DNA from: Microbacterium ginsengiterrae
GTDB taxonomy: Bacteria > Actinomycetota > Actinomycetes > Actinomycetales > Microbacteriaceae
Length of the DNA: 64,000 bases
Direction: 5' to 3'
Assembly (NCBI RefSeq): GCF_014205075.1
Contig: NZ_JACHMU010000001.1
Span: forward strand, 1-64,000
Below are positions 1 through 64,000 of the stretch, piece by piece. Below the pieces are notes generated by a model. That model saw only the letters and a program-made list of their open reading frames with translations. It searched no databases and was not told the DNA's origin. Numbering within the stretch: the first letter of the stretch is position 1; every line of letters begins with the position of its first letter. Made by a program: the position numbers and the translations under genes.

Positions 1-425
1 TCGGTGTAGGCGAGGACGGACTCGCGCGCCTTCCCGTTGAAGACATCGATGCCCATGTCCTCGATCTCGCTCTTCTCGGTGATCCCGAGCTGCTTCATCG
101 CCTCGAGTTCGGCGGGAAGACCGTGGGTGTCCCAGCCGAAGACGCGGTCGACCTTCTTGCCGCGCATGGTCTGGAAGCGCGGGAAGAGGTCCTTCGCGTA
201 CCCGGTGAGCAGGTGCCCGTAGTGGGGCAGTCCGTTGGCGAACGGAGGGCCGTCGTAGAAGACCCACTCATCGGCATCCTCGCGCTGGGCGATGGAGGCG
301 CGGAAGGTGTCGTCCTGCTTCCAGAACTCGAGGACGTCCTTCTCGATCTCGGGGAACCGCGGGCTGGCGGCGACGGAGGAGGTCGAAGCGGCGGGGCCGA
401 AGGCGGAGGTGCGGGGATAGGTCAT
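1..425 (-). CDS. ileS: Isoleucyl-tRNA synthetase, N-terminal part (cut by window start)
   Basis: Charges tRNA-Ile with isoleucine in the cytoplasm. Only the first ~141 residues are inside the window. They contain the class I signature region ([15 protein letters not shown], the HIGH-type ATP site) and [10 protein letters not shown], both typical of IleS. The start is the ATG at 425, which begins [10 protein letters not shown]. The gene is preceded by an isoleucine-type T-box leader, which independently supports IleS over the closely related ValS and LeuS; a separate valS lies at 10844. Truncation is only from the window edge. Confidence 0.95.
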
Positions 426-634
426 CGTGTCTCGCAGAGATCGTGGGCGGATGCTGCTGCGAGGACGACCCTGTACAGGACCGCGGTACCACCTCGCGTG
501 CCGCGCCTCACGGCGCTGCCCCTCTCACTGCGGCGATGACGGGCCTGCCCCGCTCGGTTCTACTGGGTCACACGGACCGTTCTTCCGAGAGCTCCCCGGT
601 GATGGCCGGATCGATGCTGGTGCGTCCATTGTAC
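426..634 (-). promoter_or_regulatory. Translational T-box riboswitch of ileS, with its promoter
   Basis: A -10 box TACAAT lies at 634-629. The leader then shows a short Stem I with a candidate Ile specifier AUC at about 603-601 in GGCCATCACCGGGGAGC, the linker AGTAGAACCGAGCGGG, and the T-box core GAGGTGGTACCGCGG near 495-481. GCGAGG (497-492) can pair with CCTCGC (464-459) to form the antisequestrator. The same 3' arm, CTCGCAG (463-457), can instead pair with CTGCGAG (437-431), directly beside the start codon. That is an on/off switch at the ribosome site rather than a terminator, as known for actinobacterial ileS T-boxes. Uncharged tRNA-Ile should switch translation on. Confidence 0.9.
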
Positions 635-674
635 GCGGCATCCGCTCTCTCGTGGGGCCGCGTGTGCGCCGCAC

Positions 675-748
675 GAATCCCGCAGAACGGCACGCATCTC
701 GCAGGCATCTGCCCTGTCTCTGCGTGAACCGTGCTGTTCTGCGAGATC
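675..748. repeat. Copy A of a 74-bp intergenic repeat with inverted ends
   Basis: Bounded by CCGCAGAA and TTCTGCGAG, nearly inverted ends. It shares with the element at 1118-1190 the blocks GAATC(C/T)CGCAGAA, ATCTCGCAGGCAT and GTGCTGTTCTGCGAG, in the same order and spacing. It lies just downstream of the decayed gene at 758-1016. Function unknown; it resembles a small non-autonomous mobile or palindromic repeat. Confidence 0.75.
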
Positions 749-757
749 TGAGCAGGC

Positions 758-1016
758 TCAGGCGGCGTGCAGACCCTGCGCCACGGCGCGCATGATGAGG
801 TCCTGCACGAGCGGCCATTCGAACGACGAGCAATGGATCGGCGTCGGGAGAGGCCAACCATCCCTGGCGGATCCGCACGAGCTCGCCCTCCGCGACCGCG
901 GTCTCGAACGCCGTGCGGCGGAAGCCGAGCTCGCGCATGTCCGCCGTGCGCGCGACGCCACCGCGGACGGCGACCGCGTCTGCCAGCTGCGAGCGGAGGC
1001 CCGAGGACATGCGCAT
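758..1016 (-). pseudogene. Remnant of an AbiEi-like (type IV antitoxin family) gene
   Basis: The 5' part reads as an AbiEi-type N-terminal winged-helix domain, starting MRMSSGLRSQLADAV and ending near the motif VRIRQGWLASPDADP (about 55 residues). The frame then loses homology. In another frame the last 20 codons read EWPLVQDLIMRAVAQGLHAA and end at the TGA at 758, which resembles the C-terminal end of full-length relatives that carry a nuclease-like C-terminal domain. The middle (roughly 200 residues in intact relatives, from general knowledge) is gone, with a frame change at the junction. An upstream ATG at 1055 exists but adds nothing recognisable. Confidence 0.65.
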
Positions 1017-1117
1017 CAGCCTTGCGCCGTCGCATCCGCTCGCAGCCTTGCGCAACCGCGATCAGTGCGCGCTGGGCCGCTTCACGTGCCGGTGCAGAAC
1101 GAGTCGCTGCTCGCCGG

Positions 1118-1190
1118 AATCTCGCAGAATCGCCCAGATCTCGCAGGCATTCGCGAGATCTCTGGGAGATCAGTGCTGTTCTGCGAGTTC
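1118..1190. repeat. Copy B of the 74-bp intergenic repeat
   Basis: Same orientation as the copy at 675-748. It is bounded by CTCGCAGAA (1121-1129) and TTCTGCGAG (1179-1187), an exact 9-bp inverted pair. The two copies bracket the AbiEi-like remnant, one just upstream of its start and one just beyond its stop. Confidence 0.75.
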
Positions 1191-1198
1191 CGTGCGCA

Positions 1199-1891
1199 TC
1201 ATCCCTCGCGGTGGTAGCCGTGCAGGTCGTCCTGCACGCCGTTGATCCAGATCTCCGCGCCGCCGTCGGGATCGGGGAGACGGATCGTTCGCGCGAACGC
1301 CTCATCGACGACGGAGGCCGCGAAGCCGGCGTCACGCAACCGCGCGGCAAGCGCGTCGAGATCGCCGCGCGCCTCGAAGGACAGTCCGATCCGCGCCTCG
1401 CCCTCGTGCAGCCCGATCGACCCGCCGTCGCACAGCATCTCCACCCAGCCGCCCCTGTCGGCTGCGACGCCCGCCCGGAATCCGAGCGCATCGAGGATCG
1501 CACGCGGCTCGTCGAGCTCGGGCTGGAACCAGATCGGCTGCACGGCGATGTCACCGATGCCGCGCTGCACCGCCCCCTCGGACACCGACACCGCGATCCC
1601 GGATGCCGGCCGCACGAGGAGCATCTCCCCCACGCCGTCCATGACGAGCCGCTGCGTCGCGAACCCGTCGAGGGCGGATGCCGCGGCATCCAGCTCCGGC
1701 ACGATGAGGTGGATGTCGACGGTTCCCGCAGGATGCTGCTCCGTGACGCCGTGGACGGCCAGCACTCCGTCGGCGTGGAACTCCGCCCATTCGGCCGTCG
1801 GTTCGAACGGCGCCACGAAGCCGAGCGCCTCGGCGAGCGTCCACCACCGCTCAGGCTCGGCGGTGTACAAGATCTGCTGCACGACGGTCAT
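1199..1891 (-). CDS. VOC (glyoxalase/bleomycin-resistance) family protein
   Basis: A 230-residue protein built of two vicinal-oxygen-chelate half-modules (about 1-110 and 115-225). It opens [17 protein letters not shown] and ends with a typical strand motif, [19 protein letters not shown] proteins are metal-dependent lyases, dioxygenases or drug-binding proteins; the substrate cannot be told here. The first module looks degenerate in metal ligands. Its ATG overlaps the stop of the upstream ribbon-helix-helix gene by four bases (ATGA), so the two are translationally coupled. The family call is firm; the function is open. Confidence 0.8.
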
Positions 1892-2040
1892 GACGGCACC
1901 TCCAGGTAGGCACGCAAGGCCTTCTCGACCAGCGCGGAGAGGCTCGCCCCCTCGTCGATCGCGCGATGCTTGACCTCCCGCACGAGGTCGGGCGGGAGAT
2001 ACACGTTGAACTGCACCTTCGGCTTCGCATCTGCTTGCAT
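1888..2040 (-). CDS. Small ribbon-helix-helix (CopG/Arc-type) protein
   Basis: A 50-residue protein starting [20 protein letters not shown]. The beta strand VQFNVYLP followed by two helices ([14 protein letters not shown] and [14 protein letters not shown]) is the classic ribbon-helix-helix DNA-binding fold. Dimers of such proteins usually repress their own operon. There is no Shine-Dalgarno; the ATG sits six bases after a TAAATT -10 box (2052-2047), suggesting a leaderless transcript. A 6-bp inverted repeat covers the start codon and is a plausible operator. It could be an antitoxin, but its partner gene encodes a VOC protein, not a known toxin. Confidence 0.8.
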
Positions 2041-2073
2041 GCTAGCAATTTAGCATCGGCATCCGCGTAGGAT
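2039..2073. promoter_or_regulatory. Divergent leaderless promoters with an inverted repeat
   Basis: On the minus strand TAAATT (2052-2047) is six bases from the ATG at 2040. On the plus strand TAGGAT (2068-2073) is six bases from the ATG at 2080. ATGCTA (2039-2044) and TAGCAT (2051-2056) form an inverted repeat over the minus-strand -10 box and start codon, a likely operator for the ribbon-helix-helix protein. Confidence 0.65.
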
Positions 2074-2079
2074 CAAGAG

Positions 2080-2730
2080 ATGGCTCGAGCTTCGCAGTCC
2101 CCCGCCGCGCCGCGGGTCTCTCCACCCGATCTGCCGCCTGTCCTCGCACCCGCCGACCCCGGCCGCGCTGTCGATCTCATCGCGGCACGCCTCTCCCTGA
2201 CCGGCATCGCGGATCTCGCGCATGCCACCCTCGAGCAGTGCACCATCACCGCGGATGCCGATGCCGTCGATCTCCGCGGGGCGACACTGCTGGACGTCGA
2301 CGCGAACGACATGCGCGTCGCGTCCCTCTCGCTGCGCGACGCGAACATCCGCCGTGTGCGGATCACCGGTGGCCGCATGGGCACGCTCGACCTCAGCACG
2401 ACGCGCATCGACGAGCTCGCTCTGATCGACGTCCGCGTCGACTACCTCAACCTCGGGGCGGCGAAGGGCACGGACCTGCTGTTCAGCGGATGCAGCATCC
2501 GTACCCTCGACATGCCCCAGGCCCAACTGACCCGCGCCCGCTTCGATGACTGCCGCAGCGGCGAGGTGGATCCCCGTGGCCTCCGCGCGAAGGACGTCGA
2601 CCTGCGCGGGCTCGACGCCGCCGCCTACATCGACACCAACGGGCTCCGAGGCGTCACTCTCTCCCATGAGCAGGTTCAGTTGCTCGCCCCCGCCCTCGCC
2701 GCAGGTGTCGGCATCCACGTTCAGGACTGA
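2080..2730 (+). CDS. Pentapeptide-repeat family protein
   Basis: A 216-residue protein with a proline-rich N-terminus (about 1-30) followed by degenerate A(D/N)LxX-type five-residue repeats, for example VDLRGATLLDVDANDMRVA and KDVDLRGLDA. The repeats should fold as a right-handed quadrilateral beta helix. Some family members mimic DNA and protect gyrase; others have no known role, and nothing here decides. It has no signal peptide. The start has no ribosome site but lies six bases after TAGGAT, so it is probably leaderless. The 3' end overlaps the convergent ATPase gene by ten bases. Confidence 0.75.
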   Translation: MARASQSPAAPRVSPPDLPPVLAPADPGRAVDLIAARLSLTGIADLAHATLEQCTITADADAVDLRGATLLDVDANDMRVASLSLRDANIRRVRITGGRMGTLDLSTTRIDELALIDVRVDYLNLGAAKGTDLLFSGCSIRTLDMPQAQLTRARFDDCRSGEVDPRGLRAKDVDLRGLDAAAYIDTNGLRGVTLSHEQVQLLAPALAAGVGIHVQD

Positions 2731-3686
2731 ACGAGTAGCTCGGCGAGCTCCCCCAGTGCATCAGCCCCGGTGAGTTCGCCCTTCATCAACGGCACCTCGA
2801 TCACTGGGATGCCGGGGACGGATGTCCGCACCTTCGCGAGGTGCCGGTCCTCGACAGTGCGCCTCGCGCGCAGGATGTCGCCACCATCGGCGGGAGAGCG
2901 CCGGTTCGCGATGAGAGCGGTGACGCGCACGTCCATGCCGCCCAGCGCAGCGACCACCTCGAGTGTCTCGGCCACGGGAAGCGCCTCCGCCGTGAACGCG
3001 ACGACGAACCCGCTCGCTCGGTCGTCCGTGACCGCCGCCTGCAGGCCCACGAATCGTTCCCTGCGCCGCTGCAGCGTGCGGCGCAACTCCGCTTCCGTCG
3101 ATCGCTCGGGGTCGCCGCGTCCGGTGAGGCCCCGCATCGCCGCGGAGAAGCGTTCCGAGCGATCGCGATTGCGCAGCAACGTGTCCGTCCACCCGGCGAG
3201 CTGGCCGGGCAGCGCCAGCAGACGCAGCGTGTGCCCGGAGGGTGCCGTGTCGAACACGACGAGGTCGTAGTCTCTTCCGCCGAGTTCTGCGGCCTCGGCG
3301 ATCCGCTCGAGGACGGCGGATTCGTGACTGCCCGGCGCGAGCCTGGCACGCGCGAGATGCTCACGCGCCTGCGCATGCTGTCTCTCGGGAAGCAGTCGCA
3401 GCATCGTCTGCTCGACGGCGGCGAGATGACGATCGATCGTCCGGTCAGGGTCGATCTCCACGCCGTCGACCGCGCCACCGACGGGTGTGGCTAGGCGGAC
3501 CGGCTCGTCCCCCACCTCTCGCTCCCACAGATGGCCGAGGTTGTGCGCCGGGTCCGTCGACACGACGAGCACGCGAGCTCCCTGACGCGCACGCGCGAGC
3601 GCGATCGCCGAGGCGAGCGAGGTCTTGCCCACCCCGCCCTTGCCGCCGACGAACAGCAGTCGGCGTTCCGGGTCCGTCAGCAGCAT
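2721..3686 (-). CDS. ArsA/Get3-family ATPase
   Basis: A 321-residue SIMIBI-class ATPase. The deviant Walker A GGKGGVGKTS is near residues 14-23, STDPAHNLGHLW follows as the switch I type motif, and VVFDTAPSGHTLRLL is the switch II type motif. Family members either drive arsenite efflux or, like Get3, escort hydrophobic tail segments. No arsenite pump or ArsR/ArsD gene is nearby. The ATG lies inside the last codons of the upstream Cys-Cys protein gene (10-base overlap), so the two are tightly coupled. They sit directly behind cstA, which suggests a role with that transporter rather than arsenic. Confidence 0.85.
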   Translation of the reverse strand: MLLTDPERRLLFVGGKGGVGKTSLASAIALARARQGARVLVVSTDPAHNLGHLWEREVGDEPVRLATPVGGAVDGVEIDPDRTIDRHLAAVEQTMLRLLPERQHAQAREHLARARLAPGSHESAVLERIAEAAELGGRDYDLVVFDTAPSGHTLRLLALPGQLAGWTDTLLRNRDRSERFSAAMRGLTGRGDPERSTEAELRRTLQRRRERFVGLQAAVTDDRASGFVVAFTAEALPVAETLEVVAALGGMDVRVTALIANRRSPADGGDILRARRTVEDRHLAKVRTSVPGIPVIEVPLMKGELTGADALGELAELLVQS

Positions 3687-3961
3687 GTCATCTGGTCCAG
3701 CGGTGATCGCGGCATGCCCATCCGTCGGTGCCAGGCATGGAACTCCTCGGCGAGGAGCGGCATGAGCTCTGCGCTGTAGTACGCGGCCGGGTCTGGCACG
3801 CCCAGCGCTTCCCCGAGCACGACGAGCGTGAACAGGTCGTCCTCATCGCGTCGTTCTCGAGCGAGCGCCTGCCGGTAGGGACCGGCGTAATACTCGTTCA
3901 GCCCGGCGCGGAAGGCGGCCCAGCGCCGCGCTAAGCGCGGGGCCGCCGTCCGATGCGTCAC
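3677..3961 (-). CDS. Small Cys-Cys-ending protein (cory-CC-star type)
   Basis: A 94-residue protein that ends QMTCC directly before the stop. From memory this matches the actinobacterial family named cory-CC-star. The C-terminal Cys-Cys recalls the small YbdD/YjiX proteins encoded with cstA/btsT in Enterobacteria, which are needed for pyruvate uptake and also end in CC. The body contains LNEYYAGPYRQAL and aromatic-rich helices. The start is a GTG three bases after the cstA stop, with GAGGTC as a ribosome site inside cstA. Its last codons overlap the ATPase start. Function inferred from context only. Confidence 0.75.
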   Translation of the reverse strand: MTHRTAAPRLARRWAAFRAGLNEYYAGPYRQALARERRDEDDLFTLVVLGEALGVPDPAAYYSAELMPLLAEEFHAWHRRMGMPRSPLDQMTCC

Positions 3962-3964
3962 GTG

Positions 3965-5692
3965 TCAGACCTCCTCGCGCACCGCCTGGATCCCGGCATC
4001 CTCGTCCTCGGGCTCCGGCGGGGACGCCGCGGCCTTGCGCATGGCGATCACCGCCTCGATGGCGACCCAGACGCTCGCGACGATGATGATCACATCGAGT
4101 GCGAACAACAACCAGTCCGGCTCTGACGGGTTCGTGAAGGAGAAGAGCTGTTCGAGGGCCGCCCAGAACGACATCACGAAGACGAAGATCAGCGGGAGCA
4201 GTGCCGGCAGGATGTTGCGGCGCTTCCGGATCAGCATCACGGTGAGGATCGACAGTGTCAGCGCGGCCAGCAGCTGGTTCGTCGTGCCGAACAGCGGCCA
4301 GATACGCAGTCCGCCGTCTCCCCCGAGCCCCTGCGAGAAGGTCAGGCCGAGGCCGACGACCACCACCACGAGCGTCGCGGCGACCTTCGGGATCTTCACG
4401 TGCACGGCGTCGCCGATCTCCTGGACGACGAAACGCAGCAGGCGCATGCCGGTGTCCATGGTCGTCGCCGCGAACAGCACCGCCATCGTCGCGAGTACGG
4501 TCGCACTGAGGGATGCCGGCAGGCCGATTCCGTTCTCCAGCAGCGCCCCACCGCCCTGCACGAACGCGCCGACGCCGCCGGCTCCGAAGGAGCTGTAGAC
4601 CTCTTCCCATTCGGCGACCGTGCGGAACCCGCCGATCACGGCGAGGATCGTGCCGAGCGACAGCAGACCCTCGCCGACCGCACCGAAGTAACCGACGAAG
4701 CGCGCGTCGGTCTCCTTGTCGAGCTGCTTCGAGCTCGTTCCCGAGGAGACCATGCCATGGAAGCCGGAGATGGCACCGCAGGCAATGGTGACGAACAGCA
4801 GCGGGATCATGCTCGGTGTGCCTTCCGGCAGCGCCGTGTTGATCATCGGCGCGACGATCTCCGGCTTGTCGGCCGCGAACAGCGTGCCGATCAGGACAGC
4901 ACCGTAGAGCAGACCGAGACCGACGAAGAGTTGGACCCCGTTGATGTAGTCGCGCGGCTGGAGCAGCACCCAGACCGGAAGAAGCGACGCAATAGCACCG
5001 TAGACGAACAGCGCGAGGATCCAGAAGGTGGCCGGGCCCATGCCGAGGAAGTCGTCAGGCAGCACGACGGGCATCTGGTCGCCGAGCACGATCAACGCGT
5101 AGAGCGCCGCGACACCGACGATGGTCACCGGGAGCAGGGGCCAGCGAAGGCGGTAGACCGCGACCCCCACGAGCAGCGCCACGATGATCGCGCCCCAGGT
5201 CGGGATCACAGCGGAAGGAGTGCTGATGAGCAGGTTCTTGATGACGACCGCGAATGCTGCGATCACCATGAGCAGCAGGAGGAAGATCACGACGAGGAAC
5301 AGGTTGGCGCCACGTTTGCCGATGTAGCGCGCGGAGAGTGCACCGATCGATCGGCCCTTGTTGCGCGTCGACGCCCACAGGGCGCCGAAGTCATGCATCC
5401 CCGCGAAGAAGACCGTTCCGAGCGTCACCCACAGGAAGGCAGGGAGCCATCCCCAGATGACGGCGATGGCCGGCCCGACGATCGGGGCCGCCCCGGCAAC
5501 AGAAGTGAAATGGTGCCCCCACAGGATGAACTTGTTCGTCGGCATGTAATCCACACCGTCTCTGAGTTCGTGCGCAGGCGTCGTGTACGACGCGTCGAGC
5601 CGGTACACCCGTTTGGCCAGGTACCTCGAGTACACGAGGTATCCGAACACGAACAGAGCGAGGCCGATGAGCATCAGTAGGACAGGACTCAT
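3965..5692 (-). CDS. cstA: Carbon-starvation protein CstA family transporter
   Basis: A 575-residue polytopic membrane protein beginning MSPVLLMLIGLALFVFGYLV. Motifs typical of CstA include NKFILWGHHFTSVAGAAPIVGPA and the FHGMVSSGT segment. About 14-16 hydrophobic segments are visible. The E. coli relatives CstA and BtsT take up pyruvate (and were linked to peptides). This one is shorter than the ~700-residue E. coli proteins. I chose the ATG at 5692 because GAGAGGAAG precedes it by a good distance; a longer frame to 5752 has no signal. Likely -10 TACGGT at 5748-5743. It heads a three-gene unit with the CC protein and the ATPase. Confidence 0.9.
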   Translation of the reverse strand: MSPVLLMLIGLALFVFGYLVYSRYLAKRVYRLDASYTTPAHELRDGVDYMPTNKFILWGHHFTSVAGAAPIVGPAIAVIWGWLPAFLWVTLGTVFFAGMHDFGALWASTRNKGRSIGALSARYIGKRGANLFLVVIFLLLLMVIAAFAVVIKNLLISTPSAVIPTWGAIIVALLVGVAVYRLRWPLLPVTIVGVAALYALIVLGDQMPVVLPDDFLGMGPATFWILALFVYGAIASLLPVWVLLQPRDYINGVQLFVGLGLLYGAVLIGTLFAADKPEIVAPMINTALPEGTPSMIPLLFVTIACGAISGFHGMVSSGTSSKQLDKETDARFVGYFGAVGEGLLSLGTILAVIGGFRTVAEWEEVYSSFGAGGVGAFVQGGGALLENGIGLPASLSATVLATMAVLFAATTMDTGMRLLRFVVQEIGDAVHVKIPKVAATLVVVVVGLGLTFSQGLGGDGGLRIWPLFGTTNQLLAALTLSILTVMLIRKRRNILPALLPLIFVFVMSFWAALEQLFSFTNPSEPDWLLFALDVIIIVASVWVAIEAVIAMRKAAASPPEPEDEDAGIQAVREEV

Positions 5693-5797
5693 GGGCGATC
5701 TTCCTCTCTCATGACGACAGCTCCGTCGCCATGTGGTGCCCCACCGTAGCAAACCTGAAAGAACGCTGAGCGAGGAGGCTCGGGGTGTCGGCGGGCC

Positions 5798-7285
5798 TCA
5801 CCGCGCCGCGAGCAGCTCCTGGGTGAACGGATGCTGCGGGTCGTCGAAGACCCCCGCCACCGGCCCCTGCTCCACGATCACGCCGTCCTGCATCACGAGC
5901 ACCTCATCGGCGACGGCCGCGACCACATCGAGGTCGTGCGAGACGAAGATCATCGTGAGGCCGCGGTCGCGCTGCAGCCGACCGAGGAGCTGCAGCACCC
6001 GCTCTCGGACGGAGGGATCCAGTGCGGAGACCGGTTCGTCGAGCACGAGGATGTCCGGTTCCGCGGCGAGCGCGCGAGCGATCGCCGCGCGTTGACGCTG
6101 ACCTCCCGACAGCTGCGCCGGACGCCGTCCGGCGAGCTCGGCATCCAGGCCCACCTCCGCCAGGAGCGCGCTGACCCCCGCGTCCCGCTCCGACCGTGCG
6201 ACTCCACCGGCGGCGAGCGCTTCCCGCAGCGAGCGCCCCACCGTCCACCGCGGGTCGAACGCTCCCAACGGGTTCTGGTGGACGAGCTGCACCCTGTGGG
6301 CTCCCGGCCACCGCAGATCCCCGGCGTCCGGGCGCTCCACCCCGACGATCATCCGTGCGAGCGTCGTCTTCCCCGAACCCGACTCTCCGACCACGCCCAG
6401 TGTCCGTCCTCCGCGCACGGTGAAGGAGGCGCCGCGGACGGCCGGCGTGCCGGAGAAGCTCTTGGAGACGTCGACCGCGGTCAGCACCGCCGCCCCCTCG
6501 TCGAGTCGTGCGGCTCGGGGCTCATGCGCCGTCGCGGCGATGAGCGCGCGCGTGTAGGGGTCGGCCGGAGCATCGAGGACCTCGCTCGTCGAGCCCTCTT
6601 CGATCACCCGTCCTGAGCGCATCACGAGCACCCGATCGGCCACCCGGCGCACGGCGGCGAAGTCGTGACTGATGAAGACCACGGCGGTGCCGGCATCCGC
6701 GATCTCACGCAGCAGTGCCAGTACGCGAGCCTGCACGGTCGCATCGAGCGCGGTCGTCGGTTCGTCCGCGACGAGGACTGCGGGCGCGGCCGCGAGCGCA
6801 GAGGCGATCAGGGCGCGCTGCCGGAGCCCGCCGCTGAGCTCGTGCGGGTACTGGGCGGCGCGGGAGTGCGGTGACGGCATCCCGACCGATCGCAGCAGCT
6901 CGTGCACCTTCGCACGTCGCTCGGCCGCGCTCTGGCGCGTGTGGATCTCGAGCGGCTCCGCCACCTCGGCGCCGATCCGGCGGAGAGGGTCGAGAGAGAC
7001 CAGGGCGTCCTGTGAGACGAGCGCGACACGAGACCCGCGGATTCCTCGCCACTGTCGTTCCGACGCACGACGGAGATCGACCCCGTCGATGTCGAGCGCG
7101 CGAGCACTCACCTGCGCGGTTGAGGGGGTCAGTCCGAGCAGCGCCGACGCTGTCAGCGACTTGCCCGCTCCGGATTCGCCGACCAGGGCGACGCACTCGC
7201 CGGGCGCGACGTCGAACGACACCCCGTCGACGAGCACCCGCGCTCCGATGGCGATCGACAGATCCTCTACGCGCAGTACCGTCAT
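5798..7285 (-). CDS. Fused double ATP-binding protein of a peptide/nickel-type ABC importer
   Basis: A 495-residue protein with two complete ABC cassettes, equal to DppD plus DppF in one chain. Cassette 1 has Walker A GESGAGKS and signature LSGGLRQRA; cassette 2 has GESGSGKT and LSGGQRQRA. Walker B LVADEPTTAL and LVLDEPVSAL are both intact, so both sites should hydrolyse ATP. It powers uptake through the two permeases upstream. Its ATG overlaps the stop of the second permease by four bases (ATGA). Substrate is probably oligopeptides or a related solute. Last gene of its operon. Confidence 0.92.
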   Translation of the reverse strand: MTVLRVEDLSIAIGARVLVDGVSFDVAPGECVALVGESGAGKSLTASALLGLTPSTAQVSARALDIDGVDLRRASERQWRGIRGSRVALVSQDALVSLDPLRRIGAEVAEPLEIHTRQSAAERRAKVHELLRSVGMPSPHSRAAQYPHELSGGLRQRALIASALAAAPAVLVADEPTTALDATVQARVLALLREIADAGTAVVFISHDFAAVRRVADRVLVMRSGRVIEEGSTSEVLDAPADPYTRALIAATAHEPRAARLDEGAAVLTAVDVSKSFSGTPAVRGASFTVRGGRTLGVVGESGSGKTTLARMIVGVERPDAGDLRWPGAHRVQLVHQNPLGAFDPRWTVGRSLREALAAGGVARSERDAGVSALLAEVGLDAELAGRRPAQLSGGQRQRAAIARALAAEPDILVLDEPVSALDPSVRERVLQLLGRLQRDRGLTMIFVSHDLDVVAAVADEVLVMQDGVIVEQGPVAGVFDDPQHPFTQELLAAR

Positions 7286-8094
7286 GAGGTTCTCCCTTCG
7301 GCCCTCGCCCGCAGGGCCCGGCCGACCACGGTGGCCGAGATCACGGTCAGGGTGATCGCGAGGCCGGGGAACACCGAGATCCACCACGCCGAACCCAGCA
7401 CGTTGCGGCCGCCGGAGAGCATGAGACCCCACTCCGGCACCGGCTCGACGGGTCCGAGTCCGAGGAAGCTGAGACCGGCGACGGCGAGGATGCTCGTCCC
7501 GATCCCGATGGTCGCCAGGACGCTGAGCGAGCCGATCACCCCGGGGATCACGTGCCGGGTGAACGCCTGCAGAGGCGGCACCCCGAGGATCTTCGCGGCT
7601 TCGACGTGCTCGGCGAGCGCGAATGTCCGCGTCTGCACGCGTGCGAGCCGGACGTACACCGGTATGGCGGCGATCGTCACTGCCACGGCGACGTTCGCCG
7701 GGCCCGGTCCGAGGATCGCGACGACGACGAGCGCGACGAGGAACTCGGGGAACGCCATCAGCACGTCCGTGATCCGCATCGCGACCGCGTCGACGGGGCG
7801 CGGCGCGACGGCGGACAGGGATCCGATGATCAGCCCGAGAACGAGCGCGAGCGCTGTGGCGAGGACGCCGATCCCCACCGAACGCCCCGCCCCGTGGACG
7901 ACCCTCGAGAACACGTCGCGCCCGCTCTGGTCGGTGCCGAAGAGATGCGCAGCGCTCGGCGGCTCGAGCGCGGCGCGCACGTCCACCCGGAGCGGGTCCG
8001 CCGGGGCGATCACGTGCGGGAAGAGCGCCATGGCCGCGATCACAGCGAGGACGAGGAGTGCGAGGCCGAGCACGATCCGGCGGGAGACGCTCAT
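7282..8094 (-). CDS. Peptide/nickel-type ABC transporter permease (DppC-like)
   Basis: A 270-residue inner-membrane permease. After a first membrane segment (about 8-28) it carries the DppC-type motif HLFGTDQSGRDVFSRV, then the binding-protein-dependent transport domain with the EAA loop EHVEAAKILGVPP. Five to six membrane segments are visible. It pairs with the DppB-like permease, whose stop codon it overlaps (ATGA), and it overlaps the ATPase gene at its own end, so the order binding protein, DppB, DppC, ATPase is one transcript. A longer reading frame upstream is unsupported. Confidence 0.92.
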   Translation of the reverse strand: MSVSRRIVLGLALLVLAVIAAMALFPHVIAPADPLRVDVRAALEPPSAAHLFGTDQSGRDVFSRVVHGAGRSVGIGVLATALALVLGLIIGSLSAVAPRPVDAVAMRITDVLMAFPEFLVALVVVAILGPGPANVAVAVTIAAIPVYVRLARVQTRTFALAEHVEAAKILGVPPLQAFTRHVIPGVIGSLSVLATIGIGTSILAVAGLSFLGLGPVEPVPEWGLMLSGGRNVLGSAWWISVFPGLAITLTVISATVVGRALRARAEGRTS

Positions 8095-9047
8095 TGCGGT
8101 ACTCGCTCTGGCACGACGCGGGCGGCGCGGCGCTGTCGTGGGTCGATCAGCAGATGCACGAGCTCGACGACCACGTTGACGGTGACGAAGATCAGGGCGC
8201 TCAGCAGGATGATGCCGGTGATCACCGGCAGGTCCCTGTCGGTGATGGCGGCAAGTGTCACCCGCCCGATCCCGGGGCGGGCGAACACGGTCTCGACGAG
8301 CACGGCGCCACCCAGCAGCGACCCGACGAGGTAGGCGGTCAGCGTGAGCGCCCCCGCTGCGCCGTGCCGGAGGGTGTGACGCGCCGTCAGCCGGACGGGG
8401 CCTGCTCCTCGAGCACGGACGGTGGTCGCGAACGGCTGCCTCTCGGCCGCCTCGATGCCGTCGCGGAGCACCTGCCCGAGAAGAGCGGCGACGGGGAGGG
8501 CGAGCGTCACGGCGGGGAGCACGATCGTCGCAGGGTTCCGCGTGCCCGAGACGGGGAACCAACCGAGCCCGAACGCGAAGACGCTCAGCAGCAGCAGGCC
8601 GATCCAGAAGACCGGTGAGGAAAGGACGACCAGCTCGGCTGCGGCGAGCACGCCCCGCGACACCTGTCCGCGGATGAGGAGGGCTCCGGCGAGCGCGAGC
8701 ACGATGGCGATCGCCAACGCGGCCGCCGTCAGCTGCAGCGTGGCGCCCAGCTGGCGACCGATCACCTCGGCGACCGGCATCCGCAACTGATACGACTCCC
8801 CAAGATCACCCCGCACGAGCTGAGCGAGGTACGCCGCGTACTGCTCCAGCGGTGGGCGATCCAGCCCGAGCTCGGCCCGGATGCCGTCCTTGACCGCGTC
8901 GCTCACCTGCGCCTGCGGCCCGAGCATCACGGAGACGGGGTCGCCGGGGATGACACGGAACGCGAGGAAGGCGAGGGTCGCCGCGCCCCACAGGACGATG
9001 ACGACGGATGCCGCGACGGATGCGACCCGGATGAGGACTGGTTTCAC
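8091..9047 (-). CDS. Peptide/nickel-type ABC transporter permease (DppB-like)
   Basis: A 318-residue permease starting at a GTG (VKPVLIRVASVAASVV), seven bases after the stop of the binding-protein gene. DppB-type features are FRVIPGDPVSVMLG after the first membrane helix, the periplasmic loop containing GESYQLRMPVAEVI, and VLVETVFARPGIGRV near the end. Six membrane segments are expected. It forms the membrane channel with the DppC-like protein. A longer frame to 9125 would run into the upstream gene and is rejected. Confidence 0.92.
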   Translation of the reverse strand: MKPVLIRVASVAASVVIVLWGAATLAFLAFRVIPGDPVSVMLGPQAQVSDAVKDGIRAELGLDRPPLEQYAAYLAQLVRGDLGESYQLRMPVAEVIGRQLGATLQLTAAALAIAIVLALAGALLIRGQVSRGVLAAAELVVLSSPVFWIGLLLLSVFAFGLGWFPVSGTRNPATIVLPAVTLALPVAALLGQVLRDGIEAAERQPFATTVRARGAGPVRLTARHTLRHGAAGALTLTAYLVGSLLGGAVLVETVFARPGIGRVTLAAITDRDLPVITGIILLSALIFVTVNVVVELVHLLIDPRQRRAARVVPERVPQ

Positions 9048-9054
9048 GACCGGG

Positions 9055-10674
9055 TCAGTCGAGCGCGACCCGGTAGAACAGCGGACGACCGTACAGGTCG
9101 TACTCGAGCCCGGACACGGTGTCACCCGATGCCGTGATCAACGACGGGCTGTAGAGCGGCACGATCGCTGTGTACTCGGCGTTCCACTGCTGCAACTGTC
9201 GGTAGATCGCCGCACGATCGTCCGGATCGCTGACGGAGATGCCCTGCTCGAGCAGCGCATCGATCTCGGGATCGCTCACCTGCGAGGCGTTCTGGAACCC
9301 ATCGGTGTGCAGGTGGCTGCGCAGCAGGTCGGCATCGACGCCCGAGAAGCCCCAGTCCGTGAGGTCGAACGTCTTCGGGCCGTACTGCTCGTTGTACGCC
9401 CCGGGTTCCAGGACCTCTCGGACGACCTCGAATCCGATGTCGGCGAGATCCGACTGGATCGCGTTGCCGAGGGCGGCGCGGTCGTCGGGAACCGGAGTCC
9501 AGGCGATCCAGCGCACGGACAGGCGCTCGCCGTCCTTCATCCGGACGCCGTCGCTGTCGCGGTCGGTCCACCCCGCCTCATCCAGCAGCGCCTCTGCGGC
9601 GTCAGGGTCGAACGGCCAACTGCCCTCGAGGTCGGGGTCGTATCCCGGGGTGGTCGCCCCGAGGATGCTCCATGCCCTGGGGAACTGTCCGAAGAAGATC
9701 TCCTCGACTGCCGCGTCGATGTCGATGCCCCGCGCGAATGCCTGACGCACCTTCTCGTCCGCGAAGACGCCGTAGTCCTCGTTCAGGTACAGCGAATACG
9801 GCAGTCCGGCGTACTCCACCGAGTCGACCGTCAGCGTGTCCGGCAGGTCGACGGCGAGGTTCGGCGGGATGTTGCTCGCGAGATCCGCCTCGCCGCTCTC
9901 GAGGACACCGGCGCGGACGGATGCCTCGGGGAGGATCTCCACCCGCAGCGTCTCGAACTGCGCGGCCTCGGCGCCGTCCGGGCCCCAGGCGTAGTCGGGG
10001 TTGCGGGTGTAGACGAGCTCCTGATCCGGCGTGTACTCGGTGAGCTCGAACGGGCCGGTGCCGACGTTGATCCCCGGACCCCCCGCCTTGAGCTGCTCGA
10101 CGGACTGCTCCAGCGCCTTCGGTGAGTAGAAGCCCAGGTTGGCTGTGCTGGCCGCCTGCAGGAACGGTGCATACGGCTGGGTGAAGGCGACCTCGACGGT
10201 GTACTCATCGATGACGGTCGTGCCGGCGTAGAAGTCGGCTCCGAGCATGCTCGCCGCCTGCGCGGAGGCGGTCTCGGGGGCGACGATGCGGTCGAAGTTC
10301 GCCTTGACCGCCGCCGCGTCGAAGGGTTCACCGTCATGGAACGTGACGTCGTCGCGGAGCTCGAACGTGTATGTCGTGCTGTCGTCGGAGACCTGCCAGT
10401 CCTCAGCGAGCCACGGCGAGAACGATCCGTCGGCCTCCTGGTGGACGAGGGAGTCGAGGACGACCCGCTGGACCATGCTCGACACGTCGAGCTGACTGGT
10501 CTGCGGGTCCATGTGGCCGGCTGCGAGGTTCGCGCCCTCGATCGCCCACACGAGCTCCCCTCCGCCGTCGGAGACGTCGTCGTTCGCGGTGCCGGCGCAC
10601 GAGCTGAGCAGGAGGGCGGCCGCCGCGGCGAACGCGGTGATGGGCAGAATACGGCGCACGAGCGAAGTGGGCAT
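9055..10674 (-). CDS. Peptide/nickel-type ABC transporter substrate-binding lipoprotein
   Basis: A 539-residue family 5 solute-binding protein. The N-terminus MPTSLVRRILPITAF leads into a hydrophobic stretch and the lipobox LLSSC, so it is a lipoprotein anchored to the outer face of the membrane. The family motif region SDDSTTYTFELRDDVTFHDG is present. It delivers substrate to the permeases encoded downstream. It is the first gene of the operon; TAGAAT at 10713-10708 is a good -10 box. The exact ligand cannot be read from sequence. Confidence 0.92.
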   Translation of the reverse strand: MPTSLVRRILPITAFAAAAALLLSSCAGTANDDVSDGGGELVWAIEGANLAAGHMDPQTSQLDVSSMVQRVVLDSLVHQEADGSFSPWLAEDWQVSDDSTTYTFELRDDVTFHDGEPFDAAAVKANFDRIVAPETASAQAASMLGADFYAGTTVIDEYTVEVAFTQPYAPFLQAASTANLGFYSPKALEQSVEQLKAGGPGINVGTGPFELTEYTPDQELVYTRNPDYAWGPDGAEAAQFETLRVEILPEASVRAGVLESGEADLASNIPPNLAVDLPDTLTVDSVEYAGLPYSLYLNEDYGVFADEKVRQAFARGIDIDAAVEEIFFGQFPRAWSILGATTPGYDPDLEGSWPFDPDAAEALLDEAGWTDRDSDGVRMKDGERLSVRWIAWTPVPDDRAALGNAIQSDLADIGFEVVREVLEPGAYNEQYGPKTFDLTDWGFSGVDADLLRSHLHTDGFQNASQVSDPEIDALLEQGISVSDPDDRAAIYRQLQQWNAEYTAIVPLYSPSLITASGDTVSGLEYDLYGRPLFYRVALD

Positions 10675-10843
10675 GCGGGTCCTCAGAAAGGCGGAAGGGG
10701 TGGATCCATTCTACGCGTCGTTTTTGGACGGGGTCGAAATAGGACACCACCGGCCGCCGGTGCCGTGTCGTTAGACTTGGACGACACACTCACACTCAGG
10801 CACGTACACACCGTGCCGCATACATCGCCCGAGGAGACCTCTC
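10675..10843. promoter_or_regulatory. Divergent promoter region of the peptide importer and valS
   Basis: Minus strand: -10 TAGAAT (10713-10708). Plus strand: -10 TAGACT (10772-10777). The valS leader is about 60 bases, has a small hairpin GGCACG/CGTGCC (about 10799-10817) and a strong ribosome site GAGGAGA (10831-10837). There is no T-box core here, unlike ileS. Confidence 0.55.
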
Positions 10844-13435
10844 ATGGCCGCGTCCACACCGAACCAGATTCCCGACAAGCCGGTCCTCGAGGGGCTCGAG
10901 GCGAAGTGGGACGGAGTGTGGGCCGAGCAGGGCACGTACCTCTTCGACCGGCTCCGCGCCGCTGAAGCCGGCCGCGACGGCGTCTACTCGATCGACACGC
11001 CTCCCCCCACGGCATCCGGCTCGCTGCACATCGGGCACGTGTTCTCATACACGCACACCGACGTCAAGGCCCGCTACGAGCGCATGCGCGGAAAGAGCGT
11101 CTTCTATCCGATCGGCTGGGACGACAACGGACTGCCGACCGAGCGCCGCGTGCAGAACTTCTACGGTGTGCGGGTCGACCCCACGCTCCCCTATGACCCC
11201 GATTTCGTGCCGCCGTTCGAGGGCAACGCGAAGAGCCTGAAGGCCGCCGATCAGCAGCCCATCAGCCGACGCAACTTCATTGAGCTGTGCGAGCGCCTCA
11301 CGGTCGAGGACGAGAAGCAGTTCGAGGACGTGTTCCGTCAGCTCGGGCTCAGCGTCGACTGGACGCAGACGTACCGCACGATCTCGGACGAGACGATCCG
11401 CCAGAGCCAGCTCGGATTCATCCGCAACCACGAGCGCGGTGAGGCCTACCAGGCCCTCGCCCCGACGCTGTGGGACGTCGACTTCCGGTCCGCCATCGCG
11501 CAGGCCGAACTGGAGGACCGCGACCAGCAGGCGTCGTACCACCGCATCGCGTTCCATAAGACGGACGGGTCCGGCGACATCCACATCGAGACCACGCGCC
11601 CCGAACTCCTCGCCGCCTGCGTCGCCCTCGTCGCCCACCCGGATGACGAGCGCTACCAGCCCTACTTCGGCCAGACCGTGCGCACCCCGCTGTTCGACGT
11701 CGAGGTCCCCGTGCTCGCCCACCATCTCGCGCAGCAGGACAAGGGTTCCGGTATCGCGATGGTGTGCACCTTCGGAGATGTCACCGACATGATCTGGTGG
11801 CGCGAGCTCGATCTGCCGATCCGCACGATCCTCGGACTCGACGGCCGCGTGATCGCCGACGTCCCCGACGTCATCGCCTCGGATGCCGGCCGGAACGCGT
11901 ACGCCGAGCTGGCCGGCAAGACCGTCTTCAGTGCCAAGAAGCGCATCGTGGAGCTGCTGGAGGAGACCGGCGAGCTCCTCGAGGTGTCCAAGCCGTTCAA
12001 CCACGCGGTGAAGTTCTTCGAGAAGGGCGACCGCCCGCTCGAGATCGTGTCGACCCGTCAGTGGTACATCCGCAACGGTGCCCGCGACGAACAGTTGCGT
12101 GAACAGCTCCTCGATCACGGGCGCGAACTGCAGTGGCACCCCGACTTCATGCGCGTGCGCTACGAGAACTGGGTCGGCGGTCTCACCGGCGACTGGCTCG
12201 TGTCCCGCCAGCGCTTCTTCGGCGTCCCGCTCCCCGTCTGGTACGGCCTCGACGAGAACGGTGAGCGCGACTACGACCGTGTCATCCTCGCCGACGCCGC
12301 CTCACTGCCGGTCGACCCGACCACGGACGTCCCGCCGGGGTACACCGAGGATCAGCGCGGCGTCGCAGGCGGCTTCGAGGCCGAGGTCGACATCCTCGAC
12401 ACGTGGGCGACGTCCTCCCTCACTCCGCAGCTCGCGGGTGGCTGGCAGCGCGACGAGGAGCTGTGGAACCTCGTCGCCCCGTTCGACGTCCGCCCGCAGG
12501 GCCAGGACATCATTCGCACCTGGCTTTTCTCGACCATGCTGCGCTCGACGCTCGAGGACGGCCGCTCCCCCTGGAAGCACGCCTCCGTGTCCGGCTTCAT
12601 CGTCGACCCCGACCGCAAGAAGATGTCGAAGTCGAAGGGCAACGTCGTCACCCCGGCGGACATCCTCGACAAGCACGGCTCGGATGCCGTCCGGTACTGG
12701 GCCGCGTCGAGCCGCCTCGGTGTGGATGCCGCGTTCGATCCGCAGAACCCGACGCAGATGAAGATCGGCCGCCGCCTGGCGATCAAGATCCTCAACGCGG
12801 CGAAGTTCGTGCTGTCCTTCCCTGTGCCGGAGGGCGCCCAGGTCACGCACGCGCTGGACGCGTCGATGCTCGCGGCTCTCGATGAGGTCGTCGCCGAGGC
12901 GACGAAGGCGTTCGACGCGTTCGACCACGCCCGCGCCCTCGAGGTCACCGAGTCGTTCTTCTGGACGTTCTGCGACGACTACCTGGAGCTCGTCAAGGAA
13001 CGCGCGTACGACCAGACCGATGTCGGGCAGCCGTCCGCTGCGCTTGCGCTGCGGATCGCGCTCTCGACGCTGCTGCGTCTGCTCGCCCCCGTGGTGTCGT
13101 TCGCGACCGAAGAGGCATGGAGCTGGTTCGAGGAGGGCTCGGTGCACACCGCCGCGTGGCCGTCGGCCGGAGACCTCGCCGGTGGAGACACCTCCGTGCT
13201 CTCCGCGGCCAGCGCCGCACTGATCGGCATCCGCCGGGCGAAGACCGAGGCGAAGGCGTCCCAGAAGACCCCGGTCTCCCGCGCCGTGATCACCGCTCCT
13301 GCCGCATCGATCGAGGCGCTGCGCGCCGCAGCGGGTGACCTGCGAGCCGTCGGTCGCATCGCCGAGCTTGAGGTCGTCCAGGGCGAGGAACTCGCCGTCA
13401 CCGAGATCGAGCTGACGCCCGCTGAGGAGAACTGA
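10844..13435 (+). CDS. valS: Valyl-tRNA synthetase
   Basis: Charges tRNA-Val. The 863 residues carry the class I ATP motifs HIGH (in LHIGHVFSYTHTD, about residue 61) and KMSKS (RKKMSKSKGNVVTP), the ValS-type WDDNGLPTERRVQNFYGV region, an editing domain containing ETTRPELLAACVALV, and a short C-terminal anticodon/coiled-coil region. It is the compact form of the actinobacterial enzyme. GAGGAGA precedes the ATG. The stop codon overlaps the start of the next gene (TGATG), which implies coupled translation of a 71-residue partner. Confidence 0.97.
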   Translation: MAASTPNQIPDKPVLEGLEAKWDGVWAEQGTYLFDRLRAAEAGRDGVYSIDTPPPTASGSLHIGHVFSYTHTDVKARYERMRGKSVFYPIGWDDNGLPTERRVQNFYGVRVDPTLPYDPDFVPPFEGNAKSLKAADQQPISRRNFIELCERLTVEDEKQFEDVFRQLGLSVDWTQTYRTISDETIRQSQLGFIRNHERGEAYQALAPTLWDVDFRSAIAQAELEDRDQQASYHRIAFHKTDGSGDIHIETTRPELLAACVALVAHPDDERYQPYFGQTVRTPLFDVEVPVLAHHLAQQDKGSGIAMVCTFGDVTDMIWWRELDLPIRTILGLDGRVIADVPDVIASDAGRNAYAELAGKTVFSAKKRIVELLEETGELLEVSKPFNHAVKFFEKGDRPLEIVSTRQWYIRNGARDEQLREQLLDHGRELQWHPDFMRVRYENWVGGLTGDWLVSRQRFFGVPLPVWYGLDENGERDYDRVILADAASLPVDPTTDVPPGYTEDQRGVAGGFEAEVDILDTWATSSLTPQLAGGWQRDEELWNLVAPFDVRPQGQDIIRTWLFSTMLRSTLEDGRSPWKHASVSGFIVDPDRKKMSKSKGNVVTPADILDKHGSDAVRYWAASSRLGVDAAFDPQNPTQMKIGRRLAIKILNAAKFVLSFPVPEGAQVTHALDASMLAALDEVVAEATKAFDAFDHARALEVTESFFWTFCDDYLELVKERAYDQTDVGQPSAALALRIALSTLLRLLAPVVSFATEEAWSWFEEGSVHTAAWPSAGDLAGGDTSVLSAASAALIGIRRAKTEAKASQKTPVSRAVITAPAASIEALRAAAGDLRAVGRIAELEVVQGEELAVTEIELTPAEEN

Positions 13436-13650
13436 TGCAGCTGGGGACCCGTTGGGCGGCGGGCACGGATGCACCGGCATCCGTGCCGGCCGCCCTGCTC
13501 CCGGCGATCGCCGAGGTGGAGGCGCAGGGACTCGGCGGCCACTGGACACTGACCTGGCTGGAAGGTCGACCGATCGCTGAACTGGACGCCGGGTGGGAAG
13601 TGTTCCTCACGGCATCGGGTGAGGTCGTCGCCCGCCCCTTCCAGGACTGA
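13435..13650 (+). CDS. Small conserved-looking protein coupled to valS
   Basis: A 71-residue protein (MQLGTRWAAGTDAPASVP...) whose ATG shares bases with the valS stop (TGATG). I do not recognise a family. It is acidic to neutral, has no membrane segment, and ends in alternating short strands (WTLTWLEGRPIAELD, WEVFLTASGEVVARP) that would suit a small beta-sheet domain. The coupling to valS and good codon usage argue that it is real. It ends eight bases before the convergent 77-residue gene. Confidence 0.65.
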   Translation: MQLGTRWAAGTDAPASVPAALLPAIAEVEAQGLGGHWTLTWLEGRPIAELDAGWEVFLTASGEVVARPFQD

Positions 13651-13658
13651 CCCCGCAC

Positions 13659-13892
13659 TCAGCGTCGGCGCAGCCCCGCCTGCGCGAGCAGGTGGTCGGT
13701 CGCCAGCGGCGGGGTCGGATGAGCCTGCTCGGCGTGTATCGCGGCAAGCATCGCGTCGCGACGCTCGTGACGCCGCTCGGCCCGCTCGGTCGCCCAGCGG
13801 GTGAGCACCTTCGCCAGCCGGATCGACCAGCGCTCGACCGTCGTCGCGCCCCGTGGCACGGCGAACGTGCTGTCATAGGCCACAGCGCTCAT
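13659..13892 (-). CDS. Small basic protein downstream of the ArsR-like regulator
   Basis: A 77-residue arginine-rich protein with a central helix (WSIRLAKVLTRWATERAERR) reminiscent of short DUF1127-like basic helices; that resemblance is weak. Its ATG overlaps the stop of the regulator gene by four bases (ATGA), so it belongs to the same autoregulated unit. No enzyme motif or membrane segment. In other genomes related regulators are often followed by an efflux pump gene; here only this small gene follows. Confidence 0.6.
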   Translation of the reverse strand: MSAVAYDSTFAVPRGATTVERWSIRLAKVLTRWATERAERRHERRDAMLAAIHAEQAHPTPPLATDHLLAQAGLRRR

Positions 13893-14509
13893 GATGAGCT
13901 CTCCTTCGTGTTCGTGAGGTTCTTGAGCGGGAAGACGTCGGCGCGCACGCTGACGCGGCGTACTCCCTCCCCTTTCTGGCCGCGGTACCTGTGCCCGGCC
14001 TCGTCGATGATCGCCTCGATCTTGTGGATCAGTTCAGTGGTCTGCTCCGGCGTCATGCTGATCCCACTGGTGAAGGACGCACTGGCGTCCACCCATTCCT
14101 CCGGCTCCCGATCTATGCGTCCGCCGAAGTACTCCATGAGATCGTCGTTGCGGCGACGGTGCATCTCCGTCACGGCCACCTGTAGTGCGGCTTCGCCTGC
14201 CGGGGAACCCTGCACCGCGCGGGAGTCGTAGACGATCCCGCCCGGCGGTCGCTCCCACCAGCGCTCGCGCCCACCGCCCTCCCCGGCCACCTCTCGGATG
14301 AGCGCGTGTCGGGCGAGTGCACGCAGGTGGTAACTCGTCGCACCGGAGGACTCGCCGAGGATCTCCGCCAGAGTGCTGGCGGTCTGCGGTCCTTCCTGTG
14401 CCAGGACGTCGAAGATGCGCACGCGCAGAGGGTGCGACAGCGCCCGCAGCGCCCCGGCATCCAGAACCCGCCGTTCGTCGTCCGCTCCTGGCGTCTCGTT
14501 CTCGCTCAT
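13889..14509 (-). CDS. ArsR-like winged-helix transcriptional regulator
   Basis: A 206-residue protein. Residues about 15-90 form an ArsR-type winged helix: LRALSHPLRVRIFDVLA, then the recognition region TASTLAEILGESSGATSYHLRAL. The C-terminal ~110 residues are an effector/dimer domain with MHRRRNDDLMEYFGGR. No metal-binding Cys cluster is visible, so the signal is probably not a metal. I chose the ATG at 14509 (MSENETPG). Directly upstream lies a cluster of GCAAAG/CTTTGC half-sites with one perfect palindrome, so self-repression is likely. Confidence 0.85.
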   Translation of the reverse strand: MSENETPGADDERRVLDAGALRALSHPLRVRIFDVLAQEGPQTASTLAEILGESSGATSYHLRALARHALIREVAGEGGGRERWWERPPGGIVYDSRAVQGSPAGEAALQVAVTEMHRRRNDDLMEYFGGRIDREPEEWVDASASFTSGISMTPEQTTELIHKIEAIIDEAGHRYRGQKGEGVRRVSVRADVFPLKNLTNTKESSS

Positions 14510-14512
14510 ATC

Positions 14513-14568
14513 GCAAAGATAGCATTGCAAAGGTTTCTTTGCAAGCATTCCTTTGCAGCCCTTTGTTT
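14513..14568. promoter_or_regulatory. Multi-site operator of the ArsR-like regulator
   Basis: TTGCAAAG (14525-14532) and CTTTGCAA (14537-14544) form a perfect 8-bp inverted repeat with a 4-base spacer. Flanking half-sites GCAAAG (14513-14518) and CTTTGC (14551-14556), and a looser CTTTG/TTTGC pair to about 14568, lie on the same helical face spacing (12-14 bases). The array abuts the regulator start codon and lies 55 bases from the divergent peptidase start, so it could control both. Confidence 0.75.
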
Positions 14569-14622
14569 GCACCGACGGATCGCCGCTGCGGCAGCGACCG
14601 CCATCCGTCGTAGGCTCGAGTG

Positions 14623-16671
14623 ATGAACGACGCCGCGAATCCGCTCCTCGCTCCCCCGCATCTGCCATACGCACTGCCGGACTATGCCGCGATCCGTCCA
14701 GAGCACTATCTACCGGCCTTCCGCGCCGCGTTCGACGAGCACCTCGCGGAGATCTCCGCCATCACCCGCGTGCGGTCGATGCCGACCTTCGAGAACACGA
14801 TGGTCCCCCTCGAACAGTCCGGCTCCCTGCTCGACCGCGTGGCGCACGCGTTCTACACCGTCAGTTCCGCCGATGCGACTGCGCAGATCCAGGCGATCGA
14901 CGAGGAGCTCGCGCCCCTCATGGCTGCGCACGAGGACGCCATCCGGCTCGACGCGCAGCTGTACTGGCGCGTGAAGACGCTGCACGATCAGCTCGATGAG
15001 CTCGCTCTCGATGTGGAGAGCCGATACCTCGTGGAGCGGCACTACCGTGAGATGACGCACGCCGGCGCCGGCCTCGACGACGAACACAAGACTCGACTGA
15101 CAGCGTTGAACCAGATGCTGTCGACGCTCACCACGACCTTCGAGAAGAACCTGCTCGCCGACACGAACGAGCTCGCCGTGATATTCGACGACGAGGAGGA
15201 GCTCGACGGGCTCACCGACGGCGAGCTGTCCGCCGCTGCGCGCGCCGCGACCGAGCGCGGGCTCGACGGGAAGTTCCTCGTCACGCTGCCGCTCTTCACC
15301 GGGCATCCGTACCTGGCCAGCCTGACTCGCCGCGAGAGCCGCCGCCGGATCATGGAGGCGTCGCGGTCTCGCGGCATGCGGGGCAACGAGCACGACAATC
15401 GCGCCGTCCTGACCGACATCGTGGCTCTGCGAGCCGAGCGGGCCGCGCTCCTCGGGTACGACTCGCACGCCGCCTATGTCACCGCGGACGAGACCGCCGG
15501 TACGCCGGACGCGGTCGCCGATCTGCTGCGCCGGCTCGCACCGGCCGCAGCATCCAACGCCCGCACCGAACAGGCTGCTCTCCAGGCGATCATCGATGAG
15601 ACCGAGGCGGAGCGGTTCGCACTCGAGGCGCACGACTGGGCCTTCTACACGGAGAAGGTGCGCACGGCGAAGTACGACATCGACACGGCGGCGCTGCGCC
15701 CCTGGTTCGAGGCCGAGCGCGTGCTCCAGGACGGCGTGTTCCACGCCGCGACGCAGCTCTACGGGGTGAGCTTCAACGAACGCCACGACCTCGTCGCCTA
15801 CCACCCTGGCGCCAGAGTCTTCGAAGTCTTCAACCCGGGTGGCTCACCACTGGGGTTGTATGTGCTCGACCTCTACACCAGGGACACCAAGCGTGGCGGT
15901 GCGTGGATGAACCCCATCGTGAGCCAGTCCGCGCTCCGCGGCACGGCCCCGGTCGTCGTCAACAACCTCAACGTGGCGCAGCCCGCGGACGGGCAGCCCA
16001 CACTGCTGACCCTCGACGAGGTGACCACTCTGTTCCACGAATTCGGTCACGCGTTGCACGGCCTGTTCGCGACGGTGAACTACCCGCACTTCGCCGGCAC
16101 GAACGTCTTCCGCGACTTCGTCGAGTTCCCCAGCCAGGTCAACGAGATGTGGATCCTGTGGGCGGAGGTGCTCGACAACTACGCCCGTCACCATGAGACC
16201 GGCGAACCGCTGGATGTTTCGATCGTCGAGCGACTGCGCGCGTCCGAGACGTTCAATCAGGGGCACGACACCAGCGAGTATCTCGCAGCCGCCTGGCTTG
16301 ATCAGGCGTGGCACCGACGGGGAACGTCGGATGCCGTCACCGATGTCGACGCGTTCGAGGCTGAGGCGCTCGCCGACATCGGTCTGGACAACCCTGCCGT
16401 GCCGACGCGCTATTCGTCGACGTACTTCGCGCACGTCTTCTCAGGCGGATACAGCGCGGGGTACTACTCGTACATCTGGAGCGAGGTGCTCGACGCCGAC
16501 ACCGTGGAGTGGTTCCGTGAGAACGGCGGCCTCACTCGAGAGAACGGTGACCGCTTCCGCGCGCGGCTGCTCGGCGTCGGCGGATCGAAGGATCCGCTCG
16601 AGGCGTATCGCGACTTCCGCGGCCGTGATGCCGACATCGCTCCACTGCTGAAGCGCCGCGGCCTGGGCTGA
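14623..16671 (+). CDS. dcp: M3-family zinc metallopeptidase (peptidyl-dipeptidase Dcp-like)
   Basis: A 682-residue cytoplasmic thimet-type peptidase that cuts short peptides. The zinc motif HEFGHALHG (about residue 472) with a downstream Glu in FVEFPSQVNEMW gives the metal site; the C-terminal HVFSGGYSAGYYSYIWSEVLDAD is the family's substrate-binding signature. No signal peptide. The ATG at 14623 is six bases after TAGGCT (14611-14616) and there is no ribosome site, so it is probably leaderless; a GTG one codon earlier is less likely. Dcp versus oligopeptidase A cannot be fully separated; length and motifs favour Dcp. Confidence 0.92.
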   Translation: MNDAANPLLAPPHLPYALPDYAAIRPEHYLPAFRAAFDEHLAEISAITRVRSMPTFENTMVPLEQSGSLLDRVAHAFYTVSSADATAQIQAIDEELAPLMAAHEDAIRLDAQLYWRVKTLHDQLDELALDVESRYLVERHYREMTHAGAGLDDEHKTRLTALNQMLSTLTTTFEKNLLADTNELAVIFDDEEELDGLTDGELSAAARAATERGLDGKFLVTLPLFTGHPYLASLTRRESRRRIMEASRSRGMRGNEHDNRAVLTDIVALRAERAALLGYDSHAAYVTADETAGTPDAVADLLRRLAPAAASNARTEQAALQAIIDETEAERFALEAHDWAFYTEKVRTAKYDIDTAALRPWFEAERVLQDGVFHAATQLYGVSFNERHDLVAYHPGARVFEVFNPGGSPLGLYVLDLYTRDTKRGGAWMNPIVSQSALRGTAPVVVNNLNVAQPADGQPTLLTLDEVTTLFHEFGHALHGLFATVNYPHFAGTNVFRDFVEFPSQVNEMWILWAEVLDNYARHHETGEPLDVSIVERLRASETFNQGHDTSEYLAAAWLDQAWHRRGTSDAVTDVDAFEAEALADIGLDNPAVPTRYSSTYFAHVFSGGYSAGYYSYIWSEVLDADTVEWFRENGGLTRENGDRFRARLLGVGGSKDPLEAYRDFRGRDADIAPLLKRRGLG

Positions 16672-16715
16672 CGGGCACGATCGGACGGCCTGCGCAGCGG
16701 CGCCGAGGCCCGCGC

Positions 16716-16734
16716 GACCAGCACACCGCTGGTC
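16716..16734. terminator. Hairpin between convergent genes
   Basis: GACCAGC (16716-16722) and GCTGGTC (16728-16734) form a perfect 7-bp stem with a 5-base loop, flanked by direct CGAGGCCCG copies. It lies between the convergent peptidase and epoxide hydrolase genes. There is no clear T-run, so termination is a moderate inference. Confidence 0.45.
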
Positions 16735-16756
16735 GAGGCCCGGGTCACCGCGCTTC

Positions 16757-17863
16757 TCACGGCAACAGATCGAGGCTGCGGGCGAAGTCGCGCATCCGGC
16801 GCGCCATCTCGTGCGGAACTTCGGCGACGGCGAAGTGCCCACCCTCTTTCAGTCGATCGAACGAGCGCAGATCGCGATAGAAGTCCCGTGCCACGCTCTC
16901 GGGGTAATCGTGCTCGTGGCGCTGGATCGCGACGGCGGCCGGCACCTCGACCGGCGGGATCGGTGCGGGCTCTCCCTCGTCGAAGTATGGCCGGAAAGAG
17001 GTCGCGATGCTCTGCGTCGCCCAGTAGAACATCGCCTCCGTGAGGATGCGCTCACGGGAGATCCGGCGTTCGAGCAGATGCGGCTGGCCGGATGGGGTGT
17101 CGCTCCATTCGACGAGCTTCTCCGCGATCCACGCCAGGAGCCCGGCGGGCGAATCGTTCAACGCCGCAGCCAGAGTGTCCGGCCTCGTCCCCTGTACGTG
17201 ACCGTAGGCCCCGTCGGGGCCGCCTGACGCCGCCAAGCGGTCGAAGAATGCGCGCGCAGCGGGGTCGGTGCTGCGCGCGCGTTCGGCATCCGTACCGAAG
17301 TGCGCATGAGTCGCGAGGATCCCTTGTACGGACGACGGGTACGCCGCAGCGATGAGGTCGCTGACATTCGCCGACACGTCTTCACCGTAGGTGAGGTAGC
17401 GGTCGTAGCCGAGAGTCTCCGTCATCAGCCTGTGCATGAGTTCGGCCATGACGGATTCGGTCATGGTGCCGTCGTACGGTTCCGAGAATGCGAAGCCGGG
17501 CAGGCTGGGCACGATGACGTCGAAGTCCGGCAGCAGGTGCGCGAACTCGAGCTGCAACTGGAACGTATGGGGCCAGCCGTGCATCACGAGCAGGGCGGGG
17601 GCACCGATGCGGGCGGAACGCAGATGGACGAAGTGGATGCCCGCCCCGGCGACGTCGGCGATGAAGTGCGAGTCGGCGTTCAGCTGCGCTTCGCGCTCCC
17701 GCCAATCGAAATCGTGCCATGCCGAGACAAGGTCACTCAGGTAGGCCGCGTTCATCCCCGCCTCTGGCCGTCGGGGCGAGTCGGGCAGGAGCCGAGCGCG
17801 TTTCAGCCGCGCGCGCAGATCGTCGAGAACCGCATCAGGAACCGAAACCCGGAAGCGTCGCAT
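16757..17863 (-). CDS. Epoxide hydrolase-like alpha/beta hydrolase
   Basis: A 368-residue protein with the epoxide hydrolase N-terminal domain (about 1-75: VPDAVLDDLRARLKRARL, then WREREAQLN) followed by an alpha/beta hydrolase core. HGWPHTF (95-101) gives the oxyanion region. The nucleophile elbow reads YGEDVSANV with Asp162, where classical members have GGDWG. The catalytic His is probably in LKEGGHFAVAE near residue 346. The length fits the family. The start is six bases after TAGGTT (17875-17870), again a leaderless arrangement. Natural substrate unknown. Confidence 0.85.
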   Translation of the reverse strand: MRRFRVSVPDAVLDDLRARLKRARLLPDSPRRPEAGMNAAYLSDLVSAWHDFDWREREAQLNADSHFIADVAGAGIHFVHLRSARIGAPALLVMHGWPHTFQLQLEFAHLLPDFDVIVPSLPGFAFSEPYDGTMTESVMAELMHRLMTETLGYDRYLTYGEDVSANVSDLIAAAYPSSVQGILATHAHFGTDAERARSTDPAARAFFDRLAASGGPDGAYGHVQGTRPDTLAAALNDSPAGLLAWIAEKLVEWSDTPSGQPHLLERRISRERILTEAMFYWATQSIATSFRPYFDEGEPAPIPPVEVPAAVAIQRHEHDYPESVARDFYRDLRSFDRLKEGGHFAVAEVPHEMARRMRDFARSLDLLP

Positions 17864-17897
17864 GCGCCGAACCTACTCCGCCCCTGTGACGTTCGGG

Positions 17898-18443
17898 TCA
17901 CCCTCTCAGGAATGCCTGCGCCTTGAACCAGGTCAGCTGGTGAAAGCTCTGCTGCAGTCGCTCACCGAGATCGGCGAACGGGGTGACCCGGACGCTGATG
18001 GTCTCGCCCTCGTCGAGGGACTGGTCGGCGACGCGCACACAGTCGCGAGCGAGGAAGTGGTGTACGCGGTTGGTCTGATTGCCGAAGTTCGCCCATGTGG
18101 CTCCGAGGTCGACGATCTCACGCGCGGCGAATCCGGTCTCCTCCTGCAGTTCCCTACCCGCAGCCTGCACAGGGGTCTCGCCTTCGCCGACGGCACCGCC
18201 GATCGTCCCGATCGCGACGATGCCCGCCCCGTGACGGTACTCCTCGACGACCACGACGTCACCGGCAGGGGTCAGCGCCAGCACGGACACCCATTCGGCC
18301 GGCTCGAGAACGTAATACGGGGCGATCGTCCGCCCCGCGGCGTCGATGCAGGTGTCAGCGCGAAGACGGATCCACCGATCGGCGATGACGGTCTCGCTGG
18401 CGGTGACCACCCATGGGGCGGGCCCCATCGATTCCCCCGCCAT
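17898..18443 (-). CDS. NUDIX hydrolase (ADP-ribose pyrophosphatase-like)
   Basis: A 181-residue protein with a complete NUDIX box at about 83-105 (GAVGEGETPVQAAGRELQEE followed by TGF), so Mg-dependent cleavage of a nucleoside diphosphate derivative is expected. The overall layout with an N-terminal strand domain (EWVSVLALTPAGDVVVVEEY) and a C-terminal helix resembles ADP-sugar pyrophosphatases. It follows clpX by seven bases. The start is ambiguous: ATG at 18443, or ATG at 18428, which has a better ribosome site (GGGGGA). Confidence 0.85.
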   Translation of the reverse strand: MAGESMGPAPWVVTASETVIADRWIRLRADTCIDAAGRTIAPYYVLEPAEWVSVLALTPAGDVVVVEEYRHGAGIVAIGTIGGAVGEGETPVQAAGRELQEETGFAAREIVDLGATWANFGNQTNRVHHFLARDCVRVADQSLDEGETISVRVTPFADLGERLQQSFHQLTWFKAQAFLRG

Positions 18444-18450
18444 CAACGAC

Positions 18451-19719
18451 TCATGCGCTCTTGCGCTTGCGCTCCATCACGACGGTGGGCGGTGCGCCCT
18501 CCTCGACCGAGGCGCGCGTGACGACGACCTTCTTCACGTCCTCCGCAGAAGGGATCTCGAACATGATCGGACCGAGAACGTCTTCCAGGATGGCGCGGAG
18601 GCCGCGGGCTCCGGTCTTCCGCTCGACGGCGAGGTCGGCGATCGATCGGAGCGCGTCCTCGTCGAAGTCGAGCTCCACATCGTCGAGCTCGAACATGCGC
18701 TGGTACTGCTTCACCAGTGCGTTGCGCGGCCCGGTGAGGATGTCGATGAGTGCGGTCTGGTCGAGGGGCGACACGGATGCCACGACGGGGAGCCGTCCGA
18801 TGAACTCGGGGATCAGACCGAACTTGTGCAGGTCTTCGGGAAGAACCTCGCTGAACAGGTCGAGATCCTTGGTCTTGTCGTGCAGCGGGGCGCCGAACCC
18901 GACCCCGTGCTTGCCGACACGCGATGACACGATGTCTTCCAGACCGGCGAATGCTCCGGCGACGATGAACAGGACGTTCGTCGTGTCGATCTGGAGGAAC
19001 TCCTGGTGCGGGTGCTTGCGACCGCCCTGGGGCGGGACGGAGGCGACCGTGCCCTCGAGGATCTTCAGCAGAGCCTGCTGCACGCCCTCGCCGGAGACGT
19101 CGCGGGTGATCGACGGGTTCTCCGCCTTGCGGGCGATCTTGTCGATCTCGTCGATGTAGATGATGCCCTGTTCGGCGCGCTTGACGTCGTAGTCGGCGGC
19201 CTGGATGAGCTTGAGGAGGATGTTCTCGACGTCTTCACCGACATAGCCGGCCTCGGTGAGAGCTGTCGCATCGGCGACGGCGAACGGGACGTTCAGGCGC
19301 TTCGCCAGCGTCTGAGCGAGGTAGGTCTTGCCGCAACCCGTCGGGCCGATCATCAGGATGTTGCTCTTGGCGATCTCGATCTCGTCGGCCTTCTGCTCGG
19401 CCAACTGGAGCGTGCCGTGCGCGCGGACCCGCTTGTAGTGGTTGTAGACGGCCACCGACAAGGAGCGCTTCGCATGCTCCTGCCCGACCACGTACTCCTC
19501 GAGGAACGAGTAGATCTCTCGCGGCTTGGGAAGCTCGAACTCGGTGACGCCGTCGGCGGAGGACTCCGCCATGCGCTCCTCGATGATCTCGTTGCACAGC
19601 TCGACGCACTCATCGCAGATGTATACGCCGGGGCCGGCGATCAGCTGCTGCACCTGCTTCTGGCTCTTTCCGCAGAACGAGCATTTGAACAGGTCAGCGC
19701 TTTCACCGATTCTGGCCAT
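18451..19719 (-). CDS. clpX: ATP-dependent Clp protease ATP-binding subunit ClpX
   Basis: The unfoldase that feeds substrates to ClpP. The 422 residues begin [16 protein letters not shown] and contain the N-terminal C4 zinc-binding domain (CSFCGK and CDECVELC), Walker A GPTGCGKT, Walker [11 protein letters not shown], and the IGF-type ClpP-contact region. Start chosen at 19719 because AAGGAGG precedes it; a longer frame lacks support. The -10 is probably TAGGCT (19759-19754). Its protease partners clpP1 and clpP2 are 5 kb away on the same strand, separated by the deo operon. Confidence 0.97.
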
Positions 19720-19900
19720 GCGCATCCTCCTTGGAGCCTGAGAGACAACTTCGAGCCTAACCGCTCCCTCGGACACTGCGGCGTATTGGCGGCGGTCGAT
19801 ACGAAATCGAGGGATCGCGCCGACCGCGCGCGGATGCCCGGCCCGGCGGAGCCCCGACCTCGACACGGCGGGTGTGCGCGCGGCGCAGGTCACACACGAA

Positions 19901-19940
19901 AGCGCCCACGTAGTCCCGCATACGGGATCACGTGGGCGCT
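19901..19940 (-). terminator. Hairpin terminator after the deoxyribose operon
   Basis: AGCGCCCACGT (19901-19911) pairs with ACGTGGGCGCT (19930-19940), an 11-bp stem with inner pairing CCCG/CGGG. On the minus strand it is followed by TTTCGTG. It lies 33 bases beyond the last gene of the deo operon and upstream of the clpX promoter. Confidence 0.75.
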
Positions 19941-19972
19941 CTCATACTGCGAATCACACGGAGCGGGTGATG

Positions 19973-20824
19973 TCAGATCATGCTCTTCGTGTGCCAGACG
20001 GTCTTCGTCTCGGTGAACGCGGCGATCCGCTCCGGCGACGCGGTGACCGCGCCCGGCGCGAGCACCCGCTTGAGCGTGTCCGCCGCGGATATCTGCAGAT
20101 CGACCCAGTCGAGCGCACCGGCGCCTGCGAGGTCGAGCGCGTTGACGTCAGCGTGCGACGCGAGCCACGGGGCGATCTCCGCCGGCGAGCCGGTGAGGAC
20201 GTTGACCACTCCCCCTGGCACGTCGCTTGTGGCGAGCACCTCCGCAAGGCTGATCGCTGACAGCGGGAACCGCTCGCTCGCCACGACGACGACCGCGTTT
20301 CCGGCCACGAGTGCCGGTGCGACGACGGAGACGAGTCCGAGCAGCGCCGAGTCCTGAGGCGCGATGATCGCGACGACACCGGTGGGCTCCGGCACGGAGA
20401 TGTTGAAGTACGGGCCCGAGACGGGGTTGGCGTTGCCCGCGACCTGTGCGTACTTGTCGCACCATCCCGCGTACCAGACCCACAGGTCGATGGCCTCGTC
20501 CACCTGCGCCGCAGCAGCGGAGGACGAGGCGCCCTCCTGCGCCATGATCTCGTCGATGAACTGTGCACGGCGTCCCTCGAGAACCTCCGCGACACGGTAG
20601 AGCACCTGGCCGCGGTTGTAGGCTGTGGCCCCCGACCACCCCTTGACCGCCGCGCGCGCGGCGACGACGGCATCCCTCGCGTCCTTGCGCGAACCCTGCG
20701 CCGCGTTGGCGAGGAAGGCGCCCTTCGGCGAGAGCACCTCGTAGGTGCGTCCGGATTCGCTCCGCGGGAACTTGCCGCCGATCGCGAGCTTGTACGTCTT
20801 CGGAACAGTCAGTCGCTTGCTCAT
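19973..20824 (-). CDS. Short aldehyde dehydrogenase-like protein lacking the catalytic domain
   Basis: A 283-residue ALDH relative. Residues 1-240 match the NAD-binding half (MSKRLTVPKTYKLAIGGKFP, then VVAIIAPQDSALLGLVSVVAPALVAGN). The stretch that normally holds ELGGK, the catalytic Cys and the GGxxxSGxGRE loop is missing, yet the last residues (AFTETKTVWHTKSMI) resemble the true ALDH C-terminal strand (YTEVKTV). It is therefore an internally deleted form, not a simple truncation, and should not be an active dehydrogenase alone. Its ATG overlaps the stop of a full ALDH (ATGA). Probably a structural partner. Confidence 0.8.
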   Translation of the reverse strand: MSKRLTVPKTYKLAIGGKFPRSESGRTYEVLSPKGAFLANAAQGSRKDARDAVVAARAAVKGWSGATAYNRGQVLYRVAEVLEGRRAQFIDEIMAQEGASSSAAAAQVDEAIDLWVWYAGWCDKYAQVAGNANPVSGPYFNISVPEPTGVVAIIAPQDSALLGLVSVVAPALVAGNAVVVVASERFPLSAISLAEVLATSDVPGGVVNVLTGSPAEIAPWLASHADVNALDLAGAGALDWVDLQISAADTLKRVLAPGAVTASPERIAAFTETKTVWHTKSMI

Positions 20825-22263
20825 GCCGAAGCTCCCTTCAGGTATGCGGTGAGGCCGTGGCGGCCGCCCTCGCGGCCGTAACCGGATTCCTTGTAGCCGC
20901 CGAACGGGCTCGACGGGTCGAAGCGGTTGAACGTGTTCGCCCACACCACACCGGCGCGCAGCCGGTCGGCGACGGCGAGGATGCGGGATCCCTTGTCGCT
21001 CCAGATTCCGGCGGACAATCCGTAGGGCGTGTTGTTCGCCTTCGCGATCGCCTCGGCCGGGGTGCGGAAGGTGAGCACCGAGAGCACCGGCCCGAAGACC
21101 TCGTCCCGCGCGATGCGGTGGGATGCCTCGACACCGGTGAAGATCGTCGGTGCGAACCAGAAGCCCTTGTCCGGGATGGCGCAGTCCGCGGTCCAGCGCT
21201 CGGCGCCCTCCGCCTCGCCGATGTCACTCAGTTCGCGGATGCGGGCGAGCTGAGCGACGGAGTTGATCGCACCGATGTCGGTGTTCTTGTCGAGCGGGTC
21301 GCCGAGACGCAGCGTCGACAGGCGGTTCTTCAACCGGTCGATGACCTCGTCATGGATCGATTCCTGTACGAGCAGTCTGCTGCCTGCGCAGCACACGTGG
21401 CCCTGGTTGAAGAAGATGCCGTTGACGATGCCCTCGACGGCCTGATCGATCGGGGCGTCGTCGAAGACGATGTTGGCGGCCTTGCCTCCGAGCTCGAGGG
21501 TGACCTTCTTGTCGGTGCCCGCGACGGCCTTGGCGATGTCGCGGCCGACACCCGTGGAGCCGGTGAAGGCGACCTTGTCGACGCCGGGGTGGCGGACGAG
21601 CGTCGCGCCGGTAGAGCCGGCGCCGGTGACGATGTTCACGACGCCGGCCGGAAGGTCGGCCTGCTGCAGGATCTCCGCGAAGATCAGCGCCGTGAGCGGC
21701 GTGGTCTCTGCGGGCTTCAGCACGACGGTGTTGCCCGCGGCGAGGGCAGGAGCGATCTTCCACGCGAGCATGAGCAGCGGGAAGTTCCAGGGGATGATCT
21801 GTCCGGCGACGCCGTGAGCGCGGGGGTTGGCTCCCAGCCCTGCGTAGTCGAGCTTGTCGGCCCACCCTGCGTAGTAGAAGAACCAGGATGCGACGAGCGG
21901 CACATCCACGTCGCGGCTCTCCTTGATCGGCTTGCCGTTGTCGAGGCTCTCCGCGACGGCGAGCTCACGGGCGCGCTCCTGCACGAGGCGGGCGATGCGG
22001 AACAGGTACTTGCCCCTGTCGCGGCCGCTCATCTTCGACCACACCTTGTCGTAGGCGCGGCGGGCGGCGGCGACGGCGCGGTCGATGTCCTCGTCCGATG
22101 CGCCCGCGATCTCCGCGATGTGCGATTCATCCGACGGCGAAATGGTCGCGAAGCTGCTGCCGGAGCCGTCGACGAACTCGCCGTCGATGAAAAGGCCGTA
22201 GCTGTCGCGCAGGTTCAGGATCGCCTTCGATTCGGGCGCCGGAGCATATTCCAGGAATGACAT
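20821..22263 (-). CDS. Aldehyde dehydrogenase
   Basis: A 480-residue NAD(P)-dependent aldehyde dehydrogenase. ELGGKAANIVFDDA provides the general-base Glu and NQGHVCCAGSRLLVQ the catalytic Cys; the NAD motif is VAFTGSTGVGRDIA. The protein ends GREGGRHGLTAYLKGASA, without the usual EVKTV tail strand, which is instead carried by the next gene. The neighbouring deoC produces acetaldehyde and glyceraldehyde-3-phosphate, so acetaldehyde oxidation to acetate is the likely job. Nine bases separate it from deoC. Confidence 0.92.
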   Translation of the reverse strand: MSFLEYAPAPESKAILNLRDSYGLFIDGEFVDGSGSSFATISPSDESHIAEIAGASDEDIDRAVAAARRAYDKVWSKMSGRDRGKYLFRIARLVQERARELAVAESLDNGKPIKESRDVDVPLVASWFFYYAGWADKLDYAGLGANPRAHGVAGQIIPWNFPLLMLAWKIAPALAAGNTVVLKPAETTPLTALIFAEILQQADLPAGVVNIVTGAGSTGATLVRHPGVDKVAFTGSTGVGRDIAKAVAGTDKKVTLELGGKAANIVFDDAPIDQAVEGIVNGIFFNQGHVCCAGSRLLVQESIHDEVIDRLKNRLSTLRLGDPLDKNTDIGAINSVAQLARIRELSDIGEAEGAERWTADCAIPDKGFWFAPTIFTGVEASHRIARDEVFGPVLSVLTFRTPAEAIAKANNTPYGLSAGIWSDKGSRILAVADRLRAGVVWANTFNRFDPSSPFGGYKESGYGREGGRHGLTAYLKGASA

Positions 22264-22272
22264 GTTCTGTCC

Positions 22273-23274
22273 TCAGTCGATCGTGACGTAGTCGGGGCCG
22301 GAGTAGTGGCCGGTCGTGAGCTTCTGCCGCTGCAGCAGGACGTCGTTGAGCAGGCTCGACGCACCGAAGCGGAACAGGTGCGGCTGCAGCCATTCCTCCC
22401 CCGCGGTCTCGGCGACGGTGACGACGTACTTGATGGCGTCCTTCGAGGTGCGGATGCCGCCGGCGGGCTTCACGCCGATCTTCTCGCCGGTGGCGCGATA
22501 CCAGTCGCGAACCGTCTCGAGCATCAGCAGTGTCGTCGGCAGAGTGGCCGCGGGCTGGACCTTGCCGGTGGAGGTCTTGATGAAGTCGCCACCGGCGAGG
22601 ATGCCGAGCCAGGAGGCGCGCTTGATGTTGTCGTAGGTGTTCAGCTCACCGGTCTCGAGGATGACCTTCAGCGAGGCGTACGTGCCGTCCTCACGGCGGC
22701 ACGCTTCCTTCACTGCGGCGATCTGGTCGAACACGAGTCCGTAGCGTCCGGACAGGAACGCCCCTCGGTCGATGACCATGTCGATCTCGTCCGCGCCGGC
22801 GGCAACGGCTTCGGCCGTGTCGGCGAGCTTGATGGCGAGAGAGGAGCGACCACTGGGGAAGGCCGTCGCCACAGCGGCGACGGAGATCCTGCCGTCGTCG
22901 GGGTCGCCGTGCATCGCGCCGAGCGCTTCGACGGCATCCCCGACCATGTCGCCGTACACGCAGACAGCGGCGACCAGCGGCGTGGACGGGTCGGCCGCGT
23001 CCGGCGTCTTGGCCTTGGCGACGAGCGAACGCACCTTGCCGGGAGTGTCGGCGCCCTCGAGGGTCGTGAGGTCGATCAGCGAGATGATCTTGTCGATCGC
23101 CCATGCCTTGGACGTGGTCTTGATCGACCGGGTGCCGAGGCCGGCGGCCCGCTGCTCGAGGCCGGTCGCATCGACTCCGGGGAGGCCGTGCAGGAACCGT
23201 CGAAGCGTCGCGTCGTCCGGCTCACCGCCCAGCACGTCAACCGCGCTGCGGCGGGCCAGTTCTGTGGTCGTCAT
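22273..23274 (-). CDS. deoC: Deoxyribose-phosphate aldolase
   Basis: Splits 2-deoxyribose-5-phosphate into acetaldehyde and glyceraldehyde-3-phosphate. The 333 residues contain the Schiff-base Lys region GGDFIKTSTGK and the proton-relay Lys in GVKPAGGIRT. It is longer than the ~220-260-residue bacterial DeoC because of an N-terminal extension of about 60 residues (MTTTELARRSAVDVLGG...), as in the longer class of this family. The ATG overlaps the stop of the regulator gene (ATGA). Confidence 0.95.
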   Translation of the reverse strand: MTTTELARRSAVDVLGGEPDDATLRRFLHGLPGVDATGLEQRAAGLGTRSIKTTSKAWAIDKIISLIDLTTLEGADTPGKVRSLVAKAKTPDAADPSTPLVAAVCVYGDMVGDAVEALGAMHGDPDDGRISVAAVATAFPSGRSSLAIKLADTAEAVAAGADEIDMVIDRGAFLSGRYGLVFDQIAAVKEACRREDGTYASLKVILETGELNTYDNIKRASWLGILAGGDFIKTSTGKVQPAATLPTTLLMLETVRDWYRATGEKIGVKPAGGIRTSKDAIKYVVTVAETAGEEWLQPHLFRFGASSLLNDVLLQRQKLTTGHYSGPDYVTID

Positions 23275-24206
23275 CGTTCCTCCAACAATGCTCGGGCTGT
23301 GGTCTCATCGGTCACCAGGACGCTGCACAGGCCGTTGCTGACGACTGTACGCGCGATGTCGTGCTTCGCACTTCCGGCGGTGACGAAGATCGTCTGGGCG
23401 GCGGAGCGGAGCCGATCGAGGCTCACTCCGACGGTGCGGGCGTCGAGTTGCGGATCGACGACGTTGCCGTCCGCATCGATGTAACGGCCGAGGACATCGC
23501 CCACCGCACCGCGTCGTGCGAGTTCCTCGATGTCGACAGGCTTGAGATACCCGTTCTCGACGTGTGCGGAGGACGCGTCGGCTGGTCCGGCCGAGAAGAG
23601 GTAGGTCTGCGCGTCGGCGGCCTGCTCGAGGATCGCGGCGACGGTGCGGTCGCTCTCGATGGCCTGCTTCGTCTCCACGCGCTCGAGGATCGCCGGGCTC
23701 GGGAGGAGCGTCGCCTGCCCGCCGGCGCGCTGGGCGATCGTCATGGCGAGGCTCGCCGCGCCGCCCGACCGCCGGTTGAGGCTCACGCCGCCGTTGAGCT
23801 GCACGACGCTCACACCGTTCGCCCACCCCTCGGGAAGGGCATCGGCGACCGCGGAGAGCGTGCGCCCCCAGCTGACGGCGAGCGTGCGCGGCACCGGGCG
23901 CATGGCGGCGAGATGATCGGCCGCCGCCTGTGCGACGCGCTCGAGCACGGTGGTCTCATCATCCGGTGTCGGGACGACCACGGCGTCAGCGAGACGGAAC
24001 CGCTCGACGACGTCGCGCTCGAGGCCGAGACGCCGGGCGCGGGGATGCACGATCTCGATCCGGACGATGCCCTTGACCCTGGCCTGGGTCAGCAGGCGCC
24101 CGACCTTCCAACGCGAGATCTTGAGGAGGGCGCCGATCTCGTCCTGAGTCTTGTTCTCGTCGTAGTAGAGCTCGGCCACTCGCACGATGAGCAGGTCTTC
24201 GTTCAC
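23271..24206 (-). CDS. SorC-family transcriptional regulator of the deo operon
   Basis: A 311-residue regulator. The N-terminal helix-turn-helix reads LYYDENKTQDEIGALLKISRWKVGRLL; the remainder is the sugar-phosphate-binding SorC domain (LAVSWGRTLSAVADALPEGW, then VGVSLDRLRSAAQTIFVTAGSAKHDIA). By analogy with B. subtilis DeoR it should be relieved by deoxyribose-5-phosphate. It heads the operon regulator-deoC-ALDH-ALDH-like. A strong ribosome site GGAAGGAGG precedes the ATG and inverted repeats lie in its promoter. Confidence 0.88.
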   Translation of the reverse strand: MNEDLLIVRVAELYYDENKTQDEIGALLKISRWKVGRLLTQARVKGIVRIEIVHPRARRLGLERDVVERFRLADAVVVPTPDDETTVLERVAQAAADHLAAMRPVPRTLAVSWGRTLSAVADALPEGWANGVSVVQLNGGVSLNRRSGGAASLAMTIAQRAGGQATLLPSPAILERVETKQAIESDRTVAAILEQAADAQTYLFSAGPADASSAHVENGYLKPVDIEELARRGAVGDVLGRYIDADGNVVDPQLDARTVGVSLDRLRSAAQTIFVTAGSAKHDIARTVVSNGLCSVLVTDETTARALLEER

Positions 24207-24226
24207 GGCATCCTCCTTCCGTGTTC

Positions 24227-24275
24227 AGCCTAAGCACTCGCAAGCGTTTGCGCACGTTGCTGCGCATACGAGCAA
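24227..24275 (-). promoter_or_regulatory. Promoter and candidate operators of the deo operon
   Basis: The -10 box is TAGGCT (24232-24227). Upstream are two inverted repeats: CGCAA-GCGT-TTGCG (24239-24252) and TTGCT-N9-AGCAA (24257-24275). Both share the TTGC core, and their centres are about 20 bases apart, two helical turns. They are likely binding sites of the SorC-type regulator. Confidence 0.6.
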
Positions 24276-24330
24276 CATCTCCTAGGCGCGCTGCACATCC
24301 GTTGTCCGGCGCTGCGCCAGGCACGCAGAA

Positions 24331-24356
24331 GGGCGGTGGCCCGAAGACCACCGCCC
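24331..24356 (-). terminator. Hairpin terminator after clpP2
   Basis: GGGCGGTGG (24331-24339) and CCACCGCCC (24348-24356) form a perfect 9-bp GC-rich stem with an 8-base loop, 18 bases beyond the clpP2 stop. Confidence 0.7.
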
Positions 24357-24373
24357 CTGCTCTGTGCCGGATA

Positions 24374-25015
24374 CTAGGCGCGCTTGCGCGTCGTCAGCAC
24401 CTGGTCGACGATGCCGTACTCGAGCGCCTCGGCGGCCGAGAGGATGTTGTCGCGATCGATGTCCCGGTTGACCTGCTCGACCGGCTTCCCGGTGTGCTTG
24501 GCCATGGTCTCCTCGAGCCACGTGCGCATGCGCAGGATCTCGGCGGCCTGGATCTCGATGTCGGATGCCTGCCCGTGACCGGCCTCCCCCATCGCCGGCT
24601 GGTGCATGAGCACGCGGGCGTTCGGGAGGGCGAGGCGCTTGCCGGGGGCACCGGCGGCGAGCAGCACGGAGGCTGCGGATGCCGCCTGCCCGAGCACGAC
24701 GGTCTGGATCTGCGGAGCGACGTACTGCATCGTGTCGTAGATCGCCGTCATGGCGGTGAACGAGCCACCGGGCGAGTTGATGTACATCGTGATGTCGCGC
24801 TCGGCGTCCTGGCTCTCGAGAACCAGCAGCTGCGCCATCACGTCGTCGGCCGATGCGTCATCGACCTGCACGCCGAGGAAGATCACGCGGTCCTCGAACA
24901 GCTTGTTGTAGGGGTCCTGACGCTTGAAGCCGTAGGCCGTGCGCTCTTCGAACTGCGGGAGCACGTAGCGGCTGGAGGGCAGGTTGCCTGCGGATTGGAA
25001 GGTGGGGGTGTACAT
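24374..25015 (-). CDS. clpP2: ATP-dependent Clp protease proteolytic subunit (ClpP2)
   Basis: A 213-residue serine protease subunit. Catalytic Ser is in GQAASAASVLLAAG, His in RVLMHQPAMGEAGHG, and Asp lies in the DIDRDN region. The N-terminus MYTPTFQSAGNLPSSRYVLP is a ClpP2-type propeptide. In actinobacteria ClpP1 and ClpP2 form a mixed double ring and both are needed. The ATG at 25015 follows GAGAGGACA; it is 19 bases behind clpP1. Confidence 0.95.
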   Translation of the reverse strand: MYTPTFQSAGNLPSSRYVLPQFEERTAYGFKRQDPYNKLFEDRVIFLGVQVDDASADDVMAQLLVLESQDAERDITMYINSPGGSFTAMTAIYDTMQYVAPQIQTVVLGQAASAASVLLAAGAPGKRLALPNARVLMHQPAMGEAGHGQASDIEIQAAEILRMRTWLEETMAKHTGKPVEQVNRDIDRDNILSAAEALEYGIVDQVLTTRKRA

Positions 25016-25034
25016 GGTTGTCCTCTCGAATCCG

Positions 25035-25628
25035 TTACTCAGCCACGTCCGTGCCGCCGCCGCCGATGACATCGGTGGCCGACTCGCGGATGTGGTCGAC
25101 GAAGCCGTACTCGAGCGCCTCTTCCGCGGTGAACCAGCGGTCGCGGTCGCCGTCCTCGTTGATCTGCTCGACGGACTTGCCGGTCTGCGCAGCCGTGATC
25201 TCGGCGAGGCGGTTCTTCATCGAGACGATGAGCTGAGCCTGCGTCTGGATGTCGCTGGAGGTGCCGCCGAAGCCGCCGTGCGGCTGGTGCAGCAGCACAC
25301 GGGCGTTCGGGGTGATGTACCGCTTGCCCTTGGTGCCGGCGGTCAGCAGCAGCTGACCCATGGATGCCGCCATGCCGATGCCGACGGTGACGATGTCGTT
25401 GGGCACGAACTGCATCGTGTCGTAGATCGCCATACCCGCGGTGATCGATCCACCGGGCGAGTTGACGTAGAGGTAGATGTCCTTCTCCGAGTCCTCTGCG
25501 GCGAGAAGAAGAATCTTCGCGCAGATCTCGTTCGCATTCTCGTCACGCACCTCTGAACCCAGCCAGATGATGCGGTCTCTGAGCAGCCTGTCGAAGACGC
25601 TCGTCGCGACAAGGGGTTCTGCAGCCAT
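25035..25628 (-). CDS. clpP1: ATP-dependent Clp protease proteolytic subunit (ClpP1)
   Basis: A 197-residue ClpP1 beginning [20 protein letters not shown]. Catalytic Ser in [14 protein letters not shown] and His in [13 protein letters not shown] are present. It is the first gene of the clpP1-clpP2 pair, with a ribosome site GGAG six bases upstream. The C-terminal tail GGGGTDVAE is short and flexible. A longer frame upstream to 25676 has no signal. Confidence 0.95.
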
Positions 25629-25709
25629 TTCAAGCTCCTGTTTCCGTGTTCGGTGATTCGAATCTACCGGCGACAACGCAGCGCTCAGGTCGTGTTCGCC
25701 GTCGGCATA

Positions 25710-26192
25710 TCAGGTGTCGCCGCCTAAAGCACGGGCGTAGGCCGTCACGGACCGGTGGTACCGACTCAGATGCGGAGCCAGCGTCTCCAGCGCGACGGAT
25801 GTCGCGGCCGCCGTGTCACCGGACGATGCGAGGGCGAGTGCGTAGAACGCGGCGACCTCGTCATGCAGGATGATCCCGGGCCGGTCATGCTCCTCACGCA
25901 GCATCCGGAGGCTCTCCTCGATCTCGCCGAGGTTGCGGAGAGTGCTGGCGAGCTGGATGGTCGCCCGCACGCGACGCTCCTCGTCGAGTCCGCCGTCCAG
26001 GGCCTGTCGGTACAGAGCCTTGGCAGCGAGCTCGGCACCGGCGCTGTCCCTCGCTCCCGCGCGTTCGAAGAGGGCGACAGGGTCATCGGCGGCGCGCTCG
26101 AGGGCGAGTGCGTCGATGGCTCGTATGCGCTCATCGTCGGAGATCGTGTCGTCACCCCAGACGGCGTCGATTCGTTCTTGCCACCGATCCAT
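25710..26192 (-). CDS. TPR-like protein of unknown role
   Basis: A 160-residue soluble, helix-rich acidic protein starting MDRWQERIDAVWGDDTISDD. Pairs of helices with TPR-type spacing (AKALYRQALDGGLDEERRVRATIQLASTL, written here in part; then LRMLREEHDR and AAFYALALASSGDTAAAT) fit the small actinobacterial tetratricopeptide family. GGAGGAGGG precedes the ATG. It sits between the trigger factor terminator and clpP1, with protein-quality-control genes on both sides, but no direct evidence ties it to them. Confidence 0.75.
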   Translation of the reverse strand: MDRWQERIDAVWGDDTISDDERIRAIDALALERAADDPVALFERAGARDSAGAELAAKALYRQALDGGLDEERRVRATIQLASTLRNLGEIEESLRMLREEHDRPGIILHDEVAAFYALALASSGDTAAATSVALETLAPHLSRYHRSVTAYARALGGDT

Positions 26193-26212
26193 GGAACCCT
26201 CCTCCGGAATGC

Positions 26213-26244
26213 GAGAGGGCGGATGCCGAAGCATCCGCCCTCTC
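26213..26244 (-). terminator. Hairpin terminator after tig
   Basis: GAGAGGGCGGATGC (26213-26226) and GCATCCGCCCTCTC (26231-26244) form a perfect 14-bp stem; on the transcribed strand the loop is the stable UUCG tetraloop. It begins 18 bases after the tig stop. Confidence 0.88.
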
Positions 26245-26262
26245 GTCAGGATCGCCGTGCGA

Positions 26263-27792
26263 TCACTCGGCCTTCTCGGCCGCCTTCTTCGCGGCTGCGC
26301 GGGTCGCCGGCTTCTTGGCGGCGGGCTCGTCAGCCTCATCCTTCTTCGCCGCAGCCTTCTTGGCGGGAGCCTTCTTCGCCGCGGGCTTCTCGTCAGCGGC
26401 GTCGTCCGACTTCTTGGCGGGGGTCTTCTTCGCGGCGGGCTTCTTGGCAGCAGCCTTCTTCGCGGGCTTCTCCTCTGCCTCGGCGGCGTCGCCGTCCTCG
26501 GCAGCCTCGTCCTCGTCCACGGCGACCAGGCTCGACAGGTCGACGGCCTTACCGTTCGAGTCGACGACGTTCACCTTGCCGAGAGCGATCGCGAGCGCCT
26601 TGTTACGGGCGACCTCGCCGACGAGCGCGGGGAGCTGGTTCGAGGACTGCAGCGCCTCGACGAACTCCTGCGGCGCCATCCCGTACTGCGCAGCGGACTG
26701 GATCAGGTACTGCGTGAGCTCTTCCTGCGAGACCTGCACGTCGGACTGCTCGGCGATCGTGTCGAGGAGCACCTGGGTGCGGAACTGCTTCTCGCTGGCC
26801 TCGGTGACCTCGGCGCGGTGCTCGTCGTCCTCGAGGCGGTTCTCGGACTCGAGGTGGTTGTGCACCTCATCCTCGATGAGCTGCGGCGGGACGGGGATCT
26901 CGATCTTCTCGAGGAGCGTCTCGATGAGCTGGTCGCGAGCGGCCGAGCCCTGAGCGAAGACGCCCTGCTCGTTCACGCGCTCCGACAGGCTGTCACGCAG
27001 TTCGGCGATGGTGTCGAACTCGCTGGCGATCTGCGCGAACTCGTCGTCCGCCTCGGGAAGCTCGCGCTCCTTGACCGACTTGATGGTGACGGAGACCTCG
27101 GCCTCTTCACCGGCGTGGTCGCCGCCGACCAGCTTGGAACGGAACGTGGTGTCCTCGCCTGCGGTGAGCGACTCGACGGCGTCGTCGATGCCCTCAAGCA
27201 GTTCGCCGGAGCCGACCTCGTAGGAGACGCCCTCGGCGCGGTCGATCTCGGTGCCGTCGATGGCGGCGACGAGGTCGAGCTCCACGAAGTCACCCTTGGC
27301 CGCAGGGCGATCGACGGGGATCAGCGTTCCGAAGCGGGCACGCAGCTTGTCGACCTCAGCCTCGAGGGCGGCCTCGTCAGCCTCGACGGCGTCCACCGTG
27401 AGGGTGATGTCAGAGAGCTCGGGAACCTCGATCTCGGGGCGCACGTCGACCTCGACCTCGACGATCAGGTCGCCGGAGAAGTCCTTCTCGTTCGGCCACT
27501 GCGTGATGTCAGCGGACGGACGGCCGACGACGCGGAGCTTCTGCTCGGTCGCCGCCTCACGGAAGAACTTGTCGAGACCCTCGTTGACGGCGTGCTCGAT
27601 GACGGCGCCGCGTCCGATGCGCTGGTCGATGATCGGGGCAGGAACCTTGCCCTTGCGGAATCCGGGGATCTGGACGTCCTGCGCGATGTGCTCGTACGCG
27701 TGAGCAATGCTGGGCTTGAGGTCGTCCGGAGTGACCGTGATGGTGAGCTTGGCCCGCGTCGGGGTCAGCTTCTCAACGGTGCTGTTCGCCAT
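26263..27792 (-). CDS. tig: Trigger factor with a long Lys/Ala-rich tail
   Basis: Ribosome-bound chaperone and peptidyl-prolyl isomerase. The 509 residues have the ribosome-binding domain with [10 protein letters not shown] (about 41-50), the FKBP-like domain (about 160-245: [19 protein letters not shown]) and the helical C-terminal arms. Residues from about 420 on are unusual: an acidic run ([16 protein letters not shown]) followed by repeated PAKKA/AAKK units to the end, resembling histone H1 tails. Such a tail could bind RNA or DNA. Start at 27792 (MANSTVEKL) with a GGAG-type site upstream; the tRNA-Pro gene precedes it. Confidence 0.95.
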
Positions 27793-27854
27793 GCTTGTCT
27801 GTTCTCCTTTGGATTTCCGCGCGAACCGCGCGGCCTGAGGTCGAGGGGCCGTGG

Positions 27855-27928
27855 TCGGGGCGACAGGATTTGAACCTGCGACTTCCCGCTCCCAAAGCGG
27901 GCGCTCTACCAAGCTGAGCTACGCCCCG
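27855..27928 (-). tRNA. tRNA-Pro (anticodon TGG)
   Basis: Cloverleaf of 74 bases on the minus strand: acceptor CGGGGCG / CGCCCCG with discriminator A, D-arm GTAGCTCAGCTTGGTAGAGC, anticodon stem CCCGC/GCGGG with loop TTTGGGA (anticodon TGG), and T-arm with GGTTCGAATCC. CCA is not encoded. It lies between a divergent promoter and tig. Confidence 0.96.
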
Positions 27929-27959
27929 GTTGTACCCGCGCGGGGAAACGGCCTTCACG

Positions 27960-27998
27960 AGTCTAACGGACAGGAGCATGCACAACGTCCGCTATGCT
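27960..27998. promoter_or_regulatory. Divergent tRNA promoters
   Basis: TAGACT (27965-27960, minus) fits a -10 box for tRNA-Pro, and TATGCT (27993-27998, plus) fits a -10 for tRNA-Gly 35 bases downstream. The -35 regions are weak. Confidence 0.45.
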
Positions 27999-28032
27999 TT
28001 TACAGTCGGTACGGAACATCGCGTTCCGCTCC

Positions 28033-28106
28033 GGGGATGTAGCTCAATGGTAGAGCCTCAGTCTTCCAAACTGATGGTGCGGGTTCGATTCCCGTCATCC
28101 CCTCCA
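28033..28106 (+). tRNA. tRNA-Gly (anticodon TCC)
   Basis: Acceptor GGGGATG / CATCCCC, discriminator T and encoded CCA. D-arm GTAGCTCAATGGTAGAGC, anticodon stem TCAGT/ACTGA with loop CTTCCAA (anticodon TCC), T-arm GGGTTCGATTCCC. The following protein gene starts 25 bases after it and may be co-transcribed. Confidence 0.96.
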
Positions 28107-28130
28107 CTTCCCCTTTTCAGAGGAGATGGC

Positions 28131-29333
28131 ATGACGATGTCAGCTTTCTCTGAGCAAGGCGGCCACCTCCTTCCCCCGGTCCTCAGTGGGTCGGACTCCC
28201 CCGCCCCGCGGAATCCGCCGCGCAGGCGACGCATCGGTCTCGTCGTCGGCATCCTCAGTGTCGCCGTGGTCGGTGCGGTGTGCGCGGGCGTCCAGTGGAA
28301 CGCCAACCTCGGATACGACGACGCGCTCGTCGCGTTCGACGAAGCGGTGGCCGACGCCGCCACGAGCCAGGTGGCTCTCGAACAGGGACTGTCCCTCCTA
28401 CCGGAGGTGATGGATCCCGCAGCACTCGTGCAGGACGCGGACACCGGAAACCTCATGGATGCCGGAGCGCGGGAAGCCCTCGACGCCGCTGTCGCAGAGC
28501 TCAGCTACGCGGAGACGGATGCCACGGCACTCACCAGCTCGCTGCTCCTCCACGCCGGCGAGAAGCCGGACTGGGCGTGGGAACTGTTCAGCCAGACATC
28601 ACGATTGAACGAGGACCGGATCACCGTCGAGGAGCGACGCGACGATCTCGATTCCGCGAGCGCCGCACTCGCGTCGGCAACGGATGCCGTCAGCGAGGCC
28701 GGCTTGGCCGCGGTGCAGGTCGCCGCGGACGCCGCAGAGGGGTTCGAGGACGCACATGTGTCGGCTCGTAACCGCGACATCCTGTCGCTGCGCGCCGCGG
28801 CCGAGTGGCTCGACGGCGCAGAGGTCCTGGATTCCAACACGGCCGACGCGTACCGCGACCTGGAGGCGGCCGCCGTCGCCATGCTCGCATCGGAACAGGC
28901 GGAGCTCGCCGAGAAGGAGGGACCGCTGTATCAGGCGCGCCTCGAGATCGAGGCGTTCGCCCGTGGCCTCGCCCCCGATGTGCTTCTCGATTTCGACTGG
29001 TCGCCGATCGTCATCGGCTACGGCCAGGGCGAGAGCATGGCCGGCCTGGCGTCATGGTGGTACGGCGATCCCGGGTACGCGAACATCGAGCTGACGAACT
29101 CCGTGGCCGAGTTCTGGCCCAGCGACCGCAGCCGCGCGCTCGTCGCGCATGAGGTCGGCCACGCGATCAGCATCAAGTGCGTCGGGATGTACGACGACAC
29201 CGACACGAACACGATCGAGGCGTGGGCGACGGCGTGGGCCATCAGCATGGGTTACACGGACGACGCGAACGGGACATCCGCATACGGACCGCCCCCTCAG
29301 GAACTGATCGACACCGCTGCAGGCTGTCGCTGA
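28131..29333 (+). CDS. Membrane-anchored protein with a HEVGH zincin-like motif
   Basis: A 400-residue protein of no family I recognise. Residues 31-34 are RRRR, followed by one membrane helix (about 35-53), so the rest should be extracytoplasmic. A long Ala/Asp/Glu-rich helical region (about 60-280, probably coiled coil) leads to a C-terminal domain with HEVGH at 340-344 and a downstream Glu363 in NTIEAWATAWA, which fits a zinc peptidase site (HExxH plus Glu). Cys350 and Cys399 could form a disulfide. AGAGGAGA precedes the ATG. A longer frame reaching back into the tRNA is not credible. Confidence 0.75.
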   Translation: MTMSAFSEQGGHLLPPVLSGSDSPAPRNPPRRRRIGLVVGILSVAVVGAVCAGVQWNANLGYDDALVAFDEAVADAATSQVALEQGLSLLPEVMDPAALVQDADTGNLMDAGAREALDAAVAELSYAETDATALTSSLLLHAGEKPDWAWELFSQTSRLNEDRITVEERRDDLDSASAALASATDAVSEAGLAAVQVAADAAEGFEDAHVSARNRDILSLRAAAEWLDGAEVLDSNTADAYRDLEAAAVAMLASEQAELAEKEGPLYQARLEIEAFARGLAPDVLLDFDWSPIVIGYGQGESMAGLASWWYGDPGYANIELTNSVAEFWPSDRSRALVAHEVGHAISIKCVGMYDDTDTNTIEAWATAWAISMGYTDDANGTSAYGPPPQELIDTAAGCR

Positions 29334-29350
29334 GCCGCCAGGCAGACGAC

Positions 29351-29384
29351 GAGACCGCCGCACCCCGGAGGGTACGGCGGTCTC
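29351..29384. terminator. Bidirectional hairpin terminator
   Basis: GAGACCGCCG (29351-29360) and CGGCGGTCTC (29375-29384) form a perfect 10-bp stem between the convergent HEVGH-protein gene and rbpA; it can serve both strands. Confidence 0.75.
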
Positions 29385-29395
29385 ATCCGGATGAT

Positions 29396-29752
29396 TCAGG
29401 CCTGGCCGCGACGTTCGCGCAGCTGCGTGAGCGCCTCGTCGAGAAGCTGCTCCGCCTCGTCCTCGGTGCGACGCTCCTTCACGTAGGCGAGGTGCGTCTT
29501 GTACGGCTCGTTCTTGGCGAGCTCCGGCGGGTTGTTCTTGTCACGCCCGGCCGGCAGACCCGACTGGGGGTGATCGATCGTCTCCGGGATCTCCTCGTCG
29601 GGAAGACCGGCGGCGAAGTACCGGACCGTCTCGTTGCCGAGCCCGTCCCAGTAGGACACCGCGATGCGGTCGGCGTGGTACCCGTGGTCCTGCTCGCCCA
29701 TCGGGCCGGAGCCGACGCGCGTTCCGCGGATGGCGTTTCCTCCAGTGGCCAT
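29396..29752 (-). CDS. rbpA: RNA polymerase-binding protein RbpA
   Basis: A 118-residue actinobacterial transcription factor that binds RNA polymerase and primary sigma factor to stabilise the open complex. MATGGNAIRGTRVGSGPMGE is the N-terminal tail, then the core barrel (RIAVSYWDGLGNETVRYFAA), and the sigma-interacting helix lies in HLAYVKERRTEDEAEQLLDE. The match to the Microbacteriaceae version is close by memory. It starts one base after the secG stop, so the two are co-transcribed. Confidence 0.93.
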   Translation of the reverse strand: MATGGNAIRGTRVGSGPMGEQDHGYHADRIAVSYWDGLGNETVRYFAAGLPDEEIPETIDHPQSGLPAGRDKNNPPELAKNEPYKTHLAYVKERRTEDEAEQLLDEALTQLRERRGQA

Positions 29753-29753
29753 A

Positions 29754-30002
29754 TCAGATCACCTCGAGCTTCGTGATGAGACCGAGCGCCACGATGGAGA
29801 GGAACCACACGAGCGCCAGGACGACAGTGAATCGGTTGAGGTTTCGCTCCGCGAGACCGGACGAGCCGACAGCCGAGGTCATGCCACCACCGAACATGTC
29901 GGACAGACCGCCTCCGCGGCCCTTGTGGAGAAGGATGAGGAGTGTCAGCAGGACGCTGGTGATACCCAGCAGGACCTGCAGAACGAACTCAAGAATTGCC
30001 AC
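29754..30002 (-). CDS. secG: Preprotein translocase subunit SecG
   Basis: An 82-residue membrane protein with two hydrophobic helices (VLQVLLGITSVLLTLLILLH and FTVVLALVWFLSIVALGLI) flanking the conserved loop KGRGGGLSDMFGGG, the SecG signature. It assists SecYE in export. The start is a GTG at 30002 with AAAGG upstream; an ATG at 30041 lies too far from any ribosome site. It is 83 bases downstream of tpiA, the common order gap-pgk-tpi-secG. Confidence 0.95.
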   Translation of the reverse strand: MAILEFVLQVLLGITSVLLTLLILLHKGRGGGLSDMFGGGMTSAVGSSGLAERNLNRFTVVLALVWFLSIVALGLITKLEVI

Positions 30003-30085
30003 GAGGGAAAGCCTTTCGATTGGGCGTTCGGATGCCCGCAAACGTCAAGTATACGCAGGTGCGGGGCCGCAGCCCCGTCACCCGC

Positions 30086-30877
30086 TCAGACGCCGACGTG
30101 CTTCTCGAAACGGATGATCGCGGCGAAATCGTCGACGATGAGGCTCGCCCCACCGACGAGTGCGCCGTCCACATCGGGCTCGCGCATGAAGCTGGCGATG
30201 TTCGCCGCCTTCACCGATCCGCCGTAAAGGATCCGGGTCCGTGCCGCGGCATCCTCGTCGAGGGTGCGCGCGACGACGCCACGCAGCGCGGCGCACACGT
30301 CCTGCGCCTGCTGGGGAGTCGCGGCCTGGCCGGAACCGATCGCCCAGACGGGCTCGTACGCCACGACGATGTCCGCAGATGCCGGAACGCCCTTGAGCGC
30401 GGCCTCGAGCTGACCGGCCGGAACGGCGCTCGCGCCGAACTTCTCCAGGTCCTCAGCGGTCTCGCCGACGCAGATCACCGGCACGAGGCCGTGCTTGAGC
30501 GCAGCCTGCACCTTGGCGGCGACCACGTCGTCGGACTCGGCGTGGTACTCACGGCGCTCCGAGTGACCGATGATGACGTACTTCGCGTCGAGCTTCGACA
30601 GGAACGCGCCGGACACCTCACCGGTGTACGCACCGGAGTCATGCGCAGACAGGTCCTGCGCGCCGAGGGCGAACGGGATCTTGTCCGCGTCGATGAGCGT
30701 CTGCACGCTGCGGATATCGGTGAACGGAGGGAACACCGCCACCTCGACCGACCCGTCCTCGTGCTTGGCATCCTTGAGCGCCCAGTGCAGCTTCTGCACG
30801 AACGCGACCGCCTGCAGGTGGTCCAGGTTCATCTTCCAGTTGCCCGCGATCAGCGGGGTTCGGGTTGTCACGCCCAT
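30086..30877 (-). CDS. tpiA: Triosephosphate isomerase
   Basis: Interconverts dihydroxyacetone phosphate and glyceraldehyde-3-phosphate. The 263 residues carry the N-terminal Lys in AGNWKMN, His in IGHSERRE, and the catalytic Glu in [11 protein letters not shown], with loop 6 following. Full length, no oddities. Its start overlaps the end of pgk by ten bases. Confidence 0.97.
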
Positions 30878-32082
30878 CCGAGCACCTCCAGGCCGGGTAG
30901 TTTCTTGCCCTCGAGGAACTCGAGGCTGGCGCCTCCGCCCGTCGAGATGTGACCGAACTGGTCGTCGGTGAATCCGAGCTGACGCACCGCGGCAGCGGAG
31001 TCACCACCGCCGACGACGCCGAGGCCGTCGACCTCGGTGAGCGCCTGTGCGACGGCCTTGGTCCCGCCGGCGAACGCCGGGAACTCGAACACGCCCATCG
31101 GGCCGTTCCAGAACACCGTCTTCGACCCACGGATGGCCTCGGCGAAGCGCTCGGCCGTCTCCGGACCGATGTCGAGTCCGATGCCGGAGCTGCCGAACGA
31201 GGACTCCTCGATCGCATCCGCCGCGACGGTCTCGTGCGCGGCATCCGCCGAGAACGACTCGGCCACGATGACATCGGTCGGCACGACGATCTCGACGCCG
31301 CGCTCGGCGGCATCCGCGAGGTACCCGCGAACGGTGACGAGCTGGTCCTTCTCCAGAAGACTGGATGCCACGGCGTGGCCCTGCGCGGCGAGGAACGTGA
31401 ACAGCATCCCCCCGCCGATGAGGAGCCGGTTGACGCGCGGAAGCAGGTGCGAGATCACGCCGAGCTTGTCGCTCACCTTCGAACCGCCGAGGACGACGGT
31501 GTACGGGCTCTCCGGCTTCTCCGTGAGCCGGTCGAGAACGTCGAGTTCCGCGGCGATCAGCAGACCGGCAGCGGACGGCAGGACGCTGGCGAGGTCGTAC
31601 ACGCTGGCCTGCTTGCGGTGGACGACGCCGAAGCCGTCGGACACCAGCGCGTCGCCGAGTTCTGCGAGCTGCGCGGCGAACGCCTCGCGCTCCCCGTCAT
31701 CCTTGGAGGTCTCCCCCGCGTTGAAACGCAGGTTCTCGAGCACGGCGATCTCGCCCTTCTCGAGGCTCGCGACGGTGTCGCGCGCCGACTCACCGACGGT
31801 GTCCGTCGCGAACGCGACCGGCTGCTCCAGCAGCTCGGACAGCCGCTTCGCGACCGGCTCGAGGCTGTACTGGGGGTCCGGAGCGCCGTCGGGGCGTCCG
31901 AGGTGGGAGCACACGACGACGCGGGCTCCCGCTTCGATGAGCGTCTTCAAGGTCGGCAACGAGGCGCGTACACGGCCATCGTCCGTTATGACCGCGTCCT
32001 TCAGGGGGACGTTCAGGTCACAACGGACGATGACGCGCTTGCCCTCGAGCGACCCCAGTGATTCCAGGGTGCGCAGGGTCAT
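30868..32082 (-). CDS. pgk: Phosphoglycerate kinase
   Basis: Transfers phosphate from 1,3-bisphosphoglycerate to ADP in glycolysis. The 404 residues include the signature [11 protein letters not shown], the substrate Arg/His region [10 protein letters not shown], and the nucleotide-binding GGSKVSDK and [10 protein letters not shown] segments. Full length. Seven bases separate it from gap; it overlaps tpiA. Confidence 0.97.
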
Positions 32083-32089
32083 GATGTGC

Positions 32090-33831
<1,742 letters not shown>

Positions 33832-33989
33832 GTCGCTTTCATCCAATCCGCGCCGCGACGCGGCGCTTGTCGCTTCGTCCGCGCCACCCGAATGCGACGC
33901 GGAGCAGACGAACTTCATCCTACTGACGACAACGCACGCGGGGCCAGGATGCTTCCGCGGATGACCGATGAGATCGGATGTCGATGAGA
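33832..33989. promoter_or_regulatory. Intergenic region upstream of sodA
   Basis: 158 bases between sodA and whiA. It holds the sodA -10 box TAGGAT (33922-33917) and its leader. I see no hairpin terminator for whiA here and no small gene. Confidence 0.4.
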
Positions 33990-34967
33990 TCAGACGTCGA
34001 GGCCGGCGGGAACCGCGGATTCGGTGCCCGGAATGCCCTCCTGCTGCGCGCGCTTGTCCGCCATCGCCAGCAGTCGTCGGATGCGGCCGGCGACGGCATC
34101 CTTCGTCAGCGGCGGATCGGCGTGGTGACCGAGCTCGTCGAGGCTCGCATCGCGGTGCGAGAGCCGCAGCTCTCCCGCGAGACGCAGATGATCGGGGACG
34201 GTGTCGCCGAGGATCTCGAGCGCGCGCTCGACACGGGCGCATGCGGCGACCGCCGCCTGCGCGGAGCGACGGAGGTTGGCGTCGTCGAAGTTCACCAGGC
34301 GGTTCACTCCCGCGCGCACCTCGCGGCGCTGGCGCATCTCCTCCCAGGCCGCGGCCGTCTTCTGAGCGCCCATCTGGGCGAGCAGGGAGCGGATCGCTTC
34401 GCCTTCGCGGACCACGACACGCGGCATCCCGCGCACTTCGCGCGCCTTCGCGGCGACGCCGAGACGGTGCGCGGCACCCACGAGAGCCATCGCCGCCTCG
34501 GACGACGGGCAGGAGACCTCGAGCATGGCGGAACGACCCGGCTCGGAGAGAGAGCCTGCGGCGAGGAACGCGCCACGCCACAGACCCGCGATCTCCTCGC
34601 GGGAACCGGTGGTCAGGCGGTTGGGAAGGCCGCGCACCGGGCGCCGGCGCTGGTCGAGGAGACCGGTCTGGCGGGCGAGGGTCTCCCCCGCGCCGATGAC
34701 GCGCACGGCGTAGCGCGCTCCCTCGTGCGAGCTCGCCGACTGCACCTGAGCGATCTCAGGCCGGACACCGTAGATCTCGGCCAGATCGCGAGCCACGCGA
34801 CGTGCGAGCAGATCTGCGTCCACCTCTGCCTCGACGGCGACACGACCGGCGATGGAGTGCAGACCGCCGGCGAACCGGAGGATCGCGGTCACCTCAGCGA
34901 CGCGCACCGTGGGGGGTGCATTGCGGATGCTGACGAGCTCAGCCTTGACATCGGTGGTAAGTGCCAC
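33990..34967 (-). CDS. whiA: DNA-binding protein WhiA
   Basis: A 325-residue regulator of cell division/development in Gram-positives. The N-terminal two-thirds is the LAGLIDADG-homing-endonuclease-like domain ([15 protein letters not shown]) and the C-terminus is a helix-turn-helix ([20 protein letters not shown], then [14 protein letters not shown]). It starts at a GTG with AAGGAG upstream. The usual cluster is uvrC-rapZ-yvcK-whiA; here yvcK is absent between rapZ and whiA. Confidence 0.95.
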
Positions 34968-35040
34968 GGGACTCCTTGAAAAGCTTGGCGCGTCGGATCG
35001 CGACGCAAAGAATCAGTTTACCGCCCGCGACCTGCGGCCC

Positions 35041-35913
35041 TCACTCGCGTCCGAGGTCCCGATGCCGCACACTCACCGCGACGCCGGGGACTGCGGAGAG
35101 ACGCTTCGCGAGCTCTTCCGCCATCGCGACGGAGCGGTGCTTGCCGCCCGTGCAGCCGATCGCCACCGTCGAATGCCCCTTGTTCTCCCGCTGGTACCCC
35201 TCGAGTACGGGTGTGAGCGCGGCGGCGTACGCGTCGAGGAACTCCGACGCGCCCTCCTGTCCGAGGACGTAGTCGCGCACCTGCGAATCCTGACCGGTGA
35301 GGCCGCGGAGTTCGTCGTTCCAGAACGGGTTCGGGAGGAACCGCATGTCGGCGACGAGATCCACGTCGGTGGGGAGCCCGTACTTGAAGCCGAAGCTGAG
35401 AATGGTCAGCCGGTGTCTGGCCGCGCCTTCCTCGGAGAAGGTCTCTGAGACCTGGGTCGCCAGCTGGTGGATGTTCAGCGAGGACGTGTCGATGACGATG
35501 TCGGCCGATTCGCGCACGAGAGTGAGTCGGGACCGTTCGAGGCGGATGCCGTCGAGCAGTGTGCCGTCCTCCTGCAGCGGATGCGGACGTCGCACCGCCT
35601 CGAATCGGCGGACGAGGACGTCGTCCGAGGCATCGAGGAACACGACGCGCACGCTGCCCCGCGACCGGAGTGCGCGGGCGACCTCCGGGAAGTCGTTGAA
35701 CAGGTTGCGTCCGCGCACGTCGACGACCGCGGCGACTTTGGGCAGCGCACCCCCGCCGAGTCCGGTGAGGTCGAGCAGGGGCGGCAGCATCTGCGGCGGG
35801 AGGTTGTCGACGACGTACCATCCCAGATCTTCCAGGGCGTTCGCCACCGTGGATCTTCCCGCACCGGACATCCCGGTGACGATGAGGAACTCATTCCTCT
35901 CCTCGGCGGTCAT
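35041..35913 (-). CDS. rapZ: RNase adapter RapZ / YvcJ-type nucleotide-binding protein
   Basis: A 290-residue P-loop protein: GMSGAGRS (residues 14-21), YVVDNLPPQMLPPLL, and the C-terminal domain with GCTGGKHRSVAMAEEL, the family signature. In E. coli it guides RNase E to a small RNA and senses glucosamine-6-phosphate; in Gram-positives its role is less clear. ATG at 35913 after GGAGAGGGAG. It lies 28 bases after uvrC and 73 before whiA. Confidence 0.94.
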   Translation of the reverse strand: MTAEERNEFLIVTGMSGAGRSTVANALEDLGWYVVDNLPPQMLPPLLDLTGLGGGALPKVAAVVDVRGRNLFNDFPEVARALRSRGSVRVVFLDASDDVLVRRFEAVRRPHPLQEDGTLLDGIRLERSRLTLVRESADIVIDTSSLNIHQLATQVSETFSEEGAARHRLTILSFGFKYGLPTDVDLVADMRFLPNPFWNDELRGLTGQDSQVRDYVLGQEGASEFLDAYAAALTPVLEGYQRENKGHSTVAIGCTGGKHRSVAMAEELAKRLSAVPGVAVSVRHRDLGRE

Positions 35914-35941
35914 CCGTACTCCCTCTCCCGTGGAGTCCAGC

Positions 35942-37848
35942 CTATCCATTCCCGAGGTGGCTGTGGATGCTCTGGGCCAGGGCCGGCCCGATGCCGGGGA
36001 CCTCCTGGATCTGTTCGGACGTGGCACCCTTGAGTGCACTCACGGAGCCGAAGTGCTTGAGCAGCGCCTTGATGCGTGATGCCCCGAGCCCCGGCACCTC
36101 CTCCAGCACGGAGGAGATGTCCCGCCTGCGCCGCTTGCGCTGGTGGGTGATGGCGAACCGGTGCGCCTCGTCGCGGAGGCGCTGCAGCAGATAGAGCGAC
36201 TCGCTCGTGCGAGGCAGGATCACCGGGAAGTCCTCGCCCGGGAGCCACACCTCCTCGAGGCGCTTCGCGATGCCGCACAGCCCGATCTCGGTGTGTCCGG
36301 AGTCGCGCAGCGCTCGAGCCGCCGCTTCGACCTGCGGCTTCCCACCGTCGACGAGGAGCAGCTGCGGCGGGTAGGCGAAGCGCGGCTTCTTGCGCGTGGT
36401 GACGACCTCGGCGTCGGTCGCCAGCGGATCGGTGACGACCTCGCTGTCCGGCTCGCGCTCCTCCTCCGGCCGATCGAGATATGCGAGGCGGCGCATGAGC
36501 ACCTGGTACATCGAGTCGGTGTCGTCTGTCGTCTCCGCGATGTTGAACGACCTGTACTGGTCCTTGCGCGGAAGCCCGTCCTCGAACACCACCATCGAGG
36601 CGACGACGTTGGTGCCGCCCAGATGAGAGATGTCGAAGCATTCGATGCGCAGCGGGGCCTCGCTCAGGTCGAGCGCCTCCTGTAGATCGGTGAGGGCCTG
36701 AGTGCGTGCGACATAGTCGCTCGTGCGGCGGGTCTTGTGACGGATCAGCGCCTGTTGCGCGTTCAGTGTCGCGGTGCGCATGAGGTCGGCACGCTGGCCC
36801 CGCTGCGCCACGGCGATCTCGACGCGCTTGCCGCGGCGCTCTCTCAGCCAGACTTCGAGGTCGGCCGCGGCGTCCGGCAGATGCGGCACGAGGATGCGAC
36901 GTGGGATGTCCACTCCGTCTCCGTAGGCGCGTTGCAGGACCTGGTCGACGAGGTCGGCGCCGGAGATGTCGATCTCCTTCTCGATGGTCGTGGCCCTGAC
37001 GCCGCGGATGCGTCCGCCGCGGATCGTGAACTGCTGCACGGCGGCAGCCAACTCGTCCTCTGCGATGCCGAAGAGATCGGCGTCCTCGTCGGCGGGCAGC
37101 ACCAGCGCGCTCTTGCCGAGCACGGCGTCGATCGAGATGATCTGATCGCGGTACCGCGCAGCCGCCTCGTAGTCCATCGCGGCCGATGCCGCGCGCATGC
37201 GCGCGGTGAGCTCCTTCTTGAAGCGCTCGTCGCCGCCCGCCATGAACGCGACGAAGTCGTTCACGATGGCCCGGTGCTCTTCGATGGTCACCTTCATCGA
37301 GCACGGTCCGCCGCACTTGCCGATCTGACCGGGGAAGCACGGCCTGCCGGTGGCCATCGCGCGCTTGTAACTGGCATCACTGCACGTGCGGATCGGGAAC
37401 GCCTTGATCATCAGGTCGATGGTCTCGTGGACGGCCCACACCTTCGGGTACGGACCGAAGTACCGCGCACCGGGGATCTTCCTGTTTCGCGTGACCATCA
37501 CCCGAGGCGCCTCGTCACCGAGGGTGACCGCCATGAACGGGTAGGACTTGTCGTCCTTGTACCGGACGTTGAACGGCGGATCGAACTCCTTGATCCACAT
37601 GTACTCCAACTGCAGGGAGTCCACGTCGGTGGGCACGACCGTCCACTCCACGGACGACGCCGTGGTCACCATCCGCCTCGTGCGCTCGTGCAGGGTGCGA
37701 AGCGGCGCGAAGTAGTTCGACAGGCGCTGGCGCAGGTTCTTCGCCTTGCCGACGTACAGCACCCGCCCCTGAGCGTCGAGGAACCGATAGACCCCCGGTG
37801 CCGTGGGGATCTCACCCTGCGCCGGCTTGTACGGAAGCACGTTGGCCA

Positions 37849-37849
<1 letters not shown>
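35942..37849 (-). CDS. uvrC: Excinuclease ABC subunit C
   Basis: Makes the two incisions in nucleotide excision repair. The 635 residues comprise the GIY-YIG nuclease domain ([20 protein letters not shown]), a Cys cluster ([19 protein letters not shown]), a UVR motif, the RNase H-like second nuclease ([20 protein letters not shown]), and two C-terminal helix-hairpin-helix motifs ([30 protein letters not shown]). Its ATG overlaps the uvrA stop (TGATG), so uvrA-uvrC are coupled. Confidence 0.97.
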
Positions 37850-40737
<2,888 letters not shown>

Positions 40738-40783
40738 CGAACAAGTCTACGAGGGACCACGGACATCGGCCCTGGGACGACGT

Positions 40784-41311
40784 TCAGACTCCGCGGGAGC
40801 GACCGAGGATGCGACGCACGAGGAAGATCGCGAACACCGCGAGAGCCGCCGCGCCCACCAGCGCCGCGGCGGGGACGGCGGTCGTGTCGAGCGCGTGCAG
40901 CCACAACGCTGCAAACGTCATCGGCTGCGCCACCAGCTGCACGACGACGAAACGGCGCAGTGTCGGGCGCAGCGCAGCGAGGACGACCGGCCCCCGCCAC
41001 GGGACCGCCGGGAGGACGCACGAGAGCACATGCAGGAGATGCACCGCGAGTACGGCGAGCATGCTCTGCCACGGTTCCGGCTCGACGAGCAGCAGGCCGA
41101 CGGCCAGGCACGCGATCGCCAGCCATCCGGCGAACGTCTGCGGGAACAGCATCCCGATCACCGCCGCGACGATCACCGCGATCTGCCATCCGAGAACCGG
41201 CAGGAGCAGGGCGGCGAGCGTCGCGACGATCGGCAGAAGCAGGTGCATGACGGCGCCGGGGATCGCCGGTCCGGTGCGGATGCCGTCGTCGGCCCGCCGG
41301 GCGATCCTCAT
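40784..41311 (-). CDS. Integral membrane protein of the MoxR/DUF58 operon
   Basis: A 175-residue protein with four to five hydrophobic segments ([46 protein letters not shown], and a last one near the C-terminus [13 protein letters not shown]). No family recognised. Its ATG overlaps the stop of the DUF58 gene (ATGA), so it is the last gene of that five-gene unit. It ends 46 bases before uvrA starts, in the same direction. Confidence 0.75.
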
Positions 41312-42573
41312 CGCCGAGCCCTCGCTGCGGCGTCGAGCTCGGTGGCCGGGTCATCCCGCCAGGTCACGACGTCGATGTCGGCGCTGCGCAGGTCGTGCAG
41401 CACGTCCTCGCGCTCCGCGAGTACCGTGCGCAGGGCCAGCCGCTGTTCCGGACTGAGCCGTCGTGTCTCCAATGATGGCAGGACGTCGACGGCGACGACG
41501 GCATGACCCGCCGCACGCCACGCCAGTGCAGCATCGGCGGCGGCGCCGTCGAAGAACGTCGACAGCACGAAGACCGCCGAGCCGTGCGGCACCGGCGGCG
41601 TCCGTCGGAATCGGGCATCCTCGCCGGCCTGACCTGTCGCGGCGATCGCCGCTTCCACCTTCGCGAGGTGTTTCCGCCCTGCGCCGCTTCGCACGGATCT
41701 GCCACCATGGGTCAGCACGTGCAGGGCCACCCTGTCCCCTGCGGCGACGGCGCTCACCGCGATCGACCTGGCGGCGAGCCGCGCGAGATCGAGCGATGTC
41801 GTCCCGCTGCGTTCGAGATCGCCGCTCCCCCAGGTCGCCACCACCTCGCCGAGATCATCAGCGGTGTCGATGGCGATCACCATGGTCGCGTCGCTCAGCG
41901 TGTCGGTGCGGCGGACGAGCAGCTCTCCGCGATTGCGCGCCACGCGTGCCGTCGCCCGCCAGTCGACACGCCGGAGCTCATCGCCCGGGACGAACGGGTG
42001 GATGTCGCGGAAGTCCCCGCCCTGCCCGAGGCGCCGCCCCTGGTGCCCGCCCTGCATCCCGGTGAGGCGGCGGGACAGCGGGAGGTGGCGCAGCACGGTC
42101 AGCCCCGGCGCGACGTGGCGCGTCGCGCGCACGAGAGGGGACGGGGTCTCGAGGATGCTGCCGTCCATGGAGATCCCTCGCCCGGAGGCGGTCACGGCGT
42201 TCACCGGCCCCGAGTGCAGCGAGCGGCTCCATGCGATCACCGGGGAGCCATTCGTCGGCACGATGAGACGACGCGTCCGGCGCTCGGACTGCACCATCAC
42301 CAGTTGCGCCATCTCGGCATCACCTGTCACGCGCACGGCGGTCTCGCGCCGGTCGGCGTTCCCCGCCGCCGGCACGTCCTCGAGCTCGACGGCGACCGGG
42401 GTCGCCGTCGGTGCCCGCAGCATCCCCCACACCGTGAGGAGCGCAAACGGCAGTCCCAGCGCGACGATGTCGGGACGCGAGAACACCAGCCCGGCGATAC
42501 CGAAGGCGATCGCCGCGATGAGACCGAGGACGAATCCCGGCCCCCACCGTTCACGCGCCGGGTTCTCCGTCAC
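41308..42573 (-). CDS. DUF58 domain protein
   Basis: A 421-residue membrane-anchored protein with two N-terminal hydrophobic segments ([19 protein letters not shown] and [17 protein letters not shown]), an extended beta region, then the DUF58 motif [22 protein letters not shown] and a von Willebrand A-like fold with the MIDAS-type start VIAIDTADD. It starts at a GTG that overlaps the MoxR stop (GTGA). DUF58 and MoxR ATPases are regularly encoded together; the pair probably acts in envelope protein maturation or metal insertion, not proven here. Confidence 0.85.
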
Positions 42574-43535
42574 GCCGGCGCACTCACCGTCGGGGGGACC
42601 GCGACGCGGCCGACGACCCCTGCGACGATCTGGTCCGCGCTGATGCCCTGCGCCCAGGCCTGCGGTGTCAGGGTGAGGCGATGTGCGAGCACCGGTACGG
42701 CGATCCGTTTGATGTCGTCCGGCCGCACGAAATCGCGACCGTCCAGAGCGGCGAGCGCTCTTCCGAGAAGGAGAAGACCCAAGGACCCGCGCGGCGACGC
42801 ACCGACGGCGACGTTCTGGGCGCGCCTGGTCTCTCTCGTGATCTCGACGCAGTACCGGGCGATGTCCGGGTGGACGTGGATCGCCTCCACCGCCTGCTGA
42901 AGCTCCACCAGACGTTGCGCGTCGATCACCGGCGCGACGTGGGCTGCCGCCCGTCTGCGCTCCATCCGGTTGAGCAGGATCTGCGCCTCCCCGTCCGCCT
43001 CGGGGTATCCGACCGACAGCCGCACCATGAAGCGATCGAGCTGGGCTTCGGGGAGCGCATACGTCCCCTCGTACTCGATGGGGTTCGACGTCGCGATGAC
43101 GTGGAAGGGAGCGGGCAGCGGAAAGCTGTTGCCCTCCACCGTGACCTGCCCCTCGGCCATCGCCTCCAGCATGGCGGACTGGGTCTTCGGCGTCGTGCGG
43201 TTGATCTCGTCGGCGAGCAGCAGACCGGTGAAGATCGGGCCGGGCCGGAACACGAACTCCCCGGTGTCGGGGGCGTACACGTATGATCCGGTCACGTCGC
43301 CGGGAAGCATGTCCGGCGTGCACTGCAGGCGTCGGAAACCGAGCCCGAGCGCGGACGCCAGGCTGCGCGCCGCGAGCGTCTTGCCGAGCCCGGGGACGTC
43401 CTCGAACAGCACATGGCCGCCGGCGAGGACGGTGGCAAGCGCGATCTCCACGGGATCGTCCATGCCGACGACGACCGTGCGGACGGCAGCGAGGATCTGC
43501 GCGCCGGTGTCGGCGATCGAGGTGTTCTGCGTCAT
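42570..43535 (-). CDS. MoxR-family AAA+ ATPase
   Basis: A 321-residue AAA+ chaperone-like ATPase. Walker A FEDVPGLGKT (about residues 44-53), Walker B LLLADEINR, sensor 1 region HVIATSNPIEYEG, and the C-terminal lid with ASPRGSLGLLLLGRA. Start at MTQNTSIADTGAQI. Neighbours are the DUF58 and DUF4129 genes, the standard MoxR partners. Its ATG overlaps the stop of the 156-residue membrane protein gene (ATGA). Confidence 0.92.
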   Translation of the reverse strand: MTQNTSIADTGAQILAAVRTVVVGMDDPVEIALATVLAGGHVLFEDVPGLGKTLAARSLASALGLGFRRLQCTPDMLPGDVTGSYVYAPDTGEFVFRPGPIFTGLLLADEINRTTPKTQSAMLEAMAEGQVTVEGNSFPLPAPFHVIATSNPIEYEGTYALPEAQLDRFMVRLSVGYPEADGEAQILLNRMERRRAAAHVAPVIDAQRLVELQQAVEAIHVHPDIARYCVEITRETRRAQNVAVGASPRGSLGLLLLGRALAALDGRDFVRPDDIKRIAVPVLAHRLTLTPQAWAQGISADQIVAGVVGRVAVPPTVSAPA

Positions 43536-44002
43536 TGCTTCTCCTTCGTCGGCGAGAGCCGGTCGATGGCATCGAGCGCGCGTTCGATGTCGGTTCTGTG
43601 CGTGCCCTGCCCGGTGAGTCGGTCCCAGAGACCGGCGCCGATGAGCGCGTCGATCTGTGCGCGATCGGCGGGGTCTTCGGTGTCGAGTCCTCGTCGCAGG
43701 AGGCGGTGCCGCAGGATGCCGCGTACGCGCCGCGTGATGATGTCCCCTACCGCCCCGGTACGCGGGTTGATCGACCATGCCATGCGCGCGACCGCGGTCC
43801 CCCGCTTCTCCGGACCGGACGGGAGCACCACGGCATCCGTGCGGGCATCGTCGGGGATGACGAGCTGGGAGCAGAGCACGACGACGCCGGCGAGGACGCC
43901 CCACGCCACCGCGAAGACCTCTTCGACGCCGACGACGAGCCAGAGCAGGGCCGCGACGACGATGGCGACCACCACGGCGGCGGTTGTGCGTCCGCGGGTC
44001 AT
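43532..44002 (-). CDS. Small membrane protein of the MoxR operon
   Basis: A 156-residue protein: MTRGRTTAAVVVAIVVAALL opens a double hydrophobic segment (about 8-50) followed by a soluble C-terminal half (WSINPRTGAVGDIITRRVRGIL...). No family recognised by name, though proteins of this shape recur between DUF4129 and MoxR genes in actinobacteria. ATGA overlaps on both sides tie it to the operon. Confidence 0.75.
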   Translation of the reverse strand: MTRGRTTAAVVVAIVVAALLWLVVGVEEVFAVAWGVLAGVVVLCSQLVIPDDARTDAVVLPSGPEKRGTAVARMAWSINPRTGAVGDIITRRVRGILRHRLLRRGLDTEDPADRAQIDALIGAGLWDRLTGQGTHRTDIERALDAIDRLSPTKEKQ

Positions 44003-44727
44003 CGCCAGCCCTCCTCGATCATCCGGAGCGCGCTGCGCGCCGCCGCGCGGTCGTCTTCGCCGGACGCATGTCCGCCGAAGCGGATCTGTTCGTACAGTCG
44101 CAACAGCGAGGTCGCCGCATCGGTGATGCCCTCGCGACGGGTGATGATGCGCAACGTGAACTCCGCCGGAGTCTCGCTCCGACCTCGGACGAGGCCGGCA
44201 TCGGCCGCGCTCTCCTCCAAGCCCACCCACGCGGCGATGATCGCGTCATGCGGATCGGCGCGTTCGTCGATGATCCGGAGCGCACCCGCGATGCCGCGGC
44301 GGATCACCGGCGCGGCAGCGTCCGCCTCCCGAGGGGCCTCCGTCGACACCGTCTCCGCACCCACCTCGGCCGTGTCGCGACGGCGGTGAGGGCGATCGCG
44401 CCACATGCGCATGAGCGCCCGCACGAGCAGGGTCGCGAGCAGCGCGACCACGGCTGCACCGAGCAGGAGGAAGATCACGCCGAGGATCGCCCCGACGACA
44501 TCGTTCGACGGTTCGGGCAGGGGCATCGGCGTGGCGAGCGGCGACGCGGCCTCGTCCGGGAGCACGACGGGGGCCGGCGTCGAGGAGAGGAAGTCGGCGG
44601 GGGTCAGCGTCGGCGTGCCCTGCACGGACGCCGCGAGCATCACGGCTCCGAACGCTGCGAGGATGCCGACGGCCAGCGACACTCGTCCTCCCCGTCGTTC
44701 GCGCAGGAACGGCGGCGACGTCGACAT
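43999..44727 (-). CDS. DUF4129 domain membrane protein
   Basis: A 242-residue protein. An N-terminal membrane segment (VSLAVGILAAFGAVMLAA) and a second (AILGVIFLLLGAAVVALLATLLV) surround an extracytoplasmic Pro-rich loop; the C-terminal cytoplasmic domain (AIIAAWVGLEESAADAGL, then SETPAEFTLRI) is DUF4129, a transglutaminase-associated domain. It is the first gene of the five-gene MoxR/DUF58 operon. Confidence 0.85.
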   Translation of the reverse strand: MSTSPPFLRERRGGRVSLAVGILAAFGAVMLAASVQGTPTLTPADFLSSTPAPVVLPDEAASPLATPMPLPEPSNDVVGAILGVIFLLLGAAVVALLATLLVRALMRMWRDRPHRRRDTAEVGAETVSTEAPREADAAAPVIRRGIAGALRIIDERADPHDAIIAAWVGLEESAADAGLVRGRSETPAEFTLRIITRREGITDAATSLLRLYEQIRFGGHASGEDDRAAARSALRMIEEGWR

Positions 44728-44753
44728 CCCCTCACCCTATGCGGGCGAGTCGA

Positions 44754-45191
44754 TCAGACGGCGGCGCGACCTGCGAATGGGGACAAACCGTCCCGGAGCG
44801 CAGCGATCTGATCGATGTCCATGCCCACCGCGACCATCACCTGGCGAGGGACGTCGAGCGCTCGCTCACGCAGCTGCACGCCCGCTTCAGTCAGCCTGAT
44901 CTCGAGTCGCCGCTCGTCCGCGCTGCTGCGCTCGCGAGCGATGAGCCCTTCTTTCTCGAGGCGCTTCACCAGCGGCGACGCCGTCGCGGGGTCCAGTGCG
45001 AGATCGACGGCGAGGTCGTTCAGCGTCCGCGGCGATCGTTCCCAGAGCGCGAGCATCACGAGGTACTGCGGATGGGTGAGCCCGAGCGGTTCCAGGATCG
45101 GCCGGTAGATGGCCACGACGTTGCGCGCTGCGGTGACGAGGGCGAAGCACAGCTGGTTCTCGAGCCTGAGCATGTCATGAGCATCAACCAC
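44754..45191 (-). CDS. OhrR-like MarR-family peroxide-sensing regulator
   Basis: A 145-residue winged-helix dimer. LENQLCFALVTAARNV and RPILEPLGLTHPQYLVMLALWE match OhrR closely; with the GTG at 45191 as start the redox Cys is residue 15, exactly as in B. subtilis OhrR. The Tyr that hydrogen-bonds this Cys is retained (IYRPIL) while the other is Val. The GTG is six bases after TACGAT, again leaderless; a GTG at 45206 is the alternative. Facing it is a small zinc-ribbon gene, with overlapping ACTAA/TTAGT palindromes in between. No ohr gene is in the window. Confidence 0.85.
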   Translation of the reverse strand: MVDAHDMLRLENQLCFALVTAARNVVAIYRPILEPLGLTHPQYLVMLALWERSPRTLNDLAVDLALDPATASPLVKRLEKEGLIARERSSADERRLEIRLTEAGVQLRERALDVPRQVMVAVGMDIDQIAALRDGLSPFAGRAAV

Positions 45192-45208
45192 GCCACGATC
45201 GTACACGC

Positions 45209-45228
45209 ACTAATCGTTAGTACACTAA
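45209..45228. promoter_or_regulatory. Overlapping palindromic operators between divergent genes
   Basis: ACTAA-tcg-TTAGT (45209-45221) and TTAGT-ac-ACTAA (45217-45228) share the middle half-site. The plus-strand -10 TACACT (45221-45226) of the 81-residue gene lies inside the second palindrome, and the array abuts the regulator's own promoter. Binding should shut both directions. Confidence 0.75.
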
Positions 45229-45233
45229 TAGTC

Positions 45234-45479
45234 ATGGAGAATCCTTCAGAACGAGTGCCACTGCGGACGCGCATCCGCGAAGCCGGCGGGCTGTACCGGT
45301 GGTTCAACACGAACCTCGTCCGTCTCGCAGGTCCCGCCGCGGTCGGCCCGTACGAGTCCACTCCTCCCCCGACCGCTGCGCAGCGCGCCGAGCGCGCATG
45401 TCCGCTGTGCGGTCAGCCGATGACGGCCCACGAGATCGATCGCAGCGGCCCGAAGCCGCTCATGCACTGCCCCTCCTGA
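45234..45479 (+). CDS. Small protein with a C-terminal zinc-ribbon-like Cys pair
   Basis: An 81-residue protein (MENPSERVPLRTRIREAGGL...). The C-terminus carries CPLCGQPMTAHEID and ends MHCPS, giving three Cys plus two His that could hold one zinc. The N-terminal half is basic with LYRWFNTNLVRLAGPA. No family recognised. The ATG is seven bases after TACACT with no ribosome site. It is divergent from the OhrR-like regulator and shares its operator, so it is a likely target of that peroxide switch. Confidence 0.7.
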   Translation: MENPSERVPLRTRIREAGGLYRWFNTNLVRLAGPAAVGPYESTPPPTAAQRAERACPLCGQPMTAHEIDRSGPKPLMHCPS

Positions 45480-45528
45480 ACCGCGCGACACCGCGCGACG
45501 CGGCCGGGTCGACGGCGAACCGGCGTGT

Positions 45529-45855
45529 TCAGGCAGCCGCGCTCTCCCGCGCGGCATCGATCCAGAACATCAACGCCTCGTCGTCGTCGAGCACCGTGGG
45601 CGCAACGTCCAACCAACTCGGCCCCATCGACTTCGCCCCCATGACGGCGACCGCCACACCCGGTTCGGTCAGCAGTGTCGTCCCGCGCTCCGGCGTCACG
45701 CGCACGAGCAGCACGGCCCCAGCCCTGACACCGACGAGGATGCGTCCGTCGAGCAGAAACGCGCGTGTGCCGAACATGCGCTTCTCCTCGAGCCCCGGTT
45801 CGGACATGAGGAGCGCACGAACCCGATCCGCCATCTCCGCAGCCGCAGCGTCCAT
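45529..45855 (-). CDS. TfoX N-terminal domain protein
   Basis: A 108-residue single-domain protein with EEKRMFGTRAFLLDGRILVGV and a C-terminal helix, matching the TfoX_N family. Full TfoX regulates competence in Proteobacteria; isolated N-domains in actinobacteria have no known function. It starts eight bases after uvrB and is probably co-transcribed with it. Confidence 0.85.
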   Translation of the reverse strand: MDAAAAEMADRVRALLMSEPGLEEKRMFGTRAFLLDGRILVGVRAGAVLLVRVTPERGTTLLTEPGVAVAVMGAKSMGPSWLDVAPTVLDDDEALMFWIDAARESAAA

Positions 45856-45863
45856 GATCGTGG

Positions 45864-47939
45864 TCAGGCGTGGCCGGCCCGCTCCATCGCCCGCAGTTCC
45901 TTCTTGAGATCCTGCACCTCGTCGCGCAGTCGGCCGGCGAGCTCGAACTTCAGCTCGTCCGCGGCGGCGAGCATCTGGGCGGAGAGATCCTCGATCGTCG
46001 CCTGGAGCTGCTGAGCGCCCTCGGCGGCGATGCCGTCGCGACGGAGCTGAGGCGTCGGGCTCTTCCCCTTGCCGGACTTCGTCCGCCCCTTGCCCCGCAG
46101 CAGCTCCTGCGTGTCGGACGCCTCCCTGTTCAGGGCGTCGGTGATGTCGGCGATCCGCTTGCGCAGCGGCTGCGGGTCGACGCCGTGCTCCTTGTTGTAC
46201 GCGATCTGCTTGTCGCGTCGACGCTCGGTCTCCTCGATCGCCTTCGCCATCGAATCGGTCATGTTGTCCGCGTACATGTGCACTTCACCCGAGACGTTTC
46301 GTGCCGCACGGCCGATCGTCTGGATGAGCGAGGTCCCCGATCGCAGGAAACCCTCCTTGTCGGCATCCAGGATGGCCACAAGTGACACCTCGGGAAGGTC
46401 GAGACCCTCTCGGAGCAGGTTGATGCCGACGAGGACGTCGTAGACACCGGAGCGCAGCTCGCTGAGCAGCTCCACCCGGCGCAGGGTGTCGACGTCGGAG
46501 TGCAGGTACCGCACCCGGACACCGTGCTCGCCGAGAAAGTCGGTGAGCTCCTCGGCCATCTTCTTCGTCAGCGTCGTCACGAGCACACGCTCGTCGCGCT
46601 CGACACGGACGCGGATCTCCTCGAGCAGATCATCGATCTGCCCCTTGGAGGGCTTGACGATGATCTGCGGGTCGACGAGTCCGGTGGGGCGGATGATCTG
46701 CTCCACCACGCCGTCGGCGATGCCCATCTCGTACTTCCCCGGTGTCGCCGACAGATACACCGTCTGACCGATCCGGTTCTTGAACTCGTCGAAGCGCAGT
46801 GGCCTGTTGTCCATCGCGCTGGGCAGTCGGAAGCCGTGGTCGACGAGCGTCCGCTTACGCGACGCGTCTCCTTCGTACATCGCCCCGATCTGCGGCACCG
46901 TCACGTGCGACTCGTCGATGACGAGGAGGAAGTCATCGGGGAAGAAGTCCAGCAGCGTATGCGGCGGCTCGCCCGCGGCGCGCCCGTCGAGATGCCGCGA
47001 GTAGTTCTCGATGCCCGAACAGAAGCCCAGCTGCTGCAGCATCTCGAGGTCGAACGTCGTGCGCATGCGCAGACGCTGCGCCTCGAGGAGCTTGCCCTGA
47101 CGCTCGAACTCCTCGAGCCGCTGTGCGAGCTCGGCCTCGATCGTCCCGATCGCGCGCTGGACCACGTCGGTGCCGGCGACGTAGTGCGACGCGGGGAAGA
47201 TCGGCACGGCGTCGAGCTTCTCGATCACGTCTCCGGTGAGCGGGTGCAGGGAGTAGAGCCCCTCGATCTCGTCGCCGAACAGCTCGATGCGGATCGCGTG
47301 CTCCTCGTAGACCGGGATGATCTCGATCGTGTCGCCGCGGACCCGGAAGTTGCCGCGCGAGAAGTCCACGTCGTTGCGGTTGTACTGCATGGAGATGAAC
47401 TGTCTGATCAGCGCATCCCTGTCGTACCGCTCCCCCACCTGAAGTGCCACCATGGCGCGCAGGTACTCCTCCGGGGCACCGAGACCGTAGATGCAGGAGA
47501 CCGTGGACACGACGACGACGTCACGCCGACTGAGGAGGGAGTTCGTCGTGGAGTGACGCAGCCGCTCGACCTCGGCGTTGATCGACGAGTCCTTCTCGAT
47601 GAAGGTGTCCGTCTGGGGGACGTATGCCTCCGGCTGGTAGTAGTCGTAGTACGACACGAAGTATTCGACCGCGTTGTTCGGCATGAGATCGCGGAACTCG
47701 TTCGCCAACTGCGCCGCCAGCGTCTTGTTGTGCGCCATCACGAGCGTCGGCCGCTGCACCTGCTCGATCAGCCACGCCGTCGTCGCCGACTTTCCCGTAC
47801 CCGTGGCGCCGAGCAGCACGACGTCGGTCTCACCGGCATTGATGCGCGCCGCGAGGTCGGCGATCGCCTGGGGCTGGTCGCCCGCAGGCATGTACTCGCT
47901 GACCACCTCGAACGGACGGACGTTACGCGTGGTTTGCAT
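45864..47939 (-). CDS. uvrB: Excinuclease ABC subunit B
   Basis: Helicase-like damage-verification subunit. The 691 residues contain Walker A GATGTGKS (about 43-50), the beta-hairpin region [20 protein letters not shown], helicase motifs including [23 protein letters not shown], and the C-terminal UVR motif binding UvrC ([18 protein letters not shown]). Full length. The ATG is six bases after TACGCT (47951-47946). uvrA and uvrC are at 35.9-40.7 kb. Confidence 0.97.
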
Positions 47940-47987
47940 TCTTCCAGCGTAAGCGTCGCCACCGACATCGGGGCCGGTGATTCCCGG

Positions 47988-48587
47988 TCATACGGCCGTG
48001 AGACGGCTCCAGACCGCATCCGTCCGGGCGATCGTCTCGTCGATGGTGCCGGAGGTGTCGATCACGATGTCCGCGAGCGCGAGCCGCTTCTCGTCGGAGA
48101 CCTGTGCGTCGATCCGCTTCTGAGCGGCATCCGGTTCCATGCCCCGCAGCTCCACCAGTCGGCGGAGCCGCTCCGACGCGGGCGCGTGCGCCACCACGAT
48201 CGTGTCCCACGGATCGTCGACGCGCGCCTCGACGAGCAGCGGCACGTCGTAGACGACCACGGCCGCAGCATTCTCCGCGAACGCCGCGGCGAACCTCCGT
48301 GCCGACTCGGCCCTCACAGCGGGGTGCACGATCGCGTTCAACCGCTGGAGCGCCTCGTCGTCACCGAACACCCGCGTCCCGAGCGCCGCGCGGTCGAGCG
48401 CGCCGCTGTCGTCCAGCACATCCGGGCCGAACGCCTCGGCGATGTCGTCCAGCACCGGGGACCCCGGCGCCTGGACGTCGCGCACGATCTGGTCAGCGTC
48501 GACGACGATCGCACCGTGCTCCCGCAGGCGCCGGGCGATCGTCGACTTCCCGGAGGCGATGCCCCCGGTGAGGGCGATGAGTGGCAT
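47988..48587 (-). CDS. coaE: Dephospho-CoA kinase
   Basis: Last step of coenzyme A synthesis: phosphorylates dephospho-CoA. The 199 residues have the P-loop GGIASGKST (8-16), VVDADQIVRDVQAPGSP for the substrate site, and VVYDVPLLVEARVDD. Start chosen at MPLIALTGG; a CAGGAT box lies six bases upstream. Gene order CoA-binding protein, coaE, uvrB is on one strand with 46-48-base gaps. Confidence 0.95.
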   Translation of the reverse strand: MPLIALTGGIASGKSTIARRLREHGAIVVDADQIVRDVQAPGSPVLDDIAEAFGPDVLDDSGALDRAALGTRVFGDDEALQRLNAIVHPAVRAESARRFAAAFAENAAAVVVYDVPLLVEARVDDPWDTIVVAHAPASERLRRLVELRGMEPDAAQKRIDAQVSDEKRLALADIVIDTSGTIDETIARTDAVWSRLTAV

Positions 48588-48633
48588 GCGTCCATCCTGA
48601 CACGCGAGATGTGCCACGCCGGCCGCCGACGCC

Positions 48634-49215
48634 TCAGCGCGACAGCAGCTGCCGCTTCGAGCTGATCACGCCCGTGTCGAATCCGGCCAGGTGCAGTCCG
48701 CCGTGGAAGCGGGCGTGCTCGATCTTGATGCAGCGGTCCATGACGACCGACAACCCCGCCGTCTCGGCGATGGCCGCGGCCTCCTCGTTCCAGGAACCCA
48801 GCTGCAGCCACAGCGCGCCGGCGCCGATGTCGACGGCCTCCTGCGCGACACCGGGAAGGTCGTCGTGCTTGCGGAACACGTCGACGATGTCGGGCACGAC
48901 GGGCAGCTCGGCGAGCGAGGCATACGCCGGTCGGCCGAGGATCTCGTCCGCCATCGGATTCACGAAGTACACGTCGTACGGTGAGCTGGACAGCAGGTAC
49001 GTGGCGACGAAGTACGAGGCGCGCGCCGGATTGCTGGAGGCGCCGACGATCGCGACGGAACGGGATCGACGCAGCAGCGCGAATCGTTCCTGCTGGCCGG
49101 GTCCGGCCCAGGAACGACCGGGAGCCACGGCGACGGAGGCGCCGGGCAGCTCGCACGACACGGCCGCCGGCGCACTGACGGGTGGAGTGAACTCGCACGC
49201 ATCGTTCGTGGTCAT
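48634..49215 (-). CDS. CoA-binding (YccU-like) domain protein
   Basis: A 193-residue protein with a Rossmann-type CoA-binding domain: SVAIVGASSNPARASYFVATYLL, VYFVNPMADEILGRPAYASL, and the C-terminal GAGALWLQLGSWNEEAAAIAE plus MDRCIKIEHARFHGGLH. Members bind CoA; the biological role is unknown. The ATG overlaps the metY stop by four bases. It is frequently placed after metY in related genomes (from memory), and here it closes the sulfur operon. Confidence 0.85.
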   Translation of the reverse strand: MTTNDACEFTPPVSAPAAVSCELPGASVAVAPGRSWAGPGQQERFALLRRSRSVAIVGASSNPARASYFVATYLLSSSPYDVYFVNPMADEILGRPAYASLAELPVVPDIVDVFRKHDDLPGVAQEAVDIGAGALWLQLGSWNEEAAAIAETAGLSVVMDRCIKIEHARFHGGLHLAGFDTGVISSKRQLLSR

Positions 49216-50516
49216 CGGGTGGCTCCCGTCGCTGCGGTGAGGGCCTGATCGAGGTCCCAGATGATGTCCTCCGGGTCCTCCAGACCGACGGAGATGCGGA
49301 TGAGGTCCGCCGGAGCACCCGCTGCGACGAGCTGCTCCGCGGTGAGTTGGCGGTGGGTGGTGGATGCCGGGTGGATGACGAGTGTGCGCGCATCCCCGAT
49401 GTTGGCGAGGTGCGAGGCGAGCTGCAGGCTCTCGATGAGGGTCTCCCCGGCTGCTCGGCCGTCCTCTGCGGCGACGCCGAACGCGAACACCGACCCCGGA
49501 CCAAGAGGAAGGTACTTGGCGGCACGCTCGTGATGCGGGTGCGATTCCAACCCCGCCCAGGTGACGTAGGAGATGCGGGGGTCCGATTCCAGCCACTGGG
49601 CGACGACGCGCGCGTTCGCGAGATGGGCGTCGATCCGCTGCGGCAGCGTCTCGATGCCCTGCAGCAGGTTGAAGGCCGATTGCGGGCTGAGCGCGGGACC
49701 GATGTCGCGCAGCTGCTCCGAGCGCAGCTTGGTGAGGAAGCCGTACTCGCCGAAGTTGTCCCACCACTTGATGCCGCCGTATGAGGCGACGGGTTCCGTC
49801 ATCTGCGGGAACTTGCCGTTGCCCCAGTCGAACGTGCCCTTCTCGATGATGACGCCGCCGAGGGTGGTGCCGTGGCCGCCGAGGAACTTCGTGACGGAAT
49901 GGATCACGATGTCCGCTCCGTGCTCGAGCGGACGCGCGAGGTACGGGGTGGCGAGCGTCGCGTCGACGACGAGCGGAAGGCCGGCGTCGTGCGCGACGGC
50001 GGCCAACCCCTCGATGTCGGCGATCTCGCCGGAGGGGTTGCCGATCATCTCGACGTAGACGACTTTGGTCTCCGGTCGGATCGCCGCCGCGTAGTCGGCG
50101 GGGTCTGTCGACGGGACGAACGTCGTGTCCACTCCGAATCGACGGAGCGTCACGTCGAGTTGAGTGACGGTGCCGCCGTAGAGCTGGGCCGAGGCGACGA
50201 CGTGGTCTCCGGCGCCGACGAGCGCGGCGAAGGTGATGAACTCGGCGCTCATCCCGGATGCCGTCGCCACGGCCCCGATCCCACCCTCCAGCGATGCGAG
50301 CCGCTCTTCGAGGGCAGCGACCGTGGGGTTTCCGATGCGGGAGTAGATGTTGCCGTACTTCTGTAGCGCGAAGAGGTTGCCGGCATCCTTCGCGTCGTCG
50401 AAGACGAAGGAGGTCGTCTGATAGATCGGCACGGCGCGCGCACCGGTGGCGGCGTCGGGCGTCCCGCCGGCGTGGAGGGCCCGGGTGCGGAACCCGAAGC
50501 GGTGTTCTTCCGTCAT
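49212..50516 (-). CDS. metY: O-acetylhomoserine sulfhydrylase (bifunctional aminocarboxypropyltransferase type)
   Basis: A 434-residue PLP enzyme of the Cys/Met metabolism family. It joins O-acetylhomoserine with sulfide to give homocysteine. The PLP Lys is in HSVTKFLGGHG; TRALHAGGTPDAATGARAVPIYQTTSFVF and the YSRIGNPTVAALEERLASLEGG loop are diagnostic. Full length. It sits behind the acs gene and the sulfonate transporter genes (8-base gap), so the operon can move sulfur from uptake toward methionine. Confidence 0.92.
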   Translation of the reverse strand: MTEEHRFGFRTRALHAGGTPDAATGARAVPIYQTTSFVFDDAKDAGNLFALQKYGNIYSRIGNPTVAALEERLASLEGGIGAVATASGMSAEFITFAALVGAGDHVVASAQLYGGTVTQLDVTLRRFGVDTTFVPSTDPADYAAAIRPETKVVYVEMIGNPSGEIADIEGLAAVAHDAGLPLVVDATLATPYLARPLEHGADIVIHSVTKFLGGHGTTLGGVIIEKGTFDWGNGKFPQMTEPVASYGGIKWWDNFGEYGFLTKLRSEQLRDIGPALSPQSAFNLLQGIETLPQRIDAHLANARVVAQWLESDPRISYVTWAGLESHPHHERAAKYLPLGPGSVFAFGVAAEDGRAAGETLIESLQLASHLANIGDARTLVIHPASTTHRQLTAEQLVAAGAPADLIRISVGLEDPEDIIWDLDQALTAATGATR

Positions 50517-50524
50517 GTCTTCCT

Positions 50525-52552
50525 TCAGTGTGTTTCCTGGCTGGTGCCGAACCGGGTGAGGGCGGTGGCGATGGCCGCCACGGCATCCGGGTTCTGCAGC
50601 GATGTGATGTCTCCGAGCGGCTGCGGCGTCCGGCCGGCGCGCCGGTCCTGCTCGGCCTCCCAGAGCTGCGCGAGGAGCCTGCGCATGATCTTTCCCGACC
50701 GGGTCTTGGGCAGATCCGGGACGAGGACGATGTGGCGCGGCTTGGCGACCGGTCCGATCTCACGGGCGACGCGATCGCGGAGGGCGGATGCCGTGACCTC
50801 TCCGTTTCCGGAGGGGATGACGAAGGCCACCACCGCCTGCCCCGTGAGGGGGTCGGCGACCCCCGCCGTACCCGCCTCCCCGACGCTCGGGTCGGCGACG
50901 AGGGCCGATTCGATCTCGATCGTGGACAGGCGGTGACCGGAGACGTTGACCACGTCATCCAGCCGGCCGAGGATCCAGATGTGCCCGTCCTCGTCGCGGG
51001 TCGCCCCGTCTCCCGCGACGTAGTACCCACCGAACTCGCCGTGCCCGGCGTAGGTCGACCAGTACGAGTCGCGGTAGCGCTGCGGGTTCCCCCACACGGT
51101 GCGGGCCATGCCGGGCCAGGGGCGACGGACGACGAGGGTGCCCGACTGTCCTGCCCGTACCTCGGCACCGTTCTCATCGACGACGGCGACGTCGATCCCC
51201 GGCAGTGCGACGGACGCGGAGCCTGGCTTCAGGGTGGTCACGCCGGGCAGCGGGACGATCATCGCCGCCCCTGTCTCCGACTGCCACCACGTGTCGATGA
51301 TGGGAAGCTCGTCGCGTCCGAAGGTGCGCCGGAACCACACCCACGCCTCCGGGTTGATCGCCTCCCCCACCGTGCCGAGCAGGCGGATACTGGACAGGTC
51401 GTGCCCTGAGGGCAGATGCTCGCCGAACCAGGTCATGAAGGTGCGGATGAGCGTCGGGGCCGTGTAGTACACCGTCACGCCGTAGCGCTCGATGATCTCG
51501 AGGTGCCGCTCCCGATGAGGACTGTCCGGCGTCCCCTCGTAGATCACCTGGGTGAGACCGTTCGAGAGCGGCCCGTAGATCTCGTAGGTGTGCGCGGTGA
51601 CCCATGCCAGGTCAGCCGTGCACCAGTGCACGTCGTTGGGTTTCGCGTCGAAGTGCGCCCAGTGCGCCCAGCTCGCGTGCGCGAGGTAGCCGCCGGATGT
51701 GTGCACGAGCCCCTTGGGCTTCCCCGTCGTGCCGGACGTGTAGATGATGAACAGCGGATGCTCCGCGGCGAAGGGCTGCGCGGTGTGCTCGGGGCTCGCC
51801 GTGTCGACGACATCATGCCACCAGACGTCCCGCCCGTTGGTCCACGGCACGTCCTGGCCTGTTCGTCGCACGACGAGCACATGCTCGAGTGCCGGCAGAT
51901 CGTGGGCCGCGACGTCGGCGGCGGACTTCACTTCCACCGCGGAACCCCGCCGGTACTGCCCGTCGCTGGTCACCAGCAGCTTGGCGCCGGTGTCGGTGAG
52001 ACGGAAGCGTACGGCCTCCGCGGAGAATCCACCGAACACGAGCGAGTGCACCGCGCCGATGCGCGCGCACGCCAGCGCGATGACGATCGTCTCGATGAGG
52101 ACGGGCAGGTACACGACGACCCGATCGCCTGGAGCGATGCCCAGTGAGGTCAGCGCGTTGGCGGCCTGGGCGACCCGTCGCTGCAGGTCGGCGTAGGTGA
52201 CCGTCGTGCGGTCGCCGGGCTCGCCTTCGAAGTGCAGGGCGACCTTGCCTCCGCGACCGGCGGCGACATGCCTGTCGACGCAGTTGTATGCGACGTTGAG
52301 CGTGCCGCCGTCGAACCAGCGCGCCGCAGGGATCGCGCCGTCGGTCGGCGGCTGCCACTGCATGGCGGTGTGCCACGGGGTCACCCAGTCGAGTCGCCGC
52401 GCGGCATCCTCCCAGAACGCGATGGGGTCGGCATCGGCGCGAGCATAGGCGTCTCCGGCGACGTTGGCCTGAGCGAGGAACTCCGGCGACGGCGGGTAGA
52501 CGCGGTCTTCGATCAGTCGTGCTTCGGGCAGAGCGGTCTCGATCAGGTCCAT
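50525..52552 (-). CDS. acs: Acetyl-CoA synthetase-like AMP-forming ligase
   Basis: A 675-residue ANL-family ligase. YTSGTTGKPKG (271-281) binds ATP; TWWQSETG (421-428) contains the Trp that limits the pocket to small acids; GRLDDVVNVSGHRLSTIEIE is the hinge; PKTRSGKIMRR holds the catalytic, acetylation-controlled Lys. The pocket Val, Thr and Val positions look acetate-like, though the WVTAHTY loop has Ala where Gly is usual. Its start overlaps the last ten bases of ssuC. An acetate role (acetyl-CoA for O-acetylhomoserine) or a small sulfonated acid such as sulfoacetate are both possible. Confidence 0.88.
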   Translation of the reverse strand: MDLIETALPEARLIEDRVYPPSPEFLAQANVAGDAYARADADPIAFWEDAARRLDWVTPWHTAMQWQPPTDGAIPAARWFDGGTLNVAYNCVDRHVAAGRGGKVALHFEGEPGDRTTVTYADLQRRVAQAANALTSLGIAPGDRVVVYLPVLIETIVIALACARIGAVHSLVFGGFSAEAVRFRLTDTGAKLLVTSDGQYRRGSAVEVKSAADVAAHDLPALEHVLVVRRTGQDVPWTNGRDVWWHDVVDTASPEHTAQPFAAEHPLFIIYTSGTTGKPKGLVHTSGGYLAHASWAHWAHFDAKPNDVHWCTADLAWVTAHTYEIYGPLSNGLTQVIYEGTPDSPHRERHLEIIERYGVTVYYTAPTLIRTFMTWFGEHLPSGHDLSSIRLLGTVGEAINPEAWVWFRRTFGRDELPIIDTWWQSETGAAMIVPLPGVTTLKPGSASVALPGIDVAVVDENGAEVRAGQSGTLVVRRPWPGMARTVWGNPQRYRDSYWSTYAGHGEFGGYYVAGDGATRDEDGHIWILGRLDDVVNVSGHRLSTIEIESALVADPSVGEAGTAGVADPLTGQAVVAFVIPSGNGEVTASALRDRVAREIGPVAKPRHIVLVPDLPKTRSGKIMRRLLAQLWEAEQDRRAGRTPQPLGDITSLQNPDAVAAIATALTRFGTSQETH

Positions 52553-53379
52553 CGCGTGAGCAGGCGCCTTTCGATGAAGCCGAGGATGGCGTTGGTGATG
52601 GTGCCCAGCAGCGCGAGGAGCACGATGGCGAGCAGGATGCGGTCGACGCGACCGTTGGTCTGCGAGTCGTTGAGCATCCACCCGAGCCCCATCGAGGACG
52701 CGATGAGCTCTGCCGCGACGAGGAACAGCCACGACTGGGCGAGCGCGAGACGCAGGCCCGACATCACCGAGGGGACGACCGCGGGCAACTGGACCGTGCG
52801 GAACAGCGACCACCCGCGGAGGCTGAACGAACGTCCGGCCTCGACGAGGTGCGGGTCCACATGCCGGAGGGCGTCGGCGACGGAGGTGTAGACGGGGAAG
52901 AACGCGCCGATCGCGATCAGCGTGATCTTCGACTCCTCCCCGATCTGCATCCACAGGATCAGCAGCGGCACCCAGGCCAGTGACGGCACGGCACGGAGTG
53001 CGGCGAGTGTCGGGCTCAAGAGCACGTCACCGAGCTTGGACAGACCCACGATCGCCGCGACCGCGAGGCCGACGAGAGATCCGATCGCGAAGCCGAGCAG
53101 GACGCGCTGCACGGAGATCGCGATGTGCGTCCACAGCTGTCCGCGTTCCGCCAGCTCGACGCCCGCAGTGATGACGGACCCCGGGGTGGGGAGTCGGTAG
53201 GCCGGCACGAGCCCGGAGGTCGTGGCGATCTGCCAGACGAGGAGGATGACGGCGGGAACGAGGAGCCCGCCGATGACGCGCACTCCCGGGCGGGACCACA
53301 GACTGCGCGGGCCGGAGCCCGGCTCGTCCTGCGCGCGTCGCGTTGCCTCGCCCGTGACGCCCTGGGCGACCCGGCTCAT
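52543..53379 (-). CDS. ssuC: Sulfonate/nitrate/taurine-type ABC transporter permease
   Basis: A 278-residue permease with six membrane segments, the first at VIGGLLVPAVILLVWQIA. The family EAA-type loop reads LVEAGRSFSLRGWSLFRTVQLPAVVP. The start ATG overlaps the stop of the binding-protein gene (TGATG), and its end overlaps acs. It forms the channel for the SsuB/SsuA components. Confidence 0.9.
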   Translation of the reverse strand: MSRVAQGVTGEATRRAQDEPGSGPRSLWSRPGVRVIGGLLVPAVILLVWQIATTSGLVPAYRLPTPGSVITAGVELAERGQLWTHIAISVQRVLLGFAIGSLVGLAVAAIVGLSKLGDVLLSPTLAALRAVPSLAWVPLLILWMQIGEESKITLIAIGAFFPVYTSVADALRHVDPHLVEAGRSFSLRGWSLFRTVQLPAVVPSVMSGLRLALAQSWLFLVAAELIASSMGLGWMLNDSQTNGRVDRILLAIVLLALLGTITNAILGFIERRLLTRWT

Positions 53380-54407
53380 CAGCCCTGCACGGCCTTTTGC
53401 GCGAAGTCCGGGAAGATGATCTCGGACAGTGCCTTGTCGACGGCGTCCTGCCCGCCCTGCACGTCGCCCGAGTCGACGATCACCGGAGCGATCTTCTCGA
53501 GGACCTTCAGTTGCGCGTCGCCGGGGACACCGTCGACGTCGAGGTTAGAGCGCTCCTCGATCACCGTGGTCGCCACCTCGATGTCGATGCCTGAGGCGTC
53601 GGCGAGCAGCTGAGCGGTCTCCTCGGGGTTCGCCAGCGCCCACTCGCGAGCCTGCTCGTAGGCATCGACCACGGCCTGGGCGAGATCGGCGTGGTTGTCG
53701 ATGAAGTCCTCGGTCGCGTTGAGGAAACCGTAGGTGTTGAAGTCGACGTTGCGGTAGACGAGCTGGTCACCGGATTCGACCTCTGCGGCGGCCATGATCG
53801 GGTCGAGCCCGGCCCATGCCTCAACGGATCCGCCGTCGAGCGCCGCGCGCCCGTCCGCGTGCTGGAGGTTCTGCACCTCGACGTCGTCGACGCTCAGGCC
53901 GCTCTCCTCCAGCGCCTGCAGGAGGAAGAAGTACGGGTCGGTGCCCTTGGTCGCCGCGACCGAGGTCCCGGCGAGATCGGCGACGGTGGTGATGCCGCTG
54001 TCCGGCGTCGTGACGATCGCCGACCACTCGGGCTGCGAATAGATGTCGATCACCTTGATGGGCGAACCGTTGGCGCGCGCGAGCAGCGCTGCCGACCCGG
54101 CTGTGGAACCGACGTCGACAGACCCGGAGCGCAGCAGCTCGTTCGCCTTGTTGGAGCCGGCGGACTGGACCCACTCGACCGTCACGTCGTCGCCGAGGAT
54201 GTCGTCGAGGATGCCCTGGTCCTTGATCACCAGGCTCAGTGGGTTGTAGGTCGCCCAGTCGACCGTCACGGTGCTCGCGGACCATTCGCCCGAGGCGGAC
54301 TCGGATGCCGCGTCGGCGTTCTCTCCCGCGACGCAGCCGGAGGCCACGAGCATCATCGCTCCCGCGATCGCGGTCGCAGGGAGGATTCGTCGGGTGATGA
54401 GGCTCAT
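53379..54407 (-). CDS. ssuA: Aliphatic sulfonate-type substrate-binding lipoprotein
   Basis: A 342-residue SsuA/TauA/NrtA-type binding protein. MSLITRRILPATAIAGAMML leads to the lipobox VASGC. The family fold shows in VEWVQSAGSNKANELLRSGSVDVGST, GTSVAATKGTDPYFFLLQAL and SVEAWAGLDPIMAAAEVESG. The ligand may be an alkanesulfonate, but nitrate or other anions are used by relatives; no SsuD monooxygenase lies nearby. ATGA overlap with ssuB. Confidence 0.88.
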   Translation of the reverse strand: MSLITRRILPATAIAGAMMLVASGCVAGENADAASESASGEWSASTVTVDWATYNPLSLVIKDQGILDDILGDDVTVEWVQSAGSNKANELLRSGSVDVGSTAGSAALLARANGSPIKVIDIYSQPEWSAIVTTPDSGITTVADLAGTSVAATKGTDPYFFLLQALEESGLSVDDVEVQNLQHADGRAALDGGSVEAWAGLDPIMAAAEVESGDQLVYRNVDFNTYGFLNATEDFIDNHADLAQAVVDAYEQAREWALANPEETAQLLADASGIDIEVATTVIEERSNLDVDGVPGDAQLKVLEKIAPVIVDSGDVQGGQDAVDKALSEIIFPDFAQKAVQG

Positions 54408-55255
54408 CGGGTCTCCAGAGTGTCGCTGTGATGGGTGTCGACGCCCAGCCCCTCGAGGAGCTCGGCGCGCAGCTTCGCGATACCGCGATCGGCGCGGTCG
54501 CGCGGGCGGATGCCGGGAACGCTGATGGTGCGAGCGATCGAGGCGGCATCCGGGTCGGGGTCCACGGCGAGGGAGCGCAGCAGCAGCACCCGGTCCGCGA
54601 GGTAGAGGGCCTCCTCGACGTCGTGCGTCACGAGGAGGATGGTCGTTGGCTCTGCGGCGTGGATGTCCAGCAGGAGGTCCTGCATGCGCAGGCGCGTCAG
54701 CGCGTCGAGCGCACCGAAGGGCTCGTCGAGCAGCAGAACGCTGGGGTTGCGCGCCAGGGCACGTGCGAGGGAGGCGCGCTGCGCCATGCCGCCCGACACC
54801 TCTCGTGGCCGCTGCGCGGCCGCGTGATCCAGCCCGACGAGGCGGAGGAGTTCTCCGACGCGCTCGGCGCGCGCCGTCTTGCCCCTGAGAGATCGCGGGA
54901 GGCCGAGCTCGACGTTCTGAGCCAGAGTGCGCCACGGGAGGAGCCGCGGTTCCTGGAATGCGACGGCTGTGCGCTCGTCGGTGTCCGAGACGCCGGAACC
55001 GTCGATCGTGATGGCACCGCCGCTCGGGGCGTCCAGTCCCGCGATGAGCCGCAGGAGCGTCGACTTGCCGCACCCGGACGGGCCGACGACGGCGACGATC
55101 TCACCGGCGAAGAGGTCGATGTCGAGCTCGCGCAGCACCTGCCGGCGACCGTCGGAGACGGGGAAGTGACGCTCCACGCCTTCCAGGCGCACGGCGGTCG
55201 CAGCGCCGGTACGGGCGGTGTTCTCCGTGCGGGGAGGAAGGAGTGCGGTGCTCAT
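54404..55255 (-). CDS. ssuB: Sulfonate-type ABC transporter ATP-binding protein
   Basis: A 283-residue ATPase: Walker A GPSGCGKST, signature VSGGMAQRASLARAL, Walker B VLLLDEPFGALD, switch His in LVTHDVEEAL. Typical of the SsuB/TauB group (LPWRTLAQNVELGL). It is the first gene of the six-gene unit ssuB-ssuA-ssuC-acs-metY-CoA-binding protein, all linked by overlaps or very short gaps. Confidence 0.92.
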   Translation of the reverse strand: MSTALLPPRTENTARTGAATAVRLEGVERHFPVSDGRRQVLRELDIDLFAGEIVAVVGPSGCGKSTLLRLIAGLDAPSGGAITIDGSGVSDTDERTAVAFQEPRLLPWRTLAQNVELGLPRSLRGKTARAERVGELLRLVGLDHAAAQRPREVSGGMAQRASLARALARNPSVLLLDEPFGALDALTRLRMQDLLLDIHAAEPTTILLVTHDVEEALYLADRVLLLRSLAVDPDPDAASIARTISVPGIRPRDRADRGIAKLRAELLEGLGVDTHHSDTLETR

Positions 55256-55283
55256 TCGTCCATCGTCGCGGAGCGGACGAGAT

Positions 55284-55306
55284 GTGACGAGTCACGCCGT
55301 AACGTA
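55284..55306 (-). promoter_or_regulatory. Promoter and palindrome upstream of ssuB
   Basis: A possible -10 TACGTT (55306-55301) precedes ssuB by about 45 bases. GTGAC-ga-GTCAC (55284-55295) is a perfect palindrome just downstream of it and could be a repressor site. No SAM riboswitch is recognisable. Confidence 0.45.
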
Positions 55307-55355
55307 CCGTCACACGCGCGGAACCTCCGCTGTCTGCGCACGTGCGCGCATACGA

Positions 55356-55400
55356 AACGGGCCGCCACCCGCGCCGGTGAAGGCGGGGTGACGGCCCGTT
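55356..55400 (-). terminator. Hairpin terminator after rpsA
   Basis: AACGGGCCG (55356-55364) and CGGCCCGTT (55392-55400) form a 9-bp perfect outer stem, extended inward by CCACCC/GGGGTG with one mismatch. It lies 13 bases after the rpsA stop. Confidence 0.75.
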
Positions 55401-55412
55401 CGAGTGGTGTGC

Positions 55413-56876
55413 TTACGCGTTGCCGCCCGAGAGCTTCTCGCGCAGAGCGGCGAGAGCCTCGTCATCGGCGAGCGTGCCGGCGCCGGTGGAGTCGCTCGTG
55501 AACGACTGACCAGCGGCAGCGCCGAAGTCGTCGCCCGCGGCAGCCTCGGCCTCGGCGGCCTTGACGACGGCAGCCTTGTGCGCCTCCCAGCGAGCCTGGG
55601 CTGCAGCGTACTCCTGCTCCCATGCCTCGCGCTGAGCGTCGAAGCCTTCCTTCCACGCACCGGTCTCGGGGTCGAAGCCCTCCGGGTACTTGTACTCGCC
55701 GTTGTCGTCGTACTCGGCGAGCATGCCGTACAGAGCCGGGTCGAACTCGGTGCCGTTGGGGTCGACCGACTCGTTGGCCTGCTTGAGCGACAGCGAGATG
55801 CGACGACGCTCCAGGTCGATGTCGATGACCTTGACGAAGACCTCTTCGCCGACGGAGACGACCTGCTCAGCCAGCTCGACGTGCTTGCTGGAGAGCTCGG
55901 AGATGTGCACGAGGCCCTCGATGCCGTCTGCGACGCGGACGAACGCACCGAACGGAACGAGCTTGGTGACCTTGCCCGCAGCGATCTGACCGATCGCGTG
56001 GGTGCGGGCGAAGACCTGCCACGGGTCCTCCTGCGTCGCCTTCAGCGACAGGGAGACGCGCTCGCGGTCGAGGTCGACCTCGAGGATCTCGACGGTGACC
56101 TCCTGGCCCACCTCGACGACCTCGGAGGCGTGCTCGATGTGCTTCCAGGACAGCTCGGAGACGTGCACGAGGCCGTCAACGCCGCCAAGGTCGACGAACG
56201 CACCGAAGTTGACGATCGACGAGACCTGGCCCTTGCGGACCTGGCCCTTGTGCAGGTTGTTGAGGAACGTGGTGCGCGACTCGGACTGCGTCTGCTCGAG
56301 GAGAGCACGGCGGCTGAGGACGACGTTGTTGCGGTTCTTGTCCAGCTCGAGGATCTTCGCCTCGATCTCCTGACCCAGGTACGGGGTCAGGTCGCGGACG
56401 CGACGCAGCTCGATGAGCGAGGCCGGCAGGAAGCCACGGAGACCGATGTCGACGATGAGGCCACCCTTGACGACCTCGATGACGGTTCCGGTGACGACGC
56501 CGTCGTCTTCCTTGATCTTCTCGACGTCTCCCCATGCACGCTCGTACTGGGCGCGCTTCTTGGAGAGGATCAGTCGGCCTTCCTTGTCCTCCTTCTGGAG
56601 AACGAGGGCCTCGACCACGTCGCCGACCTTGACGACCTCGTTGGGGTCGACGTCGTGCTTGATGGAAAGTTCGCGGGAGGGGATGACACCCTCGGTCTTG
56701 TATCCGACGTCGAGCAGAACCTCATCGCGGTCGATCTTGACGATCGTGCCTTCGATGATGTCGCCGTCGTTGAAGAACTTCAGAGTCTTCTCGACCGCGG
56801 CCAGGAAGTCCTCAGCAGATCCGATGTCGTTGATGGCGACCTGCTTGGTGGCCGGGGCGGTCGTTGCGGTAGTCAT
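55413..56876 (-). CDS. rpsA: 30S ribosomal protein S1
   Basis: mRNA-binding ribosomal protein of 487 residues with four S1 OB-fold domains (starts near 36, 122, 207 and 294; GDIIEGTIVKID, DGVVTGTVIEVV, GQVRKGQVSSIV, GQIAAGKVTKLV). The last ~110 residues are non-S1: an acidic, Trp/Tyr-rich stretch (GEYKYPEGFDPETGAWKEGF) and an Ala/Glu helix. Four domains is the actinobacterial form. ATG at 56876 (MTTATTAPATKQ) with AAGGA upstream. Confidence 0.96.
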   Translation of the reverse strand: MTTATTAPATKQVAINDIGSAEDFLAAVEKTLKFFNDGDIIEGTIVKIDRDEVLLDVGYKTEGVIPSRELSIKHDVDPNEVVKVGDVVEALVLQKEDKEGRLILSKKRAQYERAWGDVEKIKEDDGVVTGTVIEVVKGGLIVDIGLRGFLPASLIELRRVRDLTPYLGQEIEAKILELDKNRNNVVLSRRALLEQTQSESRTTFLNNLHKGQVRKGQVSSIVNFGAFVDLGGVDGLVHVSELSWKHIEHASEVVEVGQEVTVEILEVDLDRERVSLSLKATQEDPWQVFARTHAIGQIAAGKVTKLVPFGAFVRVADGIEGLVHISELSSKHVELAEQVVSVGEEVFVKVIDIDLERRRISLSLKQANESVDPNGTEFDPALYGMLAEYDDNGEYKYPEGFDPETGAWKEGFDAQREAWEQEYAAAQARWEAHKAAVVKAAEAEAAAGDDFGAAAGQSFTSDSTGAGTLADDEALAALREKLSGGNA

Positions 56877-57087
56877 GTAGTGGGTTGTCCTTGTTGGGTG
56901 GTAACTCGGGCTTCTCCGTTCGTTCACGCACGCGTGGACCAGCCGGAGGAGCGAATGGATTTTGATTGGTGAAACTCGGGCGCGCGTGTACGCGTCACGA
57001 GTGACACTTCAGATTACCAGAGATCCACCCCGGATGACCATGTGGATAACTGCGCACCGCCGTGGCGGTTCACGTTAGCGTTGGCGC
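56877..57087. promoter_or_regulatory. Leader of rpsA and promoter of the lipoprotein gene
   Basis: Minus strand: TAATCT (57016-57011) is a likely rpsA -10, giving a leader of about 130 bases, long enough for S1 autoregulation, though no structure is obvious. Plus strand: TAGCGT (57076-57081) lies six bases before the GTG at 57088. No small gene is seen. Confidence 0.5.
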
Positions 57088-57636
57088 GTGACTTTCCGCC
57101 GATCGACGATGAGCCGGGTTCGCGCAGCAGCGCTGCTCGCCGTCGCCGCCGTCGCCGCCGTCGCGCTGAGCGCATGCGGCCCGGCGGCGGAGCCGACGCC
57201 CACCCCGACGGCGGCGTTCGCCAGCGAGGAAGAGGCCTTCACCGCGGCCGAGGAGACCTACCGCGCGTACAACGACGCTGGGAACGCGCGCCGGGATGGT
57301 CTCGCCACACCTAACCCGCAGGATTTTCTTCTGGGCTCAGCTCTTGAAGGCGACATCGAAGCGCTGAACCAGCTTCGTGAATCGGGCCTGCGACTTGACG
57401 GTCGGGTGGAGTTGGAGCTCTTTGACGGCATTAGCGTGTCGCTAACAGAGCACCCACCGCAGGTAGTAGGCCTTGTTTGCCTCGACGCAAGTCAGGCAGT
57501 CGTTCGTGATAGTCACGGCGACGACGTCACACCGCCCGAGCGAGCATCGAAAGTGGCTCAGACAGTTACTTTCATTGCAGTCGGGGACGACTTGCTCATA
57601 GCCGCTGAAGAGCTCGCGGAAGATCCGCGATGCTGA
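57088..57636 (+). CDS. Lipoprotein of unknown function
   Basis: A 182-residue protein starting at a GTG six bases after TAGCGT (leaderless type). An N-terminal helix ends in the lipobox ALSAC (Cys at about residue 30), followed by a TPTPT linker and a domain with AAEETYRAYNDAGNARRDG, similar in shape to small actinobacterial lipoproteins. From about base 57300 the base composition drops sharply (50% GC at 57541-57600 against 78% at 57181-57240) and codons change to TTT, GTT and CTT, as if the 3' part was replaced by transfer. It overlaps the next gene by seven bases. Confidence 0.78.
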   Translation: MTFRRSTMSRVRAAALLAVAAVAAVALSACGPAAEPTPTPTAAFASEEEAFTAAEETYRAYNDAGNARRDGLATPNPQDFLLGSALEGDIEALNQLRESGLRLDGRVELELFDGISVSLTEHPPQVVGLVCLDASQAVVRDSHGDDVTPPERASKVAQTVTFIAVGDDLLIAAEELAEDPRC

Positions 57637-58463
57637 CAGTCAAGATCGGCGCGACTGTCGCCATGAGCCTCGCTGCGACCCTCAGTCCCATCCACATGGT
57701 CTCATCGGGTGCCGAATGCGCGAAGGAGCTGGCCCTTCTTGGGCTGTGCGACAACAACACCGGCACGGAGATCATCATCGACGGGTCGCAGGAGACGGGC
57801 GGGGACCCCGGCTCCTCCCCCATCGATGTCGGCTGGCAACCGCCGACGGACGACTCGTGGTCCCCGCAGAAGCCATTCGACTTCGACCAGTGCCTGATCG
57901 ACTGGGACTCCTACATCCACTGCTTCCGCGCATCGGAAGAGGCCGAGGAGAAGATGGAGGAGGATGACGCCCCGGCGATACCGGCCGTGACCATCTCCGA
58001 TCTCGTCCGCTTCGCACCCGCAGGCTCCGTCATCCACGGCGAGCCGGACGACGTCGGCGTCGTCGGGCTGCCGATGAACTTCGTGGCCGCGGCATCCGTG
58101 CACACGGTCGATGCGTCACTCTTCGGATTCCCGATCTCCGTACGGTTCACCCCGTCCGCGTACGACTTCTCCTTCGGCGACGGCACAACGCTCACCGCGT
58201 CGTCGGGCGGCGCGACGTGGGAGAGCCTCGGGCAGGCGCAGTTCACACCGACCGACACCGGCCACACCTACACCGAACGCGGCACGTACACGGCCAGGGT
58301 CGATGTCCGATACACCGCCGAGGTCGACCTCGGCGTCGGCTGGTTCCCCGTCGACGGTGAAGTCACCGCACCCGGCCCTGCACGGGATATCCGTATCTTC
58401 CAGGCCCACACGGCGCTCGTCGCGTACACGTGCGCGCAGGCTCCCACCTCCCCCGGCTGCTGA
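57630..58463 (+). CDS. Secreted or surface protein with a PKD-like domain
   Basis: A 277-residue protein. The N-terminus (MLTVKIGATVAMSLAATLSP) is a weak signal peptide. An acidic linker (EEAEEKMEEDDAP) leads to a beta-rich C-terminal domain with YDFSFGDGTTL and HTYTERGTYTARV, the PKD hallmark (FGDG...HTY...G.Y). Seven Cys are present. PKD domains mediate binding at the cell surface. The start overlaps the end of the lipoprotein gene, so both are probably one unit. Only the first ~100 bases share the low GC of the upstream segment. Confidence 0.72.
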   Translation: MLTVKIGATVAMSLAATLSPIHMVSSGAECAKELALLGLCDNNTGTEIIIDGSQETGGDPGSSPIDVGWQPPTDDSWSPQKPFDFDQCLIDWDSYIHCFRASEEAEEKMEEDDAPAIPAVTISDLVRFAPAGSVIHGEPDDVGVVGLPMNFVAAASVHTVDASLFGFPISVRFTPSAYDFSFGDGTTLTASSGGATWESLGQAQFTPTDTGHTYTERGTYTARVDVRYTAEVDLGVGWFPVDGEVTAPGPARDIRIFQAHTALVAYTCAQAPTSPGC

Positions 58464-58510
58464 CCGCATGCTCCCGCGGCCGCGTCGGCGGCCTGTGCCA
58501 AGCTGAACGC

Positions 58511-59431
58511 ATGAGCGACAAGCTGATGCTGCTGGACACCGCGTCTCTGTACTTCCGCGCCTTCTACGGCATCCCTGACAAGGTGAAGGCAGCGGACGGC
58601 ACGTCGGTCAACGCGACCCGCGGCCTGCTCGACATCATCGCGAAGCTCGTCAGCCTGTACGACCCCTCGCACATCGTCGCCTGCTGGGACGACGACTGGC
58701 GGCCGCAGTGGCGGGTCGACCTCATCCCGAGTTACAAGACGCACCGGGTCGTCGAAGTCGTCTCCACCGGTCCGGACGTCGAGGAGGTGCCCGACCCTCT
58801 CGAGGCGCAGCTCCCCCTCATCCGCGAGGCACTCACCACCCTCGGCATCCCGATCATCGGTGCCGCCGAGCACGAGGCGGACGACGTGATCGGCACGCTG
58901 GCCACCCGTGCCACCGGGCCCATCGACATCGTCACCGGCGACCGAGACCTCTTCCAGCTCGTCGACGACGACCGCGGCATCCGCGTCGTCTACACCGCAC
59001 GAGGGATGAGCAACCTCGAGATCGTCACCGATGAGACCGTCGTCGCGAAGTACGGCGTCCTCCCGTCTCAATACGCGGACTTCGCGACCATGCGCGGCGA
59101 CACCTCGGACGGACTCCCCGGCGTCGCGGGCGTCGGAGAGAAGACGGCCGCCACCCTGCTGAAGGCGCACGGCGACCTCGACGGCATCCGCGCGGCCGCC
59201 GCCGCAGGAGAAGGGATGAGCACCGGCGTGCGCGCGAAGATCGCCGCAGCCTCGGACTACCTCGATGTCGCACCGACCGTCGTCGAGGTCGCGCGAGACC
59301 TCGACATCGAAGCCCCGACGGTGCCGACCCGCCCGCTCGACCCCGCCATGGCGGACGCGGCACGCGACCTCGCCGCCCGGTGGAACCTCGGCTCGTCGAT
59401 GGATCGGGCGATCGCGGCGCTCTCCGACTGA
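58511..59431 (+). CDS. 5'-3' exonuclease (polymerase I-type nuclease domain, stand-alone)
   Basis: A 306-residue flap-type nuclease. Metal-binding acids are visible in MLLDTASLYFRAFYG, ACWDDDWRPQWR, EHEADDVIGTLA, IVTGDRDLFQLV and GDTSDGLPGVAGVGEKTA (the last with a helix-hairpin-helix). It equals the exonuclease part of DNA polymerase I without the polymerase, the common actinobacterial stand-alone form, likely in repair or RNA-primer removal. ATG six bases after CAAGCT, a weak -10. Confidence 0.9.
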   Translation: MSDKLMLLDTASLYFRAFYGIPDKVKAADGTSVNATRGLLDIIAKLVSLYDPSHIVACWDDDWRPQWRVDLIPSYKTHRVVEVVSTGPDVEEVPDPLEAQLPLIREALTTLGIPIIGAAEHEADDVIGTLATRATGPIDIVTGDRDLFQLVDDDRGIRVVYTARGMSNLEIVTDETVVAKYGVLPSQYADFATMRGDTSDGLPGVAGVGEKTAATLLKAHGDLDGIRAAAAAGEGMSTGVRAKIAAASDYLDVAPTVVEVARDLDIEAPTVPTRPLDPAMADAARDLAARWNLGSSMDRAIAALSD

Positions 59432-59458
59432 CCGGCGAGGTCAGCTCGTTCCGGTCAG
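59428..59458. terminator. Hairpin spanning the stop codons of two convergent genes
   Basis: CTGACCGG (59428-59435) and CCGGTCAG (59451-59458) form a perfect 8-bp stem that includes the stop codons of both the exonuclease and the PHP genes. Works on either strand. Confidence 0.65.
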
Positions 59459-60441
59459 TCCGCCCACGCCCGAAGCCGCTCCAGGCCCCACGTCGTGACG
59501 ATCCGCTCCGCAGGAACCCCCGCCTTCTCGGCGCGCTCGGCTCCGTAGTCGAGCAGCGAGAGCTGACCGGGAGCGTGCGCATCCGAGTCGATGGAGAACA
59601 GGCAGCCGGCCTCGAGTGCGACGGCGATGAGCTCATCGGGCGGATCCTGCCGCTCGGGGCGAGCGTTGATCTCGACCGCGACACCGTTGTCCGCGCAGGC
59701 GTCGAACACCGCGCGGGCGTCGAATTCCGATTCCGGGCGCGTCCCGCGTTCGCCCTGCACAAGACGGCCAGTGCAGTGCCCCAGCACGTTCACGTGCGGC
59801 TGGGCCACCGCCGCCAGCATCCGTTTCGTCATGTCGCGGGACTCCATGCGCAGCTTCGAGTGCACGGATGCCACGACCACGTCCAGTTCGGCGAGGAGCT
59901 CTGGCTCCTGGTCGAGCGCCCCATCGTCGAGGATGTCCACTTCGATCCCCGTGAGCAGGGTGAGCCCGCGCCCCGATGCGCGACGGACCTCAGGAAGCTG
60001 AGCGCGCAGCCGATCCGCCGACAACCCGCGAGCGACCCGCAGCCGCGGGGAATGATCGGTGATCGCAAGGTACTCGTGCCCGAGGGCCCTGGCCGCATCC
60101 GCCATCACATCGATCGGCGTCGTGCCGTCCGACCACTCGGTGTGCGCATGCAGGTCGCCCCGCAGCTTCGCGCGCAGAGCCGACGTGCGTTCGGGTTCCA
60201 CTTCGCCGCGCAGATCCACCAGGTAGTCGGGCACCGCGCCCGCCAGTGCCTGCTGGATGACGGCGAACGTCGACGCTCCGATCCCCTTCGTCTCGCGTAG
60301 TCGCGACGGGTCGTTCACGACATCTGCGGGCAGAGCCTTCAGGGTCGCAGCCGCTTGGCGGAACGCCTTGGCGCGGTACCGCGATGCGCGCTCACGCTCG
60401 AGAAGTGTGGCGATCTCGAGCAGCGCGTCGATCGGGTCCAT
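59455..60441 (-). CDS. PHP domain protein with a PolX-like N-terminus
   Basis: A 328-residue protein. The N-terminal ~80 residues (LLEIATLLERERASRYRAKAF, then GIGASTFAVIQQAL) look like the DNA-binding helical region of family X polymerases; the rest is a PHP phosphoesterase domain with metal ligands HAHTEWSDG, TDHSPRL, GIEVDIL, HSKLR, H in LGHCTGR and DSDAH. The polymerase palm is absent. Such proteins may be repair nucleases or phosphatases. Confidence 0.85.
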   Translation of the reverse strand: MDPIDALLEIATLLERERASRYRAKAFRQAAATLKALPADVVNDPSRLRETKGIGASTFAVIQQALAGAVPDYLVDLRGEVEPERTSALRAKLRGDLHAHTEWSDGTTPIDVMADAARALGHEYLAITDHSPRLRVARGLSADRLRAQLPEVRRASGRGLTLLTGIEVDILDDGALDQEPELLAELDVVVASVHSKLRMESRDMTKRMLAAVAQPHVNVLGHCTGRLVQGERGTRPESEFDARAVFDACADNGVAVEINARPERQDPPDELIAVALEAGCLFSIDSDAHAPGQLSLLDYGAERAEKAGVPAERIVTTWGLERLRAWAD

Positions 60442-60447
60442 GTCAGC

Positions 60448-61509
60448 TCACGCCGTGGCGAGTTCCTTGGTCGCCGCGATCCAGTCCTCGAGCTTCGCCG
60501 CCGCTCTCCCGTCGTCGATCGCAGCCTCTGCGCGCTCGTATCCTTCCTTGAGCCGTTCGAGGATGGGGCGGGTCGCCTGGGTCGCGTCCTTCGAGAGCTC
60601 GAACGCCACGATCCCGGCCGCCGCGTTGAGCAGCACGATGTCGCGCACCGCCCCCTTCGTGCCGGTGAGGGTGTCGCGCAGCACTCCGGCGTTGTGATCG
60701 GGCGTTCCACCGATCAGGTCGGCGAGATCCGCCGTGGGGATCCCGAGATCCCTCGGATCGAGGTCGTGCTCGTGGACGTCGCCGCGGTAGACCTCCCAGA
60801 TGCGGCTGTGACCGGTCGTCGTCAATTCGTCCAGACCGTCGTCGCCACGGAACACCAGCGCGGTCGCACCGCGTGTGCGGAAGACACCCGTGATCAGCGG
60901 CACGCGCTCCAGCTGTGCGACACCGACCGCGTTCGCCTCGGCTCGGGCCGGATTGCACAGGGGCCCCAGCATGTTGAACACCGTCGGGACGCCGAGCTCG
61001 CTGCGGGCGGCGCCGGCGTGCTTGAAGCCGGGATGGAAGGCCGCCGCCCAGGCGAACGTGATGCCCGTGCGGTCGAGGACCGCCGCGACGTCCGCGGGAG
61101 AGAGCGAGATCTCGAGGCCGAGCGCCCCGAGCACATCAGAAGAGCCGGACGCGGAACTGGCCGCACGGTTGCCGTGCTTGACCACCGGGATCCCAGTGGC
61201 GCCGATGATGATCGCCGCCGTCGTCGACACGTTGACGGTGCCGACGCGGTCGCCGCCGGTGCCGACGATGTCGAGCACGTCCGGCGACACGGGCAGCGGA
61301 ACGGCGGACTCGAGGATCGCGTCGCGGAATCCGACGATCTCGTCGATCGTCTCCCCCTTGGCGCGCAGGGCGACGAGGAACCCGGCGATCTGCGCGTCGG
61401 AGACCTTGCCCTGCATGATCTGCCGCATCGCCCAGGTCGACTCCCACACACTGAGATCGTGCCGCTCCAGCAGCTGCGCGAGAACATCGGGCCAGGTGAG
61501 GGAATCCAT
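60448..61509 (-). CDS. trpD: Anthranilate phosphoribosyltransferase
   Basis: Second step of tryptophan synthesis: joins anthranilate and PRPP. The 353 residues contain the PRPP motif VGTGGD, NVSTTAAIII, KHGNRAASS, and the anthranilate site region FNMLGPLCNPA. Start at MDSLTWPDVL, which is seven bases after TATGAT and has no ribosome site; an in-frame ATG at 61521 is the alternative. It is divergent from ctaE; no other trp gene is in the window. Six bases separate it from the PHP gene downstream. Confidence 0.95.
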   Translation of the reverse strand: MDSLTWPDVLAQLLERHDLSVWESTWAMRQIMQGKVSDAQIAGFLVALRAKGETIDEIVGFRDAILESAVPLPVSPDVLDIVGTGGDRVGTVNVSTTAAIIIGATGIPVVKHGNRAASSASGSSDVLGALGLEISLSPADVAAVLDRTGITFAWAAAFHPGFKHAGAARSELGVPTVFNMLGPLCNPARAEANAVGVAQLERVPLITGVFRTRGATALVFRGDDGLDELTTTGHSRIWEVYRGDVHEHDLDPRDLGIPTADLADLIGGTPDHNAGVLRDTLTGTKGAVRDIVLLNAAAGIVAFELSKDATQATRPILERLKEGYERAEAAIDDGRAAAKLEDWIAATKELATA

Positions 61510-61691
61510 GATTGCGATCATATCTGCGAGAACAGGTCGGACATTCGGATGCCGGATCGTGCCCCTTCCTTGATTTCCCGTGCATTCACCGGACATTCGC
61601 AGTGTTTTCTTAGGGTCTCCTAAGTCTCAGGAAGGCGAATCGGGGGCCCATGGTGCAAGAATCACGCTCGCGGATCGGCCATAATGGAGGG
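61510..61691. promoter_or_regulatory. Divergent trpD / ctaE promoter region with an inverted repeat
   Basis: CTTAGG (61609-61614) and CCTAAG (61619-61624) form a perfect 6-bp inverted repeat with a 4-base spacer. For ctaE, CATAAT lies six bases before the GTG start. No terminator or small gene is seen. Confidence 0.55.
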
Positions 61692-62345
61692 GTGACCACC
61701 TCAGCGACCTATGCCCCGGCGGCAAGAACGATCAAGCGCCCGAATCCGGTAGCTGTCGGCACCATCGTGTGGCTCGGCAGCGAAGTGATGTTCTTCGCGG
61801 GACTGTTCGCGATCTACTTCACGCTGCGCAGCACGTCCCCCGAGCTCTGGGCGGCCAGCACCGAGCTGCTGAACGTTCCGTTCGCCGCCGTCAACACGGC
61901 CATCCTGGTGTTCTCCTCCGTGACCTGCCAGATGGGTGTGTTCGCGGCTGAGGACCTCCAGGCCTACCGCATCAAGAAGGGGCAGCTCAACGGCGCAGGT
62001 CGCCGTCGCCTCTTCGGCTGGGGAATGGTCGAGTGGTTCTGGGTCACCTTCGCGCTGGGCGCGATCTTCGTCTCCGGCCAGGTCTGGGAGTACGCCCAGC
62101 TGGTCGCCGAGGGAATGCCGATCCAGGCTGACGCCTACGCATCGGCGTTCTACCTCACCACGGGCTTCCACGCCCTCCACGTCACCGGCGGACTCATCGC
62201 GTTCCTGCTCGTCATCGGACGCGCGTTCGCAGTGAAGAACTTCGCACACAAGGAGGCGACCTCCTCGATCGTCGTGTCGTACTACTGGCACTTCGTCGAC
62301 GTCGTCTGGATCGTGCTGTTCTTCGTCATCTACTTCCTGAAATAA
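61692..62345 (+). CDS. ctaE: Cytochrome c oxidase subunit III
   Basis: Membrane subunit of the aa3-type terminal oxidase. The 217 residues have five membrane segments; [41 protein letters not shown] and [14 protein letters not shown] are subunit III hallmarks. The GTG at 61692 ([12 protein letters not shown]) is six bases after CATAAT; an upstream frame to 61650 is less likely. It is followed by qcrC and qcrA, the actinobacterial bcc-aa3 supercomplex order. Confidence 0.95.
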
Positions 62346-62365
62346 GAGCGGAGCTGACCTGCGAA

Positions 62366-63169
62366 ATGGCACGAGAGAAGAAGCGTCGCTCGAACGGACG
62401 CCGTAGCCCCCTGGCCGCTGCGGCTCTCATCGGAGCGGGACTCCTGATCACCGGAGGCATCTACGCCGGTGCATCCGCCGCGATGGCGGCGAACGACACC
62501 CAGACGACAGCGCAGACGCAGCTGACGGTCGAGGACGGCGAGAAGCTGTTCCAGGCGAACTGCGCGACCTGCCACGGCCTCGACCTCCAGGGCACCGACG
62601 CCGGCCCCAGCCTGTACGGCGTGGGCGAGCTCGCGGTCGAGTTCCAGGTCGCGACCGGACGCATGCCGCTGCAGATGCAGGGCCCCCAGGCTCCGCAGAA
62701 GCCGGTGCAGTTCACGCAGGACCAGATCGAGGCCATGGCCGCGTACGTCCAGGACAGCGCCCCCGGCCCGAGCTACCCCGCCGCCGAGATCCTCGACGGC
62801 GAAGGCGACGTCGCGCACGGCGCCGAGCTGTTCCGCATCAACTGCGCGATGTGCCACAACGTCGCCGCAGCAGGTGGAGCGCTCACCGAGGGCAAGTGGG
62901 CACCGCCGCTGACGACCACCAGCGCACTGCACATCTACGCCGCCATGGTCACCGGCCCGCAGAACATGCCCGTGTTCGGCGACATGAACCTGTCCGACGA
63001 GGACAAGCGCGACATCATCTCCGCCCTGCTGTTCCAGCAGGAGGAGGTCCAGGTCGGCGGCTTCACGCTCGGATCTCTCGGACCGGTGTCCGAGGGCCTG
63101 TTCATCTGGATCTTCGGCATCGGCGCCCTCATCGGCGCAACCGTGTGGATCACGGCGAAGTCCAACTGA
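62366..63169 (+). CDS. qcrC: Cytochrome bc1 complex diheme cytochrome c subunit
   Basis: Transfers electrons from the bc1 complex to the oxidase within the supercomplex, replacing soluble cytochrome c. The 267 residues have an N-terminal signal/anchor helix (LAAAALIGAGLLITGGIYAG), two heme c sites, CATCH (66-70) and CAMCH (160-164), and a C-terminal membrane helix. Axial Met candidates follow each. Start 20 bases after ctaE. Confidence 0.96.
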   Translation: MAREKKRRSNGRRSPLAAAALIGAGLLITGGIYAGASAAMAANDTQTTAQTQLTVEDGEKLFQANCATCHGLDLQGTDAGPSLYGVGELAVEFQVATGRMPLQMQGPQAPQKPVQFTQDQIEAMAAYVQDSAPGPSYPAAEILDGEGDVAHGAELFRINCAMCHNVAAAGGALTEGKWAPPLTTTSALHIYAAMVTGPQNMPVFGDMNLSDEDKRDIISALLFQQEEVQVGGFTLGSLGPVSEGLFIWIFGIGALIGATVWITAKSN

Positions 63170-63204
63170 CGCATATTCACGAAGAGGAACGTACGAGGAG
63201 CACC

Positions 63205-64000
63205 ATGGCACACGACGACGACTCACAGGCCCTTGATCGGGCCTACCAGCCCTCCCCCGGGCTGGGTGTCGCAGTCAGCGATCCCGTGCAGAACCCCGGC
63301 CTGCCGCCGCACCGAGAGCGGATGACGGACAAGGATCCGAAGGCTGAGAAGCGCGCTGCCCGCACGGTCTACACGCTGTTCTACCTGTCGCTCGCCGGCA
63401 GCATCTGGGCCGTCGCGGCGTACATGCTGTTCCCGATCGAAGACGGGTCGCTGGCGGCAGTCCGCAACAACAACCTCTTCATCGGTCTCGGCATCGCCCT
63501 GGCGCTGCTGTCGATCGGTGTGGGAGCGATCCACTGGTCCAAGGCGCTCATGAGCGACAAGGAGCACATCGAGCACCGGCACCCGACCCGCGGCAAGGAC
63601 TCGACTCGCGAAGCCGCCATCCAGGCGTTCGCCGACGCGAACGAGGAGTCCGGTTTCGGTCGCCGTACGATGATCCGCAACTCGCTGATCGCTGCGATCG
63701 TGGCATCCATCGTCCCCGGCGTCGCACTGTTCCGCGGCCTCGCGCCGCACAGCACGCCGGACGACCCCACGGCAGGCGACCCGGTCGCTCTCCTCAAGCA
63801 CACGATGTGGGCTGAGGGACAGCGTCTCGTCCGCGACCCGGACGGCACCCCGATCCGTGCTGCCGACGTCACCCTCGGCTCCGCCTTCCACGTCATCCCC
63901 GAGGACCTCGCAAGCCTCTCGCACCACGACGGCTACCTCGAGGAGAAGGCCAAGGCCATCGTCCTCATGATGCGTCTCCGCCCCGAGCAGCTGATCGAGG
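63205..64000 (+). CDS. qcrA: Cytochrome bc1 complex Rieske iron-sulfur subunit, N-terminal part (cut by window end)
   Basis: The first 265 residues are present. MAHDDDSQALDRAYQPSP is a long cytoplasmic tail; three membrane helices follow (YTLFYLSLAGSIWAVAAYML; LFIGLGIALALLSIGVGAIH; and RNSLIAAIVASIVPGVALF), as in the three-helix actinobacterial QcrA. The Rieske cluster (CTHLGC-type) lies beyond the window edge. ACGAGGAG precedes the ATG at 63205; 35 bases after qcrC. Confidence 0.93.
   Translation, partial: MAHDDDSQALDRAYQPSPGLGVAVSDPVQNPGLPPHRERMTDKDPKAEKRAARTVYTLFYLSLAGSIWAVAAYMLFPIEDGSLAAVRNNNLFIGLGIALALLSIGVGAIHWSKALMSDKEHIEHRHPTRGKDSTREAAIQAFADANEESGFGRRTMIRNSLIAAIVASIVPGVALFRGLAPHSTPDDPTAGDPVALLKHTMWAEGQRLVRDPDGTPIRAADVTLGSAFHVIPEDLASLSHHDGYLEEKAKAIVLMMRLRPEQLIE

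Follow-up and report, generated by a model that had tools for sequence, protein, structure and literature searches.

A conserved unit of short-type CstA, a Cys-Cys-ending small protein and an ArsA/Get3-type ATPase in Microbacterium ginsengiterrae

Why is the gene of a CstA transporter followed by that of a small protein ending in two cysteines and by that of an ArsA/Get3-type ATPase? The question is raised by a locus in the window analyzed here, a stretch of 64,000 nt from Microbacterium ginsengiterrae (contig NZ_JACHMU010000001.1, positions 1 to 64,000, forward strand). In the window sequence the order on the minus strand is cstA, the gene for the Cys-Cys-ending protein (CC protein) and the ATPase gene, with the following features:

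3965..5692, minus strand, cstA, encoding a short-type CstA transporter (PF02554; ATG start, 575 aa)
3677..3961, minus strand, CC protein, cory-CC-star (NF041419; GTG start, 94 aa, C-terminus MTCC)
2721..3686, minus strand, single-domain ArsA/Get3-type ATPase (PF02374, TIGR00345; ATG start, 321 aa)
3677..3686, minus strand, 10-nt overlap of the CC and ATPase genes (Cys93-Cys94-stop; in the other frame, the ATPase start)
3680..3685, minus strand, codons for the terminal Cys-Cys of the CC protein, an invariant pair
4778..4780, minus strand, codon of CstA Cys305, the cysteine common to all aligned CstA

The original prediction presented these genes as a coupled set, and the order, the 3-nt gap between cstA and the CC gene and the 10-nt overlap were confirmed. 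Because of this overlap, the codons of Cys93, Cys94 and the stop supply the ATPase start (ATG CTG CTG). Of 100 loci, 86 have an in-frame ATPase start at exactly the same 10-nt offset; the other 14, where this offset is missing, retain the Cys pair. Fusion of the CC protein to CstA or to the ATPase was rejected, since none of 196 neighbouring pairs from the 100 loci shares one open frame. A fourth conserved gene in the operon was also rejected: when the recurrence of predicted genes of at least 80 aa was counted, the top other neighbour family appeared in only 6 of 67 loci. A scan for consensus promoters and terminators, which carries little weight in a GC-rich genome, detected nothing.

The trio is already in print: cstA-cstX-arsA operons were reported by Castillo & Saier (2010), whose hypothesis was that ArsA acts through CstX to energise CstA (PMC2963123). 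Contrary to what had been supposed, the unit is not new. These authors reported that CstX never occurred without CstA in their set and that the CstA, CstX and ArsA trees correspond (PMC2963123). The CC protein is probably their CstX, judged only from its size and position. The terms DUF466, YbdD and selenoprotein are absent from the main text of PMC2963123. A search of mostly open-access literature found no bench test of the trio, no report of an invariant terminal Cys-Cys in CstX and none of a swap of CstX for another Cys-Cys protein. The present analysis adds that the terminal Cys-Cys is invariant, that its codons usually form the ATPase start, and that the ATPase follows the CC protein and not CstA as such.

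The original prediction had called for a survey of related genomes, and the linkage was borne out in 296 genomes of the window's class. The 17 CC-star genes and the 17 ATPases of the trio subclass found there all lie together, 3′ of a short-type CstA. The ATPase profile scores are bimodal, with 17 matches at 347–436 bits, all of them trio members, and the next, at 212 bits, located elsewhere. In a family draw, 15 of 15 further CC-star genes had CstA before and the ATPase behind them, as did CC-star at 78 of 80 named loci. In one draft genome the CC and ATPase genes remain paired, no CstA is found closer than 5 kb, and the single CstA lies elsewhere in the genome. The trio is also present in Pseudomonadota and Bacillota. 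In Haloferax volcanii the CC-star score was under the cut-off in the NF041419 profile search, no CC-star is annotated alongside a Natrinema plasmid CstA, and none occurs in E. coli, the control of the class survey. This three-gene linkage is very strong and far above chance, and it supports the trio as one conserved unit.

The window CC protein matches the NCBIfam model NF041419 'cory-CC-star' with 122.7 bits, above the curated cut-off of 80; the name indicates that curators at NCBI are aware of the CC end. A C-terminal CC was found in 120 of 120 among the homologues listed (335 found). In the window protein the terminal pair are the only cysteines, and none of 41 aligned CC proteins has a cysteine besides this pair. 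Its AlphaFold2 model presents helices at residues 6–52 and 58–80, then a tail without secondary structure. Comparison with the PDB gave chance-level matches only, and comparison with Pfam gave no match, PF04328 included. The CC protein had been likened to E. coli YbdD, but it is not a homologue by profile comparison: against 12 actinobacterial YbdD sequences, hhalign gave a probability of 1.2%, with only the final CC aligned. The precedent itself holds, as an E. coli ybdD deletion was reported to leave 20% of the wild-type pyruvate uptake, with indirect effects allowed by the authors (PMC5847655).

The window CstA matches PF02554 in two pieces, a pattern typical of the short type. Its sole cysteine, Cys305, is kept in 46 of 46 aligned CstA of both short and long types. 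A PDB sequence search with CstA found no relative. By analogy with E. coli CstA only, the substrate may be pyruvate or a peptide. The window ATPase matches TIGR00345 (GET3/ArsA/TRC40) with 201 bits (cut-off 135), and also PF02374; with TIGR04291, the model of the two-domain arsenical pump ATPase with metalloid cysteines, it scores 108.8 bits, under the cut-off of 650. The GGKGGVGK(T/S), DPAH and DxAPxGH motifs are conserved throughout an alignment of 18 sequences that includes the window ATPase. The window ATPase contains no cysteine and the alignment no conserved one, and a direct thiol exchange between the CC protein and the ATPase is therefore unlikely.

Loci without the trio are informative about which partner the ATPase follows. 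Around 43 other CstA loci, 32 of the long and 11 of the short type, flanks of 1.5 to 4 kb showed neither the ATPase nor the CC protein. In one family, all nine short-type CstA loci carry a different Cys-Cys protein behind CstA, with a DPRN motif, and no CC-star or ATPase; this lineage with a replaced partner falls among the trio CstAs. In our reading of the letters, the Cys-Cys of the DPRN-motif protein comes after a hydrophobic, strand-like N-terminal segment, and its PDB matches are at chance level. In the class survey, 12 of 112 CstA loci (2 short, 10 long) have neither a CC-ending nor a DPRN-type partner, which shows that not every CstA has one. These results support that the ATPase accompanies the CC protein and not CstA as such, as would be expected of an ATPase that has the CC protein as its target or its intermediary. 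To this extent the co-occurrence favours the predicted action of the ATPase on the CC protein.

We tentatively propose, giving it somewhat less than an even chance, that the CC protein belongs to CstA as a subunit with a dithiol tail and that the ATPase loads, recharges or gates this subunit. The conservation of the trio suggests that the ATPase may work through the Cys-tailed protein. The CC protein is most likely a cytosolic accessory subunit of short-type CstA, whose helical hairpin and loose tail would offer the terminal dithiol to the transporter, the part that YbdD plays beside E. coli CstA. The ATPase probably serves the CC protein alone; through ATP binding and hydrolysis, it might load this protein on CstA, release it, or reset the dithiol. 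Should the ATPase act on the CC protein, transport would depend on the ATP state of the cell, and perhaps on its redox state. The proposal starts from gene order, exclusive co-occurrence in the searched genomes, Cys-pair invariance and gene overlap, together with the lack of the ATPase subclass wherever the CC protein is missing. From these we infer the physical contact, the thiol chemistry and the direction of the effect. Counted against it are the proton-driven CstA of E. coli (PMC7730263), which has no CC-star, the 12 partnerless loci, and the single-TMS archaeal CstX set beside the TM-less CC proteins.

In the model of Castillo & Saier, the ATPase energises CstA much as ArsA energises ArsB, with CstX, here the CC protein, coupling ATP hydrolysis to the permease; this model is possible but on the unlikely side. 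It agrees with the strict operon with a permease, with the published tree correspondence (PMC2963123) and with the intact catalytic motifs of the ATPase. On the other hand, it leaves the invariant Cys pair without a reason, and no ATPase was found at 43 of 43 tested CstA loci without CC-star, including the lineage among the trio CstAs. With the CC protein as the connecting element, it survives these missing ATPases, and losing the two together agrees with it equally well. To our knowledge, no ATPase assists E. coli CstA or BtsT. Both of these transporters are reported to be driven by the proton gradient (PMC7730263), which also speaks against this model.

It is improbable that the Cys-Cys tail is a binding site for a soft metal or metalloid that the unit moves or senses, with the CC protein acting like ArsD. 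Vicinal cysteines next to an ArsA-type ATPase recall ArsD, the small vicinal-Cys chaperone of the arsenite pump, and the position of the Cys-Cys in the DPRN-motif partner also fits this idea. Against it are the lack of a conserved cysteine in the ATPase, the pyruvate transport by E. coli CstA and the report that cst operons carry no arsenic resistance genes (PMC2963123); in three annotated trio loci, no ars genes were found.

A Get3-like action, with the ATPase as chaperone of a hydrophobic stretch of the CC protein or as the factor that puts it into the membrane, found little support and is more improbable still; insertion had been part of the original prediction. The ATPase belongs to the TIGR00345 family and matches the Get3 structure 3zq6 (E 1.9e-41), and across 97 ATPases the two client segments have mean hydropathies (-0.52 and -0.81) equal to those of 3zq6 (-0.47 and -0.82). 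However, these segments average 1.9 and 0.7 Met, compared with 7 and 5 for 3zq6, and the window ATPase has no CxxC, as the CEFC of 3zq6 aligns to GDIL, although some Get3 proteins without CxxC are reported to act (PMC10248533). As for the candidate client, hydropathy indicated no transmembrane segment in 41 aligned CC proteins, with a maximum 19-residue mean of 1.57, and the AlphaFold2 model has no hydrophobic C-terminal helix. Shared expression of the genes without physical coupling is the least probable explanation, given the exclusivity of the 17 trios, the conserved overlap, the presence of the block in several phyla and the joint replacement.

The role of a small protein and an ArsA homologue beside CstA has been a hypothesis since 2010, and the sites on which it would turn are now pinpointed: the two terminal cysteines, CstA Cys305 and the P-loop of the ATPase. 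A wider proposal, which we hold to be doubtful, is that CstA-family transporters use a dithiol as a working part, supplied by at least three families without detectable similarity (YbdD, the CC protein and the DPRN-motif, perhaps thioredoxin-like, protein), and that the trio ATPase recharges or loads the tail, giving a transporter gated by both ATP and redox conditions. If the dithiol is such a working part, pyruvate or peptide uptake would be thiol-controlled in many bacteria, and, if true, an ArsA-type ATPase would gain a new kind of client.

Among known systems, Get3/TRC40 shares the fold family and the ATPase motifs of the window ATPase, but differs from the trio, whose ATPase lacks CxxC and has Met-poor client segments, and whose CC protein, by hydropathy, has no tail anchor. 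The arsenite pump ArsA-ArsB(-ArsD) likewise combines a secondary transporter with an ArsA-type ATPase, whereas the window ATPase is single-domain and without cysteines, and its transporter comes from another family. The CstA-YbdD pair of E. coli, with its DUF466/KCU-star family (PF04328, NF033934), also has a small Cys-Cys (or Cys-Sec) protein behind CstA, and Cys-Sec ends of the YbdD family were reported for some bacteria (PMC4607533). The YbdD systems differ in having a long-type CstA in the surveyed genomes and no such ATPase adjoining; a YbdD search against the PDB found no sequence relative, and the body of YbdD is unrelated to the CC protein by profile comparison, with the final CC alone being shared. 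In archaeal cluster 14, CstX was described as a protein with a single transmembrane segment (PMC2963123), in contrast to CC proteins of the window type, which have none by hydropathy. The cstA-cstX-arsA operons themselves have a layout like that of the window locus: CstA, a CstX of about 90 aa and a single-domain ArsA homologue of about 330 aa, encoded in one operon.

The three genes lie on the minus strand of the window, in a genome of 3.04 Mb represented by one contig:

5692-3965, minus strand, cstA (PF02554)
3961-3677, minus strand, gene of the 94-aa CC protein (CC-star; NF041419, 'cory-CC-star'), ending in Cys-Cys
3686-2721, minus strand, gene of the ArsA/Get3-type ATPase (PF02374/TIGR00345)

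This layout agrees with the original prediction in gene order, the 3-nt gap between cstA and the CC gene, the 10-nt overlap of the CC gene with the ATPase gene, and the CC end; the Cys-Cys-stop of the CC gene and the ATPase start occupy the same nucleotides. Convergent with the ATPase gene, a gene at 2080-2730 encodes a pentapeptide-repeat-like protein (PF13599 just under the cut-off), and their 3' ends overlap by 10 nt.

The linkage survey proposed in the original prediction revealed that the three genes are conserved together. In the class survey, a profile search found NF041419 matches in 17 of 296 genomes, 16 exceeding the cut-off, and all 17 loci presented CstA upstream and the ATPase downstream on one strand, with identity to the window as low as ~31%. 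The family draw contained the CC gene in 17 of 299 genomes; two were already known, and the 15 new loci were all trios. Among the named loci, which are the best 80 of 502 confirmed matches, 78 are trios; one exception begins at a contig end, and the other is a draft genome without CstA within 5 kb, whose one CstA, located elsewhere, is of the short type by score. Plasmids of Paracoccus and Pseudochrobactrum also carry the trio, as do Luteimonas and Lysobacteraceae. Cytobacillus has it too, and there an extra small gene separates CstA from the CC gene. A search for a further conserved neighbour around the trio loci found none, the best recurrence being 6 of 67 loci.

CstA occurs in 110 of the 296 class genomes. 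Two hits that scored under the cut-off were set aside, as was the second piece of a split gene, and the rest were sorted into 84 long-type loci, including three fragments, and 28 of the short type. YbdD (PF04328) gave 73 matches, of which 72 lie at most 1 kb downstream of a long-type CstA and the last adjoins the other fragment of the split gene; thus, no YbdD stands behind a short-type CstA. The short-type loci comprise 17 trios, nine with a third partner (all in family f26) and two with neither. The third partner measures ~150 aa and contains Cys-Cys as well as a DPRN motif in 9/9 of these loci (L051-L059); the members scanned passed no Pfam or NCBIfam cut-off. YbdD is missing at twelve long-type hits, namely the split gene, a hit that itself terminates in a YbdD-like tail with a CC end, and 10 at which neither a CC-ending ORF nor a DPRN-type protein was found. 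At locus L185, a short ORF seemingly links a segment from the CstA N-terminus with a CC-ending tail that resembles YbdD, as a fusion or a deletion remnant. The window's genome carries both kinds, since its second CstA (L071, genome position 1564131-1566450, outside the window) belongs to the long type, and downstream of it stand a CC-ending YbdD and two genes of a putative LytS/LytR pair.

The ATPase goes with the CC protein and not with CstA as such. Its profile, built from 18 sequences (the window's, nine of the other 16 trio ATPases and eight more), retrieved at a limit of E 1e-30 17 matches at 347-436 bits in the 296 genomes, exactly the trio ATPases, with the next best at 212 bits. The seven trio ATPases left out of the profile scored similarly (347-427 bits), and none of the 279 genomes without CC-star presented a match above 212 bits. 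Around 32 long-type and 11 other short-type CstA loci, flanks of 1.5-4 kb showed neither the ATPase nor the CC protein. In a CstA tree of 46 rows, where Cytobacillus forms a long branch, the third-partner group, fixed before the tree was made, falls among the trio CstAs with moderate fork support (86/100 and 83/94). Grouping all 25 trio CstAs in one clade was rejected by comparison of two trees (p 2e-5). These results point to a probable joint replacement of the CC protein and ATPase, or else to more than one gain of the trio; the association holds in either case. The gene overlap points the same way: an in-frame ATPase start, possible at this position although its use is not proven thereby, occurs at exactly -10 in 86 of 100 non-independent loci (48 ATG, 36 GTG, 2 TTG). 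Three of the remaining 14 have a start at -4 and 11 have neither, one of these with GTG at -14; the two Cys codons are present in 100/100.

The ATPase motifs GGKGGVGK(T/S), DPAH and DxAPxGH are kept in 18/18 aligned sequences. Cysteine is absent from 58 of 97 ATPases (window included), with a maximum of three, and no CxxC was found in the window's ATPase. Some Get3 proteins without CxxC remain active (PMC10248533), so this absence by itself does not exclude a Get3 role. The segments corresponding to Get3 client binding are Met-poor, yet their mean hydropathy equals that of the Get3 structure 3zq6. On two Halomarina plasmids (L156 and L157), an ArsA/Get3-type ATPase lies immediately upstream of an MFS transporter, and the annotation shows no ars gene within 4 kb. 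A model of the CC protein from 41 sequences (mean pLDDT 83, last four residues 63; pTM 0.47) predicts two helices, 6-52 and 58-80; the tail that follows is predicted to lack secondary structure and carries the Cys pair at its tip.

Terminal CC is present in 120/120 CC-star homologues among the matches listed (120 of 335), and 41/41 aligned proteins have no other cysteine. UniRef labels many CC-star proteins 'DNA helicase', which is probably a misannotation that has propagated. When 12 YbdD sequences were compared as a profile with the CC protein, the similarity was limited to the last two residues. The YbdD of the window's genome matches the KCU-star selenoprotein model under its cut-off; Campylobacterales DUF466 proteins end in Cys-Sec, and their authors inferred redox activity (PMC4607533; see also PMC13188914). 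In the third partner, Cys-Cys is invariant in 49/49 aligned sequences and present in 97/101 among the matches listed, three of the four without it being short (84-113 aa). Its likeness to thioredoxin is weak: two thioredoxin-type models match 6/49 and 7/49 members (best E 0.042 and 0.035), and 2/101 listed proteins are named 'thioredoxin family protein' by NCBI. The extra Cytobacillus protein lacks Cys-Cys and resembles the C-terminal part of the third partner (hhalign 88.6%); a plain HMM of five third-partner members does not detect it. In CstA itself, Cys305 is present in 46/46 aligned sequences and is the sole cysteine of the window's CstA.

A literature search for a bench test of the trio found none. 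The YbdD precedent invoked in the original prediction stands, as deletion of ybdD in E. coli reduced pyruvate uptake to 20% (PMC5847655); inhibition of E. coli CstA transport by protonophores is also reported (PMC7730263). The trio had been presented as an uncharacterised module, and this did not hold, since Castillo & Saier described cstA-cstX-arsA operons in 2010 (PMC2963123): CstA with an ArsA homologue in 26 instances, 24 of them also with CstX; corresponding CstA, CstX and ArsA trees; and single-domain ArsA homologues without the ArsA cysteines. They proposed that CstA is energised by ArsA, with CstX as the link. The sequence evidence added here favours an ATPase that would act through a dithiol-tailed subunit, and loading or gating would fit as well as energising. 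Castillo & Saier assigned a transmembrane segment to the CstX of one archaeal cluster, whereas hydropathy indicated none in the CC proteins studied here.
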